The notes under the pieces: model-generated
Told to the model about the DNA's origin: nothing
Database searches by the model: none
Seen by the model: the letters and a program-made list of their open reading frames with translations, nothing else
Origin: Actinomycetota bacterium
GTDB lineage: Bacteria; Actinomycetota; Actinomycetes; Actinomycetales; Kineosporiaceae
Direction: 5' to 3'
Assembly: GCA_030837345.1 (NCBI GenBank)
Contig: JAUPKQ010000123.1
Location: 1-42,596 of the forward strand
Length of the DNA: 42,596 bases
Shown here: one piece after another, positions 1 through 42,596 of the stretch
Layout: every line of letters begins with the position of its first letter
How positions within the stretch are numbered: the first letter of the stretch is position 1
Translations under genes and position numbers: made by a program

Positions 1-1548
1 CCCGGCGGCCCGGTCCTGCTGCGGTTCTCCGTCACGGACACCGGGATCGGCGTCCCGCCGGACAAGCTCGGCTCCCTGTTCGAGAAGTTCACCCAGGTCG
101 ACGCGTCGACGACGCGTCAGTACGGCGGTACGGGACTCGGACTGGCGATCTCCAAGCAGCTCGCGGAGCTGATGGGAGGCACGATCGGCGTGCTCAGTGA
201 GCCGGGGAGAGGATCGGAGTTCTGGTTCACGACCCGTCTCGAACGCCAGGAAGGCCCCGAACCGGAGGAGTCGTCGCGGGCCCTCGCCGGCGTCCGGGTA
301 CTGGTCGTCGACGACAACGTCACCAGCCGGGAGATCCTCACCACCCGGTTGTCGGCGTGGGGCATGCGGTGCTCCGAGGCCGAGGACGGCCCGCAGGCGC
401 TGGGGATGATGCACCGGGCCGTCGGTGAGGACGACCCCTTCGAGATCGCCGTCATCGACATGCAGATGCCCGGGATGGACGGCGAGGCCCTCGGCCGGGT
501 GATCAAGGATGATGAACGTCTGGCGCCCACCCGCCTGGCGATCCTCACCTCGCTCGGCCGCAGGGAGGACGCCGCCCACTTCCGGGAGATCGGTTTCTCG
601 GTCTACGCGACGAAACCGATCCGGACCGAGGAACTGCGGACGATGCTCGGTTCGGTCCTCGCGGACTCCGGCCAGGCGATGCTCCAGGGCCTGCGGGACG
701 ACGGCGCCGGCGGTCCGGACGGGAAGGCCTCCGCCGACCCCGCGGCCGTGCTGAGGATGCCGGACGGGCGGCCGGCGCGGATCCTCCTGGTCGAGGACAA
801 CGTCGTCAACCAGCAGCTGACCCTCATGATCTTGAAGAAGCAGAACCCGGACGTCGTGGTCGACATCGCGGGCAACGGCCTTGAGGCACTCGCCGCCGTG
901 AAGGACACCGCGTACGACCTCCTGCTCATGGACGTCCAGATGCCCGAGATGGACGGACTGGCCGCCACGAAGGAGCTCCGGCGTCCCGGGAGCCCGGCGC
1001 GGGACACCCCGATCATCGCGATGACGGCCCACGCGATGCAGGGTGACCGGGAGCGGTGCCTGGGGGCGGGGATGAACGGCTACGTGTCCAAACCCGTCTC
1101 CTCCCCGGCGCTGATGGAGGCCATCTCCTTCTGGCTCGGGCGGGCCGGGATCGCGGGGGAGACCGGCGGCACCGTGCCGGGCGACTCCGCGTCGGGAGGG
1201 CCGGGATCCTGCGGCGCGGAGGTCTGGGACCGTCGTGATCTGGAGGAACGGCTGGGGGACGAGGAGATGGTCTCCCTGATCGTCGACAGTTTCCTCGCGG
1301 ACGTCCCGGCGCAGGTCGAGGACCTGTTGGCCTGTCTGGGCACCGGCGACGTCGAGGGCGCCGGACGCCGGGCCCACACCGTCAGCGGCGTCGCCGGGAA
1401 CGTGGGTGCCCGGACGCTCCAGAGCCTCGCCCAGGCGGCGGAACGAGCGGCGAGGGAGGGGGACCTCGACGCCCTGGAGCGGTGTGCCGAGGAGGTGGAC
1501 CACGCCCTGGCGGCGGTGCTGCGGGCCATGGGAGCGAAGCGCCGCTGA
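1..1548 (+). CDS. Hybrid sensor histidine kinase, 3' part (HATPase end, two receivers, HPt)
   Basis: The reading frame is open from the first base, so the 5' end lies outside the window; 515 residues are visible. Residues 1-80 are the end of a HATPase domain, with DTGIG (N/G1 box), an F box and GGTGLGLA (G2 box). Receiver 1 spans about 95-215, with VVDDN and phospho-acceptor D153 in [10 protein letters not shown]. Receiver 2 spans about 258-380, with LLVEDN, D311 in [12 protein letters not shown] and the conserved K in YVSKP. A C-terminal HPt domain (about 405-510) has H459 in [13 protein letters not shown], where the usual HxxKG lysine is Ser. This is a phosphorelay kinase of the BarA/ArcB-like layout (His-Asp-(Asp)-His). 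Input domains and signal are not visible. No partner response regulator follows; the next gene starts a hydrogenase operon 199 bases on. Confidence 0.93.
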
Positions 1549-1620
1549 GGTGCCGCTGAGACACCGCCGTTTCCGGCATAACCCTACAAACGAATGACGT
1601 ACCCGGAGGAGTGTGACGGA

Positions 1621-1648
1621 GGGTCACGTCGCTGTGGGATGATGACCC
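1621..1648 (+). promoter_or_regulatory. Hairpin in the leader of the hydrogenase operon
   Basis: GGGTCA at 1621-1626 can pair with TGACCC at 1643-1648 around a 16-base loop, about 100 bases before hyfB. It lies in the only non-coding stretch (1549-1747) before a six-gene operon. It could be a leader element, a weak terminator for the kinase gene, or chance. I could not match the leader to a known riboswitch. Confidence 0.25.
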
Positions 1649-1747
1649 CGAAGTCAGCACGGGCGATGCCAGCGTGGAAGCGCTACCGGTAACGGAGCAG
1701 GCAAGCGAGTCACTGCAGATCAAGCACCGGCCCAGGTGGGAGAAGGC

Positions 1748-3718
1748 GTGATTGTCGCAGTACTGCTCGGTGGTTTGTGCGCGCTCGCGATCGGCGGGGC
1801 GGGATGTGCCGGACGGCGGACCTTCACGGCGGGCCTGTCGCTCCAGGCGGCCGGGGCGGGCGCCGTCGGGGTCGCCGGATTCTGGCTCCTTCTGACGGCG
1901 ACTACTCTCGGTGACGGCTTTGCGTCGGGGTTCTCCTCGGCCGGAGTGCTTCGTCCCCACCTCGGCGTCGACGGCCTGAGCGCCCTCTTCCTCGGCGCCC
2001 TCGGCCTGGTCGGGGCCCCTTCGCTCGTCTTCGCCCGCGGCTACCTGCGTCCCGGCGGGCGCGGCCGGCTGGTCGGCGTCCTCACCTCGGCCTTCCTGCT
2101 CGTCCTCGCCCTGGTGCTGACGGCCCGGGACCCTCTGACCTTCCTGCTCGGGTGGGAGCTGATGTCGGCCCTGCCGGCGGCGGTGATCCTGGTCGCGGGT
2201 GGCGCCGACGCGGCGTCCCGCCGGACGGTCTTCACGTACCTGGCGATGACCCACCTCGGTGGCGTCGGGACCTGGGTCGCGGTGCTCCTGCTCGCCGGGC
2301 ACGACGCGATCGGTCACCCCGAAGCCGTCGCCAGCGGGTCGGCCCTCCAGATCGGGGTCGCCCTGGCGGCCCTGGTGGGGATGGGCACGAAGGCGGGGAT
2401 CATGCCGCTGCACGTCTGGCTGCCCCGGGCCCATCCGCGCGCCCCCGCCCCCGTGTCCGCCGTGATGAGCGGGGTGATGGTCAAGGTCGCGCTCTACGGG
2501 CTCATCCGCGTGCTTGTCGAGTGGCTCGGCGTCCTGCCCGTGTGGTTCGGCGTGCTCGTCCTCGCCGCGGGCGCGTTCTCGGCGGTCGGCGGAGTCGTGT
2601 ACGCCCTGTTCCGGCACGAGCTGAAGCGTTTGCTCGCCCTGAGCTCGATCGAGAACGTCGGGATCATCGTGATGGGCCTGGGTGCCTGCCTGGTCCTGCG
2701 GGCGAGGGGCGCGGACGCCTGGGCCGCGGTGGCCCTCGGGGCGGCCCTGCTGCACACCGTCAACCACGCCGCGTTCAAGTCCCTGCTCTTCCTCGGCGCG
2801 GGGGCCTTCGAGCGGGCGACCGGGACGCTCCACCTCGACCGGATGGGCGGCCTCCTCGCGGAGATGCCCTGGGCCGGCGCCGCCTTCGGGATCGGCGCGG
2901 CGGCGATCGCGGGCCTGCCCCCGCTGGGCGGCTTCGCCTCGGAGTGGGCCACCCTCCAGGTCCTCCTGCGCCTGCCCGCCGAGGGCGGTGCCGGCGACGG
3001 TATCGCGGGCGCCCTGGCCCTGGCCGCCCTCGCCGCGACCGCGGGCCTCGCCCTCGCCTGCTTCGTCAAGGTGGTCGGGCTCGTCCTGCTCGGTCCGCCC
3101 CGCGACCGGCCCCCGGCCCGGCCGCTGCCGGTGTCCATGGTCGCGTCGCAGGTCTTCCTCGCCGCCGCGTGCGTCGTCCTCGGTCTCGTCCCCGGCCCCT
3201 TGTTCGGCGCGGCCTCCCGGCTGGCTCCCTGGGCCGTGGACGCCGACGGGCGGGTGCCGGCCTCCCTCGGTCTCGCGCTCCCCGGCACGGGATCCCTGCC
3301 GACCACCGGCCTCGGCGTGACGCTCGCGGTGATCGTCGGCGGGCTGCTCCTCGCCCGGGGACGGCGGACGGCGGCACCGGCCCCGAGCTGGGCGTGCGGC
3401 CAGGTCGTCGACTCCAGGCTCGACTGGACCGGCTCCGGGTTCACCAAACCCGTCCGCCTGGTCCTGGAGAACGTCCTGCGTCCCCAGCGCCAGATCGTCC
3501 TCACCCGCTCCGGTGGCGTCCTGCAGGACGTTCGGTACAGCGGGCGAGTACCCCAGCTGATCGACGAGCGCGTCTACCGGCCGCTCGTCCATCGCTTCGG
3601 AGCCGCCGCGGCCCAGGCGAGACGGTTGCAGAGCGGCAGCCTCGGCACGTACGTCGGCTACCTGATCGGCCTGGTCGTGCTCGTGCTCGTGGCGGCCCGG
3701 ACAGGAGTGATCCGGTGA
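1748..3718 (+). CDS. hyfB: Hydrogenase-4-type membrane subunit B (HyfB, NuoL/M-like antiporter subunit)
   Basis: A 656-residue polytopic membrane protein of the NuoL/NuoM/MrpA family, in the HyfB/HycC branch. It should form part of the proton- or sodium-pumping membrane arm of a group-4-like hydrogenase. Visible hallmarks are the buried Glu in LLGWELMS, the Lys in GTKAGIMPLHVWLPRAHP with the adjoining PAPVSAVMSG, the Lys in KRLLALSSIENVG and the NHAAFKSLLFLG segment. I start at GTG 1748 because GGAG lies five bases upstream (1739-1742); GTG 1736 is in frame but has no ribosome site. The stop overlaps the start of hyfC by four bases, so it is the first gene of a translationally coupled operon. 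HyfB rather than HyfF is chosen for length and the long C-terminal cytoplasmic tail. Confidence 0.9.
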   Translation: MIVAVLLGGLCALAIGGAGCAGRRTFTAGLSLQAAGAGAVGVAGFWLLLTATTLGDGFASGFSSAGVLRPHLGVDGLSALFLGALGLVGAPSLVFARGYLRPGGRGRLVGVLTSAFLLVLALVLTARDPLTFLLGWELMSALPAAVILVAGGADAASRRTVFTYLAMTHLGGVGTWVAVLLLAGHDAIGHPEAVASGSALQIGVALAALVGMGTKAGIMPLHVWLPRAHPRAPAPVSAVMSGVMVKVALYGLIRVLVEWLGVLPVWFGVLVLAAGAFSAVGGVVYALFRHELKRLLALSSIENVGIIVMGLGACLVLRARGADAWAAVALGAALLHTVNHAAFKSLLFLGAGAFERATGTLHLDRMGGLLAEMPWAGAAFGIGAAAIAGLPPLGGFASEWATLQVLLRLPAEGGAGDGIAGALALAALAATAGLALACFVKVVGLVLLGPPRDRPPARPLPVSMVASQVFLAAACVVLGLVPGPLFGAASRLAPWAVDADGRVPASLGLALPGTGSLPTTGLGVTLAVIVGGLLLARGRRTAAPAPSWACGQVVDSRLDWTGSGFTKPVRLVLENVLRPQRQIVLTRSGGVLQDVRYSGRVPQLIDERVYRPLVHRFGAAAAQARRLQSGSLGTYVGYLIGLVVLVLVAARTGVIR

Positions 3719-4641
3719 ACCCGGCAGAACTCGCCGCGGGAGCGGCCCAGATCGTCGGAGGCCTCGTGGCGGCACCGCTGCTGCCCGGGACGATCCAGCA
3801 CTGGAAGGCACGGCTCCAGGGACGGCGCGGGCCCTCCCCGCTCCAGCCCTACCGGGAGCTCAAGCGGCTGTGGGGCAAGAGCCGCGTCGCCGTGGAGGGA
3901 TCCGGGATCGCCTACCGGGCCGCGCCCCTCCTCGTCGCGGCGGCCCTCGGCACCGCCGTCCTGCTCGTCCCCGTCACCTCGGCGGGGCCGGACTGGGGTG
4001 TCGGCCACGACGTCCTCGCGCTGGCGGGACTGCTCTCCCTGGCCCGCTTCGCCCTCGCCGCGTCGTCCTTCGACACGGCGAACGGGTTCGCCCTGATGGG
4101 CGCCAGCCGCGACCTGATGATCTCCATCTTCGTCGAGGCCACCTTGGTCCTCTCGCTGGCGGTCGCCGTCCTCGCGGCCCGCAGCACCGATCTGACCGAC
4201 GTCATCACCGGCACCGCCGGTCTCGCGGCCTGGTCGGGCCCGGTCCTCGTGCTCGGCTCGATCGGCTACGCGTTCGTCGTCGTCGCCGAGACGGGACGCC
4301 AGCCGATCGACAACCCCGACACCCACCTGGAGCTGACGATGATCCACGAAGGCCCGCTGCTGGAGTACGCGGGTCGTGATCTCGCGTTTCTCCAGTGGGC
4401 GATGGCGGCACGGCACTGGGTGGTCCTCGTGATCGCGGCCCAGATCTTCCTCCCCCATCCACCCGGTCCCTGGGGACAGCTCGCCACCCTTCCCGTCACC
4501 TTGGTGCTGCTCTGCGGCGCCCTGGCCGTCACCGAGACCCTCGTGGCCAAGTCCGGGATCCTTCGGGCACCCCGGCTGATCGCCACCGGCGCGCTCGTCG
4601 CCCTCCTCGGGATCACCGTCGGTCTGGCGGGCCTTTCGTGA
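3715..4641 (+). CDS. hyfC: Hydrogenase-4-type membrane subunit C (HyfC/HycD, NuoH-like)
   Basis: 308 residues with about eight hydrophobic segments, of the HyfC/HycD family homologous to complex I NuoH. This subunit anchors the soluble hydrogenase arm in the membrane and links electron transfer to ion pumping. Family features seen are the QPYRELKRLWGK segment near residue 45, the family-typical acidic loop ETGRQPIDNPDTHLELTM and the following LEYAGRDLAFLQWA. The GTG start at 3715 overlaps the hyfB stop by four bases, and the stop overlaps the hyfE start the same way. The normal length argues for a working subunit. Confidence 0.92.
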   Translation: MNPAELAAGAAQIVGGLVAAPLLPGTIQHWKARLQGRRGPSPLQPYRELKRLWGKSRVAVEGSGIAYRAAPLLVAAALGTAVLLVPVTSAGPDWGVGHDVLALAGLLSLARFALAASSFDTANGFALMGASRDLMISIFVEATLVLSLAVAVLAARSTDLTDVITGTAGLAAWSGPVLVLGSIGYAFVVVAETGRQPIDNPDTHLELTMIHEGPLLEYAGRDLAFLQWAMAARHWVVLVIAAQIFLPHPPGPWGQLATLPVTLVLLCGALAVTETLVAKSGILRAPRLIATGALVALLGITVGLAGLS

Positions 4642-5243
4642 CCGGCCCCGCGTGGGTCCTGCTGGGGCTCGGACTGCTGGTGGTCGTCGTCCAGAGGCGC
4701 ACCCTCGCCCTCGGCGCCGTCTCCGCCCAGGTCCTCGTTCTCGTCGGCCTGGCCTTCGCCGACGCGGGAGACCTCCACGAGTTCGCCGCGACGGGGGCGC
4801 TCGCCGTCCGGGGGACGGTCCTCGCCGTCGTCTTCGGCCTCCTGATCAGCCGGACGAGAGACTCCCGGCCCGTCGCCCACCCGCTGAAGCCCCTGCTCCG
4901 GGGAGCCCTGGCCGTCGGTCTCGGGCTGGCCCTCACCTGGCTGGTGCCCCCGATCGGCCTCGCCGACCGGACCGCCGAGCCCGTCGTGCTCTGCCTCGTC
5001 GCCTTCGGGCTGCTCGTGGCGGCGACGAGCAGGGCGACGATCGTGCAGGTGCTCGGGGTCCTGCTCGTCGAGAACGGCATGTCGCTCGCCGCCCTCCAGT
5101 TGCCTGGCAGCTCCTGGATGATCGAGCTCGGTGTCGCCGTCGACGTCATCCTGATCGCGCTCGTCGCCGGGATCTTCCACGAGCGGATCTTCGTCGAGTT
5201 CGGCGCCGGGGACAGCGCCGCGTTGAGGAGTCTTCGTGACTGA
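4638..5243 (+). CDS. hyfE: Hydrogenase-4-type membrane subunit E (HyfE, NuoK-containing)
   Basis: 201 residues with about six transmembrane segments, matching HyfE (called HycP in mycobacteria), whose C-terminal half resembles NuoK. The QVLGVLLVENGMSLAALQL segment holds the conserved membrane Glu expected of the NuoK-like part. GTG 4638 overlaps the hyfC stop by four bases. It ends inside the start of hyfF with an eight-base overlap. The gene order B-C-E-F-G with hyfD missing resembles the mycobacterial Rv0083-Rv0087 cluster as I remember it, though there the NuoB-like gene comes first and here it comes last. Confidence 0.85.
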   Translation: MTGPAWVLLGLGLLVVVVQRRTLALGAVSAQVLVLVGLAFADAGDLHEFAATGALAVRGTVLAVVFGLLISRTRDSRPVAHPLKPLLRGALAVGLGLALTWLVPPIGLADRTAEPVVLCLVAFGLLVAATSRATIVQVLGVLLVENGMSLAALQLPGSSWMIELGVAVDVILIALVAGIFHERIFVEFGAGDSAALRSLRD

Positions 5244-6714
5244 CCGGATCCTGCTCGCGGAGGTCCTCGTCGCGGCTCCCCTCGCCGTCGCGGTGATCGT
5301 CGCCTGCCTGCCCCGCCGGTGGACGACGGCCCTCGCCGTCGGAGGAGCCGCCGTGACGGGGGCGCTCGCCGTCACCGTTTCGGGTCTCGCCCTCGCCGAC
5401 GCCGCCCATCCCCGTGTCGGGAGCTGGATCGCCCTGGACGCCGCGGGCGGGCTCCTGGTCGGAGTGATCGGTCTCGTCGGACTGGTCAGCGTGCTGATCT
5501 CCCCGGCCTACCTCGCGACGGCGACCTCCTCCCTCGTCGCCGACGGGCGGCGCGCCACGTTCTACTACGTCCTCGTCAACGTCTTCTGGGCCGCGCTGCT
5601 CGCCGTCCCGCTCGCCGGGAACCTCGGGACCGCCTGGCTCCTCGTCGAGGCGACCACCGCCGCGTCGGCCCTCCTCGTCGGTTTCAGCGGCAGCGCCCGC
5701 GCCCTCGAAGCGGGCTGGAAGTACCTGATCCTCACCTCGCTCGGCCTCGGGATCGCCCTTCTCGGCATCGTGCTCCTGGCCGCCGGCACCCCGGGAGGCG
5801 GCCTCGGCGCCCTGACGTGGCGGACCCTCCCCACCTACGCCGGGGACCCGTCGACGGCCCTCGTCGCCTACCTGCTCCTGCTCGTCGGGCTCGCCGCGAA
5901 GATCGGCTGGGCGCCGGTCCACAACTGGCTCCCCGACGCGCACTCCCAGGCCCCGGCCCCCGTCTCGGCCCTTCTCTCCGCGGCCCTCCTCCCCGCCGTC
6001 CTCCTCGTCGCCTGGCGGTGCGAGCAAGGGCTCGCCCCGGTGATCGGGCAGACGACGGCCCGGAACGTCCTGATCGGGTTCGGGCTCGCCTCGGTCGCCG
6101 TCGCCGTTCCGTTCCTCGCGCGGCAGCTGGCCTGGAAGCGCCTGCTCGCCTACTCCAGCCTCGAACACATGGGGGTGATCGCCCTCGGCATCGGGTTCGG
6201 GTCGCCGCTCGCCCTCGCCGGTGTCGCCGTCCACCTCACCGCGCACGCCGTCGCCAAGACGCTCGGCTTCGTCGTCGTCACGCCCCTGCTCGCCCACCGT
6301 CCCAGCGCCGCGAGGGAGGCCGTGACCGGCATCGGCGGCAGCAGACCCGTCCTCGCCGCCGGGATGGGTGTCTGCCTCGGGACTCTCTCCGGACTGCCTC
6401 CCTCCCCGATCTTCGTCAGTGAACTGCTGATCATCGCCGGCGGTTTCCAGGCCGGGCGCCCCTGGATCGCGGGGGCGACAGCTCTCCTGCTCGCCCTGGC
6501 CTTCCTCGGACTGAGTCGTTCCCTGCTGGAGACGACGGCGTGGAACACGTCCGCCGACGCGCCGGAGCACGAACGCACCGCGGCGCTGCCCGGTCTGCGG
6601 GCCGCCGGGGCCCTGGCGGCCGTCTCCACCGTCGTTCTCGTCGCCCTGGTCGGGGTGTCGGCCTGGCTCCCGGCGACCGATCTCGTCGACGCCTTCCTGA
6701 AGGGGGTCTCGTGA
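5236..6714 (+). CDS. hyfF: Hydrogenase-4-type membrane subunit F (HyfF, NuoL/N-like)
   Basis: 492-residue membrane protein of the NuoL/M/N family, the second antiporter-like subunit of the complex. Motifs seen include VEATTAASALLVGF, the Lys-containing KIGWAPVHNWLPDAHSQAPA with PVSALLSAALLPAV, and KRLLAYSSLEHMGVIALG. Its shorter length and lack of HyfB's C-terminal tail fit HyfF (HycQ in mycobacteria). The GTG start at 5236 overlaps hyfE by eight bases and the stop overlaps hyfG by four. With HyfB this gives two antiporter modules, fewer than hydrogenase-4 of E. coli (HyfB, D, F) and more than FHL-1 (HycC). Confidence 0.9.
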   Translation: MTDRILLAEVLVAAPLAVAVIVACLPRRWTTALAVGGAAVTGALAVTVSGLALADAAHPRVGSWIALDAAGGLLVGVIGLVGLVSVLISPAYLATATSSLVADGRRATFYYVLVNVFWAALLAVPLAGNLGTAWLLVEATTAASALLVGFSGSARALEAGWKYLILTSLGLGIALLGIVLLAAGTPGGGLGALTWRTLPTYAGDPSTALVAYLLLLVGLAAKIGWAPVHNWLPDAHSQAPAPVSALLSAALLPAVLLVAWRCEQGLAPVIGQTTARNVLIGFGLASVAVAVPFLARQLAWKRLLAYSSLEHMGVIALGIGFGSPLALAGVAVHLTAHAVAKTLGFVVVTPLLAHRPSAAREAVTGIGGSRPVLAAGMGVCLGTLSGLPPSPIFVSELLIIAGGFQAGRPWIAGATALLLALAFLGLSRSLLETTAWNTSADAPEHERTAALPGLRAAGALAAVSTVVLVALVGVSAWLPATDLVDAFLKGVS

Positions 6715-8246
6715 CTGCCAACGTCGTCGGAATGCTCCGTCCGCGAGGAGCGGGAGGGCGGGGACCGGACGGTCCCGGCGCCCCGCGCGGCGGCGGTGAG
6801 GACCCCCGCTCCTACCGGGACCGCGTCGAGGCCGCCCTCGCCGCCGGACGCCGCTTCGCGGGCCTTCACGTCGGAGCCGGGGGCGACGTCGTGCGCACCC
6901 TGCTCGTCGCGCCGGATGGGACCGCCGAGCTGATCGGGACCTCCGTCGACGACGGCGCCGTCCCCTCGATCGTCGATCTCGTCCCCGCCGCCACCTGGGA
7001 CGAGCGGGAGGCCTGGGACCGGTTCGGCATCGCGTTCGACGGACACCACCCGCTGCGGCCGTTGCTCGACCACTCAGGGAGCGTCTCGTGGACGGTGCCC
7101 GTGCTCGGCGCGGATGTCTACCAGGTCGCCGTCGGCCCGATCCACGCCGGGGTGATCGAATCGGGACACTTCCGGTTCCACCTCGTCGGGGACCGCATCC
7201 TCCAGGTGGACGCCCGCCTGTTCTACAAGCACCGGGGCCTTGAGCCCGCCGCCGAGAACGAACCGTTCGACGTCGGTCTCGCCCACGCGGGCCGGGCCTG
7301 CGCGGCCTGCACGGTGAGCAACTCCGTCGCCTACGCGACGGCCTGGGAACAGATCCTCGGGCTCGTGCCCACGCCGGGGCTCGCCCGGGCGCGCACGGTG
7401 CTCCTCGAACTCGAACGGGTGTGGAGCCACCTCAACGACATCGCCGCGATCTGCGCCGGGGTCGGTCTGGCGGCCGGGAACGCGCGGTTCGCCGACCTCA
7501 CCGACCGGGCCCGCCGGCTCAACGCCCTCCTTTCCGGGCACCGGTTCGCCTTCGGCTCCGTCCGGATCGGCCGCAGCGAGATCGAGGCCGACACGGAGAC
7601 GGTCGACGGGATCCGGGACGGGCTGATCCGGATCCAGGAGGAGTTCACGCGCAGCTGGCGTGAACTCGTGTTCAACCCGTCCTTCACCGACCGGATGCCC
7701 GGGGTCGGCGTCGTGGACGCGGCCCAGGCCGTGCTGCTCGGCACGACCGGACCGGCCGCGCGCGCCGCGGGGCTGGCCGAGGACGTCAGGGCCGCCTCAC
7801 CGGGCCTTTCCTACCCCGGCTTCGAGGCCGTCGTCCCGACGCGGGCGGACGGCGACGTCCGGGCCCGCTTCGAACAGCGGTCGCTCGAACTGGAGCAGAG
7901 CTTCGGCCTCCTGCTGGGCCTCCTGGACGGACCGCTGGAGTCCGCGCTCGCGGAACCCGGGGCACCCTCCCGGCAGATCGGGATCGGTCTGGTCGAGAGC
8001 CCCCGCGGGCGCACCTCCTGCGTCGTCGAACGCGCGGGCGCGCGGGCGGCTGGCAGCGACGGCTCGCGGGAACGTTCCCGTGACGGTTCCCGTGACGACG
8101 AGCACCGGATCGCCCGCTGGCGCCTTCGGACCGGCTCCTACGCCAACTGGCCCTCGGTGGCCTTCGCCGCGGCCGGGAACCTCCTGCCGGACTTCCCCCT
8201 GATCAACAAGAGCTTCGAGCTCTGCTACTCCTGCGTGGACCGCTGA
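6711..8246 (+). CDS. hyfG: Group-4-like [NiFe] hydrogenase large subunit (HyfG/HycE, NuoC-NuoD fusion)
   Basis: 511 residues. About 30-160 is a NuoC-like domain (TWDEREAWDRFGIAFDGHHPLRPLL), and about 165-511 is NuoD/hydrogenase-large-subunit-like. The two cysteine pairs that would hold the Ni-Fe centre are present: C197/C200 in RACAAC and C505/C508 in ELCYSC. The usual G inside the first pair is A, and the usual DP before the last pair is EL. The protein stops three residues after C508, so it has no C-terminal extension for a maturation peptidase to cut. It could therefore be a true hydrogenase assembled without proteolysis, or a relative with a changed metal site. GTG 6711 overlaps hyfF by four bases; the first 25 residues are Gly/Pro-rich and may be dispensable. 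Confidence 0.88.
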   Translation: MTANVVGMLRPRGAGGRGPDGPGAPRGGGEDPRSYRDRVEAALAAGRRFAGLHVGAGGDVVRTLLVAPDGTAELIGTSVDDGAVPSIVDLVPAATWDEREAWDRFGIAFDGHHPLRPLLDHSGSVSWTVPVLGADVYQVAVGPIHAGVIESGHFRFHLVGDRILQVDARLFYKHRGLEPAAENEPFDVGLAHAGRACAACTVSNSVAYATAWEQILGLVPTPGLARARTVLLELERVWSHLNDIAAICAGVGLAAGNARFADLTDRARRLNALLSGHRFAFGSVRIGRSEIEADTETVDGIRDGLIRIQEEFTRSWRELVFNPSFTDRMPGVGVVDAAQAVLLGTTGPAARAAGLAEDVRAASPGLSYPGFEAVVPTRADGDVRARFEQRSLELEQSFGLLLGLLDGPLESALAEPGAPSRQIGIGLVESPRGRTSCVVERAGARAAGSDGSRERSRDGSRDDEHRIARWRLRTGSYANWPSVAFAAAGNLLPDFPLINKSFELCYSCVDR

Positions 8247-8698
8247 TGTTCACCTTGCTGCGTGACCTGCGCCGGATCCGCCGAGGACTGGATCTTCCCG
8301 GCCCCGCCCGGGGCGGGAGCCTCGCCGTCCGCCACGTCGACGCCGGATCCTGCAACGGGTGCGAACACGAGCTGACCTTGACGTCGGCACCGGCCTACGA
8401 CCTTCAACGGTTCGGTATCGGAGTGGTGGCGTCGCCCCGGCACGCCGATGTCCTGTTCGTCACCGGAGCGGTGACGAACAGGATGCGGGAACCGCTGCTC
8501 ACCGCCTACGCCGCGATGCCCGAACCCCGCCGGGTCGCGGCGGTCGGGGACTGCGCCCTCGGGTGCGGAGTGCTGGGGTCCGCGTCGGAGCTCGCCGGGC
8601 CCGTCGAGGATCTCCTGCCGGTCGACCTGCGCCTTCCCGGCTGCCCGCCGGACCCGGCGGCGATCGCCGCCGCCCTGCTGACGCTGATCGGGCAGTAG
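8246..8698 (+). CDS. hyfI: Hydrogenase small subunit (HyfI/HycG, NuoB-like [4Fe-4S] protein)
   Basis: 150 residues, of the NuoB/HycG family. Likely cluster ligands are C36 and C39 (SCNGCE), C103 (GDCALGC, with C107 close by) and C133 (GCPPDP), as expected for the proximal [4Fe-4S] cluster next to the Ni-Fe site. The ATG at 8246 shares a base with the hyfG stop (TGATG). It is the last gene of the operon. There is no gene for a HyfH/HycF or HyfA/HycB 8Fe ferredoxin, so how electrons reach this cluster cannot be told from the window. Confidence 0.92.
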   Translation: MFTLLRDLRRIRRGLDLPGPARGGSLAVRHVDAGSCNGCEHELTLTSAPAYDLQRFGIGVVASPRHADVLFVTGAVTNRMREPLLTAYAAMPEPRRVAAVGDCALGCGVLGSASELAGPVEDLLPVDLRLPGCPPDPAAIAAALLTLIGQ

Positions 8699-8762
8699 GG
8701 GTCCGGGACCGGTCGCTCTTACTCTTTGCGCGGAACGCAAGGTTGTGGGAGAGGGGGCTTCG

Positions 8763-10388
8763 GTGTCGACCGGTGGCGACGTCAGTGATCAGCTGAGCCG
8801 GCTCAAGACTCGTAGCGGGCGTAGCTACGAGTGGATCGCCCGGCGGACGCACACGAGCAAGTCGAGCGTGCAGCGGTACTGCGCGGGGACCGCGACGCCA
8901 CCGGTCTTCGGCGTGGTGGAGCGGATCGCGCTGGCCTGCGGGGCGAGCGCGGAGGAGGTGGGCTGCCTCTTTCGCGCGTGGGACCGCGAGCGGACCGCGG
9001 ATTCCGTCCCCCCACCGGCACCGGTCCCGCTGGAAGAGGCGAGGAGCGAGGCCGCCGCTGTCCCTCGCCGTCGTGCGTGGGCGAACACGGCATTCGTGAC
9101 CGCGGTGCTCGTCGTCGTCGCCGTCCTGGTGGTGAGGAACGGCCCGGCGGGTGGAAAGCCCTCCGGCGAATCGACGGGGGGATCGAGGCCGGCGGTCACC
9201 GTCGAGCCCTCCTGGAAACGCGGCGCGATGGTGGTCCCCGCCTCCTTCTTCGGGGTGACCATCAACAGCAGCACCGGCGCGATGCCGGGCATCCGCGTCG
9301 GCGCTGTCCGGTTGTGGGACAGCCAGACGCGCTGGGCCCAGCTGGAGCCCTCTCGTGGCACCTACGACTGGACCGTCCTGGACCGGCTGGTCGACGGGGC
9401 GGGGAAGGCGGGTCTTCCGGTTCTCTTCACGTTCGGGGGGACGCCTCGGTGGGCGAATCCCGAGGCTCCCGCCGCCGCGTACCCCGACGGCAGCCGGGCA
9501 GCCCCGCCCACGGATCTGACGGACTGGGAGGAGATCGTACGGTCGGTCAGCAGGCGGTACGCCGGACGCATCGAGGCCTATGAAGTATGGCCTTTGGGCA
9601 ACGATCCGCGGTTCTTCAACGGCGGTGTCGGGACTCTCGTCGACATGACGCGCCGGGCGAGCCGGATCCTTCGCGCCGCCGACCCCGGGGTCACCGTCGT
9701 CTGTCCTGGTATGGGCAATCTCTGGACGACGGAAGGACAGGCCGTGCTGCGTCGTTTCGCGGAGGCGGGCGGGTACGACCACTGCGACGTCGCGAGCGTG
9801 AAGCTGTACCAGCGCCGTCCGGGTGACGCGCCTGAGACCATGCTCGACCTCGTGGCGACGATCGACCAGTTGATGCACGCGTCGGGTGTGCAGCCCCGGC
9901 TGTGGGTGACCGGTACGACGTTCGGGATCAGTGAGCAGGCCCCGCTGCCGGCGGAGCTGCTGCGGGCCCATGCGACGAGGTACTACCTCACCGGCCTCTA
10001 CGGCAAGGCCCTCAACATCGAACGGATGTACTACTACAACTGGGGTGGATCGCGAATACCGCTGGTCCTTCAGGCGGAGGGCCTCCCACCGACCCCGGCC
10101 GGACAGGCGGTGGACCGGCTGCAAGAGTGGCTGGACGGCGCGAGTGTCACCTCCTGCCAGCGGGGAGCGACCGCGAGGCGGGGCAGCACCTGGCAGTGCC
10201 GTGTGGAGTTCTCGAAGCCGCGGCAGCGGGCGGCCACCGTTCGCTGGACGGACACCGGGACGGTCGACGTCGAGGCCGGTCCCCGGGACGTGGCGGTGCG
10301 TGACCTCGACGATCGGGTGACGCCCGTACGTCCCGGGGACCGGATCACCGTGTCCCCCGAGCCGGTGCTGGTGGAGCAGAACGGTTGA
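8763..10388 (+). CDS. Membrane-spanning HTH regulator with extracellular glycosidase-like domain
   Basis: 541 residues. About 8-72 is a helix-turn-helix of the Xre-like type common in actinobacteria (SYEWIARRTHTSKSSVQRYC). A proline-rich spacer follows, then one transmembrane helix at about 107-124 after RRR, so the rest should face outside. About 145-460 looks like a TIM-barrel glycoside hydrolase of clan A (near GH39): RLWDSQTRWAQLEP, GTYDWTVLD, FTFGGTPRWA. At the usual acid/base site (WNEPN-like) it has W276-P-L-G-N, and at the usual nucleophile (WVTE-like) it has W381-V-T-G. Both glutamates therefore appear lost. A small C-terminal beta domain with two Cys follows. I prefer GTG 8763 (GGGAGAGGGGG just upstream) to GTG 8745. 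I infer a carbohydrate sensor that signals through the membrane. Confidence 0.75.
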   Translation: MSTGGDVSDQLSRLKTRSGRSYEWIARRTHTSKSSVQRYCAGTATPPVFGVVERIALACGASAEEVGCLFRAWDRERTADSVPPPAPVPLEEARSEAAAVPRRRAWANTAFVTAVLVVVAVLVVRNGPAGGKPSGESTGGSRPAVTVEPSWKRGAMVVPASFFGVTINSSTGAMPGIRVGAVRLWDSQTRWAQLEPSRGTYDWTVLDRLVDGAGKAGLPVLFTFGGTPRWANPEAPAAAYPDGSRAAPPTDLTDWEEIVRSVSRRYAGRIEAYEVWPLGNDPRFFNGGVGTLVDMTRRASRILRAADPGVTVVCPGMGNLWTTEGQAVLRRFAEAGGYDHCDVASVKLYQRRPGDAPETMLDLVATIDQLMHASGVQPRLWVTGTTFGISEQAPLPAELLRAHATRYYLTGLYGKALNIERMYYYNWGGSRIPLVLQAEGLPPTPAGQAVDRLQEWLDGASVTSCQRGATARRGSTWQCRVEFSKPRQRAATVRWTDTGTVDVEAGPRDVAVRDLDDRVTPVRPGDRITVSPEPVLVEQNG

Positions 10389-10516
10389 GCGGTTCCGCCA
10401 CCGTTCCGGCGTCCATCGACGACTTTCCGGGACGTCCGGCGCGTATCGGACCTCCTGTACGGTGATTCCGCTCTCCTGCTCTCAAGCGGGGGGCAAAGTC
10501 CTTCGTTAAACTCCCC

Positions 10517-10522
10517 TACAAT
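10517..10522 (+). promoter_or_regulatory. Possible -10 box before the sugar-binding lipoprotein gene
   Basis: TACAAT at 10517-10522 is a five-of-six match to the sigma-70 -10 consensus in an AT-richer patch, 83 bases before the lipoprotein start. No good -35 hexamer sits 16-18 bases upstream, so this is a weak call. The surrounding gap (10389-10604) holds no gene. Confidence 0.3.
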
Positions 10523-10604
10523 TGCCATAAGCAAACTGATGTCGCGAGTGGTCGCCGCTGACCGGGGAACGCGGCGTGCCCGTCATCACTCTCCTGGAGG
10601 CACA

Positions 10605-11720
10605 GTGAGGTTCACCCCGACCGTCCGGGCCCTGGCCGGTCTGTTGTTCGTCGCCGGGCTCGTCGGCTGTTCCAGCGGTGAAGGGGTGGGGATCATCCCG
10701 GCGACCGGGAGTGCCGACAACGGTCCGCTGATCGGGGTGTCCATGCCGACGGTGACGTCGGAGCGCTGGGTCAACGACGGCGAGAACATCAAGGCCTCGC
10801 TGGCGAAACTCGGTTACCGTGTCGATCTCCAGTACGCGCAGAACGACGTGCAGGCCCAGGTCCACCAACTGGAGTACCAGATCACCAAGGACGTCAAGCT
10901 CCTCATCATCGCGTCGATCGACGGTGGGGGGATCCAGCAGCAGATGCAGGAGGCCGAGGCGAAGAAGATCCCGGTCATCGCCTATGACCGGCTCATCCGC
11001 AACAGTACCGCGGTCGACTACTACGCGAGTTTCGACAACTACAAGGTCGGTGTCGCGCAGGCGACGTCCCTGCTGACCGGCCTGGGCCTCACGAAGAACG
11101 GGGCCACCGGAGGCCCGCTCAACATCGAAATCTTCGCCGGATCGCCCGACGACAACAACGCGACCTTCTTCTTCAAGGGCGCGATGGACACGCTGAAGCC
11201 GTATCTGGACGACGGACGCCTGGTCGTCAGGAGCGGTCAGACCGATTTCAAGTCCGTCTCGACCCTCCGCTGGGACCCCGTGCCGGCCCAGAAGCGCATG
11301 GAAGACCTGCTGACCAAGACGTATCGTGGCGGTGTCAAGGTCCAGGGCGTGCTCTCGCCGTACGACGGGATGTCCATCGGCATTCTCTCCGCCCTGAAGA
11401 GCAACGGGTACGGCACCGCCGATCAGCCGTATCCCGTGGTGACCGGACAGGACGCGGAACTCGCGTCCGTGAAGTCGATCATCGCGAGCGAGCAGTACTC
11501 CACGATCTTCAAGGACACCCGTCAACTGGCGGAGGTCACCGTGAAGATGGCCGACGAGATCCTCAAGGGCAGGACGCCGCCGACGAACAACACCACGGAC
11601 TACGACAACGGCAAGAAGGTCGTGTCCTCCTATCTGCTCCAGCCGGTGATCGTCACCAAAGCCAACTACAAGAAGGTGCTCTTCGACAGCGGCTACTACT
11701 CCCTGGACGACCTGAAGTGA
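10605..11720 (+). CDS. ChvE-like multiple-sugar-binding lipoprotein (orphan ABC binding protein)
   Basis: 371 residues. A lipoprotein signal peptide with lipobox LVGC places it on the outer face of the membrane. The mature part is a periplasmic-binding-protein type I fold of the ChvE/sugar-binding group: [68 protein letters not shown]. ChvE binds aldoses and feeds the GguAB/MmsAB importer; in Agrobacterium it also acts as co-receptor of the VirA kinase. No permease or ATPase lies nearby. The start is GTG 10605, with GGAGG five bases upstream. An upstream in-frame start (10539) would bury the signal peptide and is rejected. The neighbour upstream is the membrane HTH/glycosidase-like protein. 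A strong hairpin follows the stop. Confidence 0.85.
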
Positions 11721-11736
11721 GTTCGGTCCCCACACG

Positions 11737-11779
11737 CCGCCGGGCGGACTTCTTCGCGAAAGCGGGGTCCTCCCGGCGG
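11737..11779 (+). terminator. Terminator hairpin after the ChvE-like gene
   Basis: CCGCCGGG at 11737-11744 plus GGAC at 11746-11749 pair with GTCC at 11767-11770 and CCCGGCGG at 11772-11779. That is 12 pairs with one C/T mismatch, followed by TTT. It begins 17 bases after the stop codon. The loop itself contains the palindrome TTCGCGAA. Confidence 0.65.
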
Positions 11780-11820
11780 TTTCGCGGATAGCATTCCGCC
11801 GACGAGGGAAGGGAGCGGAC

Positions 11821-12597
11821 GTGAGCCGGCACCGGGACGGCGGATCGCCCGTTCGCCGTCAGCTGACGGTCTGGGGCGGCTGCGTGGTCGCCGTTTTCCT
11901 GCTCGGATCCTTCGGGCCCTCGTACCAGCAGACGGTCTCGGCACGCGGTGCCGACGACGAGGAGAGCATTCTCCAGGCGGGTCAGGTGTCCTCGACCTCG
12001 ACGACGACCGACGTCACGATCACCGTCAAGGCACCGAACCGCCAGCCACCCGGCGTCCTCTACACCGTGGCCCGCTCCACCCCGAAGGGTGAGGCCGTCG
12101 TGTGCAGCGGCGCCGCCCCCCTCGTCTGCAAGGACCCGATCGGGACATCGGGCGCCGAGGTCAACTACACCGTCGTGTCGAGCCTGCAGGGGCGCGGCGA
12201 GGCGACCATCGCCCTCGACGCCTCCACCGAGCCCCGCCCGAGCCGTACCACCACGCCGCGACGGTCGTCCTCGACGTCCGGGACCGCCACCACGACGGCG
12301 CAACGGACCCGCACCCGCACGAGGACCTCCTCGGAGGATGACTCCGAGCGCCCCACCTCGACGTCGTCCTCCACCAGCGGTTCCTCGGCGACACCGAGCC
12401 CGACGTCCTCGGCGACGACGACCCCCACGCCCACCGACGCCAGCCCGACCGGCACGCCGACGACGACCCCGCCCGGTCCCATCGCGACGCCCCCCGAGCC
12501 GGGGCGACCGGGGAAACCGGGAAGCTCGACGTCCTCCACGTCCTCGGCCTCCGACGCGACATCCCCGTCGGACACCCCCGGCCGGAGCGGCGGCTGA
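11821..12597 (+). CDS. Membrane-anchored Ser/Thr/Pro-rich protein, function unknown
   Basis: 258 residues. One hydrophobic segment at about 17-33 (WGGCVVAVFLLGSFG) serves as signal or anchor. A small domain at about 45-140 has two Cys (VVCSGAAPLVCKD) and looks beta-rich. The remaining 115 residues are almost only Ser, Thr, Pro, Gly and Asp, typical of a wall-spanning or glycosylated stalk. I do not recognise the family. GTG 11821 follows an AGGGAG ribosome site. The gene meets the sulfotransferase gene tail to tail with 22 bases between them. Confidence 0.7.
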   Translation: MSRHRDGGSPVRRQLTVWGGCVVAVFLLGSFGPSYQQTVSARGADDEESILQAGQVSSTSTTTDVTITVKAPNRQPPGVLYTVARSTPKGEAVVCSGAAPLVCKDPIGTSGAEVNYTVVSSLQGRGEATIALDASTEPRPSRTTTPRRSSSTSGTATTTAQRTRTRTRTSSEDDSERPTSTSSSTSGSSATPSPTSSATTTPTPTDASPTGTPTTTPPGPIATPPEPGRPGKPGSSTSSTSSASDATSPSDTPGRSGG

Positions 12598-12619
12598 CCG
12601 CGACACCCCCAGCCGTCGA

Positions 12620-13828
12620 TCAGGCCTCGACGGTCGCCGCGCTGTCCGCCGGAGCGAGAGGTGGCGGGGCAGCCGCCGTCGCCGCCGGGACCGCCGCCGT
12701 CGCCGCCGGGGCGGGACCTCGGAGCCGGCGGCGCAGGGCGCGGACGAGTTGGAGCCCGACCGTGGCGCGCCGGATCGCCGGGACCGCGGTCGCCGGGCTC
12801 TCCAGGAGCAGCAGGAGGTCGGCGGCGAGCTGCTCCAGGCTCGTTCCCGCCACCGCTCCGGGGGAGGTGACCTGCTCGGAGGCAGGGCGGAGATCCTCCA
12901 GGGACCCCACGACGGACACCCCGAGGGATCGAAGCTCCTGTACGTCCTCGTTGGCCCACCGCTCGATCAGGGAACGGAACCGTTCCGGCAGGAGGATCGG
13001 GGATCCTGTCCGGCTCTCGGCGCGCATCCAGCTGTCGAGGATCTTGCGACGGACGAGTCGTTGCTTCTCGGCGGAGCGCCGGCCGTCGTCGAGGCACTGG
13101 TTGAGGTGACGGAGAAGGTCGGTCTGGCTCAGGGTGAGGGAGAGATTGCGCTCGCTGCGATCCTTCACGGCGTTCTCGGCGAGGGGCTCCGGGACGCCGG
13201 CGGCGGTGGCGAAGCGAGGCCACAGCTCTCCCCGGCCCCGGTGGGGAACGGTGACGAGGGTGATGCGGCGCGGATCGACGACGTCGGACCACCGGCTGAC
13301 GAGGCCCGGGAGGCCGAAGGCGGTCCACAGGGGGACGCCGGGGATGCCGCGCAGAGCGGACAGGGAACTCAGGTACTCCTCCAGCGGCTGCGACGACCCG
13401 TTCTTCACGTTCTGCTGCCAGATGCTCGGGAGCAGCCGGCCGAAGTCCCGTGCGGTGATGATGACGTCCACCTCGGCGGGATCGGCACGGAGGTCGGCGA
13501 GCAGAGTCTCGATCTCGGTACGGTCGAAGAAGGACAGCGACTCGGCGGAGATGAGCGTCCTCCCCGAGTGGGCCGAGATCTCCTCGCACAGCCGGTCGAA
13601 GTACCGGACGGCGTTCTCCCGTGCCTCCTGGCCGACCCATCCGATGTTGCGCCGCCCCAGCGCGTAGATCGCGGGCTGCTGGTTCAGGCCACCGTGCGGA
13701 AGGTAGTCCTTCCCGGGGAAACAGATGCCTCTTCGCCGGAGATCCTTGCGTCCGGAGCGCAGGATCGTCTGGAGGTAGGTCGTTCCGGACTTAGGGGTTC
13801 CGATGTGAAGAGTGAGCTGGGGGGCCAT
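12620..13828 (-). CDS. Sulfotransferase-family protein
   Basis: 402 residues. The N-terminus has the 5'-phosphosulfate-binding loop of PAPS sulfotransferases, GTPKSGTTYLQ at about residues 10-20. The segment ITARDFGRLLPSIWQQ fits the 3'-phosphate-binding R...S motif. The enzyme should transfer sulfate from PAPS to a hydroxyl or amine of an unknown substrate (glycan, lipid or small molecule). The last 35 residues are Ala/Pro-rich and probably disordered. It is cytoplasmic with no signal peptide. No PAPS-synthesis genes lie nearby and the gene seems to stand alone. The next genes on this strand (metal uptake) start over 400 bases away. Confidence 0.8.
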   Translation of the reverse strand: MAPQLTLHIGTPKSGTTYLQTILRSGRKDLRRRGICFPGKDYLPHGGLNQQPAIYALGRRNIGWVGQEARENAVRYFDRLCEEISAHSGRTLISAESLSFFDRTEIETLLADLRADPAEVDVIITARDFGRLLPSIWQQNVKNGSSQPLEEYLSSLSALRGIPGVPLWTAFGLPGLVSRWSDVVDPRRITLVTVPHRGRGELWPRFATAAGVPEPLAENAVKDRSERNLSLTLSQTDLLRHLNQCLDDGRRSAEKQRLVRRKILDSWMRAESRTGSPILLPERFRSLIERWANEDVQELRSLGVSVVGSLEDLRPASEQVTSPGAVAGTSLEQLAADLLLLLESPATAVPAIRRATVGLQLVRALRRRLRGPAPAATAAVPAATAAAPPPLAPADSAATVEA

Positions 13829-13956
13829 GAGGGGACCTTACCCGGATCGTCACTATCGGTGTTCATTCATCAACCCTGAGTCATGAGAATGTCCTAGGGG
13901 GTCATCGGATGATCCGCCCGGCTGATGATCACCTCGACCGAACGGATGGTGTGGCG

Positions 13957-14250
13957 CTACGGACGTCGCCGGAGGACGAGGAACAGGCCGCCGCCGAGGG
14001 CGAGCGTGGCCCCGACGCCGATCACCCCCGCCAGGGCGCCGCTGAGGTGTTCGTCGTCCACCCCGGCGACGGCGTAGCCCTCGACGGGGGATCCGGCGAG
14101 CGGGTGCTTCCGCGCGGTGCCGGCGAATCCCTGGTCCTCGGCGACCTTCTCCAGGCCGTCGGGTGAGGAACTGGCGAAGGTGCTGACGAACCCGGCGAGG
14201 ACGAGGGTGATCAACAGTCCGGTGACGAGGAAGACGCGCTGTCGGTTCAA
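13957..14250 (-). CDS. PDGLE-domain protein, CbiN-like partner of the metal-uptake membrane subunit
   Basis: 97 residues: a transmembrane helix, an outside loop containing SSPDGLEKVAEDQGF, then a second helix and RRRP at the end. PDGLE proteins take the place of CbiN/NikN in cobalt or nickel ECF importers and help load metal into CbiM/NikM. I choose the TTG start at 14250 because GAAGGA lies six bases upstream; a frame open from TTG 14286 would add 12 residues and overlap cbiM. The start follows the cbiM stop by 32 bases, so the two form an operon. The ATPase (CbiO) and CbiQ are not in the window. Confidence 0.8.
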   Translation of the reverse strand: MNRQRVFLVTGLLITLVLAGFVSTFASSSPDGLEKVAEDQGFAGTARKHPLAGSPVEGYAVAGVDDEHLSGALAGVIGVGATLALGGGLFLVLRRRP

Positions 14251-14282
14251 CGGATGTCCTTCGGGAGTCGGGCCGGGCCTGG

Positions 14283-14969
14283 TCAAGCCGTGGTGGGGGC
14301 GACGTGGATCTCCAGGCGCTCCGGGTCGCCGCCCCGGTAGGCGTGGACGAGGTCGGGCCGGACAGAGATCACGCTCATGACGGTCGCGGCGGTGATCAGC
14401 GCCTCACCGACACCGATGAGCGCGTGGACCGAGCCCATGGCAGCGGCGACGGCGCCGATCGGCACGTCGGCGACGCCGCCGAGGGCGAAGAACGCCGTGA
14501 ACGCCATGGCGGCGGCCAGGACCGATGCCAGAGCCCCGGCGGCTGACGCCGCGACGACCGTGGTGCGGCCGCGTGGCAGCACCGCCAGCAGGGCCCTGAC
14601 CACGAGGTGCGCCGTCCAGACGCCGACCAGGGCCATGACCGTGACATTGATCCCGAGGGCCGTCATGCCGCCGTCCGCGAAGAACACCTGGACGAACAGG
14701 ACGACCGCGACGCACAGGGAGCCGGTGGCCGGACCGACGAGGACGGCGGCGAGCGCGCCCCCGAGCAGATGGCCGCTCGTCCCGGCGGCGACCGGGAAGT
14801 TCAGCATCTGCCCGGCGAAGACGAACGCGGCGACGAGACCGGCGAGCGGCGCCGTCCGGTCGTCCAGTTCACGGCGGGCGCCTCGCAGGCACAGGCCGAT
14901 GCCCGCGACGGCGATCGCTCCCGCGGCGATCGAGACCGGAGCGTTGATGAACCCGTCGGGTACGTGCAT
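14283..14969 (-). CDS. cbiM: Cobalt/nickel ECF importer membrane subunit (CbiM/NikM)
   Basis: 228 residues with about six to seven hydrophobic segments. It begins MHVPDGF, the family's N-terminus in which Met1-His2 and a further His bind the metal. FPVAAGTSGHLLGGALAA and GINVTVMALVGVWTAH are also family-typical. It imports Co2+ or Ni2+; sequence alone does not decide which. A nickel role is favoured by a Nur-like site upstream (15015-15031), the absence of a cobalamin riboswitch and the [NiFe] hydrogenase operon 6 kb away. ATG 14969 has GAGGAG upstream. PDGLE follows; no CbiQ or CbiO is adjacent. Confidence 0.88.
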   Translation of the reverse strand: MHVPDGFINAPVSIAAGAIAVAGIGLCLRGARRELDDRTAPLAGLVAAFVFAGQMLNFPVAAGTSGHLLGGALAAVLVGPATGSLCVAVVLFVQVFFADGGMTALGINVTVMALVGVWTAHLVVRALLAVLPRGRTTVVAASAAGALASVLAAAMAFTAFFALGGVADVPIGAVAAAMGSVHALIGVGEALITAATVMSVISVRPDLVHAYRGGDPERLEIHVAPTTA

Positions 14970-15014
14970 GAGCGCGTGCTCCTCGCCGTCGGCTGTTTCC
15001 GCATCCTCTCTCTA

Positions 15015-15031
15015 ATGCAACACAGGCGCAA
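15015..15031 (-). promoter_or_regulatory. Candidate Nur (nickel-uptake regulator) box upstream of cbiM
   Basis: On the minus strand this reads TTGCGC-CTGTG-TTGCAT: two TTGC half-sites in direct order with a five-base spacer. The Streptomyces Nur box, as I recall it, is TTGCAA-N5-TTGCAA, so 9 of 12 positions match. It lies 46 bases before the cbiM start, a sensible place for a repressor of nickel uptake. Confidence 0.45.
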
Positions 15032-15062
15032 TAGGAAGGACGCGGTGAGGACGGCGCCACGC

Positions 15063-16100
15063 TCACCCGGCCCGGGGCACCCCCGGAGGGGCCAATGCCG
15101 GGGCGTAGGGCAGCTGGAGCTGGGGGTGGGGGAACGGGGGAGGGGCGAACTGGGGGTGGGACGCCCGGGGGTACGCCAGACGGGGGAGCAGCCAGTCGGT
15201 GACGGCGTCGACGAGCTCGGGATGCCAGTCGCCCGGGACGACGGGCCCCTCCCCGGCCGGTACCGCGCCGGCGAAGGCGCCGTCCGACCGGGGGAGGACG
15301 AAGACCTGGTGGTCGCGCCCGGGGGAGGCGAGGAGGGCGTCGCGCAGGAGGTTGGCGTTGTCCCAGGCGGGGGTGGCGGCGTCGTCGGTGCCGTACACGC
15401 CGAGCACGGGGCAGTGGACCAGGGGAAGGACGGACGCCGCGCGGTATCCCGGCAGGGTGGCGAAGGTGGCGATCTCCTCGGGGGTGACGCCGGGGAGCCA
15501 GCCGTACCAGGGGGCGTGGCGGCACGGCGCCTCGGCGAAGATGACGGCCCGGGGATCCTCCCCGGAGGCCAGGCGGCGGATGCGTTCGGCGAGGACGAAC
15601 TGCGCGAGGGAGATCTCGGCGGAGATGAAGCCGAGCCCGCGTAACCGCTGGGCGAGGCGCACGAGCTCCTGTCCCGGGGCTCCGGTGCAGGGAGGGGCGA
15701 TCATCACCAGGGCGGACACCTGGGACGACAGGGCGGCCCCGAGGGCGGCGGCCCAGGCGCCGGAGTCGCTGCCGACCAGAGAGATCCCGCCGGGGGCGAC
15801 GTCCCGCACCCCGCGGAGGAAGTCGACGGCCGCGACGACCTCCATCGTGCGTTCGTCGGGGGCCTGCCAGCGTCGCTGGCCCGACGACGCGCCCCATCCC
15901 GGGCTGTCCCAGCTCAGGGTGGCCAGACCGTGGAGAGCGAGGAACTGGGTCCAGCGCCGCCGGTCCCGCGGGCCGCTCGCGGCACCGACGAGAACCGCGG
16001 CGGGATGGGGTCCCGCTCCGGCAGGAAGGACCAGATCGGCGGCGAGCCGCGACCACGAGGTCGTGAACGAGACCTGGTACCGCACCGCTTCAAAGCTCAT
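15063..16100 (-). CDS. Alpha/beta-hydrolase-fold protein
   Basis: 345 residues, cytoplasmic. The fold is visible in PHPAAVLVGAASGPRDRR (oxyanion-side strand), LATLSWDSPGWGASSG and ISLVGSDSGAWAAALG (nucleophile elbow, SDSGA instead of the usual GxSxG). VLGVYGTDDAATP supplies the acid strand. At the usual catalytic-His position the sequence is LPRSDGAFAG with no His, so activity as an esterase is uncertain. The last 40 residues are Pro/His/Gln-rich and probably disordered. The start is ATG 16100. It could be read together with cbiM, 93 bases downstream on the same strand, but no function links them. Confidence 0.75.
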   Translation of the reverse strand: MSFEAVRYQVSFTTSWSRLAADLVLPAGAGPHPAAVLVGAASGPRDRRRWTQFLALHGLATLSWDSPGWGASSGQRRWQAPDERTMEVVAAVDFLRGVRDVAPGGISLVGSDSGAWAAALGAALSSQVSALVMIAPPCTGAPGQELVRLAQRLRGLGFISAEISLAQFVLAERIRRLASGEDPRAVIFAEAPCRHAPWYGWLPGVTPEEIATFATLPGYRAASVLPLVHCPVLGVYGTDDAATPAWDNANLLRDALLASPGRDHQVFVLPRSDGAFAGAVPAGEGPVVPGDWHPELVDAVTDWLLPRLAYPRASHPQFAPPPFPHPQLQLPYAPALAPPGVPRAG

Positions 16101-16278
16101 AGTGACGCTGCCTTCACGCGGGTGGGCCTGTGACCAGGCGTATCGGTTGCATGACCAGAACGCGGCAGGGTCCAGGGCGGTTACGGTTGCCGCTTCGCAA
16201 CTCTAGGCGTCGATCCGTTCCGCCGGTAGGGCCGGACGTTGGTGCCTCGGTACCTCTTCGTAGTGCCGCGGTCACACC

Positions 16279-18111
16279 TCACTTCCGTGGGGTCGTCCGC
16301 GAGGTCGTCCGGGTGGCCGTCTGCTGGGTTGTCCGCGTGGCCGGCGGCGGCGGGAGCTGCGGGGGGAGCTGCTCCGCGGCCGGGACGAGGTCCGTCAGCA
16401 TGCGGATCGCGCCGAGCTGCCAGTAGCCGCGCCAGGTCGTCGGGAACACGTGCCGGCCTCCGGCCGACGGCCATCCGGTCCAGACCTCGTCGCTGTACTG
16501 CGCCCACATGCCGTTGGCCCACAGGGGGATCACGGGCAGATCGGTCAGCTGGATCTGCTGCAACTGGGCGAGCACGCGCCGCATTGTCGCCCGGTCGGAC
16601 GTCGGGGTCCTGTCGAGCTGCCGCACGAGAGCCCAGGCCCGTGGATTCGTGTAGCGCCCGAAGTTCCCCGTCGTCTGCCGGGCCCGGATCGGGAGCCGGA
16701 ACATGTAGTCGTAGTAGGTCCACGGCGTGTTGCTGACCTGTTGGTCATTGTTGAGCAGCAGATCGAACCGGCCGGAGCCACGGGTGTCGAGCAGGGTGTC
16801 GAACTCGGGAGTCTCTGTCTTGATCATGATTCCGGCGGCCTTCGCGCCGCTCGCGATCACCCGGGCCGCTTCGGCCCAGTCGGTCCACCCGTCCGGGACG
16901 ACGAGGGACAGGGTGATCGGCGCGCCGTCCCTGGTCTCGACGAGGCCGTCGTGGTTGGCGTCGGTGTACCCGGCGTCGGTGAGGATCCGCCGGGCCTTCG
17001 CCGGGTCGTACCGGAACCCCAGGTGGTCGACCGCGGTTTTGTCGACGTACTCGTCCCAGTAGGAGAGCAGGCCGGTCGGACCGGCGGGGGTGACGAGGTC
17101 GCTGTAGACGTTCTTGACGATCTTCTGCAGGTCGATCGCGTGGGCGAGGGCTCTCCGGAAACGAGGGTCGTCAAGGGGAGGTTTCGTCGTGTTCGGGATG
17201 AGCCACACCGTGTTGGCCGGCAGCATGAAAGGTGCGCGCGAGTAGTAGGTCTTCAGGCCGTATCCCCCGGTGACCAGGGAGGCGACCCCGGGGAGGTAGT
17301 TGTTGCTCAGGTCGAGCTCACCTTGGAGCATCTGCGCGAGCGCCACGTTGTTACTGCCGACGACGACGTCCACGAGGTAGCGGGGCCGGGGGTCGAGGCC
17401 GTAGGCGAGCGTGGCCCACCAGGGGGAGTCCGACCTCGTCCACACCATGCGGTCCCGGCCGTGCGCGAGGTACTCGTAGGGGCCCGTCCCGACCGGTCTG
17501 ATGTTCGGGCCGCTCGTGATCTCCTGCTCCGACCGCCGGGCCCACAGATGCTCCGGCAGGATCGGGGTGGTGATGAGCCAGGCGTCCCACTCCTGGTGGT
17601 TGGGCTCGCTGAAGGTCACGTCGACGGTCGCCGGGCCGACGGCCCGCACCTCCGTCATCCATTCGCAGAGCCTGTTGTAGGAGACGGACGGGTACCGGCA
17701 GAGCCTCGCGGTGAAGACGACGTCCTCGGCGGTGAGAGGCGTCCCGTCCGTCCAGGTGACTCCCTGACGGACTTTGATCCGATACGTTCTGGGGCCGGAC
17801 CAGGATCCGCTCTCGGCGAGCCAGGGGGTGAACTTGTCCTGCTGGGCGTCGTACAGGAACAGCGACTCGTAGACGAGACCGACGGTCCCGGTCGCGTACT
17901 CCGAGTTCTTCAGCGGGTTCCAGGTCCGTGGCGAACTCCACTGGGTGCCGGTCGTGTAGAGCGTCTGGGCGCGGGGATACTCGGTGACCGGGGTCGGCGC
18001 GGGGGCTGCAGGGGGCGCGGCGCCGCCGCCGTCGAGGGATGATCCCGTACAGGCGGCCGATGTCAGCATCACGGCTGAGAGCAGGATCGTCATCGCGAGC
18101 GGGAGGCGCAT
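16279..18111 (-). CDS. Family-5 extracellular solute-binding lipoprotein (oligopeptide/oligosaccharide/nickel type)
   Basis: 610 residues. A signal peptide with lipobox LTSAAC makes it an anchored lipoprotein. The mature part is an SBP_bac_5 protein: RTWNPLKNSEYATGTVGLVYESLF near the N-terminus, YRIKVRQGVTWTDGTPLTAEDVVFT, GTGPYEY, RFRRALAHAIDLQKIV and PVIPLWANG. Members bind peptides, cello- or other oligosaccharides, or nickel; nothing here settles the ligand. A C-terminal Pro/Thr/Arg-rich tail of about 35 residues is unusual. No permease or ATPase genes are adjacent, so it must use a distant transporter or act as a receptor. It lies downstream of a terminator that follows the RCC1 gene. Confidence 0.85.
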   Translation of the reverse strand: MRLPLAMTILLSAVMLTSAACTGSSLDGGGAAPPAAPAPTPVTEYPRAQTLYTTGTQWSSPRTWNPLKNSEYATGTVGLVYESLFLYDAQQDKFTPWLAESGSWSGPRTYRIKVRQGVTWTDGTPLTAEDVVFTARLCRYPSVSYNRLCEWMTEVRAVGPATVDVTFSEPNHQEWDAWLITTPILPEHLWARRSEQEITSGPNIRPVGTGPYEYLAHGRDRMVWTRSDSPWWATLAYGLDPRPRYLVDVVVGSNNVALAQMLQGELDLSNNYLPGVASLVTGGYGLKTYYSRAPFMLPANTVWLIPNTTKPPLDDPRFRRALAHAIDLQKIVKNVYSDLVTPAGPTGLLSYWDEYVDKTAVDHLGFRYDPAKARRILTDAGYTDANHDGLVETRDGAPITLSLVVPDGWTDWAEAARVIASGAKAAGIMIKTETPEFDTLLDTRGSGRFDLLLNNDQQVSNTPWTYYDYMFRLPIRARQTTGNFGRYTNPRAWALVRQLDRTPTSDRATMRRVLAQLQQIQLTDLPVIPLWANGMWAQYSDEVWTGWPSAGGRHVFPTTWRGYWQLGAIRMLTDLVPAAEQLPPQLPPPPATRTTQQTATRTTSRTTPRK

Positions 18112-18246
18112 GAACCGTCAGCCCTTTCGTCCGGGCGGTTCCGGGAGTGCCGGCGGAGGCTACGGTTCGAATATGATCAACTACGGGCGAGAACTCAATG
18201 TTCGGTGCGTCACAGTTCCGTGACGGGTTTTGCTGATCACCCGGCC

Positions 18247-18282
18247 GGACGGCCCCGGTCGTTGCTGAGACCGGGACCGTCC
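18247..18282 (-). terminator. Terminator hairpin after the RCC1-repeat gene
   Basis: GGACGGCCCCGGTC at 18247-18260 pairs with GACCGGGACCGTCC at 18269-18282 around an eight-base loop: 13 of 14 pairs, one C/A mismatch. It lies 57 bases past the RCC1 gene's stop on the minus strand and ahead of the solute-binding protein gene. Confidence 0.6.
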
Positions 18283-18338
18283 GAACTCGAGACCGGATTA
18301 CGGCATGAGCACGAGCGAGCACTCATCCACGGCGGTGG

Positions 18339-19574
18339 TCAGGCCTGGAAGGTCACCTGCGTCGGGGCCTTCCGATCGGTGGTGGTGCCGTCGCCCAGCT
18401 GGGCGTTTCCGTTGTTGCCCCAGCACCACAGGGTGCCGTCGGTCCGGATCCCGCAGCTGTGGTAGCTGCCGAGGGAGCTGTTCGCCCAGGTGGTGGCGGT
18501 ACCGACCTTGGACGGTGTGCTCAGGTTCGTGGTGGTGCCGTCACCGAGCTGGCCCTTGGCGTTGTTGCCCCAGCACCACAGGGTGCCGTCGGCCCGGTTC
18601 GCGCAGGCGGTGCTGTTGCCCGCGCTGACACCCTTCCACGTGGAGACGGTGCCGACCCGCATCGGCTCGGCCTGGTGCTTCGTGTCGGCGCCCAGCTGCC
18701 CGTACCCGTTCTCGCCCCAGCACCACAGGGTGCTGTCGGTACGGACGGCGCAGGTGAAGACGCGCCCGGTGGTCACGGAGGCCCACGTGGTCACGGTGCC
18801 GACCTGGGTCGGAGTCCTCTTGTAGCTCAGGACGCCGACGCCGAGCTGTCCGCTCGAACTGTCGCCCCAGCACCACAGGGTGCCATTGGTGCGGGTCGCG
18901 CAGGTGTGCGCGAATCCGGTGGCGACCGTCGCCCAGGTGGTCGCTGTGTCGACCTGCACCGGGCTCGTCTCGTAGTAGGTGGAGGAACCGGTGCCCAGCT
19001 GCGCGAGGCGGTTGAATCCCCAGCACCACAAGGTTCCATTGGTCCGGACGGCGCAGGTGTGGCTGTCGCCGGCACTGACGGTGGCCCAGGTGGCAGCGGT
19101 ACCGACCTGGACCGGAACGTTCCGCTTGGTCGTGGTGCCGTCACCGAGCTGGCCCCTGGTGTTCAGCCCCCAGCACCACAGGGTGCGGTCGGTCCGGATC
19201 GCGCAGGTGTGGCTGGCGCCGCCGTCGATGCTCGCCCAGGACGTGGCGTCACCGACACGCACCGGGGTGCTGCTGTTCGCCGTCTTGCCGTCACCGAGCT
19301 CGCCGCTGTAATTGCTGCCCCAGCACCACAGCGTTCCGTCGGCGCGGATGGCGCAGGTGTGCGCGTACCCCGCGGCGACGCGGGAGACGGCCGAGGTGCT
19401 CTCCGCGGCGCTGACGGTGAGGTTGCTGGCCGCGGCCGTACCGGCTGTGATTCCGATGCCGAACATGGCGATTCCGGTCGAGACGGCGGCCATGGCGATG
19501 ACGTCTCCCACCGTCCGTCGCCGTCGTGCGCGCGGCCGACCGACTCCGGACCTACCGGTCATGAACATACCCAT
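18339..19574 (-). CDS. Secreted seven-repeat RCC1-type beta-propeller protein
   Basis: 411 residues. A twin-Arg/basic N-terminus (RPRARRRRTVGDV) and hydrophobic segment ending TAAAS form a signal peptide. Seven copies of a repeat of about 50 residues follow, each with an HTCAIR-like strand, an DGTLWCWG-like strand and GQLGDGTTT, the RCC1/BNR-type propeller blade. Every blade keeps two Cys (one in each strand), suggesting a disulfide per blade outside the cell. Seven blades would close one propeller. The role is probably binding (protein or glycan); no enzyme domain is present. ATG 19574 is chosen because AAGGAG lies six bases upstream; the open frame extends eight codons further. Flanked by a 490-base gap and a terminator. 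Confidence 0.85.
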   Translation of the reverse strand: MGMFMTGRSGVGRPRARRRRTVGDVIAMAAVSTGIAMFGIGITAGTAAASNLTVSAAESTSAVSRVAAGYAHTCAIRADGTLWCWGSNYSGELGDGKTANSSTPVRVGDATSWASIDGGASHTCAIRTDRTLWCWGLNTRGQLGDGTTTKRNVPVQVGTAATWATVSAGDSHTCAVRTNGTLWCWGFNRLAQLGTGSSTYYETSPVQVDTATTWATVATGFAHTCATRTNGTLWCWGDSSSGQLGVGVLSYKRTPTQVGTVTTWASVTTGRVFTCAVRTDSTLWCWGENGYGQLGADTKHQAEPMRVGTVSTWKGVSAGNSTACANRADGTLWCWGNNAKGQLGDGTTTNLSTPSKVGTATTWANSSLGSYHSCGIRTDGTLWCWGNNGNAQLGDGTTTDRKAPTQVTFQA

Positions 19575-20006
19575 GCGAATCTCCTTAACAGGCGTCATCC
19601 CCCGAACGACGACCGTGACATTGCATCACTACGGCCATGAACGGATCGCAATACCTATAGCATCGACGTTCGGCGTCGACCAGCAACGCACCCGGACCGG
19701 GCTCGTAACCGCCTGTGTTTTCGCTACAACCATCGGGTCGTGACCAGCAGGAACCCCCTTGAGCTGCGACGACCAAGCCCGGGGATCATCAAACGGCGTC
19801 TTCTCCCACACCTTCGAAAGATGTCAGGAATTGCAATTCCTTCATGATTCGGTGGTGGGGTTTCCCGGCTCCTCGCCGGTCTTCCGGAACTACAACCTCG
19901 AGATGATCGTGTTCTTCCGGTCCAGCTGTGCGCAGGTGTGGTCCGAGCCGCTCGGCGGGCTGGATCGGGGCGCGAGTGTCCGGGGCCGGGTCGTGGCCGG
20001 GGGACC
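19575..20006. other. Intergenic region upstream of the RCC1 gene
   Basis: About 430 bases between the RCC1 gene start and the kdgK terminator hold no credible gene. Frames of 60-143 codons occur on both strands but have no ribosome site and no recognisable protein features. Base composition is lower in G+C around 19600-19870, as expected for promoters. No clear operator was seen. Confidence 0.5.
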
Positions 20007-20035
20007 GGTGGGCCCGCCCGCGCGGCGGGCCCACC
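20007..20035 (-). terminator. Terminator hairpin after kdgK
   Basis: A perfect 12-base inverted repeat (GGTGGGCCCGCC at 20007-20018 with its complement at 20024-20035) surrounds a five-base loop. The pairing continues outward after one mismatch. It begins about 30 bases past the kdgK stop on the minus strand. Confidence 0.75.
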
Positions 20036-20065
20036 GATCCCCCGGACAGGGACGACGCGGCGGGG

Positions 20066-21211
20066 TCAGCGCACGACGCGGGCGCTTCCGCCGGAGGCGA
20101 GCTTGAGGACCTCGGCCCGGGACGCCATCGTCGTGTCCCCGGGAGTGGTCATCGCGAGGGCCCCGTGAGCGGCCCCGTACTCGACGGCGGTCGCGAGCGG
20201 CGCGCCGTCCAGCAGCCCGTAGATCAAGCCTGACGCGAACGAGTCGCCGCCCCCGACGCGGTCGAGGATCTCCAGCCGTTCCCGGTGTGTCGCCTGCACG
20301 AGCCCGGTGGCGGGGGACCACGCGATCGCCCCCCAGTCGTTGACGCTCGCCGTCCGGACGGTCCGCAGAGTCGTGGCGATGACGGCGAACGACGGGTACT
20401 CCTTCGCCACCTGGTCGATCATGGCGCCGAACTTGTCGACCTCCAGGTTGGACAGGTTCTCGTCGACCCCCTCCACCTCGAATCCGAGGGCGGCGCCGAA
20501 GTCCTCCTCATTGCCGATCATGACGTCGACGTGGCGGGCGATCTCCCGGTTGACCTCCTGGGCGCGGGCCTGCCCCCCGATGGACTTCCACAGGCTCGGC
20601 CGGTAGTTCAGGTCGTACGACACGACGGTGCCGTGCCGGTGGGCGGCCCGGACGGCGGCCAGCGTCGTCTCCGCGCTCGTCGGCGACAGCGCGGCGAAGA
20701 TGCCGCCGGTGTGCAGCCAGCGGACGCCGAGCTCCCCGAACAGGTGGTCCCAGTCGACGTCGTCCGGCCGCAACTGGCTCGCCGCCGTGTGCCCCCGGTC
20801 GCTGACCCCGACGGCCCCCCGGACGCCGAACCCGCGCTCGGTGAAGTTCAGGCCGTTCCTGACATCACGCCCGACGCCGTCCGAGGCCCGCCACGTCAGG
20901 AAGGACGTGTCGACCCCACCGGTGAGGATCAGGTCCTCGACGAGACGCCCGACCTCGTCGTCGACGAGCGCGCTGACCACCGCGGTCCGTAACCCGAAGG
21001 CCCGGCGCAGGCCGCGGGCGACGTTGTACTCGCCGCCGCCCTCCCACGCGCGGAAGGACCGTGTGGTGCGGATGCGGCCCTCTCCCGGGTCGAGGCGGAG
21101 CATCACCTCGCCGAGGGAGACCTCGTCGTACCGCACCTCGCTCGCGGGCCGGATCGTGAGGCCGGACGCGCTCGCGGACGCCGGGCTCTGGTTCTGGCTC
21201 TGGCCGGACAT
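20066..21211 (-). CDS. kdgK: 2-keto-3-deoxygluconate kinase (PfkB family)
   Basis: 381 residues. PfkB-family sugar kinase, expected to phosphorylate KDG to KDPG with ATP in the cytoplasm. The sugar-side motif GGGEYNVA is at 58-65. The C-terminal signature DRVGGGDSFASG carries the catalytic D323; the usual GAGD reads GGGD. The first 27 residues are a low-complexity Ser/Gln extension. ATG 21211 has GGAAGGAA upstream. The substrate call rests on the KDPG aldolase gene ending one base upstream and on the uronate genes elsewhere in the window; the fold alone would allow other sugars such as ribose or fructose. Confidence 0.87.
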   Translation of the reverse strand: MSGQSQNQSPASASASGLTIRPASEVRYDEVSLGEVMLRLDPGEGRIRTTRSFRAWEGGGEYNVARGLRRAFGLRTAVVSALVDDEVGRLVEDLILTGGVDTSFLTWRASDGVGRDVRNGLNFTERGFGVRGAVGVSDRGHTAASQLRPDDVDWDHLFGELGVRWLHTGGIFAALSPTSAETTLAAVRAAHRHGTVVSYDLNYRPSLWKSIGGQARAQEVNREIARHVDVMIGNEEDFGAALGFEVEGVDENLSNLEVDKFGAMIDQVAKEYPSFAVIATTLRTVRTASVNDWGAIAWSPATGLVQATHRERLEILDRVGGGDSFASGLIYGLLDGAPLATAVEYGAAHGALAMTTPGDTTMASRAEVLKLASGGSARVVR

Positions 21212-21212
21212 G

Positions 21213-21857
21213 TCAGTTCCTTCCCGTGAGGGACGCGGCGAGGGCGACCGCCTCCGCCGTCAGGGTCTTCACGGTCGCGAAGTCCCCCGCGCGCACACGG
21301 TCCCGGGGCACCATCCACGAGCCGCCGACGGCCGCGACGCACGGCAGCGTCAGGTAGTCGGCGAGGTTCTTGGCGCTCACGCCTCCCGTGGGCACGAAGC
21401 GGATCCCCGCGAACGGCGCGGCGAGCGCCGAGATCGCCGGGGCTCCGCCCGAGGTGCCGGCGGGGAAGAACTTGACGGTCGTCAGCCCGAGCTCGATCGC
21501 CGTCTGGACCTCGCTCGCGGTGACGGCACCCGGCAGGGCGACCACGCCGTGCTCGGCGCAGCGCTCGACGACGGCCCGGCTGATCCCGGGGGAGACGATG
21601 TAGGAGGCCCCGGCCGCCACGGCGGCGTCCACCTGGGCGGGGGTGAGGACCGTCCCGGCACCGACGAGGACGTCGCCACGGTCGGCGATCGCCCGGATCG
21701 CCTCCGGGGCGGCGGCCGTGCGGAAGGTGACCTCCGCCACCGGCAGGCCGCCCTCCACCAGCGCGGACGCGAGCGGAACAGCGTCCGCCGCGTCGTCCAG
21801 CACGACGACCGGCACGAGGCGGTGGGCCGCCAGCCGTTCGAGGATGTCGTCCGCCAT
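21213..21857 (-). CDS. eda: KDPG aldolase (2-dehydro-3-deoxy-phosphogluconate aldolase)
   Basis: 214 residues, normal for the family. Class I aldolase that splits KDPG into pyruvate and glyceraldehyde-3-phosphate through a Schiff base. Catalytic residues are visible: E42 in VAEVTFRT and K129 in TTVKFFPAG. GAGTVLTPAQVDAAVAAGA and IRFVPTGGVSAKN (phosphate site) also fit. I start at ATG 21857; TAAGGAG lies 12 bases upstream, a rather long gap, and the ATG directly after it (four codons earlier) is too close. Second gene of the GntR-eda-kdgK operon. Confidence 0.93.
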   Translation of the reverse strand: MADDILERLAAHRLVPVVVLDDAADAVPLASALVEGGLPVAEVTFRTAAAPEAIRAIADRGDVLVGAGTVLTPAQVDAAVAAGASYIVSPGISRAVVERCAEHGVVALPGAVTASEVQTAIELGLTTVKFFPAGTSGGAPAISALAAPFAGIRFVPTGGVSAKNLADYLTLPCVAAVGGSWMVPRDRVRAGDFATVKTLTAEAVALAASLTGRN

Positions 21858-21898
21858 CTCTACACACATCTCCTTAGGGGAATTCTTCGACAGGTGTC

Positions 21899-22687
21899 TC
21901 ATCGGGGGACCCGGGGTTCCGGAGGTTCCCGGGGTTCCGGAGGTTCCGGGGGATCCGGGGGTATCGGGGAGTTGCCGGGTGTCGCGGTGGCCGGCCGGAT
22001 GGCGGCGATGCGGCGTTGCGTCTCGGCGATGTGCCCGTGGGCCGTCGCCACGGCGAGGTCGTGGTCGCCGGTCTCGATGGCGACGACGAGGGCCTCGTGT
22101 TCGCGGCGGGTGCGGTCGGTCACGACGTCGCGGGTGACCAGATGCCACATCGTGTGCCAAGCCGGCCCGTAGGTCAGGGCTCCGCTGACCGCGATCAGCA
22201 CGGAATTGCCGCTCGCCTCCAGGATCGCGTGGTGTAACCGCGGGTCGAGCCGGCCGTACTCCTCGGGGTCGGTGACCTGTTCCATCCGTTCGAAGATCTC
22301 CCGGATGCGGGCCTTCTGGTCCGGCGTCGCACGGCGGCAGGCCAGGGCGCAGGCGGCGGGCTCGGTCACCCGGCGGAACTCGGCGAGCTCGGCGGCGGAG
22401 TCCGTGCTGAGGAAGGCGTGACTGTAGGTGATGCCCCGCATGAGGTCACCCGGTTCGAGGGCCGTGACGAAGGTTCCCGCGCCGTGCTTGCTCCGCAGCA
22501 CCCCGACGAGTTCGAGGGCGCGGATCGCCTCGCGCAGGGCGCTGCGGGAGACCCCGAGCGAGACGGCGAGCTCGGTCTCGCGCGGCAGGCGGGACAGCGG
22601 GGGGAACTCCGTGCTCGCAATCCGCTCGCGGATGAGTTCCATGGCTGTCTGAGACGCGGAGAGGCCGGACCTCGCAGGTTGATCCAT
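21899..22687 (-). CDS. GntR-family (FadR subfamily) regulator of the KDG genes
   Basis: 262 residues. The winged HTH at about 17-76 includes LPRETELAVSLGVSRSALREAIRALELVGVLRSKHGAGTFV. An FCD all-helical ligand domain at about 90-240 has the metal/ligand residues of the family (RLDPRLHHAILEASGN, H in GHIAETQRRI). It probably represses eda-kdgK, and perhaps itself, until a uronate or KDG is bound; this is inferred from being first gene in their operon. ATG 22687 has AGAGGT upstream; the open frame continues 98 codons further but without protein-like sequence. The C-terminal 19 residues are a Pro/Glu/Arg repeat made by a DNA repeat. Confidence 0.88.
   Translation of the reverse strand: MDQPARSGLSASQTAMELIRERIASTEFPPLSRLPRETELAVSLGVSRSALREAIRALELVGVLRSKHGAGTFVTALEPGDLMRGITYSHAFLSTDSAAELAEFRRVTEPAACALACRRATPDQKARIREIFERMEQVTDPEEYGRLDPRLHHAILEASGNSVLIAVSGALTYGPAWHTMWHLVTRDVVTDRTRREHEALVVAIETGDHDLAVATAHGHIAETQRRIAAIRPATATPGNSPIPPDPPEPPEPREPPEPRVPR
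21905..21965 (+). repeat. Short tandem repeat at the 3' end of the GntR gene
   Basis: Imperfect copies of a nine-base unit, GGTTCCGGA or GGTTCCGGG, run through this stretch and encode the PPEPPEPREPPEPR tail of the regulator. Copy number is likely to vary between strains. Confidence 0.6.
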
Positions 22688-23019
22688 CTCATGACCTCTT
22701 TGATAGGTAAGGCCTCTCGGCATCCCAGATGCCGATCTCAGGCAGAGAGGATAGCAGGGAAACCGTCGAGAGGAAGGGGGTGACTGGCGGAAACCGCAGG
22801 TGAAATACGTGGAGAGATCCTTGATACGGAGTGCTGCGTGACTGACGAGAGACCCAAATAGGTAGGACCAATACCGATCGGTAGGTCGTATCACCACCGA
22901 GACCACGGGGATGACGTGACGGGGGCCACCCGGTAAGGGGTGTGAGGATCGCCGGGCATGCGTGCGTTGGGCGGGTCGCATGTGCTTTCATGCAATTTGT
23001 TCTCCGGAGATCGGGAGTG
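22688..23019. other. Divergent promoter region between the GntR gene and the c-di-GMP gene
   Basis: About 330 bases without a gene. It holds the perfect 12-base palindrome at 22872-22883 and a GCATG-N6-CATGC inverted repeat around 22978-22993. The promoters of both divergent genes must lie here, but I see no convincing -35/-10 pair. Confidence 0.45.
22872..22883. promoter_or_regulatory. 12-base palindrome, possible operator
   Basis: TACCGATCGGTA is its own reverse complement. It stands 185 bases before the GntR gene and about 220 before the c-di-GMP gene. It is a candidate binding site for the GntR protein or another dimeric regulator. Confidence 0.35.
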
Positions 23020-23097
23020 GTGGACGTGAAGCGACCGGCCTGGGCCCCAGACGATGTCGACGTCGACATCGACGCCGTCACCGGTCGCAAGGGCTGA
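23020..23097 (+). CDS. Small upstream ORF (25 codons) before the c-di-GMP gene
   Basis: GTG 23020 opens a 25-codon frame, VDVKRPAWAPDDVDVDIDAV..., with GGGAG a few bases upstream. It ends in TGA three bases before the ATG of the PAS-GGDEF-EAL gene. The opening KRPAWAPDDVDVD resembles the start of the DUF574-type SAM-dependent methyltransferases common in actinobacteria (RPSWAP-x-GVD), which then continue for 250 residues. Here nothing follows. It could be a leader peptide for translational coupling or the remnant of a methyltransferase gene. Too short for certainty. Confidence 0.4.
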   Translation: MDVKRPAWAPDDVDVDIDAVTGRKG

Positions 23098-23100
23098 TCG

Positions 23101-25263
23101 ATGGCGGTGGCGGTGTCTCCGGATCAAGCGGCACCGTCGTCGGGCGTCACGGCGGACGGCGTCACGGCGGACCGCGCGACGGACGACGGCGTGACCCGGT
23201 TCTCGACGCTGTGGGCCCAGACCCTCGTCGACGGCGGCACGGTGGCCGGCACGGTCGCGGAAGTCACCGGAGAGCTGGAACCGATAGCCCTGAGGCTGGC
23301 GGGCGCCCTCGCCGAGGACGCCGGAACGGCGATCGGTCACGAGATCGCCACGGCTCTCGCCGACCTCGGGTACCCGCTGACGGAGATCGTCGCCTCCACC
23401 GTCACCGTCCTCCTCGGCGACGCCGTCCTCCTCACCGGTCACGACACCGGGCGCCTTCGCGCCCTGATCGGAGCCGTGGCCGAGGGGCTCGCGAAGGTCG
23501 CCTCCGAACGGACCCTCGCCGAGCAGGAGGAGAGGCAGCAGGCGACGCTCACCGCCGTCCGCGCGTCCGAGGTGAACCGGCGCACGACGGAGGCCCGCTT
23601 CCTCGCGCTCTTCGAGCAGACCGCCGCGGGCATCGGGATCGCCACCACGAGCGGATACGTCATCGAGGGCAACGCGGCGTGGGCGGCGATGCTGGGCTGC
23701 ACTCCGGAGGAGATGCGCGGGCGGAAGGTCATGGACCTCGTCGGGCCCGGCGGGTCTCCCGAGGTCCTCACCCGGTACCGCGAGATGCTCGCGGGCGAGT
23801 GTGACCAGTTCAGGATCGAGGCGACGCACCGGAGCCTCGACGGCCGGACGATGGACCTCGACCTGTCCATCTCCCGTGTGCGCGGTGACGACCCGGCGCA
23901 GGACTTCGTCGTCGGCGTCGCCATCGACATCACCGAGCGCAAGAAGCTCCAGAACCGGCTCTGGTACGAGGCCCGCCACGACGCCCTGACCGGCCTGCCC
24001 AACCGGACGCTCTTCCTGGAGCGCCTCGCCGGGCTGCTCGCCGGGCCGCGCCCTCCCGTGCAGTTCGGGCTCTGCTACCTCGACCTCGACAGTTTCAAGA
24101 GCGTCAACGACGGGCTCGGCCACGAGGTGGGGGACCGCCTGCTCATCCGCGTCGCGGACCGCCTCCGTGAGGCGACGGCGGGTTCCGGTGGCCTCCTCGC
24201 TCGCCTGGGCGGGGACGAGTTCGGTGTTCTCGTCGAGGGGTGCGCCACGTTGAACCAGGTGGCGGACCAGGTGCTGGCCTCGCTCGTCCCGCCGTTCGTC
24301 ATCGACGGCCGGGAGCTGACGGTGTCAGCCAGTGTGGGGGTCGTCGACACGGTGACCGCCACCCCTGAGGCCGACGCCCTGATGCAGGCGGCGGACATCA
24401 GCCTCTACCTCGCCAAGTCCCGCGGCCGTGGCCGGTGGGAACGTCACGATCCGCGCCGGAACGCCCTCCAGGTCACCAGGGCAACCCTCGCGACCGAGAT
24501 GTCCTCCGCTCTGGCGCGCGGGGAGTTCTTCCTGGAGTACCAGCCGCTCGTGTCGTTGGACGACGGCCGGGTGAGGCGTGTGGAGGCCCTGGTGCGCTGG
24601 CGGCACCCACGGCTCGGTCTGCTCCAGCCCGACGAGTTCATCGAGATCGCCGAGGAGAGCGGACACATCGTCCCCCTCGGTGGGTGGGTCCTGCGCACCG
24701 CCTGCCAGCAGGCGCACGAGTGGCACCACCGGTTCCCGGACGCCGAGGTCGGGGTGAACGTCAATGTCGCGGTCGGCCAGCTGTACGACCCTCACCTGCT
24801 CGACTACGTCCGGGACACCCTGGAGGAGACGGACCTCCCCTCACGCCTCCTCCACCTCGAACTGACCGAGAGCGCCGTCCTCGGGGACACGCACGGGCCG
24901 CTGACCGTGCTGACGGGCCTGGCCGCGACGGGGGTCCGGTTCGCCATCGACGACTTCGGGACCGGGTACTCCAACCTCGTCCGCCTCGGGCGGCTCCCGG
25001 CGTGCGAACTGAAGATCGCCGGATCGTTCCTCCAGCGCACCCCCGGCGACGAGCCCGTCAACGACAAGATCCTGCCCGCGATCATCTCCCTCGCCCACTC
25101 CCTCGGCCTGACGGTGACGGCCGAGGGCGTCGAGACCCGGCCCCAGGCCGAGCGTCTGCGCCTGCTGGGGTGCGACGCCGCCCAGGGCTGGTTCTTCGGC
25201 CGCCCCCTGCCGTCCGACGAGATCACCCGCCTGATCGCGGAACCTTCCCCGTCGGTGTTCTGA
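23101..25263 (+). CDS. PAS-GGDEF-EAL protein, bifunctional c-di-GMP cyclase/phosphodiesterase
   Basis: 720 residues, apparently cytoplasmic. About 28-150 is a helical N-terminal domain seen in actinobacterial c-di-GMP enzymes. A PAS domain is at about 165-285 and ends in VGVAIDITERKKLQ. The GGDEF domain (about 288-445) has an intact G370-G-D-E-F and no RxxD inhibitory site five residues before it. The EAL domain (about 455-710) has E495 in EALVRWRHP, the Asn of VNVNVAVGQL, ELTESAV, DDFGTGYS and TAEGVET. After the conserved Lys the usual Asp is Ala (LKIAGSF). Most residues for both activities are there. The layout matches Streptomyces RmdA/RmdB-type enzymes. ATG 23101 follows the 25-codon ORF. 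Confidence 0.92.
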   Translation: MAVAVSPDQAAPSSGVTADGVTADRATDDGVTRFSTLWAQTLVDGGTVAGTVAEVTGELEPIALRLAGALAEDAGTAIGHEIATALADLGYPLTEIVASTVTVLLGDAVLLTGHDTGRLRALIGAVAEGLAKVASERTLAEQEERQQATLTAVRASEVNRRTTEARFLALFEQTAAGIGIATTSGYVIEGNAAWAAMLGCTPEEMRGRKVMDLVGPGGSPEVLTRYREMLAGECDQFRIEATHRSLDGRTMDLDLSISRVRGDDPAQDFVVGVAIDITERKKLQNRLWYEARHDALTGLPNRTLFLERLAGLLAGPRPPVQFGLCYLDLDSFKSVNDGLGHEVGDRLLIRVADRLREATAGSGGLLARLGGDEFGVLVEGCATLNQVADQVLASLVPPFVIDGRELTVSASVGVVDTVTATPEADALMQAADISLYLAKSRGRGRWERHDPRRNALQVTRATLATEMSSALARGEFFLEYQPLVSLDDGRVRRVEALVRWRHPRLGLLQPDEFIEIAEESGHIVPLGGWVLRTACQQAHEWHHRFPDAEVGVNVNVAVGQLYDPHLLDYVRDTLEETDLPSRLLHLELTESAVLGDTHGPLTVLTGLAATGVRFAIDDFGTGYSNLVRLGRLPACELKIAGSFLQRTPGDEPVNDKILPAIISLAHSLGLTVTAEGVETRPQAERLRLLGCDAAQGWFFGRPLPSDEITRLIAEPSPSVF

Positions 25264-25338
25264 CCTCGTACGGCTCGGATCCGTGGGATGGCGTCAGCAG
25301 ACGGGGATCGTGAGGTGTGGTGGAGTGACGGACGGGGG

Positions 25339-27192
25339 TCAGCGCGACGTCCGGGCTTCCGCGGCGACGGTGACTGTTGCCAGGAGAGGCAGGACGAGCA
25401 GGGCGCTGAGGGCGCCGCTGTACCGGACGATCCCGGCGGCTTCGGGAACTCCGAGAGTGCTGTGGAAGCAGAGGTCGTTGAGGACGACGAAGGCCACGGC
25501 TCCGGTGATGACGACGCAGGCGGAGGCGACGGCGGCGTGCGGCAGACCGACCTCCGCCGGGTGCAGGACCACCCCGATTCCGGCGGTGAGAACGGCGGCG
25601 AGCGCGATCGTCCAGAGAGACCGGTCGTAGAACGCCAGTTTCGCGGTATCGCCGTCCGGAGAGGTGATCAGACGCGCGAAGAGGATGAGTACTCCCGCGC
25701 CGACACCTCCGGCGACGCTGGCGAGTGTGGTCCTGGCGGGGAGCCAGGTGGCGTCGTGCGAAGGCCGCAGGACGCTGGGCAGGCTGACGATGAGTATCAG
25801 GACCGCGAAGGCTGTGGCGGCCGGGCGTTCGGTGAGCACGGTTGTGAGGTGGCCGGTGAGGGATTCTTCACCACCGACCCGGAGGAGTTCGGTGACGGCG
25901 AGCACGGCGTCAGCGGCCAGGACGAAAGACAGCGCCACCGCGATCGTGATCGAGATACGGGCCCGCGGTCGGGTGCGGGTGATGTCGGAAGCCCACACGA
26001 TCACCGAGGCGAGCAGGACCGCCGTGACCGCGTACCCGGCGACGTCTGCGGCGACGAGAGTCGTGAGGTGCGCTCCGCCCAGGGAGATGGCCTGAGCGGA
26101 GGCGACACCGATCGCGAACGAGAGCGAGGGAAGGGCGACGGCCCGGCGGGGCTGGTACGGCCCGACGCGCTGGAGTACGGCGGCGAGATAGGCACCGGCC
26201 ACGCCGAAAGCCGTGCCGCGGGCGATCTGGACCGCGGTCACCGTGCCGAGGGAGGTGAGCAGGTCAGCCATCAGGGAGATCGGTAACCCGCAGATCACCC
26301 CGACGCCCAGGAACTCGGCCGCGTTCAGCCGCCGGTACGACCGGGGGTCGGTCACGACGTGGGCGCGCCAGGCCGTCGAGGGATGCAGCGTGAGCACCCG
26401 ACGCAGCCGGTTCGGGACACGTTGACCCGGCGTGGATGATCCGAGCACGCGCGCCACCGCCTCGGGGTCGGACAGCGCGGCGGCGGCGACGAGATCGGCG
26501 GTGTGCTCGCGGCGACGTAGCGTGGCTACGCCGACCAGATGGACGACGGCCGCGAGCGCGACGGCGCGGGGCAGATAGGTGGGGAGCACGGACAGGTCGT
26601 GATCGACGACGCGGGTGGCGATCGGGGTGAGCAGAGCGGCGAGCGTCGCCCAGTAGACGGCGAAGGTGCTGTAGGAGAGCCACACGTCGTACAGCCGGAT
26701 GTGAGCCAACTCGTGCTGGATGACCACCGTGAAGGTTTCCGGGCGGGTTCTGGCCATGCCGAGCAGGGACGGGGATACCGTCACGCGATAGTGGCCCCGG
26801 CGTCCCCAGGCCCGGGCCTCAGCGTCACAGGAGATCGGGTTCCACACCAGCTCCGGGACGGTGCTCAGCCCGGCTTTCCGGGCCGCTTCCGCGAAAGTGA
26901 TCATTTCGCGGGCGAAATCGGCGGTGGGGACGGGCTCCCACCGGTGACGGAACGACAGCCAGACCGGTGTCAGGCGGGTGATCACCGTTGCGAGGACGAG
27001 GATGGTGGTGACGGCGGTGGCCATCCAGACGGCTTGTCGCTGCGGATGGAGCCAGCCGACGGCCGAGCCGGTCAAGGAGAGCCAGTATCCGACGAAAACC
27101 CCGGACGTGATCATTGCCAGAACGAGCAGGGCGAACATCTGGACCTGACCCGAACGCCATTCCCGTAGGTCAAGGGCCGAGTCGTCGTTCAA
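25339..27192 (-). CDS. Polytopic membrane M48-family zinc metallopeptidase
   Basis: 617 residues. The zinc site is H160-E-L-A-H164 with third ligand E229 in REHTAD (ExxxD), as in M48 (HtpX/Ste24-like) peptidases. Two or three transmembrane segments precede it and about eight to ten follow (residues 270-617), far more than HtpX. The catalytic domain should face the cytoplasm and cleave membrane or membrane-near proteins. The long C-terminal membrane part is unassigned. TTG 27192 overlaps the stop of the upstream gene by four bases, so the two are translationally coupled. It meets the c-di-GMP gene tail to tail with 75 bases between. Confidence 0.8.
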   Translation of the reverse strand: MNDDSALDLREWRSGQVQMFALLVLAMITSGVFVGYWLSLTGSAVGWLHPQRQAVWMATAVTTILVLATVITRLTPVWLSFRHRWEPVPTADFAREMITFAEAARKAGLSTVPELVWNPISCDAEARAWGRRGHYRVTVSPSLLGMARTRPETFTVVIQHELAHIRLYDVWLSYSTFAVYWATLAALLTPIATRVVDHDLSVLPTYLPRAVALAAVVHLVGVATLRRREHTADLVAAAALSDPEAVARVLGSSTPGQRVPNRLRRVLTLHPSTAWRAHVVTDPRSYRRLNAAEFLGVGVICGLPISLMADLLTSLGTVTAVQIARGTAFGVAGAYLAAVLQRVGPYQPRRAVALPSLSFAIGVASAQAISLGGAHLTTLVAADVAGYAVTAVLLASVIVWASDITRTRPRARISITIAVALSFVLAADAVLAVTELLRVGGEESLTGHLTTVLTERPAATAFAVLILIVSLPSVLRPSHDATWLPARTTLASVAGGVGAGVLILFARLITSPDGDTAKLAFYDRSLWTIALAAVLTAGIGVVLHPAEVGLPHAAVASACVVITGAVAFVVLNDLCFHSTLGVPEAAGIVRYSGALSALLVLPLLATVTVAAEARTSR

Positions 27193-27782
27193 CGCCGGTT
27201 CCCGTCATCAGCCTGCGAAGGGTCCGGGTCCGGGGGCAGGAGCCGCTGGACCAAGGCATCGGTGATGATCTTTACTTCGCTCTCGGGGAGCCCTCGTGCC
27301 GCGAAATGGGCCCGGAGTGCGGCCCGCACGCACTGAGTGAGGCCGGGGTCCGCGGGGGGCCGGGATTCGTCGGGTGGTCTCGGCTCTCGATGGCGGAAGA
27401 CCCGGCGGACTCCGGCGGTCAGCGGTTCGGCGATGGCGTCCTTGGCGGCGTCCCGGACGGCCTCTGTGAGGAGGGTGAGGACGGCGTTCACGGCGATCGA
27501 GGTGGCGAGGACGATTTCGGGGGTCAGCAGGTGGCCCAGGTCGCCCCCGAATCCCAGGGGGGATTCCTTGCCCTCATCCGGTTGAACACCGGGTTGAACG
27601 CCGGGGTGAGCCAGGAAGGTATCCCGGTGAGCGGCGAACAGGGCACGTTCCGCCGGTGCGATCTGTTGGATGATTCCTGACGTCACCTCGGCGACCAGGT
27701 CGCCGAGCGATTCGTCGAGCAGGGGCCGCGTACCGGGTGGCGACGACCGGTGGTGGGACCGGTGGCCCCACATCCTAGGCAT
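27189..27782 (-). CDS. Unknown protein coupled to the M48 peptidase
   Basis: 197 residues, no recognised family. About 85-125 is a long amphipathic or weakly hydrophobic helix (TPEIVLATSIAVNAVLTLLTEAVRDAAKD). About 145-195 is an alpha-helical domain (TQCVRAALRAHFAARGLPESEVKIITDALVQRLL). The middle and end are Pro-rich. There is no signal peptide. A second start, ATG 27773, is possible. The four-base overlap with the M48 gene suggests a partner, substrate or regulator of that peptidase. Confidence 0.6.
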   Translation of the reverse strand: MPRMWGHRSHHRSSPPGTRPLLDESLGDLVAEVTSGIIQQIAPAERALFAAHRDTFLAHPGVQPGVQPDEGKESPLGFGGDLGHLLTPEIVLATSIAVNAVLTLLTEAVRDAAKDAIAEPLTAGVRRVFRHREPRPPDESRPPADPGLTQCVRAALRAHFAARGLPESEVKIITDALVQRLLPPDPDPSQADDGNRR

Positions 27783-28398
27783 TGGTGACTATCTCTTGAC
27801 GGTGAGGCATGGGTATGCCCCTCTTTCGCGATGGGTCGGTATGGGCGTCAGATCCTCGGGGATTTCTGCGGGCGAAGGGGCCCGCAGAAATGGTCGATCA
27901 GTAGTCAGAGGGTAACTCTCCGTGAACGCTAGCATCGGCAGATCTTTGGGAGAATATGTGACGATCCCTGTGTTTCAGCTCACTTTGAGGACTCGCCTGA
28001 AACATAAGTTGCACCCTTGCACGGATACGGATGGATACATCCTTGGGTAATCTCTCCCGGGTTTAGCAAGGTGCGTCAGTGCAAGAGTTCTGCTGTGTGA
28101 GGAGAGGTTATGCAGGAGAAGAGACCAGAGTCTCTTGATCACTCACCAGAGGCACCTCACCGACGCCGATACCGGGTGCCTGACCCGCCATCCCGGCGGG
28201 GAGGGATCAGTGTGTGCAATCAGCGTCGCGATCGCGACAGTAATTGCACGCACTGATTCCCCTCGGTCCGCGAAACGGGTCCATGACCCGGTTCTCGGTT
28301 TTCGATCATCCGGTACGGCGATCGTGGGGAGCGTCCATCCCCGTCGGCCGGGAGGGGCGGAGAGGGGTCGGGTCAGAAAGTGATCGTCCGACGGTCCG
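27783..28398. other. Intergenic region with lower G+C, possible small ORF inside
   Basis: About 615 bases. G+C falls clearly between 27780 and 28110, typical of promoters or acquired DNA. Direct repeats are visible: TTGCAC twice (around 28010) and GGATAC twice (around 28025). The only coding candidate is the 48-codon frame at 28110-28256. Several 80-170-codon frames over 28135-28398 look like shadows with no ribosome site. Confidence 0.5.
28110..28256 (+). CDS. Possible small ORF, 48 residues, unknown
   Basis: ATG 28110 follows GAGGAGAGG with only two bases between. The peptide starts MQEKRPESLDHSPEAPHRRR and ends CNQRRDRDSNCTH: polar, with two Cys near the C-terminus and no hydrophobic segment. 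Codon use is less G/C-rich at third positions than in the neighbours, which argues against a long-standing gene. No modifying enzyme or transporter is next to it. Confidence 0.25.
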   Translation: MQEKRPESLDHSPEAPHRRRYRVPDPPSRRGGISVCNQRRDRDSNCTH

Positions 28399-29868
28399 TC
28401 AGGGAGCCGTCGCCAGGAGTTCCGCCAGTTGCTCGGTGAGGCAGTCGCGGAAGGTGCTCGACGCGGCGAGGTCGTGGGGGAAGATCTCAGCGACGCCGAG
28501 AAGGGCCGTGGCGACGGCGGGGGCCCCCTGCGCGCCCGCCACCGCCGACCGCAGCCGGTCGGCCATCGGGTCGTCGAGGGGGAGCGGGCGTCCGGTGCGG
28601 TCCGCGCCGAGCGTCACGTACGCCATCCAGGCGGCGACGCCGCGGATCGCCCAGCGGGGTGTCGCCCCGGCGGCGAGGCGGTCGCGGACGGTGCCGAGCA
28701 GCCGCAGCGGCAGCTTCTGCGACCCGTCCATCGCGACCTGGGTGGTGAGGTGACGCAGGGCCGGGTTCGCGAACCGGTCGAGCACCGACCGGCCGTAGAC
28801 GGCGACGTCGACTCCGGGCGGCGCGACAAGCGTGGGCGCGACGTCCTCGGTGATCATCTGCTGGGCGGTCTCGGCGAGCGCCGGGTGGCGCACCGCCTCG
28901 GCGATCGTCGCGTGTCCCGCGAGCGCGCCGAGGTAGGCGAGCAGCGAGTGGGTGCCGTTGAGCATCCGCAGCTTGAGTTGTTCGAAGGGTTCGACGTCGG
29001 TGACGAGCGACGCGCCGGCCCGCTCCCACGCCGGGCGACCGGCGGCGAAGAGGTCCTCGACGACCCACTGCCGGAACGGTTCCGCGACGACGAGGGCCTC
29101 GTCCCGCAGCCCGAGCAGCGCCTCCGCGTCCGCGCGGTCCCCGGCCGTGGTCGCGGGGACGATCCGGTCGACCATCGAGTTCGGGAAGGTGACGGAGCGC
29201 TCGATCCAGGCGGCGAGGGGCTCGCCCTCGGCGGTGGGCAGCGCCGCGCAGAAGTCCGCGACGAGCCGCTGGAGCACGCGGCCGTTGCCGGTGAGGTTGT
29301 CGCACGTCAGCACGGTGATCGGGGCGCCGGTCGCCGCGGCCCGCCGCTGGAGTCCCCGGGCGAGCACGCCGACGGTGCTGCGCGGGTGACCGCCGTCCAG
29401 GTCGGCCCGGACGACGGCGTCGGTGACGTCCAGGTGTCCGGCGGCGTCGCGGCGGTAGCCCTTCTCGGTGACGGTCAGGGTGACGACGCGGACGGCCGGG
29501 TCGGTGAACCGGTCCCAGAGGCGGCCGGCGTCCCGCGCGGGGAAGACGACGTCCGCCACCTGGCCGACGATCCGGAGGGAGGTCGTGTCGAGGCCGCGTT
29601 CCAGGACGCCGTAGCGGCAGTCCTGGGGGAGGAGCTGGTCGGCGACGGTCGCCGAACGCTGGGTGACGCCGCAGATGCCCCAGCCGCCCTCCCCGGTCGC
29701 CGTGACGGCGTCCTCGGTGAACACGGCCTGGTGGGCGCGGTGGAAGGCGCCGATGCCCAGGTGGAGGATGCCGATGTCGCGGCCGTGCCCGCCCGGAGGG
29801 GGAGCGGTGACGCCCGGCCGGGGCAGGACGCCGTCGAGCGATGCCGCGGTCAGTCGCACCGTTGTCAC
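28399..29868 (-). CDS. uxuB: Fructuronate reductase (mannitol dehydrogenase family)
   Basis: 489 residues. NAD-dependent long-chain dehydrogenase, expected to reduce D-fructuronate to D-mannonate. The N-terminal cofactor motif is ILHLGIGAFHRAHQ (33-47), the UxuB/mannitol-dehydrogenase form and unlike the GEGNFLR form of tagaturonate reductase UxaB. The family signature FPNSMVDRIVPATT is at 228-241, and the catalytic Lys-Asn-His lie in KLRMLNGTHS. The GTG start at 29868 overlaps the altronate dehydratase stop by four bases. It is the last gene of the LacI-ABC-uxaA-uxuB operon. Its product is the substrate of ManD, encoded at 38548. Another sugar-acid substrate cannot be excluded. Confidence 0.88.
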   Translation of the reverse strand: MTTVRLTAASLDGVLPRPGVTAPPPGGHGRDIGILHLGIGAFHRAHQAVFTEDAVTATGEGGWGICGVTQRSATVADQLLPQDCRYGVLERGLDTTSLRIVGQVADVVFPARDAGRLWDRFTDPAVRVVTLTVTEKGYRRDAAGHLDVTDAVVRADLDGGHPRSTVGVLARGLQRRAAATGAPITVLTCDNLTGNGRVLQRLVADFCAALPTAEGEPLAAWIERSVTFPNSMVDRIVPATTAGDRADAEALLGLRDEALVVAEPFRQWVVEDLFAAGRPAWERAGASLVTDVEPFEQLKLRMLNGTHSLLAYLGALAGHATIAEAVRHPALAETAQQMITEDVAPTLVAPPGVDVAVYGRSVLDRFANPALRHLTTQVAMDGSQKLPLRLLGTVRDRLAAGATPRWAIRGVAAWMAYVTLGADRTGRPLPLDDPMADRLRSAVAGAQGAPAVATALLGVAEIFPHDLAASSTFRDCLTEQLAELLATAP

Positions 29869-31409
29869 AGGACTGCTCCGATCTGCCAGGGAACGAATTC
29901 CTCACCGCCGAGGCCGAGTGCCTCACTGCGGGTCCGCCGTCCCGACGCGACGTCGAGCAGCAGGTCGTACACGCGCCGTCCCATCTCGTCGACGCCGGTT
30001 CCGGCCTCGAGGATCCCCGAGCAGTCGAGGTCGAGGTCGTCGGGCATCCGGCGGGCGAGATCGGCGTTCGTGGCGAGCTTGACGGTGGGGGCGGGACGGC
30101 TGCCGAACACCGATCCCCGCCCGGTGGTGAAGCAGATGAGATTCGCGCCGCCCGCGACCATCCCGGTCACCGAGACCGGGTCGTAGCCGGGGGTGTCCAT
30201 GAAGACGAGCCCGGGGCCCGGGATCTCCTCCGCGTACCGGCACACCGCCTCGAGCGGGGCGTGCCCGCTCTTGGCGACGGCGCCGAGGGATTTCTCGAGG
30301 ATCGTCGTGATCCCGCCCGCCCGGTTGCCGGGCGAGGGGTTCCCGTCGAGGGTCGTCCCCGAACGCTCCGCGTAGGCGGACCACCAGTGGACGCGTTCCA
30401 GCAGGGCGTTGGCGACCTCCGGGTGTACGGCCCGCTCGACGAGGAGCCGCTCGGCGCCGTGGATCTCCGGCGTCTCGGCGAGGACGCTCGTGCCGCCGGC
30501 GGCGACGAGCAGGTCGCTCGCGACGCCGAGCGCGGGGTTGGCGGTCAGGCCCGACCAGGCGTCCGACCCGCCGCACTTCAGCCCGAGCACGAGGTGGGAG
30601 ACGTCGGCCTCCTCGCGGACGGCGCCGCCGAGGTCGGCGGCCATCGCCCGGACCCGGTCGACGCCGTGGGCGACCGCGGCGGCGGTGCCGCCTGAGTCCT
30701 GGATCGTGAAGGAGCAGACCGGCAGGGCCGGATCGGTGCCGAGGCCGGCGGTCAGGGTCCGGAGGTCGTTGACCTCGCAGCCGAGCCCGACGACGAGCAG
30801 GCCGCCGAGGTTCGGGTGACGGGCGTACCCGCGCAGGGTGCGGCGCAGGACGTCCCACCCCTCGCCGCGTGACGCCATCCCGCAGCCGGTGCCGTGGGTG
30901 AGGGCGATGACGCCGTCGACGGCGCCGGGGTGGTCGGCGAGGACCTGGTCCTCGGTGCGCCGGGCGATCTGGCGTGCCACCGTCGCCGAGCAGTTGACGG
31001 TCGTGAGGACGCCGATGTAGTTGCGGGTGCCGACGGTGCCCCCGGGACGGCGGAAGCCGTCGAAGGTGCGCCTGATGCCGGCGGGGAGTTCCGGGCGGGG
31101 TGGGACGGCGGGGGACGCCGTCCTCCCGGTGGGAGAGGTGTCCACCGCCTCCGGCATCCCCAGGTTGTGCTCGTGGACGTGCTCCCCGGCCCGGATGTCA
31201 CGCGTGGTGACGCCGATGACGTGCCCGTACTTGCGGACCGGGGAGCCCGCGGCGAGGTCGTGCAGGGCGACCTTGTGCCCGGCCGGAACCGGGCCAGGGC
31301 AGGTCAGCCGGGGTCCGTCCGGGACGGCGACCTCGTCGCCGTCCCGGACCGCGGTCCGTGCGATCGCCACATCGTCGTCCGCGGCGAGCCGCAGCAGGAG
31401 CGCGCTCAA
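29865..31409 (-). CDS. uxaA: Altronate dehydratase
   Basis: 514 residues, full length for UxaA. It converts D-altronate to 2-keto-3-deoxygluconate. An N-terminal SAF domain covers about 1-75 (LLLRLAADDDVAIARTAVRDG, KYGHVIG). The UxaA/GarD catalytic region begins GTRNYIGVLTTVNCSATVA and contains HGTGCGM, VVGLGCEVND, IQDSGGT, LGLKCGGSDAWSGLTANPALG and FTTGRGSVFGS. The Cys and His residues fit an iron-binding lyase. TTG 31409 overlaps the permease stop, and AAGGAGGAG lies about nine bases upstream. Altronate belongs to the galacturonate branch, yet no tagaturonate reductase (UxaB) gene is in the window. Confidence 0.93.
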   Translation of the reverse strand: MSALLLRLAADDDVAIARTAVRDGDEVAVPDGPRLTCPGPVPAGHKVALHDLAAGSPVRKYGHVIGVTTRDIRAGEHVHEHNLGMPEAVDTSPTGRTASPAVPPRPELPAGIRRTFDGFRRPGGTVGTRNYIGVLTTVNCSATVARQIARRTEDQVLADHPGAVDGVIALTHGTGCGMASRGEGWDVLRRTLRGYARHPNLGGLLVVGLGCEVNDLRTLTAGLGTDPALPVCSFTIQDSGGTAAAVAHGVDRVRAMAADLGGAVREEADVSHLVLGLKCGGSDAWSGLTANPALGVASDLLVAAGGTSVLAETPEIHGAERLLVERAVHPEVANALLERVHWWSAYAERSGTTLDGNPSPGNRAGGITTILEKSLGAVAKSGHAPLEAVCRYAEEIPGPGLVFMDTPGYDPVSVTGMVAGGANLICFTTGRGSVFGSRPAPTVKLATNADLARRMPDDLDLDCSGILEAGTGVDEMGRRVYDLLLDVASGRRTRSEALGLGGEEFVPWQIGAVL

Positions 31410-32305
31410 TCCGTCTGCTCCTCCTTGACCTGGGACACGAGCTGGGTGGGGTTGACGAAACGCAACGCCACGACCAGCAGGATCATCATGACGGACATGT
31501 AGATGACCGCCATTGAGTCGACCGTCTGCTGGGCCCGGATCCCCGCCGCGTTCATCGAGTTGAACAACGCCACCACGAGGGTGTTGGAGTCCGGTCCCGC
31601 GGTGAGGAAGGTCAGTTCGAACATGCCGACGGTGCGCACCAGCACGAGGATCGAGGAGGCGAGGATCCCGGGCAGCAGGAGCGGCGCGAGGATCCTGGTG
31701 AACACCGACCACGTACGCGCCCCCGACATGCGGGCCGCGTGCTCGATCGAGGGGTCGATCTGCTCGATGAAGGGAGTCATCGTCATGATCACGAACGGCA
31801 CGCACGGGACGAGGTTCGCGAGGATGACGCCGCTGATGTTGCCCGCGAGGTGGAACTTGTAGAGCACGGTCGCCAGCGGGATGCCGTACGTGATCGGCGG
31901 CATCATGATCGGCAGCAGGAAGAGCAGGTACACGATCTTCTTGCCGGGGAACTTCTGCCGGGCGAGCACGTACGACGCCGGGACCCCGAGGATGACGGAG
32001 AGGGCGACGACCGCCACCGCCACCTCGAGGGTCGTGATGATGACGGCGAGAAGCCCGTACTCGCTCCACGCCTCCGAGTACCACTGGAGGGTGTACCCGT
32101 TCGGCATCCAGCTGTCGAACCACTGGGTGCCGAACGAGTTGACGAGGACCGACCCGACGACGCCGAGGAGGGTGACGAGGAAGATGCCCACCGCCCCCCA
32201 GACGAGCCAGGCGCCCGGGGTGGCGACGACCCGGCGACGGCGGGAGGGTTCGGCACCCGGTGTGCGGCCGGTGGCCGGCCCACCGCGGGTGAGGGTGGTA
32301 CTCAT
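31406..32305 (-). CDS. Sugar ABC transporter permease (second)
   Basis: 299 residues with six transmembrane segments. The binding-protein-dependent transport motif, with the EAA loop that contacts the ATPase, is seen as EHAARMSGARTWSVFTRILAPLLLPG. This is the carbohydrate/polyamine-type MalG/PotC position. ATG 32305 overlaps the stop of the first permease (ATGA). With the other three components it should import a uronate or oligo-uronide, judged from the dehydratase and reductase genes that follow in the operon. Confidence 0.9.
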   Translation of the reverse strand: MSTTLTRGGPATGRTPGAEPSRRRRVVATPGAWLVWGAVGIFLVTLLGVVGSVLVNSFGTQWFDSWMPNGYTLQWYSEAWSEYGLLAVIITTLEVAVAVVALSVILGVPASYVLARQKFPGKKIVYLLFLLPIMMPPITYGIPLATVLYKFHLAGNISGVILANLVPCVPFVIMTMTPFIEQIDPSIEHAARMSGARTWSVFTRILAPLLLPGILASSILVLVRTVGMFELTFLTAGPDSNTLVVALFNSMNAAGIRAQQTVDSMAVIYMSVMMILLVVALRFVNPTQLVSQVKEEQTD

Positions 32306-33225
32306 GCGCCCTTGCCTCCCGTCGATCCGACGTAGAACTGCGATCGCCACAGCTGGACGAGACCGATGACAGCGATCTCGATCACGCCCATGATCATCGC
32401 GATGGCGGACGCGAAGGACCAGTCGTACTGCTCGATCGCGGCCTGGTACGCGGCGATCGAGATGACCCGCGTCGTGTTCGTGGGGTCACCGACGAGGATC
32501 GCGGACGGGAACACGCTGAACGCCAGAACGAAGGTCAGGCAGAACGTCGTGGCGAGTCCGGGGGCGAGCAGCGGCAGGGTGATCCGGCGGAACCGTTCCT
32601 TCCAGTCGGCCCCCAGCGTGGACGCGGCGCGTTCCAGGCTGGGGTCGATGCCGGACAGGTAGGAAAGGATCAGCAGGAACGCGAAGGGGAAGCCGCTGAT
32701 GACGATGGAGAAGAAGACGCCCCAGTAGTTGTTGATCAGTGGGAGCGGCTCGTTGATGACCCCAGCGCTCATCAGTGCCCGGTTGAACCAGCCCGCCGGG
32801 CCGAGGAAGTTCAGCAGACCTTCCGCGGTCAGGACGGTTCCGAGCGTGATGGGGATGACGAGGACCGTCGTCAGGAACCGCTTGCCGCGGAACTTCCCGC
32901 GCAACCGGTACGCGATCGGGACCGAGGCGAGGACGTTGAACAGGGCCGACGGGATCGCCAGCTTCAAGGTCTTCCAGATCGTGGAGCTCTGGAAGGAGTC
33001 CTCGAAGAACCGCCGGTAGCTGTCGAACGGCCCACCGCCGTCCATCGGCTGGAACGACAGGGTCAGCCCGTAGAGGAACGGGTAGACGAACAGCATCACG
33101 ATGAAGACGAGACCCGGGACGAGCAGCAGCAGACGCGCGTTGATGCCGCGGTCGGCCAGTCGGTGACGGAGCAGAGGCCCCGTCGGCTTCCCGACCCGGG
33201 CCATGGGCCGGGAAGCCGTGCTCAC
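32302..33225 (-). CDS. Sugar ABC transporter permease (first)
   Basis: 307 residues, six transmembrane segments. The N-terminal RLLLLVPGLVFIVMLFVYPFLYGL is typical of MalF/PotB-like permeases. The EAA loop reads ERAASTLGADWKERFRRITLPLLAPG. The GTG start at 33225 and the stop at 32302 both overlap neighbours by four bases. Confidence 0.9.
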   Translation of the reverse strand: MSTASRPMARVGKPTGPLLRHRLADRGINARLLLLVPGLVFIVMLFVYPFLYGLTLSFQPMDGGGPFDSYRRFFEDSFQSSTIWKTLKLAIPSALFNVLASVPIAYRLRGKFRGKRFLTTVLVIPITLGTVLTAEGLLNFLGPAGWFNRALMSAGVINEPLPLINNYWGVFFSIVISGFPFAFLLILSYLSGIDPSLERAASTLGADWKERFRRITLPLLAPGLATTFCLTFVLAFSVFPSAILVGDPTNTTRVISIAAYQAAIEQYDWSFASAIAMIMGVIEIAVIGLVQLWRSQFYVGSTGGKGA

Positions 33226-34391
33226 GACGCCTCCCGGAGCAACCGTCCGTCAGCCGAGGCGGTCTCCCCGAGGGGCGCCTCCTCGACGGGGAGGTCGTTG
33301 CCGCCGGGGAAGACGAGCAGTCGTTCCGCCGGCACGCGGAGGTCGACGACGTCCCCGGCGTCGAGCCGGATCGGCGTCCGCAGGTGCAGACGGATGCCGG
33401 TCGCCGTCCGGACCTCGACGGCGAACTCGCGTCCCTGGTACTCGACGACCGAGACCTTCGCCCGGATCACGTTGCCGGCCGTGGTCCCGGGGTCATTCGG
33501 GGCGATGATCTGGAGGTCCTCGGGACGGATCCCGACGGCCGCCTTCTCCCCGACGGTGATCGGGGCGGCGGCGGCGCCGACGAGCCGGAGCCCGTCGACG
33601 TCCACGACCACCTCGTCGCCCAGAACCCCCCGCCCACCGTTGACGACGGTGGCCGGGAAAAGGTTCCTAAAGCCCATGAAGTCGGCGACGTGCCAGTTCA
33701 CGGGCTGGGTGTGCAGCTCGGCGGGTGTGCCGATCTGCTGGACCCGGCCCGCCCGCAGCACGACGAGGCGGTCGGCCATCGACAGCGCCTCCTCCTGGTC
33801 GTGCGTGACGTACACGGTCGTCAGACCCAGGCTCTGGTGCAGCCGCCGGATCTCGGTGCGCATCTCCAGGCGGAGCTTCGCGTCGAGGTTGGACAGCGGC
33901 TCGTCCATGAGGACCAGAGAGGGCTCCAGGACGACGGCCCGCGCGATCGCGACCCGCTGCTGCTGCCCGCCGGACAGCTGTCCGGGGAGCTTGCCCGCGT
34001 GCTCCTCCAGGTGCACCAGCCGGACCGCCTCGGTGGAACGCCGGGCGACGTCGGCCTTGGGAAGGTGCCGCATCTGGAGTCCGAAGTCGATGTTCTTCCG
34101 GACCGTCAGATGCGGGAAGAGCGCGTAGTTCTGGAAAACCATCCCGAAACCGCGCTTCTCCGGAGGGAGGGTGTCGATCCTGCGGGAGTCCATCCAGATG
34201 CTGCCCGCGGTCAGCGGGAGAAGCCCGGCCAGGCAGTTGAGGGCGGTGGACTTACCGCACCCCGACGGTCCGAGGAGGGCGATGAATTCTCCGGAGCGGA
34301 TGGTGAGGTCGAGCCCGGCGAGCGCTTCCTGCTCGCCGAAACTCCGCCCGACCGACTCCAGCCGCAGCTCCGAGAAACTGGCGTTGGTCAC
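33222..34391 (-). CDS. Sugar ABC transporter ATP-binding protein
   Basis: 389 residues. Walker A GPSGCGKST (41-49), Q-loop VFQNYALFPHLTV, signature LSGGQQQRVAIARA, Walker B LVLMDEPLSNLDA and switch His in YVTHDQEEA are all intact. A TOBE domain (about 290-370) marks the MalK/PotA-type importer ATPases. I start at GTG 34391, which overlaps the binding-protein stop by four bases; the open frame runs 12 codons further upstream into that gene. An ATPase encoded inside the operon suggests a dedicated transporter rather than a shared MsiK. Confidence 0.95.
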   Translation of the reverse strand: MTNASFSELRLESVGRSFGEQEALAGLDLTIRSGEFIALLGPSGCGKSTALNCLAGLLPLTAGSIWMDSRRIDTLPPEKRGFGMVFQNYALFPHLTVRKNIDFGLQMRHLPKADVARRSTEAVRLVHLEEHAGKLPGQLSGGQQQRVAIARAVVLEPSLVLMDEPLSNLDAKLRLEMRTEIRRLHQSLGLTTVYVTHDQEEALSMADRLVVLRAGRVQQIGTPAELHTQPVNWHVADFMGFRNLFPATVVNGGRGVLGDEVVVDVDGLRLVGAAAAPITVGEKAAVGIRPEDLQIIAPNDPGTTAGNVIRAKVSVVEYQGREFAVEVRTATGIRLHLRTPIRLDAGDVVDLRVPAERLLVFPGGNDLPVEEAPLGETASADGRLLREAS

Positions 34392-35623
34392 TTCGCTACC
34401 TTCGATCCGCCGATCTGGCGGTCCCACATGTCGAACGCGGTCACAAGGGCCTTGTTGTCGAGCGGGACCTCTTTGGGGTTGGCCTCGATCAGCTGGTCGT
34501 ACTCGGGACGACCGAACTTCTTCAGAGCCTCCTGGCTCTTCGGCGGGGCCATGGTGATGTCAACGCCCTTGACGGCGGGGCCGGGGTAGAAGTAGCCGCT
34601 GTCGTACGCCTTGGCCTGCTGCTCCTTGGTGAGCATGAACTGGATCAGCTGGAGGGTGGCGGACTGCACGTCGGGCGACGAACCCTTGGGGAGGACGGCG
34701 TAGTGGGCGTCAGTCACCCAGTGGAAGCCCTTGAGGGTCGTCACCTTCGCCTCGGCCGGGACGGTGCCGAGGACGCGCGGGTTGATGTCCCAGCCGGTGG
34801 TGGAGGCGACGATGTTGACCGTGCCGTTGGCGAGGTCCTTCATCGTCTGGGTCGTACCGGTCGGGTACTTGTTCACGTACTTGCCGAGCTCGGTGAGGTA
34901 GGCCCAGGTCTTGCTCCAGCCGTTCACCGGGTCCTTCGGGTCCGAGTCACCGAGGATGTACGGCAGACCCATGATGAAGGTACGGCCGGGGCCGGAGTTG
35001 GCCGGGCGGGCGTACTCGATCTTGCCGGGGTTGGCCTTGGCGTAGGCGAGGAGCTCCTCGGCGGTGGTCGGCGGGGTCGCGACCTTCGCGGGCATGTACT
35101 CAAGCAGCGGGCCCGACGGGTAGTACGTCACGGTGACGCCGTAGTTGCCTGCGAGGGCCTGCATCTTCGCGGCGGGCTCCATGTACTCGTTCATGTTGCT
35201 GAGCCGGGAGGCGTTGGTGGGAAGGACCTGCTCCCACAGGCCCTGCTCGGCGCCGGCGGACAGGCCGTCGGTGCCGGTCAGCACCAGGCCGATGTCCACG
35301 CGGTCCGCGCCCTGCTGCGCCTTGATCTTGCCGACGAGGTCGGGGGAGGGGGCCTTGGAGTAGTTGACCTTCGAGATGATGTTGGGGTTCTTGGCGACGA
35401 AGTCGTCGATCATGCCCTGGGTCAGCTGGAGGTTGCCGGCCACGTCGAGGACGTTCAGGACGACGGGCTTGGACGGCTTCTCGGGGATGCCGCCTCCCGC
35501 GTTCCCCCCGGCGGCGGGGGACGACGCCGCCCCGCCGGGGGAGCTGGGAGCTCCACAGCCCGCCAACGCCCCTGCGACGAGGGCGGATGTGACGAGTAGC
35601 GCACGGCGCCGGGTGATGCTCAT
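34388..35623 (-). CDS. Sugar ABC transporter substrate-binding lipoprotein
   Basis: 411 residues. The lipoprotein signal peptide ends in lipobox LAGC (LVTSALVAGALAGCGAP), followed by a Ser/Gly/Pro linker. The mature part is a cluster-D-type binding protein (PotD/UgpB-like): MIDDFVAKNPNIISKVNY, TAEELLAYAKANPGKIEYARPANSG, VASTTGWDINPR. ATG 35623 has AAGGGAA upstream. The ligand is inferred from the operon to be a uronic acid or uronide. Confidence 0.9.
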   Translation of the reverse strand: MSITRRRALLVTSALVAGALAGCGAPSSPGGAASSPAAGGNAGGGIPEKPSKPVVLNVLDVAGNLQLTQGMIDDFVAKNPNIISKVNYSKAPSPDLVGKIKAQQGADRVDIGLVLTGTDGLSAGAEQGLWEQVLPTNASRLSNMNEYMEPAAKMQALAGNYGVTVTYYPSGPLLEYMPAKVATPPTTAEELLAYAKANPGKIEYARPANSGPGRTFIMGLPYILGDSDPKDPVNGWSKTWAYLTELGKYVNKYPTGTTQTMKDLANGTVNIVASTTGWDINPRVLGTVPAEAKVTTLKGFHWVTDAHYAVLPKGSSPDVQSATLQLIQFMLTKEQQAKAYDSGYFYPGPAVKGVDITMAPPKSQEALKKFGRPEYDQLIEANPKEVPLDNKALVTAFDMWDRQIGGSKVAK

Positions 35624-35636
35624 GGTGTTCCCTTCT

Positions 35637-36830
35637 TCAGCGCCGCGTGGTGCGGCGTCGGCCGGTCGGAGCGGAACGCGGTTCGAAAGCGTCTGCAACG
35701 GGATCGGTGAGGTTCGGGGGAGGGGGACTCGGACGGGGACTGCGACCGCGACTGCGGCTGGAACCTGGGCCGGACGGAGGAGACAGACGGACGGCCGAGG
35801 TCTTCGGTGCCTTCGGGCCGGGTGGTGCCGGCCCCACCGGGCCCGTCGTCTCGCGGACGACGAGTTCGGTGGGGATGTCGATGTGCGGGGTCCGGGCCGG
35901 GCCGGAGCCGGAGCCAGGACCTGGCGCGGAGAGTAGCTGCAGGAGCATGTCGACCGCGGCGCGGCCCGCCGTCCCGGTCGGCAGACCCAGGCTGGTGAGG
36001 CCGGGGTGGATCATCGAGGACACGGCGATGTCGTCGATGCCGACGACGCTCAGCCGCCCGGGGACGTCGATGCCCCGGGCGGCGAGGGAACGCACGAGGC
36101 CCAGGGCGACGAGGTCGTTGTACGCGAGGACGGCGGTGACACCGGCGACGATCACGCCATCGGTCGCCGCGAGCCCTCCGGCGAAGTTCGGGGTGAAGTT
36201 GCCGAGTTCGGCGAGCCGGACGCCCGCCTCGCCCGCGGCGTCCCGAAGGCCCCGCAGCCGTTCGGCGTTCGACCAGCTCGACCGCGGGCCGCCGACGAAC
36301 CCGATGTCGGTGTGGCCGAGCCCGGCGAGGTAGGTGACGACCTGGTGCATCCCCTGGTGGTTGTCGAAGGTGACGGCGGGGAGCCGGCGGCCCGTGCGGT
36401 TGACGAGCACGGTCGGGCGGACGGCGGCGGCCTCGCGGAGGTCCTGGGGGCGCATGCGCGGGGCGCACAGGATGATGCCGTCGACCTGTTTGGCGAGGGA
36501 ACGCACGAGGGCGAGCTCGACGGTGGGGTCCTCGTCGGTGTCCATCATCAGGACCTGGTAGTCCGCCTGGTGGGCGTGGCGCTGGATCGCCTTCACCATG
36601 CTGGGGAAGAACGGGTTCGCCAGGTCCGGCAGGAGGAGGCCGAGGTTGCCCGTCCGCCCGGTGATCAGACCCCGGGCCGCCCGGTTGGGTTGGTACCCCA
36701 GATGGGTGGCGACCCGTAGCACACGGTCACGAGTGGTCGGGTCGACCATGTCCGGCAGTGACAGGGCGCGAGAAACGGTGGAGGGGGACACTCCCGCTGC
36801 GCGTGCGACGTCACGAATTGTGACGGCCAT
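35637..36830 (-). CDS. LacI-family regulator of the uronate locus
   Basis: 397 residues. The HTH with hinge is VTIRDVARAAGVSPSTVSRA near residues 3-22 plus VLRVATHLGYQPNRAARGL. A periplasmic-binding-protein-like effector domain reaches about residue 335 (LGLLLPDLANPFFPSMVKAI, GIDDIAVSSMIHPGLTSL). It probably represses its own operon and the divergent uxaC-manD until a uronate-pathway sugar binds. I choose ATG 36830, eight bases after GGAGG; GTG 36836 is in frame but too close. A Pro/Ser/Arg-rich tail of about 60 residues is longer than usual. First gene of a seven-gene operon, with 13 bases to the binding-protein gene. Confidence 0.9.
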   Translation of the reverse strand: MAVTIRDVARAAGVSPSTVSRALSLPDMVDPTTRDRVLRVATHLGYQPNRAARGLITGRTGNLGLLLPDLANPFFPSMVKAIQRHAHQADYQVLMMDTDEDPTVELALVRSLAKQVDGIILCAPRMRPQDLREAAAVRPTVLVNRTGRRLPAVTFDNHQGMHQVVTYLAGLGHTDIGFVGGPRSSWSNAERLRGLRDAAGEAGVRLAELGNFTPNFAGGLAATDGVIVAGVTAVLAYNDLVALGLVRSLAARGIDVPGRLSVVGIDDIAVSSMIHPGLTSLGLPTGTAGRAAVDMLLQLLSAPGPGSGSGPARTPHIDIPTELVVRETTGPVGPAPPGPKAPKTSAVRLSPPSGPGSSRSRGRSPRPSPPPPNLTDPVADAFEPRSAPTGRRRTTRR

Positions 36831-36886
36831 GTCCACCCCCTCCCCATCGAGGCTCTCCCTGTGCGGCCGAGCTGCGGTCGAGGATC

Positions 36887-36896
36887 CAATCGATTG
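36887..36896. promoter_or_regulatory. Palindrome CAATCGATTG, possible LacI operator
   Basis: A perfect 10-base palindrome lies 57 bases before the LacI gene in the region shared with uxaC. Its centre CG and flanking symmetric A/T bases are like LacI-family operators. A second palindrome lies at 37014-37023. Confidence 0.4.
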
Positions 36897-37013
36897 CAGG
36901 CCGTGTCAACGAGTATGGACGGAAAGTTTCGAAGTCTCGGACAAAACCCCTGGTGGAGGTCCGGATCGAGACCATATCGAGATCCTGGCAGGGCGGACTT
37001 GGCATGGCATCGG

Positions 37014-37023
37014 TTGCATGCAA
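37014..37023. promoter_or_regulatory. Palindrome TTGCATGCAA, possible operator at the uxaC promoter
   Basis: A perfect 10-base palindrome lies 86 bases before the uxaC start. TTGGCA at 36999-37004 with AATCCT at 37022-37027 could form a weak 17-base-spaced promoter, in which case a bound repressor would block it. Confidence 0.4.
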
Positions 37024-37108
37024 TCCTTTGCAGCATCAGTTCGACGTGGGACGAAGGCTTCCGACCGGGGCCGTGCAGCCCGCGCGAATGACGCCACAGG
37101 AGCCGTCG

Positions 37109-38551
37109 ATGCCCAACTCCCTGACCCTTCACCCGGACCGGGCGTTTCCCGCCGACCCGCGCGTTAGGGCCGTGGCCCGAACGATCTACGCGGCCACCTC
37201 TTCGCTACCCCTCATCTGCATGCACGGTCACGTGGAGGCGGAGGTCTTCGCGCACGACGCGGCCTTCCCCGACCCGGCTCGCCTGCTGATCACTCCGGAC
37301 CACTATGTCACCCGCATGCTCGTCTCCTCGGGGGTGGTCCCCGAGGCGCTCGGTATCGCCCGGAACGACGAAGGCCCCGTCGAGACGGACTCGCGGCGGA
37401 TCTGGCGGCGCTTCTGCGAGCGCTGGCACCTGTTCCGCGGGACGCCGTCGAGGTTCTGGCTCGAACACGAGCTCGTCGACATCTTCGGGGTCGACGTGCG
37501 GCCGTCCGCCGGGACGGCGGACGCCATCTACGACCGGATCGCGAGCGTCCTCGCGAAGGAGAGCTTCCGTCCGCGCGCGCTGCTCGACAGGTTCCGCATT
37601 GAGCTGATCTCGACGACCGACGCCGCGACGGCTGATCTCGCCCACCACGCCCGGCTGGCGGACGAGGGACTCGGCGAACGCGTGATTCCCACGTTCCGGC
37701 CCGACGCCGTCGTCCGCGTCGACGCCCCCGGCTGGGCCACGGAGATCGTCCGTCTCGGCGAGGTCGCCGGGATCGCCACCACGGACTACGCCGGGTACCT
37801 TGAGGCCCTCCGCCGCCGCCGGGCGGCCTTCGTCGCGGCGGGCGGGCTCGCGACCGACCACGGTCACCTCTTCGCCGACACCACCCCCCTGGACGACGCC
37901 GGGGCCGCCGAGATCTACCGCCGGGCCCTCGCCGGGGAGGCCTCCACCGCGGACGCCACCGCCTTCGACGCGCACATGCTGTTCGTCATGGCCGGGATGT
38001 CCTGCGAGGACGGTCTCGTGATGCAGCTGCACCCGGGTGTCGCCCGGGACCACCACCGGGCGACGGCCGATGTCTTCGGCGCGGACAAGGGCTTCGACAT
38101 CCCCGTCGCGACCGAGTACACGAGGGCCCTGCGCCCGCTGCTCGACCGGTACGGGCGGGACCCGCGGTTCCGCATGATCCTCTTCACCGTCGACGAGACG
38201 GCCTACAGCCGTGAGCTCGCGCCTCTCGCCGGTGTCTACCCGTCCGTGAGGCTCGGGGCGCCGTGGTGGTTCCTCGACAGCCCCCACGCGATGACGCGGT
38301 TCCGCGAGGCCGTCACGGAGACGGCCGGTTTCTACAACATGTCGGGTTTCGTCGACGACACGAGGGCGTTCGCCTCGATCCCGGCGCGGCACGACCTCTC
38401 CCGGCGGATCGACGCCGGGTATCTCGCCCGTCTCGTCACCGAACACCGGCTGGGCGAGGACGAGGCGATCGAGACGGGGATCGACCTCGCCTACAATCTG
38501 CCGCGAATTGCTTACTCAAGGTTATCTACTCAGGAGGTGGCGTCGGCGTGA
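37109..38551 (+). CDS. uxaC: Uronate isomerase (glucuronate isomerase)
   Basis: 480 residues, typical length. Converts D-glucuronate to D-fructuronate (and D-galacturonate to D-tagaturonate); amidohydrolase superfamily. Seen are the HxH metal motif in [10 protein letters not shown] (H39/H41), [45 protein letters not shown] and [20 protein letters not shown] 37109 is preceded by AGGAG at six bases; the frame stays open further upstream, but that would place the start inside the promoter region. The stop overlaps manD by four bases. Confidence 0.94.
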
Positions 38552-39762
38552 AGATCGTCGATGCGAAGGTGATCGTCACGTGCCCGGGGCGCAACTTCGT
38601 CACGCTGAAGGTGACGACCGACTCCGGGCTGACCGGAATCGGGGACGCGACCCTCAACGGCCGGGAGCTCGCGGTCGCGAGCTACCTGCGTGACCACATC
38701 GCTCCGCTGCTGATCGGCCGGGACGCGCACCGGATCAGCGACACCTGGCAGTACCTCTACAAGGGCGCCTACTGGCGCCGCGGCCCGGTGACGATGACGG
38801 CGATCGCCGCCGTCGACGTCGCCCTGTGGGACCTCAAGGGCAAGGCCGCCGGCCTGCCCGTCCACCAGTTGCTCGGCGGGCGGGCGAGGGACCGGGTGAT
38901 GGTCTATGGTCACGCCGGAGGGGAGACCATCGACGACACCCTCGACGACGTGCGGCGCTTCGTGGACGCCGGGTACCGCGCCGTCCGGGTGCAGTGCGGC
39001 GTCCCCGGCCTGCCGAGCACCTACGGCGTCGGCCACGGCGGCCCCGGCCCCTACGAGCCCGCCGAGGCGGGCGCGGCGCCGACCGAGTCGGTGTGGTCGA
39101 CGACGAAGTACCTGGACGTCGTCCCGCGCCTGTTCGCCGCCGTCCGCGAGAGGTTCGGGCCCGAGCTGGAGCTGCTCCACGACGTCCACCACCGGCTGAC
39201 CCCGATGGAGGCGGCCCGCCTCGGGGAGAGCCTGCTGCCGTACCGTCCGTTCTGGATCGAGGACCCGACCCCGGCGGAGAACCAGGGAGCGTTCGGCCTG
39301 CTGCGCTCGCACACGACGGCCCCGATCGCCGTCGGGGAGGTCCTCACCTCGATCTGGGACTGCCAGGACCTGATCACCAACCAGTGGATCGACTTCATCC
39401 GCACGACGGTGGTGCACGCGGGCGGGATCACCCACCTCAAGCGCATCTTCGACCTCGCGGACCTCTACCAGGTCCGCAGCGGGTCGCACGGCGCCACCGA
39501 CCTGTCGCCCGTGTCGATGGCCGCCGCCCTCCACGTCGACGTCGCGATCTCGAACTTCGGCATCCAGGAGTACATGCCGCACACGGCGGAGACCGACGAC
39601 GTCTTCCCGCACACCTGGTGGTTCTCCGACGGCTACCTCCACCCGTCGGAGGAGCCGGGCCTGGGGGTCGAGATCGATGAGACGCTCGCCGAGCGCTTCG
39701 AGTACCGCCCTGCGTACCTTCCGGTCAACCGGCTCGAGGACGGCACCCTCCACAGCTGGTGA
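38548..39762 (+). CDS. manD: D-mannonate dehydratase (ManD, enolase superfamily)
   Basis: 404 residues. Dehydrates D-mannonate to 2-keto-3-deoxygluconate using Mg2+. Residues known from ManD are in place: the base pair R147 and Y159, metal ligands D212, E238 (WIEDP) and E264 (GEV), plus H214 and H314 ([11 protein letters not shown]). [11 protein letters not shown] near the C-terminus is typical. Because the R147/Y159 dyad and its loop are intact, I expect a true mannonate dehydratase rather than the poorly active gluconate-type relatives. GTG 38548 overlaps the uxaC stop, with GGAGGTGG upstream. The product feeds KdgK and Eda. Confidence 0.94.
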
Positions 39763-39783
39763 CACCCGTCCGCCTCCCCACGC

Positions 39784-39825
39784 CGTCTGCTGGAACCGGC
39801 ACGATCGTGCCGGTTCCAGCAGACG
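39784..39825. terminator. Perfect 42-base palindrome, likely two-way terminator
   Basis: Every base from 39784 to 39804 pairs with 39825 to 39805 with no spacer (CGTCTGCTGGAACCGGCACG, then A|T, then the complement). It lies between manD (stop 39762) and the convergent esterase gene (stop 39851). It should end transcription from both sides. Confidence 0.75.
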
Positions 39826-39850
39826 CGACGGGGTCGCGATCAGCGGGATC

Positions 39851-41209
39851 TCAGATGGTGGTGCACGCCGCCCCGTTGAGAGAGAAGGACGTCGGCGGCG
39901 TCGTGGTGCCGGAGTGGTTGGCCTGGTACCCGACGCTGATCGTTCCCCCGGCGGGGACGCTGCCGTTCCACGCGGTGTTGCGGGCCGTCACCTGGTTGCC
40001 GGTGGTGCTGAACGTCGCGTTCCAGCCGCTGGAGAGCGACTGTCCCGGCGGCAGGGCGAACACGAGGGACCAGCTGCTCAGGGCCGCCTGGGTGGTGACG
40101 GTGACGGCGGACGTCAGACCGGTGTTCCACGCGTCGACGCGGTAGCTGACCGTGCAGGTCGTGGGGCTGGGGGTCGTCGGGGTGACGGTGGGTGTCACCG
40201 TGGGCGTCACCGTGGGCGTGACGGTCGGGGTCACTGTCGGGGTGATGGTGGGGGTGACGGTCGGCGTCGGGCCCGTCCCGTCGAGTCCGAAGAAGCTGAT
40301 CGCGCGGGCGGCCATGCCGCGTGCGGGCAGGCTGTGACCGGCACCGGACACCGTGATCGCCTCGACCTTCACGGTCCCGGAGGCGTCGGCGAAGCTCTGC
40401 CGGGACCAGCCGGACTGCGGCGCGTCCGTCGCGGTCGGCGTGGTTCCCAGGCCGTGGAGGTCGGTCCACTGGTCGACCTCTTCGGCGAGGTTCTTGTAGT
40501 TGACCACCGTGTCGGCCGTGCCGTGCCAGAGCTGCATCCGCGGGTAGGACCCGGAGTAGCCGGGGTACGCGGCGCGGGCGAGGTCACCCCACTGCTTGGG
40601 GGTCTTGTTGCTGGTGCCGTTCGCGCAGACGCTGTTGCCCGCGAGGTAGTCCGACTCGGCGGGGAAACACGCGAACGGGACGCCCATGAACGCCGAGCCG
40701 GCCGCGAACACGTCCGGGTACAGCGCCGCGATCGCGTCGGTCATCATCGCGCCGGACGAGCTGCCGGTGGCGAACACCCGGGCGGGGTCGACGTTCCACT
40801 GCCGCTGGGCGTAGGTGACCATCGACACGATCGACTCCGCGTCGGTGCCGCCTCCGCGGCGCTTGGACGCGTCGGACCAGTTGTCGAAGCAGCCGATCTT
40901 CTTCGTCGAGGTCGGGTAGACGACGACGAACCCGTACCGGTCCGCGAGCGAGGAGAACTCGCTCGACTGGTGGAAGCCAGTCCCGGAGCCCCCGCACGGG
41001 TGCATCGCCACGACGAGCCCGGGTTTGGCCTGGCGGGAGTCGGGGACGTAGACATGCATGGACAGGTTGCCCGGGTTGCTGCCGAAGTTCGACACCTGGG
41101 TGAGTGTCGCCGCGGCGGCCGGTGTCGCGACCGCCGGGGCCAGGGCTGTCAGGCCCGCAGCCAGTACCGCCGCCGCAAGGATGCCCGGTACTCGTCGTGG
41201 GTTTTTCAT
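39851..41209 (-). CDS. Secreted PHB-depolymerase-type (CE1-like) esterase with CBM2
   Basis: 452 residues. Signal peptide (1 to about 33), catalytic domain (about 34-310), a Pro-Thr-Val linker (about 315-350) and a C-terminal family-2 carbohydrate-binding module (about 351-452; TCTVSYRVDAWNTGLTSAVTV, W residues, SGWNATFSTTGNQVTARN). The triad is S151 in GSSSGAM, D233 in HGTADTVV and H292 in GAGHSLP. PCGGSGTGF supplies the oxyanion hole. CE1-like enzymes of this type remove acetyl or feruloyl groups from xylan. CBM2 binds cellulose or xylan, so plant cell wall is likelier than polyhydroxybutyrate. ATG 41209 has AAGGAG six bases upstream. It adjoins the uronate genes. Confidence 0.9.
   Translation of the reverse strand: MKNPRRVPGILAAAVLAAGLTALAPAVATPAAAATLTQVSNFGSNPGNLSMHVYVPDSRQAKPGLVVAMHPCGGSGTGFHQSSEFSSLADRYGFVVVYPTSTKKIGCFDNWSDASKRRGGGTDAESIVSMVTYAQRQWNVDPARVFATGSSSGAMMTDAIAALYPDVFAAGSAFMGVPFACFPAESDYLAGNSVCANGTSNKTPKQWGDLARAAYPGYSGSYPRMQLWHGTADTVVNYKNLAEEVDQWTDLHGLGTTPTATDAPQSGWSRQSFADASGTVKVEAITVSGAGHSLPARGMAARAISFFGLDGTGPTPTVTPTITPTVTPTVTPTVTPTVTPTVTPTTPSPTTCTVSYRVDAWNTGLTSAVTVTTQAALSSWSLVFALPPGQSLSSGWNATFSTTGNQVTARNTAWNGSVPAGGTISVGYQANHSGTTTPPTSFSLNGAACTTI
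40170..40270 (-). repeat. 12-base tandem repeat encoding the PTVT linker
   Basis: About eight imperfect copies of a 12-base unit encode Pro-Thr-Val-Thr (one copy Pro-Thr-Ile-Thr) in the linker between the esterase domain and CBM2. It lies inside the gene and is not a CRISPR array. Confidence 0.8.
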
Positions 41210-41368
41210 GGGGAACTCCTTCATCGTCGTTCCGCGGGCACTCCGCACGGTGGTGTCCGTACGAATGCATCCAAGAGCGTCCCGACAGGAGGAATAAGTG
41301 TCAAACGATCAAAATAGGGCGAGGTCGTCGTCCCTCTGTGCCGCAGGTACGCTCCCTGGCGCCCGACC

Positions 41369-42421
41369 GTGGCGTTGAAACCCATACAGTCGGTACCCGT
41401 GGGTGGGTGGAGCGGACGGCGGAGCGAGCCGGGCGGCGCCGCCTACCCGAGCGACGTCCCCCCTGCGGACTCCCTGGATCTACCCCGCCGTCAGTCCGGC
41501 AACTCGCCCCAGGGGCTGACGGTCACCTTGCTGGCCGACTACGGCCTGCGCGCTCCGGCCTGGTTCCCCTCCGGAGCGATCGTGGCGCTGCTCGGCGAGT
41601 CCGGCGTCAGCCCGGGCAGCGCCCGCGCCGGGATCAGCCGCCTCGCCCGGCGCGGGGTGATCGAGAGCAAACGCCGGGGGCGCAGCACCGCCTACCGGCT
41701 CACCGCCCGGGCCGCCGCCGGACTTGTCTCCGGCGGGGCCGCGGTCGCGAGTTTCACCGAGCAGGCCGAGACGTGGGACGGGTACTGGACCCTCGTCGCG
41801 TTCTCCCTTCCACAGGAGGGCGACGCGCGGCGCCGTGCCCTGCGCAGCCGGCTGCGCTGGATCGGGTGCGCTCCTCTGTACGACGGGCTGTGGGTGTCCC
41901 CGACCCCGCTGCCCGACGGCGCCTCGGAGGACCTGGTGGGGGAGGGCCTCGGGTCGGTCACCATCTTCCGCGCCCGGTGCCTGGAGATCCTCGGGCCGGG
42001 CGGGCGTGACCCGCTCGGCGCCTGGGACCTCGACCCGGTCCGCGAACGCTACGAGCTGTTCGTCAAGGAGTGGGGCGCCCTGCGGCCCCGGATCCGGGCC
42101 GGTGGCCTCCGGGGCGCCGAGGCTCTCCGGACACGCACCGTCGTCATGGACACCTACCGGCACTTCCTCAGCCTCGACCCGCGGGTGCCGGTCCGGCTCA
42201 TGCCGCGGGGGTGGCCGCGGCAGCGGGCCCGGGAGGTCTTCGCCGAGGTGTACGACGGCCTCCTCGACGTCGCGCTGGAGCATGTCGTGGAGGCCGTGCG
42301 CACCTTCGACGCGGACGAGCGGCCGTACCCCGCCGCCCACACGGTCGAGGATCTGCGGTCCGGGGTCCTGAAGGGTCAGGCCGGGACGCCCGCGAAGGCG
42401 TCGACCAGATCCGCGCTGTAG
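41369..42421 (+). CDS. PaaX-family transcriptional regulator
   Basis: 350 residues. The winged HTH at about 50-110 includes LLADYGLRAPAWFPSGAIVALL, SPGSARAGISRLARRGVIESKRRGRSTAYRLT. The PaaX central part is WDGYWTLVAFSLPQEGDARRRALRSRLRWIGCAPLYDGLWVSP, and the C-terminal part continues to about 320. PaaX represses phenylacetate degradation in E. coli, but in actinobacteria members sit by many kinds of genes, so the target is unknown. The first 45 residues are not conserved-looking and no good ribosome site precedes GTG 41369, so the true start may lie further in. Its 3' end overlaps the convergent gene by 46 bases. Confidence 0.87.
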   Translation: MALKPIQSVPVGGWSGRRSEPGGAAYPSDVPPADSLDLPRRQSGNSPQGLTVTLLADYGLRAPAWFPSGAIVALLGESGVSPGSARAGISRLARRGVIESKRRGRSTAYRLTARAAAGLVSGGAAVASFTEQAETWDGYWTLVAFSLPQEGDARRRALRSRLRWIGCAPLYDGLWVSPTPLPDGASEDLVGEGLGSVTIFRARCLEILGPGGRDPLGAWDLDPVRERYELFVKEWGALRPRIRAGGLRGAEALRTRTVVMDTYRHFLSLDPRVPVRLMPRGWPRQRAREVFAEVYDGLLDVALEHVVEAVRTFDADERPYPAAHTVEDLRSGVLKGQAGTPAKASTRSAL

Positions 42422-42596
42422 AAGTGGGGGTCGGCGGCGAGGACGGCGGATTCCATGTCGAGGAGTTCGACGACCTTGTCGCCGACGACGATGGAGCCGA
42501 CCAGGGCGTGGTCGTCGATGTCGCTGCGGGTGCCGAGGCGTTCGCTGGCGATGTCGAGGATGCGTTCGACGACGAAGCCGACGGAACGTTCTCCCC
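42376..42596 (-). CDS. CheA/CheW-type protein, C-terminal fragment
   Basis: Open from the window edge to TGA at 42378-42376, 73 residues. The sequence reads ERSVGFVVERILDIAS, then GSIVVGDKVVELLDMESAVL, the last strands of a CheW-like domain as found at the end of CheA kinases or in CheW itself. The 5' part is outside the window, so which of the two cannot be decided. No other chemotaxis or flagellar genes are present here. It overlaps the PaaX gene tail to tail. Confidence 0.75.
   Translation of the reverse strand, partial: GERSVGFVVERILDIASERLGTRSDIDDHALVGSIVVGDKVVELLDMESAVLAADPHFYSADLVDAFAGVPA

Follow-up and report, generated by a model that had tools for sequence, protein, structure and literature searches.

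A predicted membrane-anchored Xre-type regulator of actinomycetes whose outside domain is a PslG-like barrel without its two catalytic glutamates

CadC has the same one-chain membrane layout as ToxR, and both carry a winged helix-turn-helix (HTH) of the OmpR type together with outside folds other than the one considered here. In ToxR, a DNA-binding part, one membrane helix and an outside sensor are described as lying in one protein (PMC7265457, in the sections available). RsgI6 and other RsgI proteins of Clostridium thermocellum, in the accessible part of the source, likewise have a cytoplasmic regulatory part, one membrane helix and an outside carbohydrate-related sensor, including a glycosidase domain; RsgI6 holds a sigma factor, and its GH10 domain targets xylan and cellulose (PMC12203970). 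The ECF52 and ECF53 proteins of actinobacteria (SCO4117) are transcription proteins that span the membrane and bear, on its outer side, domains that bind carbohydrates or are predicted glycosidases, their output being a fused sigma factor, and the available passages of the two papers make no mention of a dead GH39-type barrel (PMC8999054, PMC10766802). For the enzyme side of the comparison there is PslG of Pseudomonas aeruginosa, a hydrolase in which, according to excerpts of the two sources, Glu165 is the acid/base and Glu276 the nucleophile (PMC11912335, PMC9075953). Since ToxR, CadC, RsgI6 and ECF52 are described, the one-protein membrane route as such is not new; the preliminary description of the locus reported below had named no described class for it. 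An Xre HTH with a dead GH39-type sensor, on the other hand, is not known to us from any description. Text searches of open-licence PMC papers gave none for such a protein among the matches listed, and one annotated record of it is named only "helix-turn-helix domain-containing protein".

The protein comes from a stretch of 42,596 nucleotides, the window in what follows, of a Kineosporiaceae contig (JAUPKQ010000123.1). An ORF of 541 amino acids lies on its + strand, with a GTG start at 8763, preceded by the stretch AGAGGGGG, and a stop that ends at 10388. Barrels without both catalytic glutamates are called dead below, and those with both are called live. The features are:

8763..10388, + strand: complete gene, stop included, for an Xre HTH, a linker, a membrane helix, a dead PslG/GH39-like barrel and a C-terminal beta domain (ORF, Pfam, model)
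8787..8960, + strand: HTH_31 domain, residues 9-66 (Pfam 45 bits, cut-off 27; model helices between residues 6 and 79)
9078..9137, + strand: predicted membrane helix, residues 106-125 (best hydropathy window and lone model helix)
9219..10139, + strand: PslG/GH39-like barrel, about residues 153-459 (structure models, fold comparison)
10140..10385, + strand: C-terminal beta domain, about residues 460-541, with Cys465 and Cys479 (model, alignment)
9588..9599, + strand: WPLG, residues 276-279, site of the lost acid/base Glu (alignments to PslG and relatives)
9903..9914, + strand: WVTG, residues 381-384, site of the lost nucleophile Glu (alignments to PslG and relatives)
9702..9704, + strand: Cys314, paired with Cys341 in dead barrels only (alignment)
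9783..9785, + strand: Cys341, possible partner of Cys314 (alignment)
9801..9803, + strand: Lys347 in strand 6, mostly His in live enzymes (alignment)

The Xre-like HTH and the single transmembrane helix that had been read from the sequence at the outset are thus both found, the helix as a prediction. The window protein is predicted to combine, as ToxR and CadC do, a DNA-binding part, one membrane helix and an outside domain in one chain; its HTH belongs to HTH_31 and not to the OmpR-type winged HTHs, and the SARP-type relatives described below do have Trans_reg_C. In contrast to RsgI6, the cytoplasmic part is an HTH, or a SARP in relatives, and the outside domain a dead GH39-type barrel, and the sigma-I-binding N-terminal domain of RsgI is not among the 7 Pfam matches listed for the protein (E up to 1). 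From ECF52 and ECF53 it differs in having an Xre HTH as its output. Profile searches recognize the barrel only faintly: Glyco_hydro_42 gives a weak, partial match of 29.1 bits over residues 189-243 (cut-off 21), Glyco_hydro_39 reaches 14 bits, below its cut-off of 26, and an NCBIfam scan gave nothing above any cut-off. Two live relatives that were scanned score 26.5 (L027) and 22.4 (the L125 enzyme) with Glyco_hydro_39.

The fold assignment comes from structure prediction. AlphaFold models made with 10 sequences have a pLDDT of 73.5 and a pTM of 0.65 for the whole protein, and of 78.9 and 0.81 for the outside part alone; both the barrel, which has eight strands, and the beta domain at the C-terminus are modelled, and ahead of them stand a five-helix N-terminal domain and the lone helix 106-125. 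PslG, which has the same barrel and beta domain, is the closest solved fold both to the whole model (VIA-align Z 31.7, rmsd 2.9, 360 aligned) and to the outside part alone (VIA-align Z 29.4, rmsd 3.0-3.1, also over 360 residues); across the PDB entries 4zn2, 5bx9 and 9g17 the comparison gives Z 29.1-31.7 over 360-371 residues at 18-19% identity. GH39, GH30 and GH51 enzymes rank behind it, the best Foldseek E value (1.6e-19) is to PslG, and the family profile matches PslG at E 6e-15. Counted along the profile alignment, in which the PslG chain is numbered 26 below the paper, Glu165 of PslG falls on Leu278 and Glu276 on Gly384; PslG thus differs from the window protein in keeping both glutamates, reported as catalytic in the parts of the sources seen (PMC9075953, PMC11912335), and in having neither HTH nor membrane helix. 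In the model of the outside part, residue 278 stands just after strand 4 and residue 384 inside strand 7. The assignment of residue 278 rests mainly on the alignment, because the loop there is poorly modelled (pLDDT below 50 at residues 277-285 of the first model and 279-283 of the second). The end of strand 4 and strand 7 are what we take to be the catalytic places of clan GH-A. The motifs named at the start, WPLGN at 276-280 and WVTG at 381-384, read as stated, and superposition of the predicted models bears out the glycosidase fold, and the profile alignment the loss of the two catalytic glutamates, with Leu278 and Gly384 in their places; at the level of these models, an outside barrel of glycosidase fold without both catalytic Glu is confirmed.

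A single scan of GTDB contigs (9 loci), plasmid records and whole-genome searches supplied the relatives; the whole-genome searches scored 4 to 26 candidates per genome, so that the counts from them are lower bounds. Of 130 unique barrel hits, the 96 with a score over 150 and a span over 300 residues were kept. Those left out comprise thirty-one weaker hits and three partial ones: L035, with live motifs; L079, with WNTD (Asp, not Gly, at 384), the part around 278 missing and a run of N upstream; and L180, a SARP-type copy whose barrel is cut short and reads WDFA. The 96 full-length barrels divide into 51 dead and 45 live. Every one of the 45 live barrels has Glu at position 278; the dead ones never do, with Leu (22), Phe (14), Met (5) or others (10) there instead, and position 384 is Glu in 45/45 live and Gly in 51/51 dead. 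Because 384 is Gly in every dead relative and 278 is Glu in none, the loss is not a matter of chance. The live motifs are mostly WNEA or WNEP at the acid/base site and WDTE or WNTE at the nucleophile site; in two live barrels the Glu is kept in a changed motif (WPEP/WTNE in L102, GNEI in L103).

The division extends to what the barrels are attached to. Modules were sought with profiles or single sequences of three kinds (Xre, SARP, kinase), and other kinds could escape; within that range an in-frame cytosolic output module was found on 48 of the 51 dead barrels (43 Xre, 4 SARP, 1 Ser/Thr kinase) vs none of the 45 live ones. Fisher's exact test of module against dead or live gives 6e-24, and since the rows are related to each other the tree weighs more than this figure. 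L123 was scored as having no module, though its SARP sits in another frame; L077 and L119 have dead barrels, no in-frame module and no HTH found nearby, and are either truncated genes or a module-less form. The layout of HTH, membrane helix and barrel and the losses of Glu are conserved across genera and families, and homologues of the same layout that keep both Glu, which would have spoken against the reading of the preliminary description, did not turn up among the 45 live barrels.

In a tree built without the catalytic columns, the 51 dead barrels form one clade (SH-aLRT 99), and the dead/live label needs one change, on 96 rows as on 85. The tree is a quick one, with no bootstrap and with long branches among the live rows, and its root, hence the direction from live to dead, depends on the fact that PslG and GH39 are enzymes. 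The SARP rows are one clade (100), which attaches to several Xre rows (94); the row with the kinase likewise has Xre rows as its neighbours (support 94 for three rows together). Pfam identifies BTAD (4.7e-44) and Trans_reg_C (2.5e-8) in L124, the same two families in L184, and Pkinase (3.3e-38) in L186. On these placements, the same outside domain most likely sat on an Xre HTH before it was transferred to SARP and kinase modules. At L186 (4401-9276) the gene for kinase, membrane helix and dead barrel lies near an AfsR-like gene with SARP, BTAD and NB-ARC parts, an arrangement that recalls AfsK/AfsR and is possibly a split version of the SARP-type protein. AfsK phosphorylates AfsR; a dead barrel, to our knowledge, is not part of AfsK. 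A gene in the same locus (6048-6860) that looked FHA-like by eye gave nothing in Pfam up to E 0.01.

The dead barrel is under purifying selection. In all 10 of the chosen close pairs of dead genes, the barrel has a dN/dS of 0.12-0.31 and the DNA-binding part one of 0.03-0.31, whereas the linker with the membrane helix reaches 0.42-1.10; for live genes, a single pair was compared, with a value of 0.31. On these values and the residue changes that follow, we conclude that selection maintains the dead domain with a remodelled pocket and that it is not in decay. At least 85% of live barrels share 36 positions; 28 of these are retained by 90% or more of the dead ones, four fall between, and the remaining four (Asn277, Glu278, Glu384 and Gly415) have gone from 90% or more. 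The aromatic and polar residues W185, D186, T227, P228, W276, T383, Y425 and W427, which we take to line the pocket, are kept in 50 or 51 of the 51. Other residues mark the dead clade: the Cys314 and Cys341 pair occurs in 51/51 dead and 0/45 live barrels, position 347 is Lys in 50/51 dead and His in 36/45 live, and Thr166 is present in 51/51 dead. Cys465 and Cys479 of the beta domain are each found in 51/51 dead and in 39 and 40 of the 45 live barrels. That the added Lys347 might meet an acidic ligand is speculation.

A promoter element upstream of part of the family gives a further line of evidence. A motif search over 27 non-redundant upstream regions reached a log-likelihood of 69.6 vs 37.7-43.3 in six simulated sets, a comparison that favours the real set because it was given 40 restarts and 60 iterations, the simulated sets 20 and 30; the test on random windows is the better control. 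The composite has three blocks, GGGACGCTGGGAYG, 11-12 nt, CTGACCWGC, 15-16 nt and YGGGAC, and stands upstream of the genes at L002-L010 and others. Its consensus was taken from these nine genes and scored in 29 letters on 34 other Xre-type genes, some of them close relatives of each other: 17 of the 34 match at least 21 of 29 letters vs 2.5% of 3993 random windows drawn from the collected loci, the other 17 score under 21, and 16 of the 17 high-scoring sites begin 72-137 nt before the HTH. A pattern made of the first two blocks gave six matches in 14 genomes, once each in 6 of them and always just upstream of the gene itself; it gave none in the genomes of training loci L003, L006 and L008 (3 of the 9), nor in the other 5, the window's included. 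The window gene itself is without the element (its score of 19 is reached by 41% of random windows), and a footprint of its own promoter gave nothing better than chance. In relatives the shared element suggests, at the sequence level, autoregulation; the site could also belong to another protein rather than to the Xre-type regulator. In the window, 64 bp separate the gene from the Oxidored_q6 gene before it, and short palindromes lie there.

The nearest live relatives of the dead clade, its sister group, are L123, L125 and L171, whose enzymes are predicted to be secreted, and in G933, G898 and G986 (3 of 5 loci) these live genes lie directly downstream of SARP-type dead genes on the same strand. 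At G894 the live gene is gone, and a remnant resembles, by eye, its signal peptide; at G1006 there is no live barrel in the 8 kb covered around the SARP-type gene. Each of the five full-length SARP loci continues with a small lipoprotein gene (recognized by BLAST cluster in three, by eye in two), giving at L149, L150 and L184, also L152 and L185, a series of SARP-type dead gene, live paralog (3/5) and lipoprotein gene on one strand. Another SARP copy, the sixth (G990), is truncated, and in G933 SARP and barrel are in different frames. When genes were called crudely in 43 loci and clustered, the regulator gene was recovered in 41 and other clusters span at most 5 loci; several neighbour clusters of four loci come from one set of four Dactylosporangium species. 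A live paralog was not found in the genome of the window, either among the candidates scored in one search (20 of 20) or among 4 of 64 in a second.

The explanation we favour, with a probability of roughly 0.6 for the whole of it, is a membrane-anchored one-component regulator with a pseudo-glycosidase as its outside sensor. A single membrane helix would link a cytoplasmic Xre HTH with an outside domain probably descended from a secreted endoglycosidase of the PslG/GH39 type, with its catalytic residues lost; the emptied, conserved pocket would most likely bind an oligo- or polysaccharide of the cell surface or the environment; ligand binding would alter HTH dimerisation or release, presumably in that direction; and the HTH, as a putative DNA-binding domain, would control its own gene in relatives and other targets. 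A receptor is the simplest account, because one outside domain is shared by three outputs, Xre HTH, SARP and kinase, and a glycan ligand is favoured, we infer, because the sugar-binding pocket is kept. The preliminary proposal that the barrel was reused as a sensor thereby gains ground in one respect, the same dead barrel being joined to SARP and kinase as sensor domains are; the sugar polymer it named as ligand stays at the level of a proposal.

Other accounts start from the same data. The dead barrel may sense a protein, for example a host enzyme or a self enzyme like the live paralog, as RsiV, in the excerpt available, is described as the receptor for lysozyme (PMC4183432). Catalytic loss would free the surface for such uses, and the live paralog gene adjoins three of the five SARP-type copies; since the old pocket is kept throughout the dead clade, we regard protein sensing as unlikely. 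Signalling by intramembrane cutting and release of the HTH, as in RsgI, instead of by dimerisation is a variant of the glycan-receptor reading and not exclusive of it: RsgI proteins with GH10 and other outside domains signal by stepwise proteolysis in the part of the source seen (PMC12203970), and we rate this route here as possible, if on the doubtful side.

If the HTH did not bind DNA, the protein could instead be a structural or scaffolding membrane protein. RodZ provides the precedent, with a resembling layout of HTH, membrane helix and outside part and an HTH that binds MreB. This account, however, has to contend with a SARP (Trans_reg_C and BTAD) or a kinase replacing the HTH on the same dead barrel, with the promoter element at the gene itself in relatives, and with the Pfam results for the window protein, in which neither a RodZ-type domain nor, specifically, the RodZ C-terminal domain is among the 7 matches listed (E up to 1), the outside part modelling as a barrel; we think it improbable. 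Finally, the barrel might still be an enzyme that uses other acids. E274, D186, D207 and E358 are present in 51/51 dead barrels, and E274 in only 15/45 live ones. However, D186 and D207 are conserved in live barrels beside the normal pair (38 and 45 of 45), E358 is present in 25/45, E274 lies within strand 4 and is mostly Gln in live barrels, and no dead barrel has an acid at 278 or 384. From the alignment of 51 dead and 45 live barrels, none of these acids is a convincing catalytic alternative, and a surviving enzyme seems to us very improbable.

Beyond the pseudo-glycosidase regulator itself, a broader proposal can be put forward tentatively, and we hold it at somewhat less than even odds: that a PslG-like endoglycosidase, once in actinobacteria, lost exactly its catalytic residues, gained a Cys pair, kept ever since, and a pocket Lys, became an outside sugar receptor, was joined to at least three unrelated outputs (Xre, SARP, Ser/Thr kinase), and in part of the family controls the live sister enzyme by which its ligand is made or removed. 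If this portable-receptor proposal is true, it would be a case of an enzyme turned receptor in which the change can be placed on a tree and the live sister enzyme still adjoins in some genomes, with the three output modules arguing for a sensor role; enzyme-to-receptor evolution would become testable, and actinomycetes, makers of many antibiotics, would have a way to couple outside glycans to gene control through a single chain. A link to the matrix hydrolases of Actinoplanes sporangia was considered and dropped: those are TcrA-regulated, and the term GH39 is absent from the text (PMC12691653).

The distribution of the protein type is patchy. Within the family of the window, barrel matches occur in at least 2 of 12 further genomes (G001, G010); a second family, f105, has them in at least 36 of 341 genomes (E up to 1e-50, not every match having been read), three of the 36 also with a live match, and the family to which Dactylosporangium fulvum belongs in at least 9 of 354. 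The carriers include Nucisporomicrobium, Nonomuraea, Paractinoplanes, Dactylosporangium, Embleya and a plasmid of Amycolatopsis. Among 13 records from the plasmid search, two are dead members and the remainder live or partial matches. The Amycolatopsis copy is Xre-type (L071, 7977-9596) and sits on an 89-kb plasmid between partition genes and a mobF relaxase; from this residence, the Xre-type gene can probably travel.

Three neighbouring regions of the window were also read. On the - strand at 12620-13828, an ORF with no Pfam family up to E 0.001 starts with a KSGTTYL stretch, which presumably resembles a sulfotransferase P-loop. Just upstream of the gene, at 5236-8695, Pfam identifies Proton_antipo_M, Complex1_49kDa and 30kDa, and Oxidored_q6, a set that in sequence resembles an energy-converting group 4 [NiFe] hydrogenase or a complex-I-like assembly; its large subunit keeps, by eye, two CxxC motifs. 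Downstream, at 10539-11717, lies a gene for a periplasmic binding lipoprotein of the sugar type (Peripla_BP_4, E 9.4e-59).
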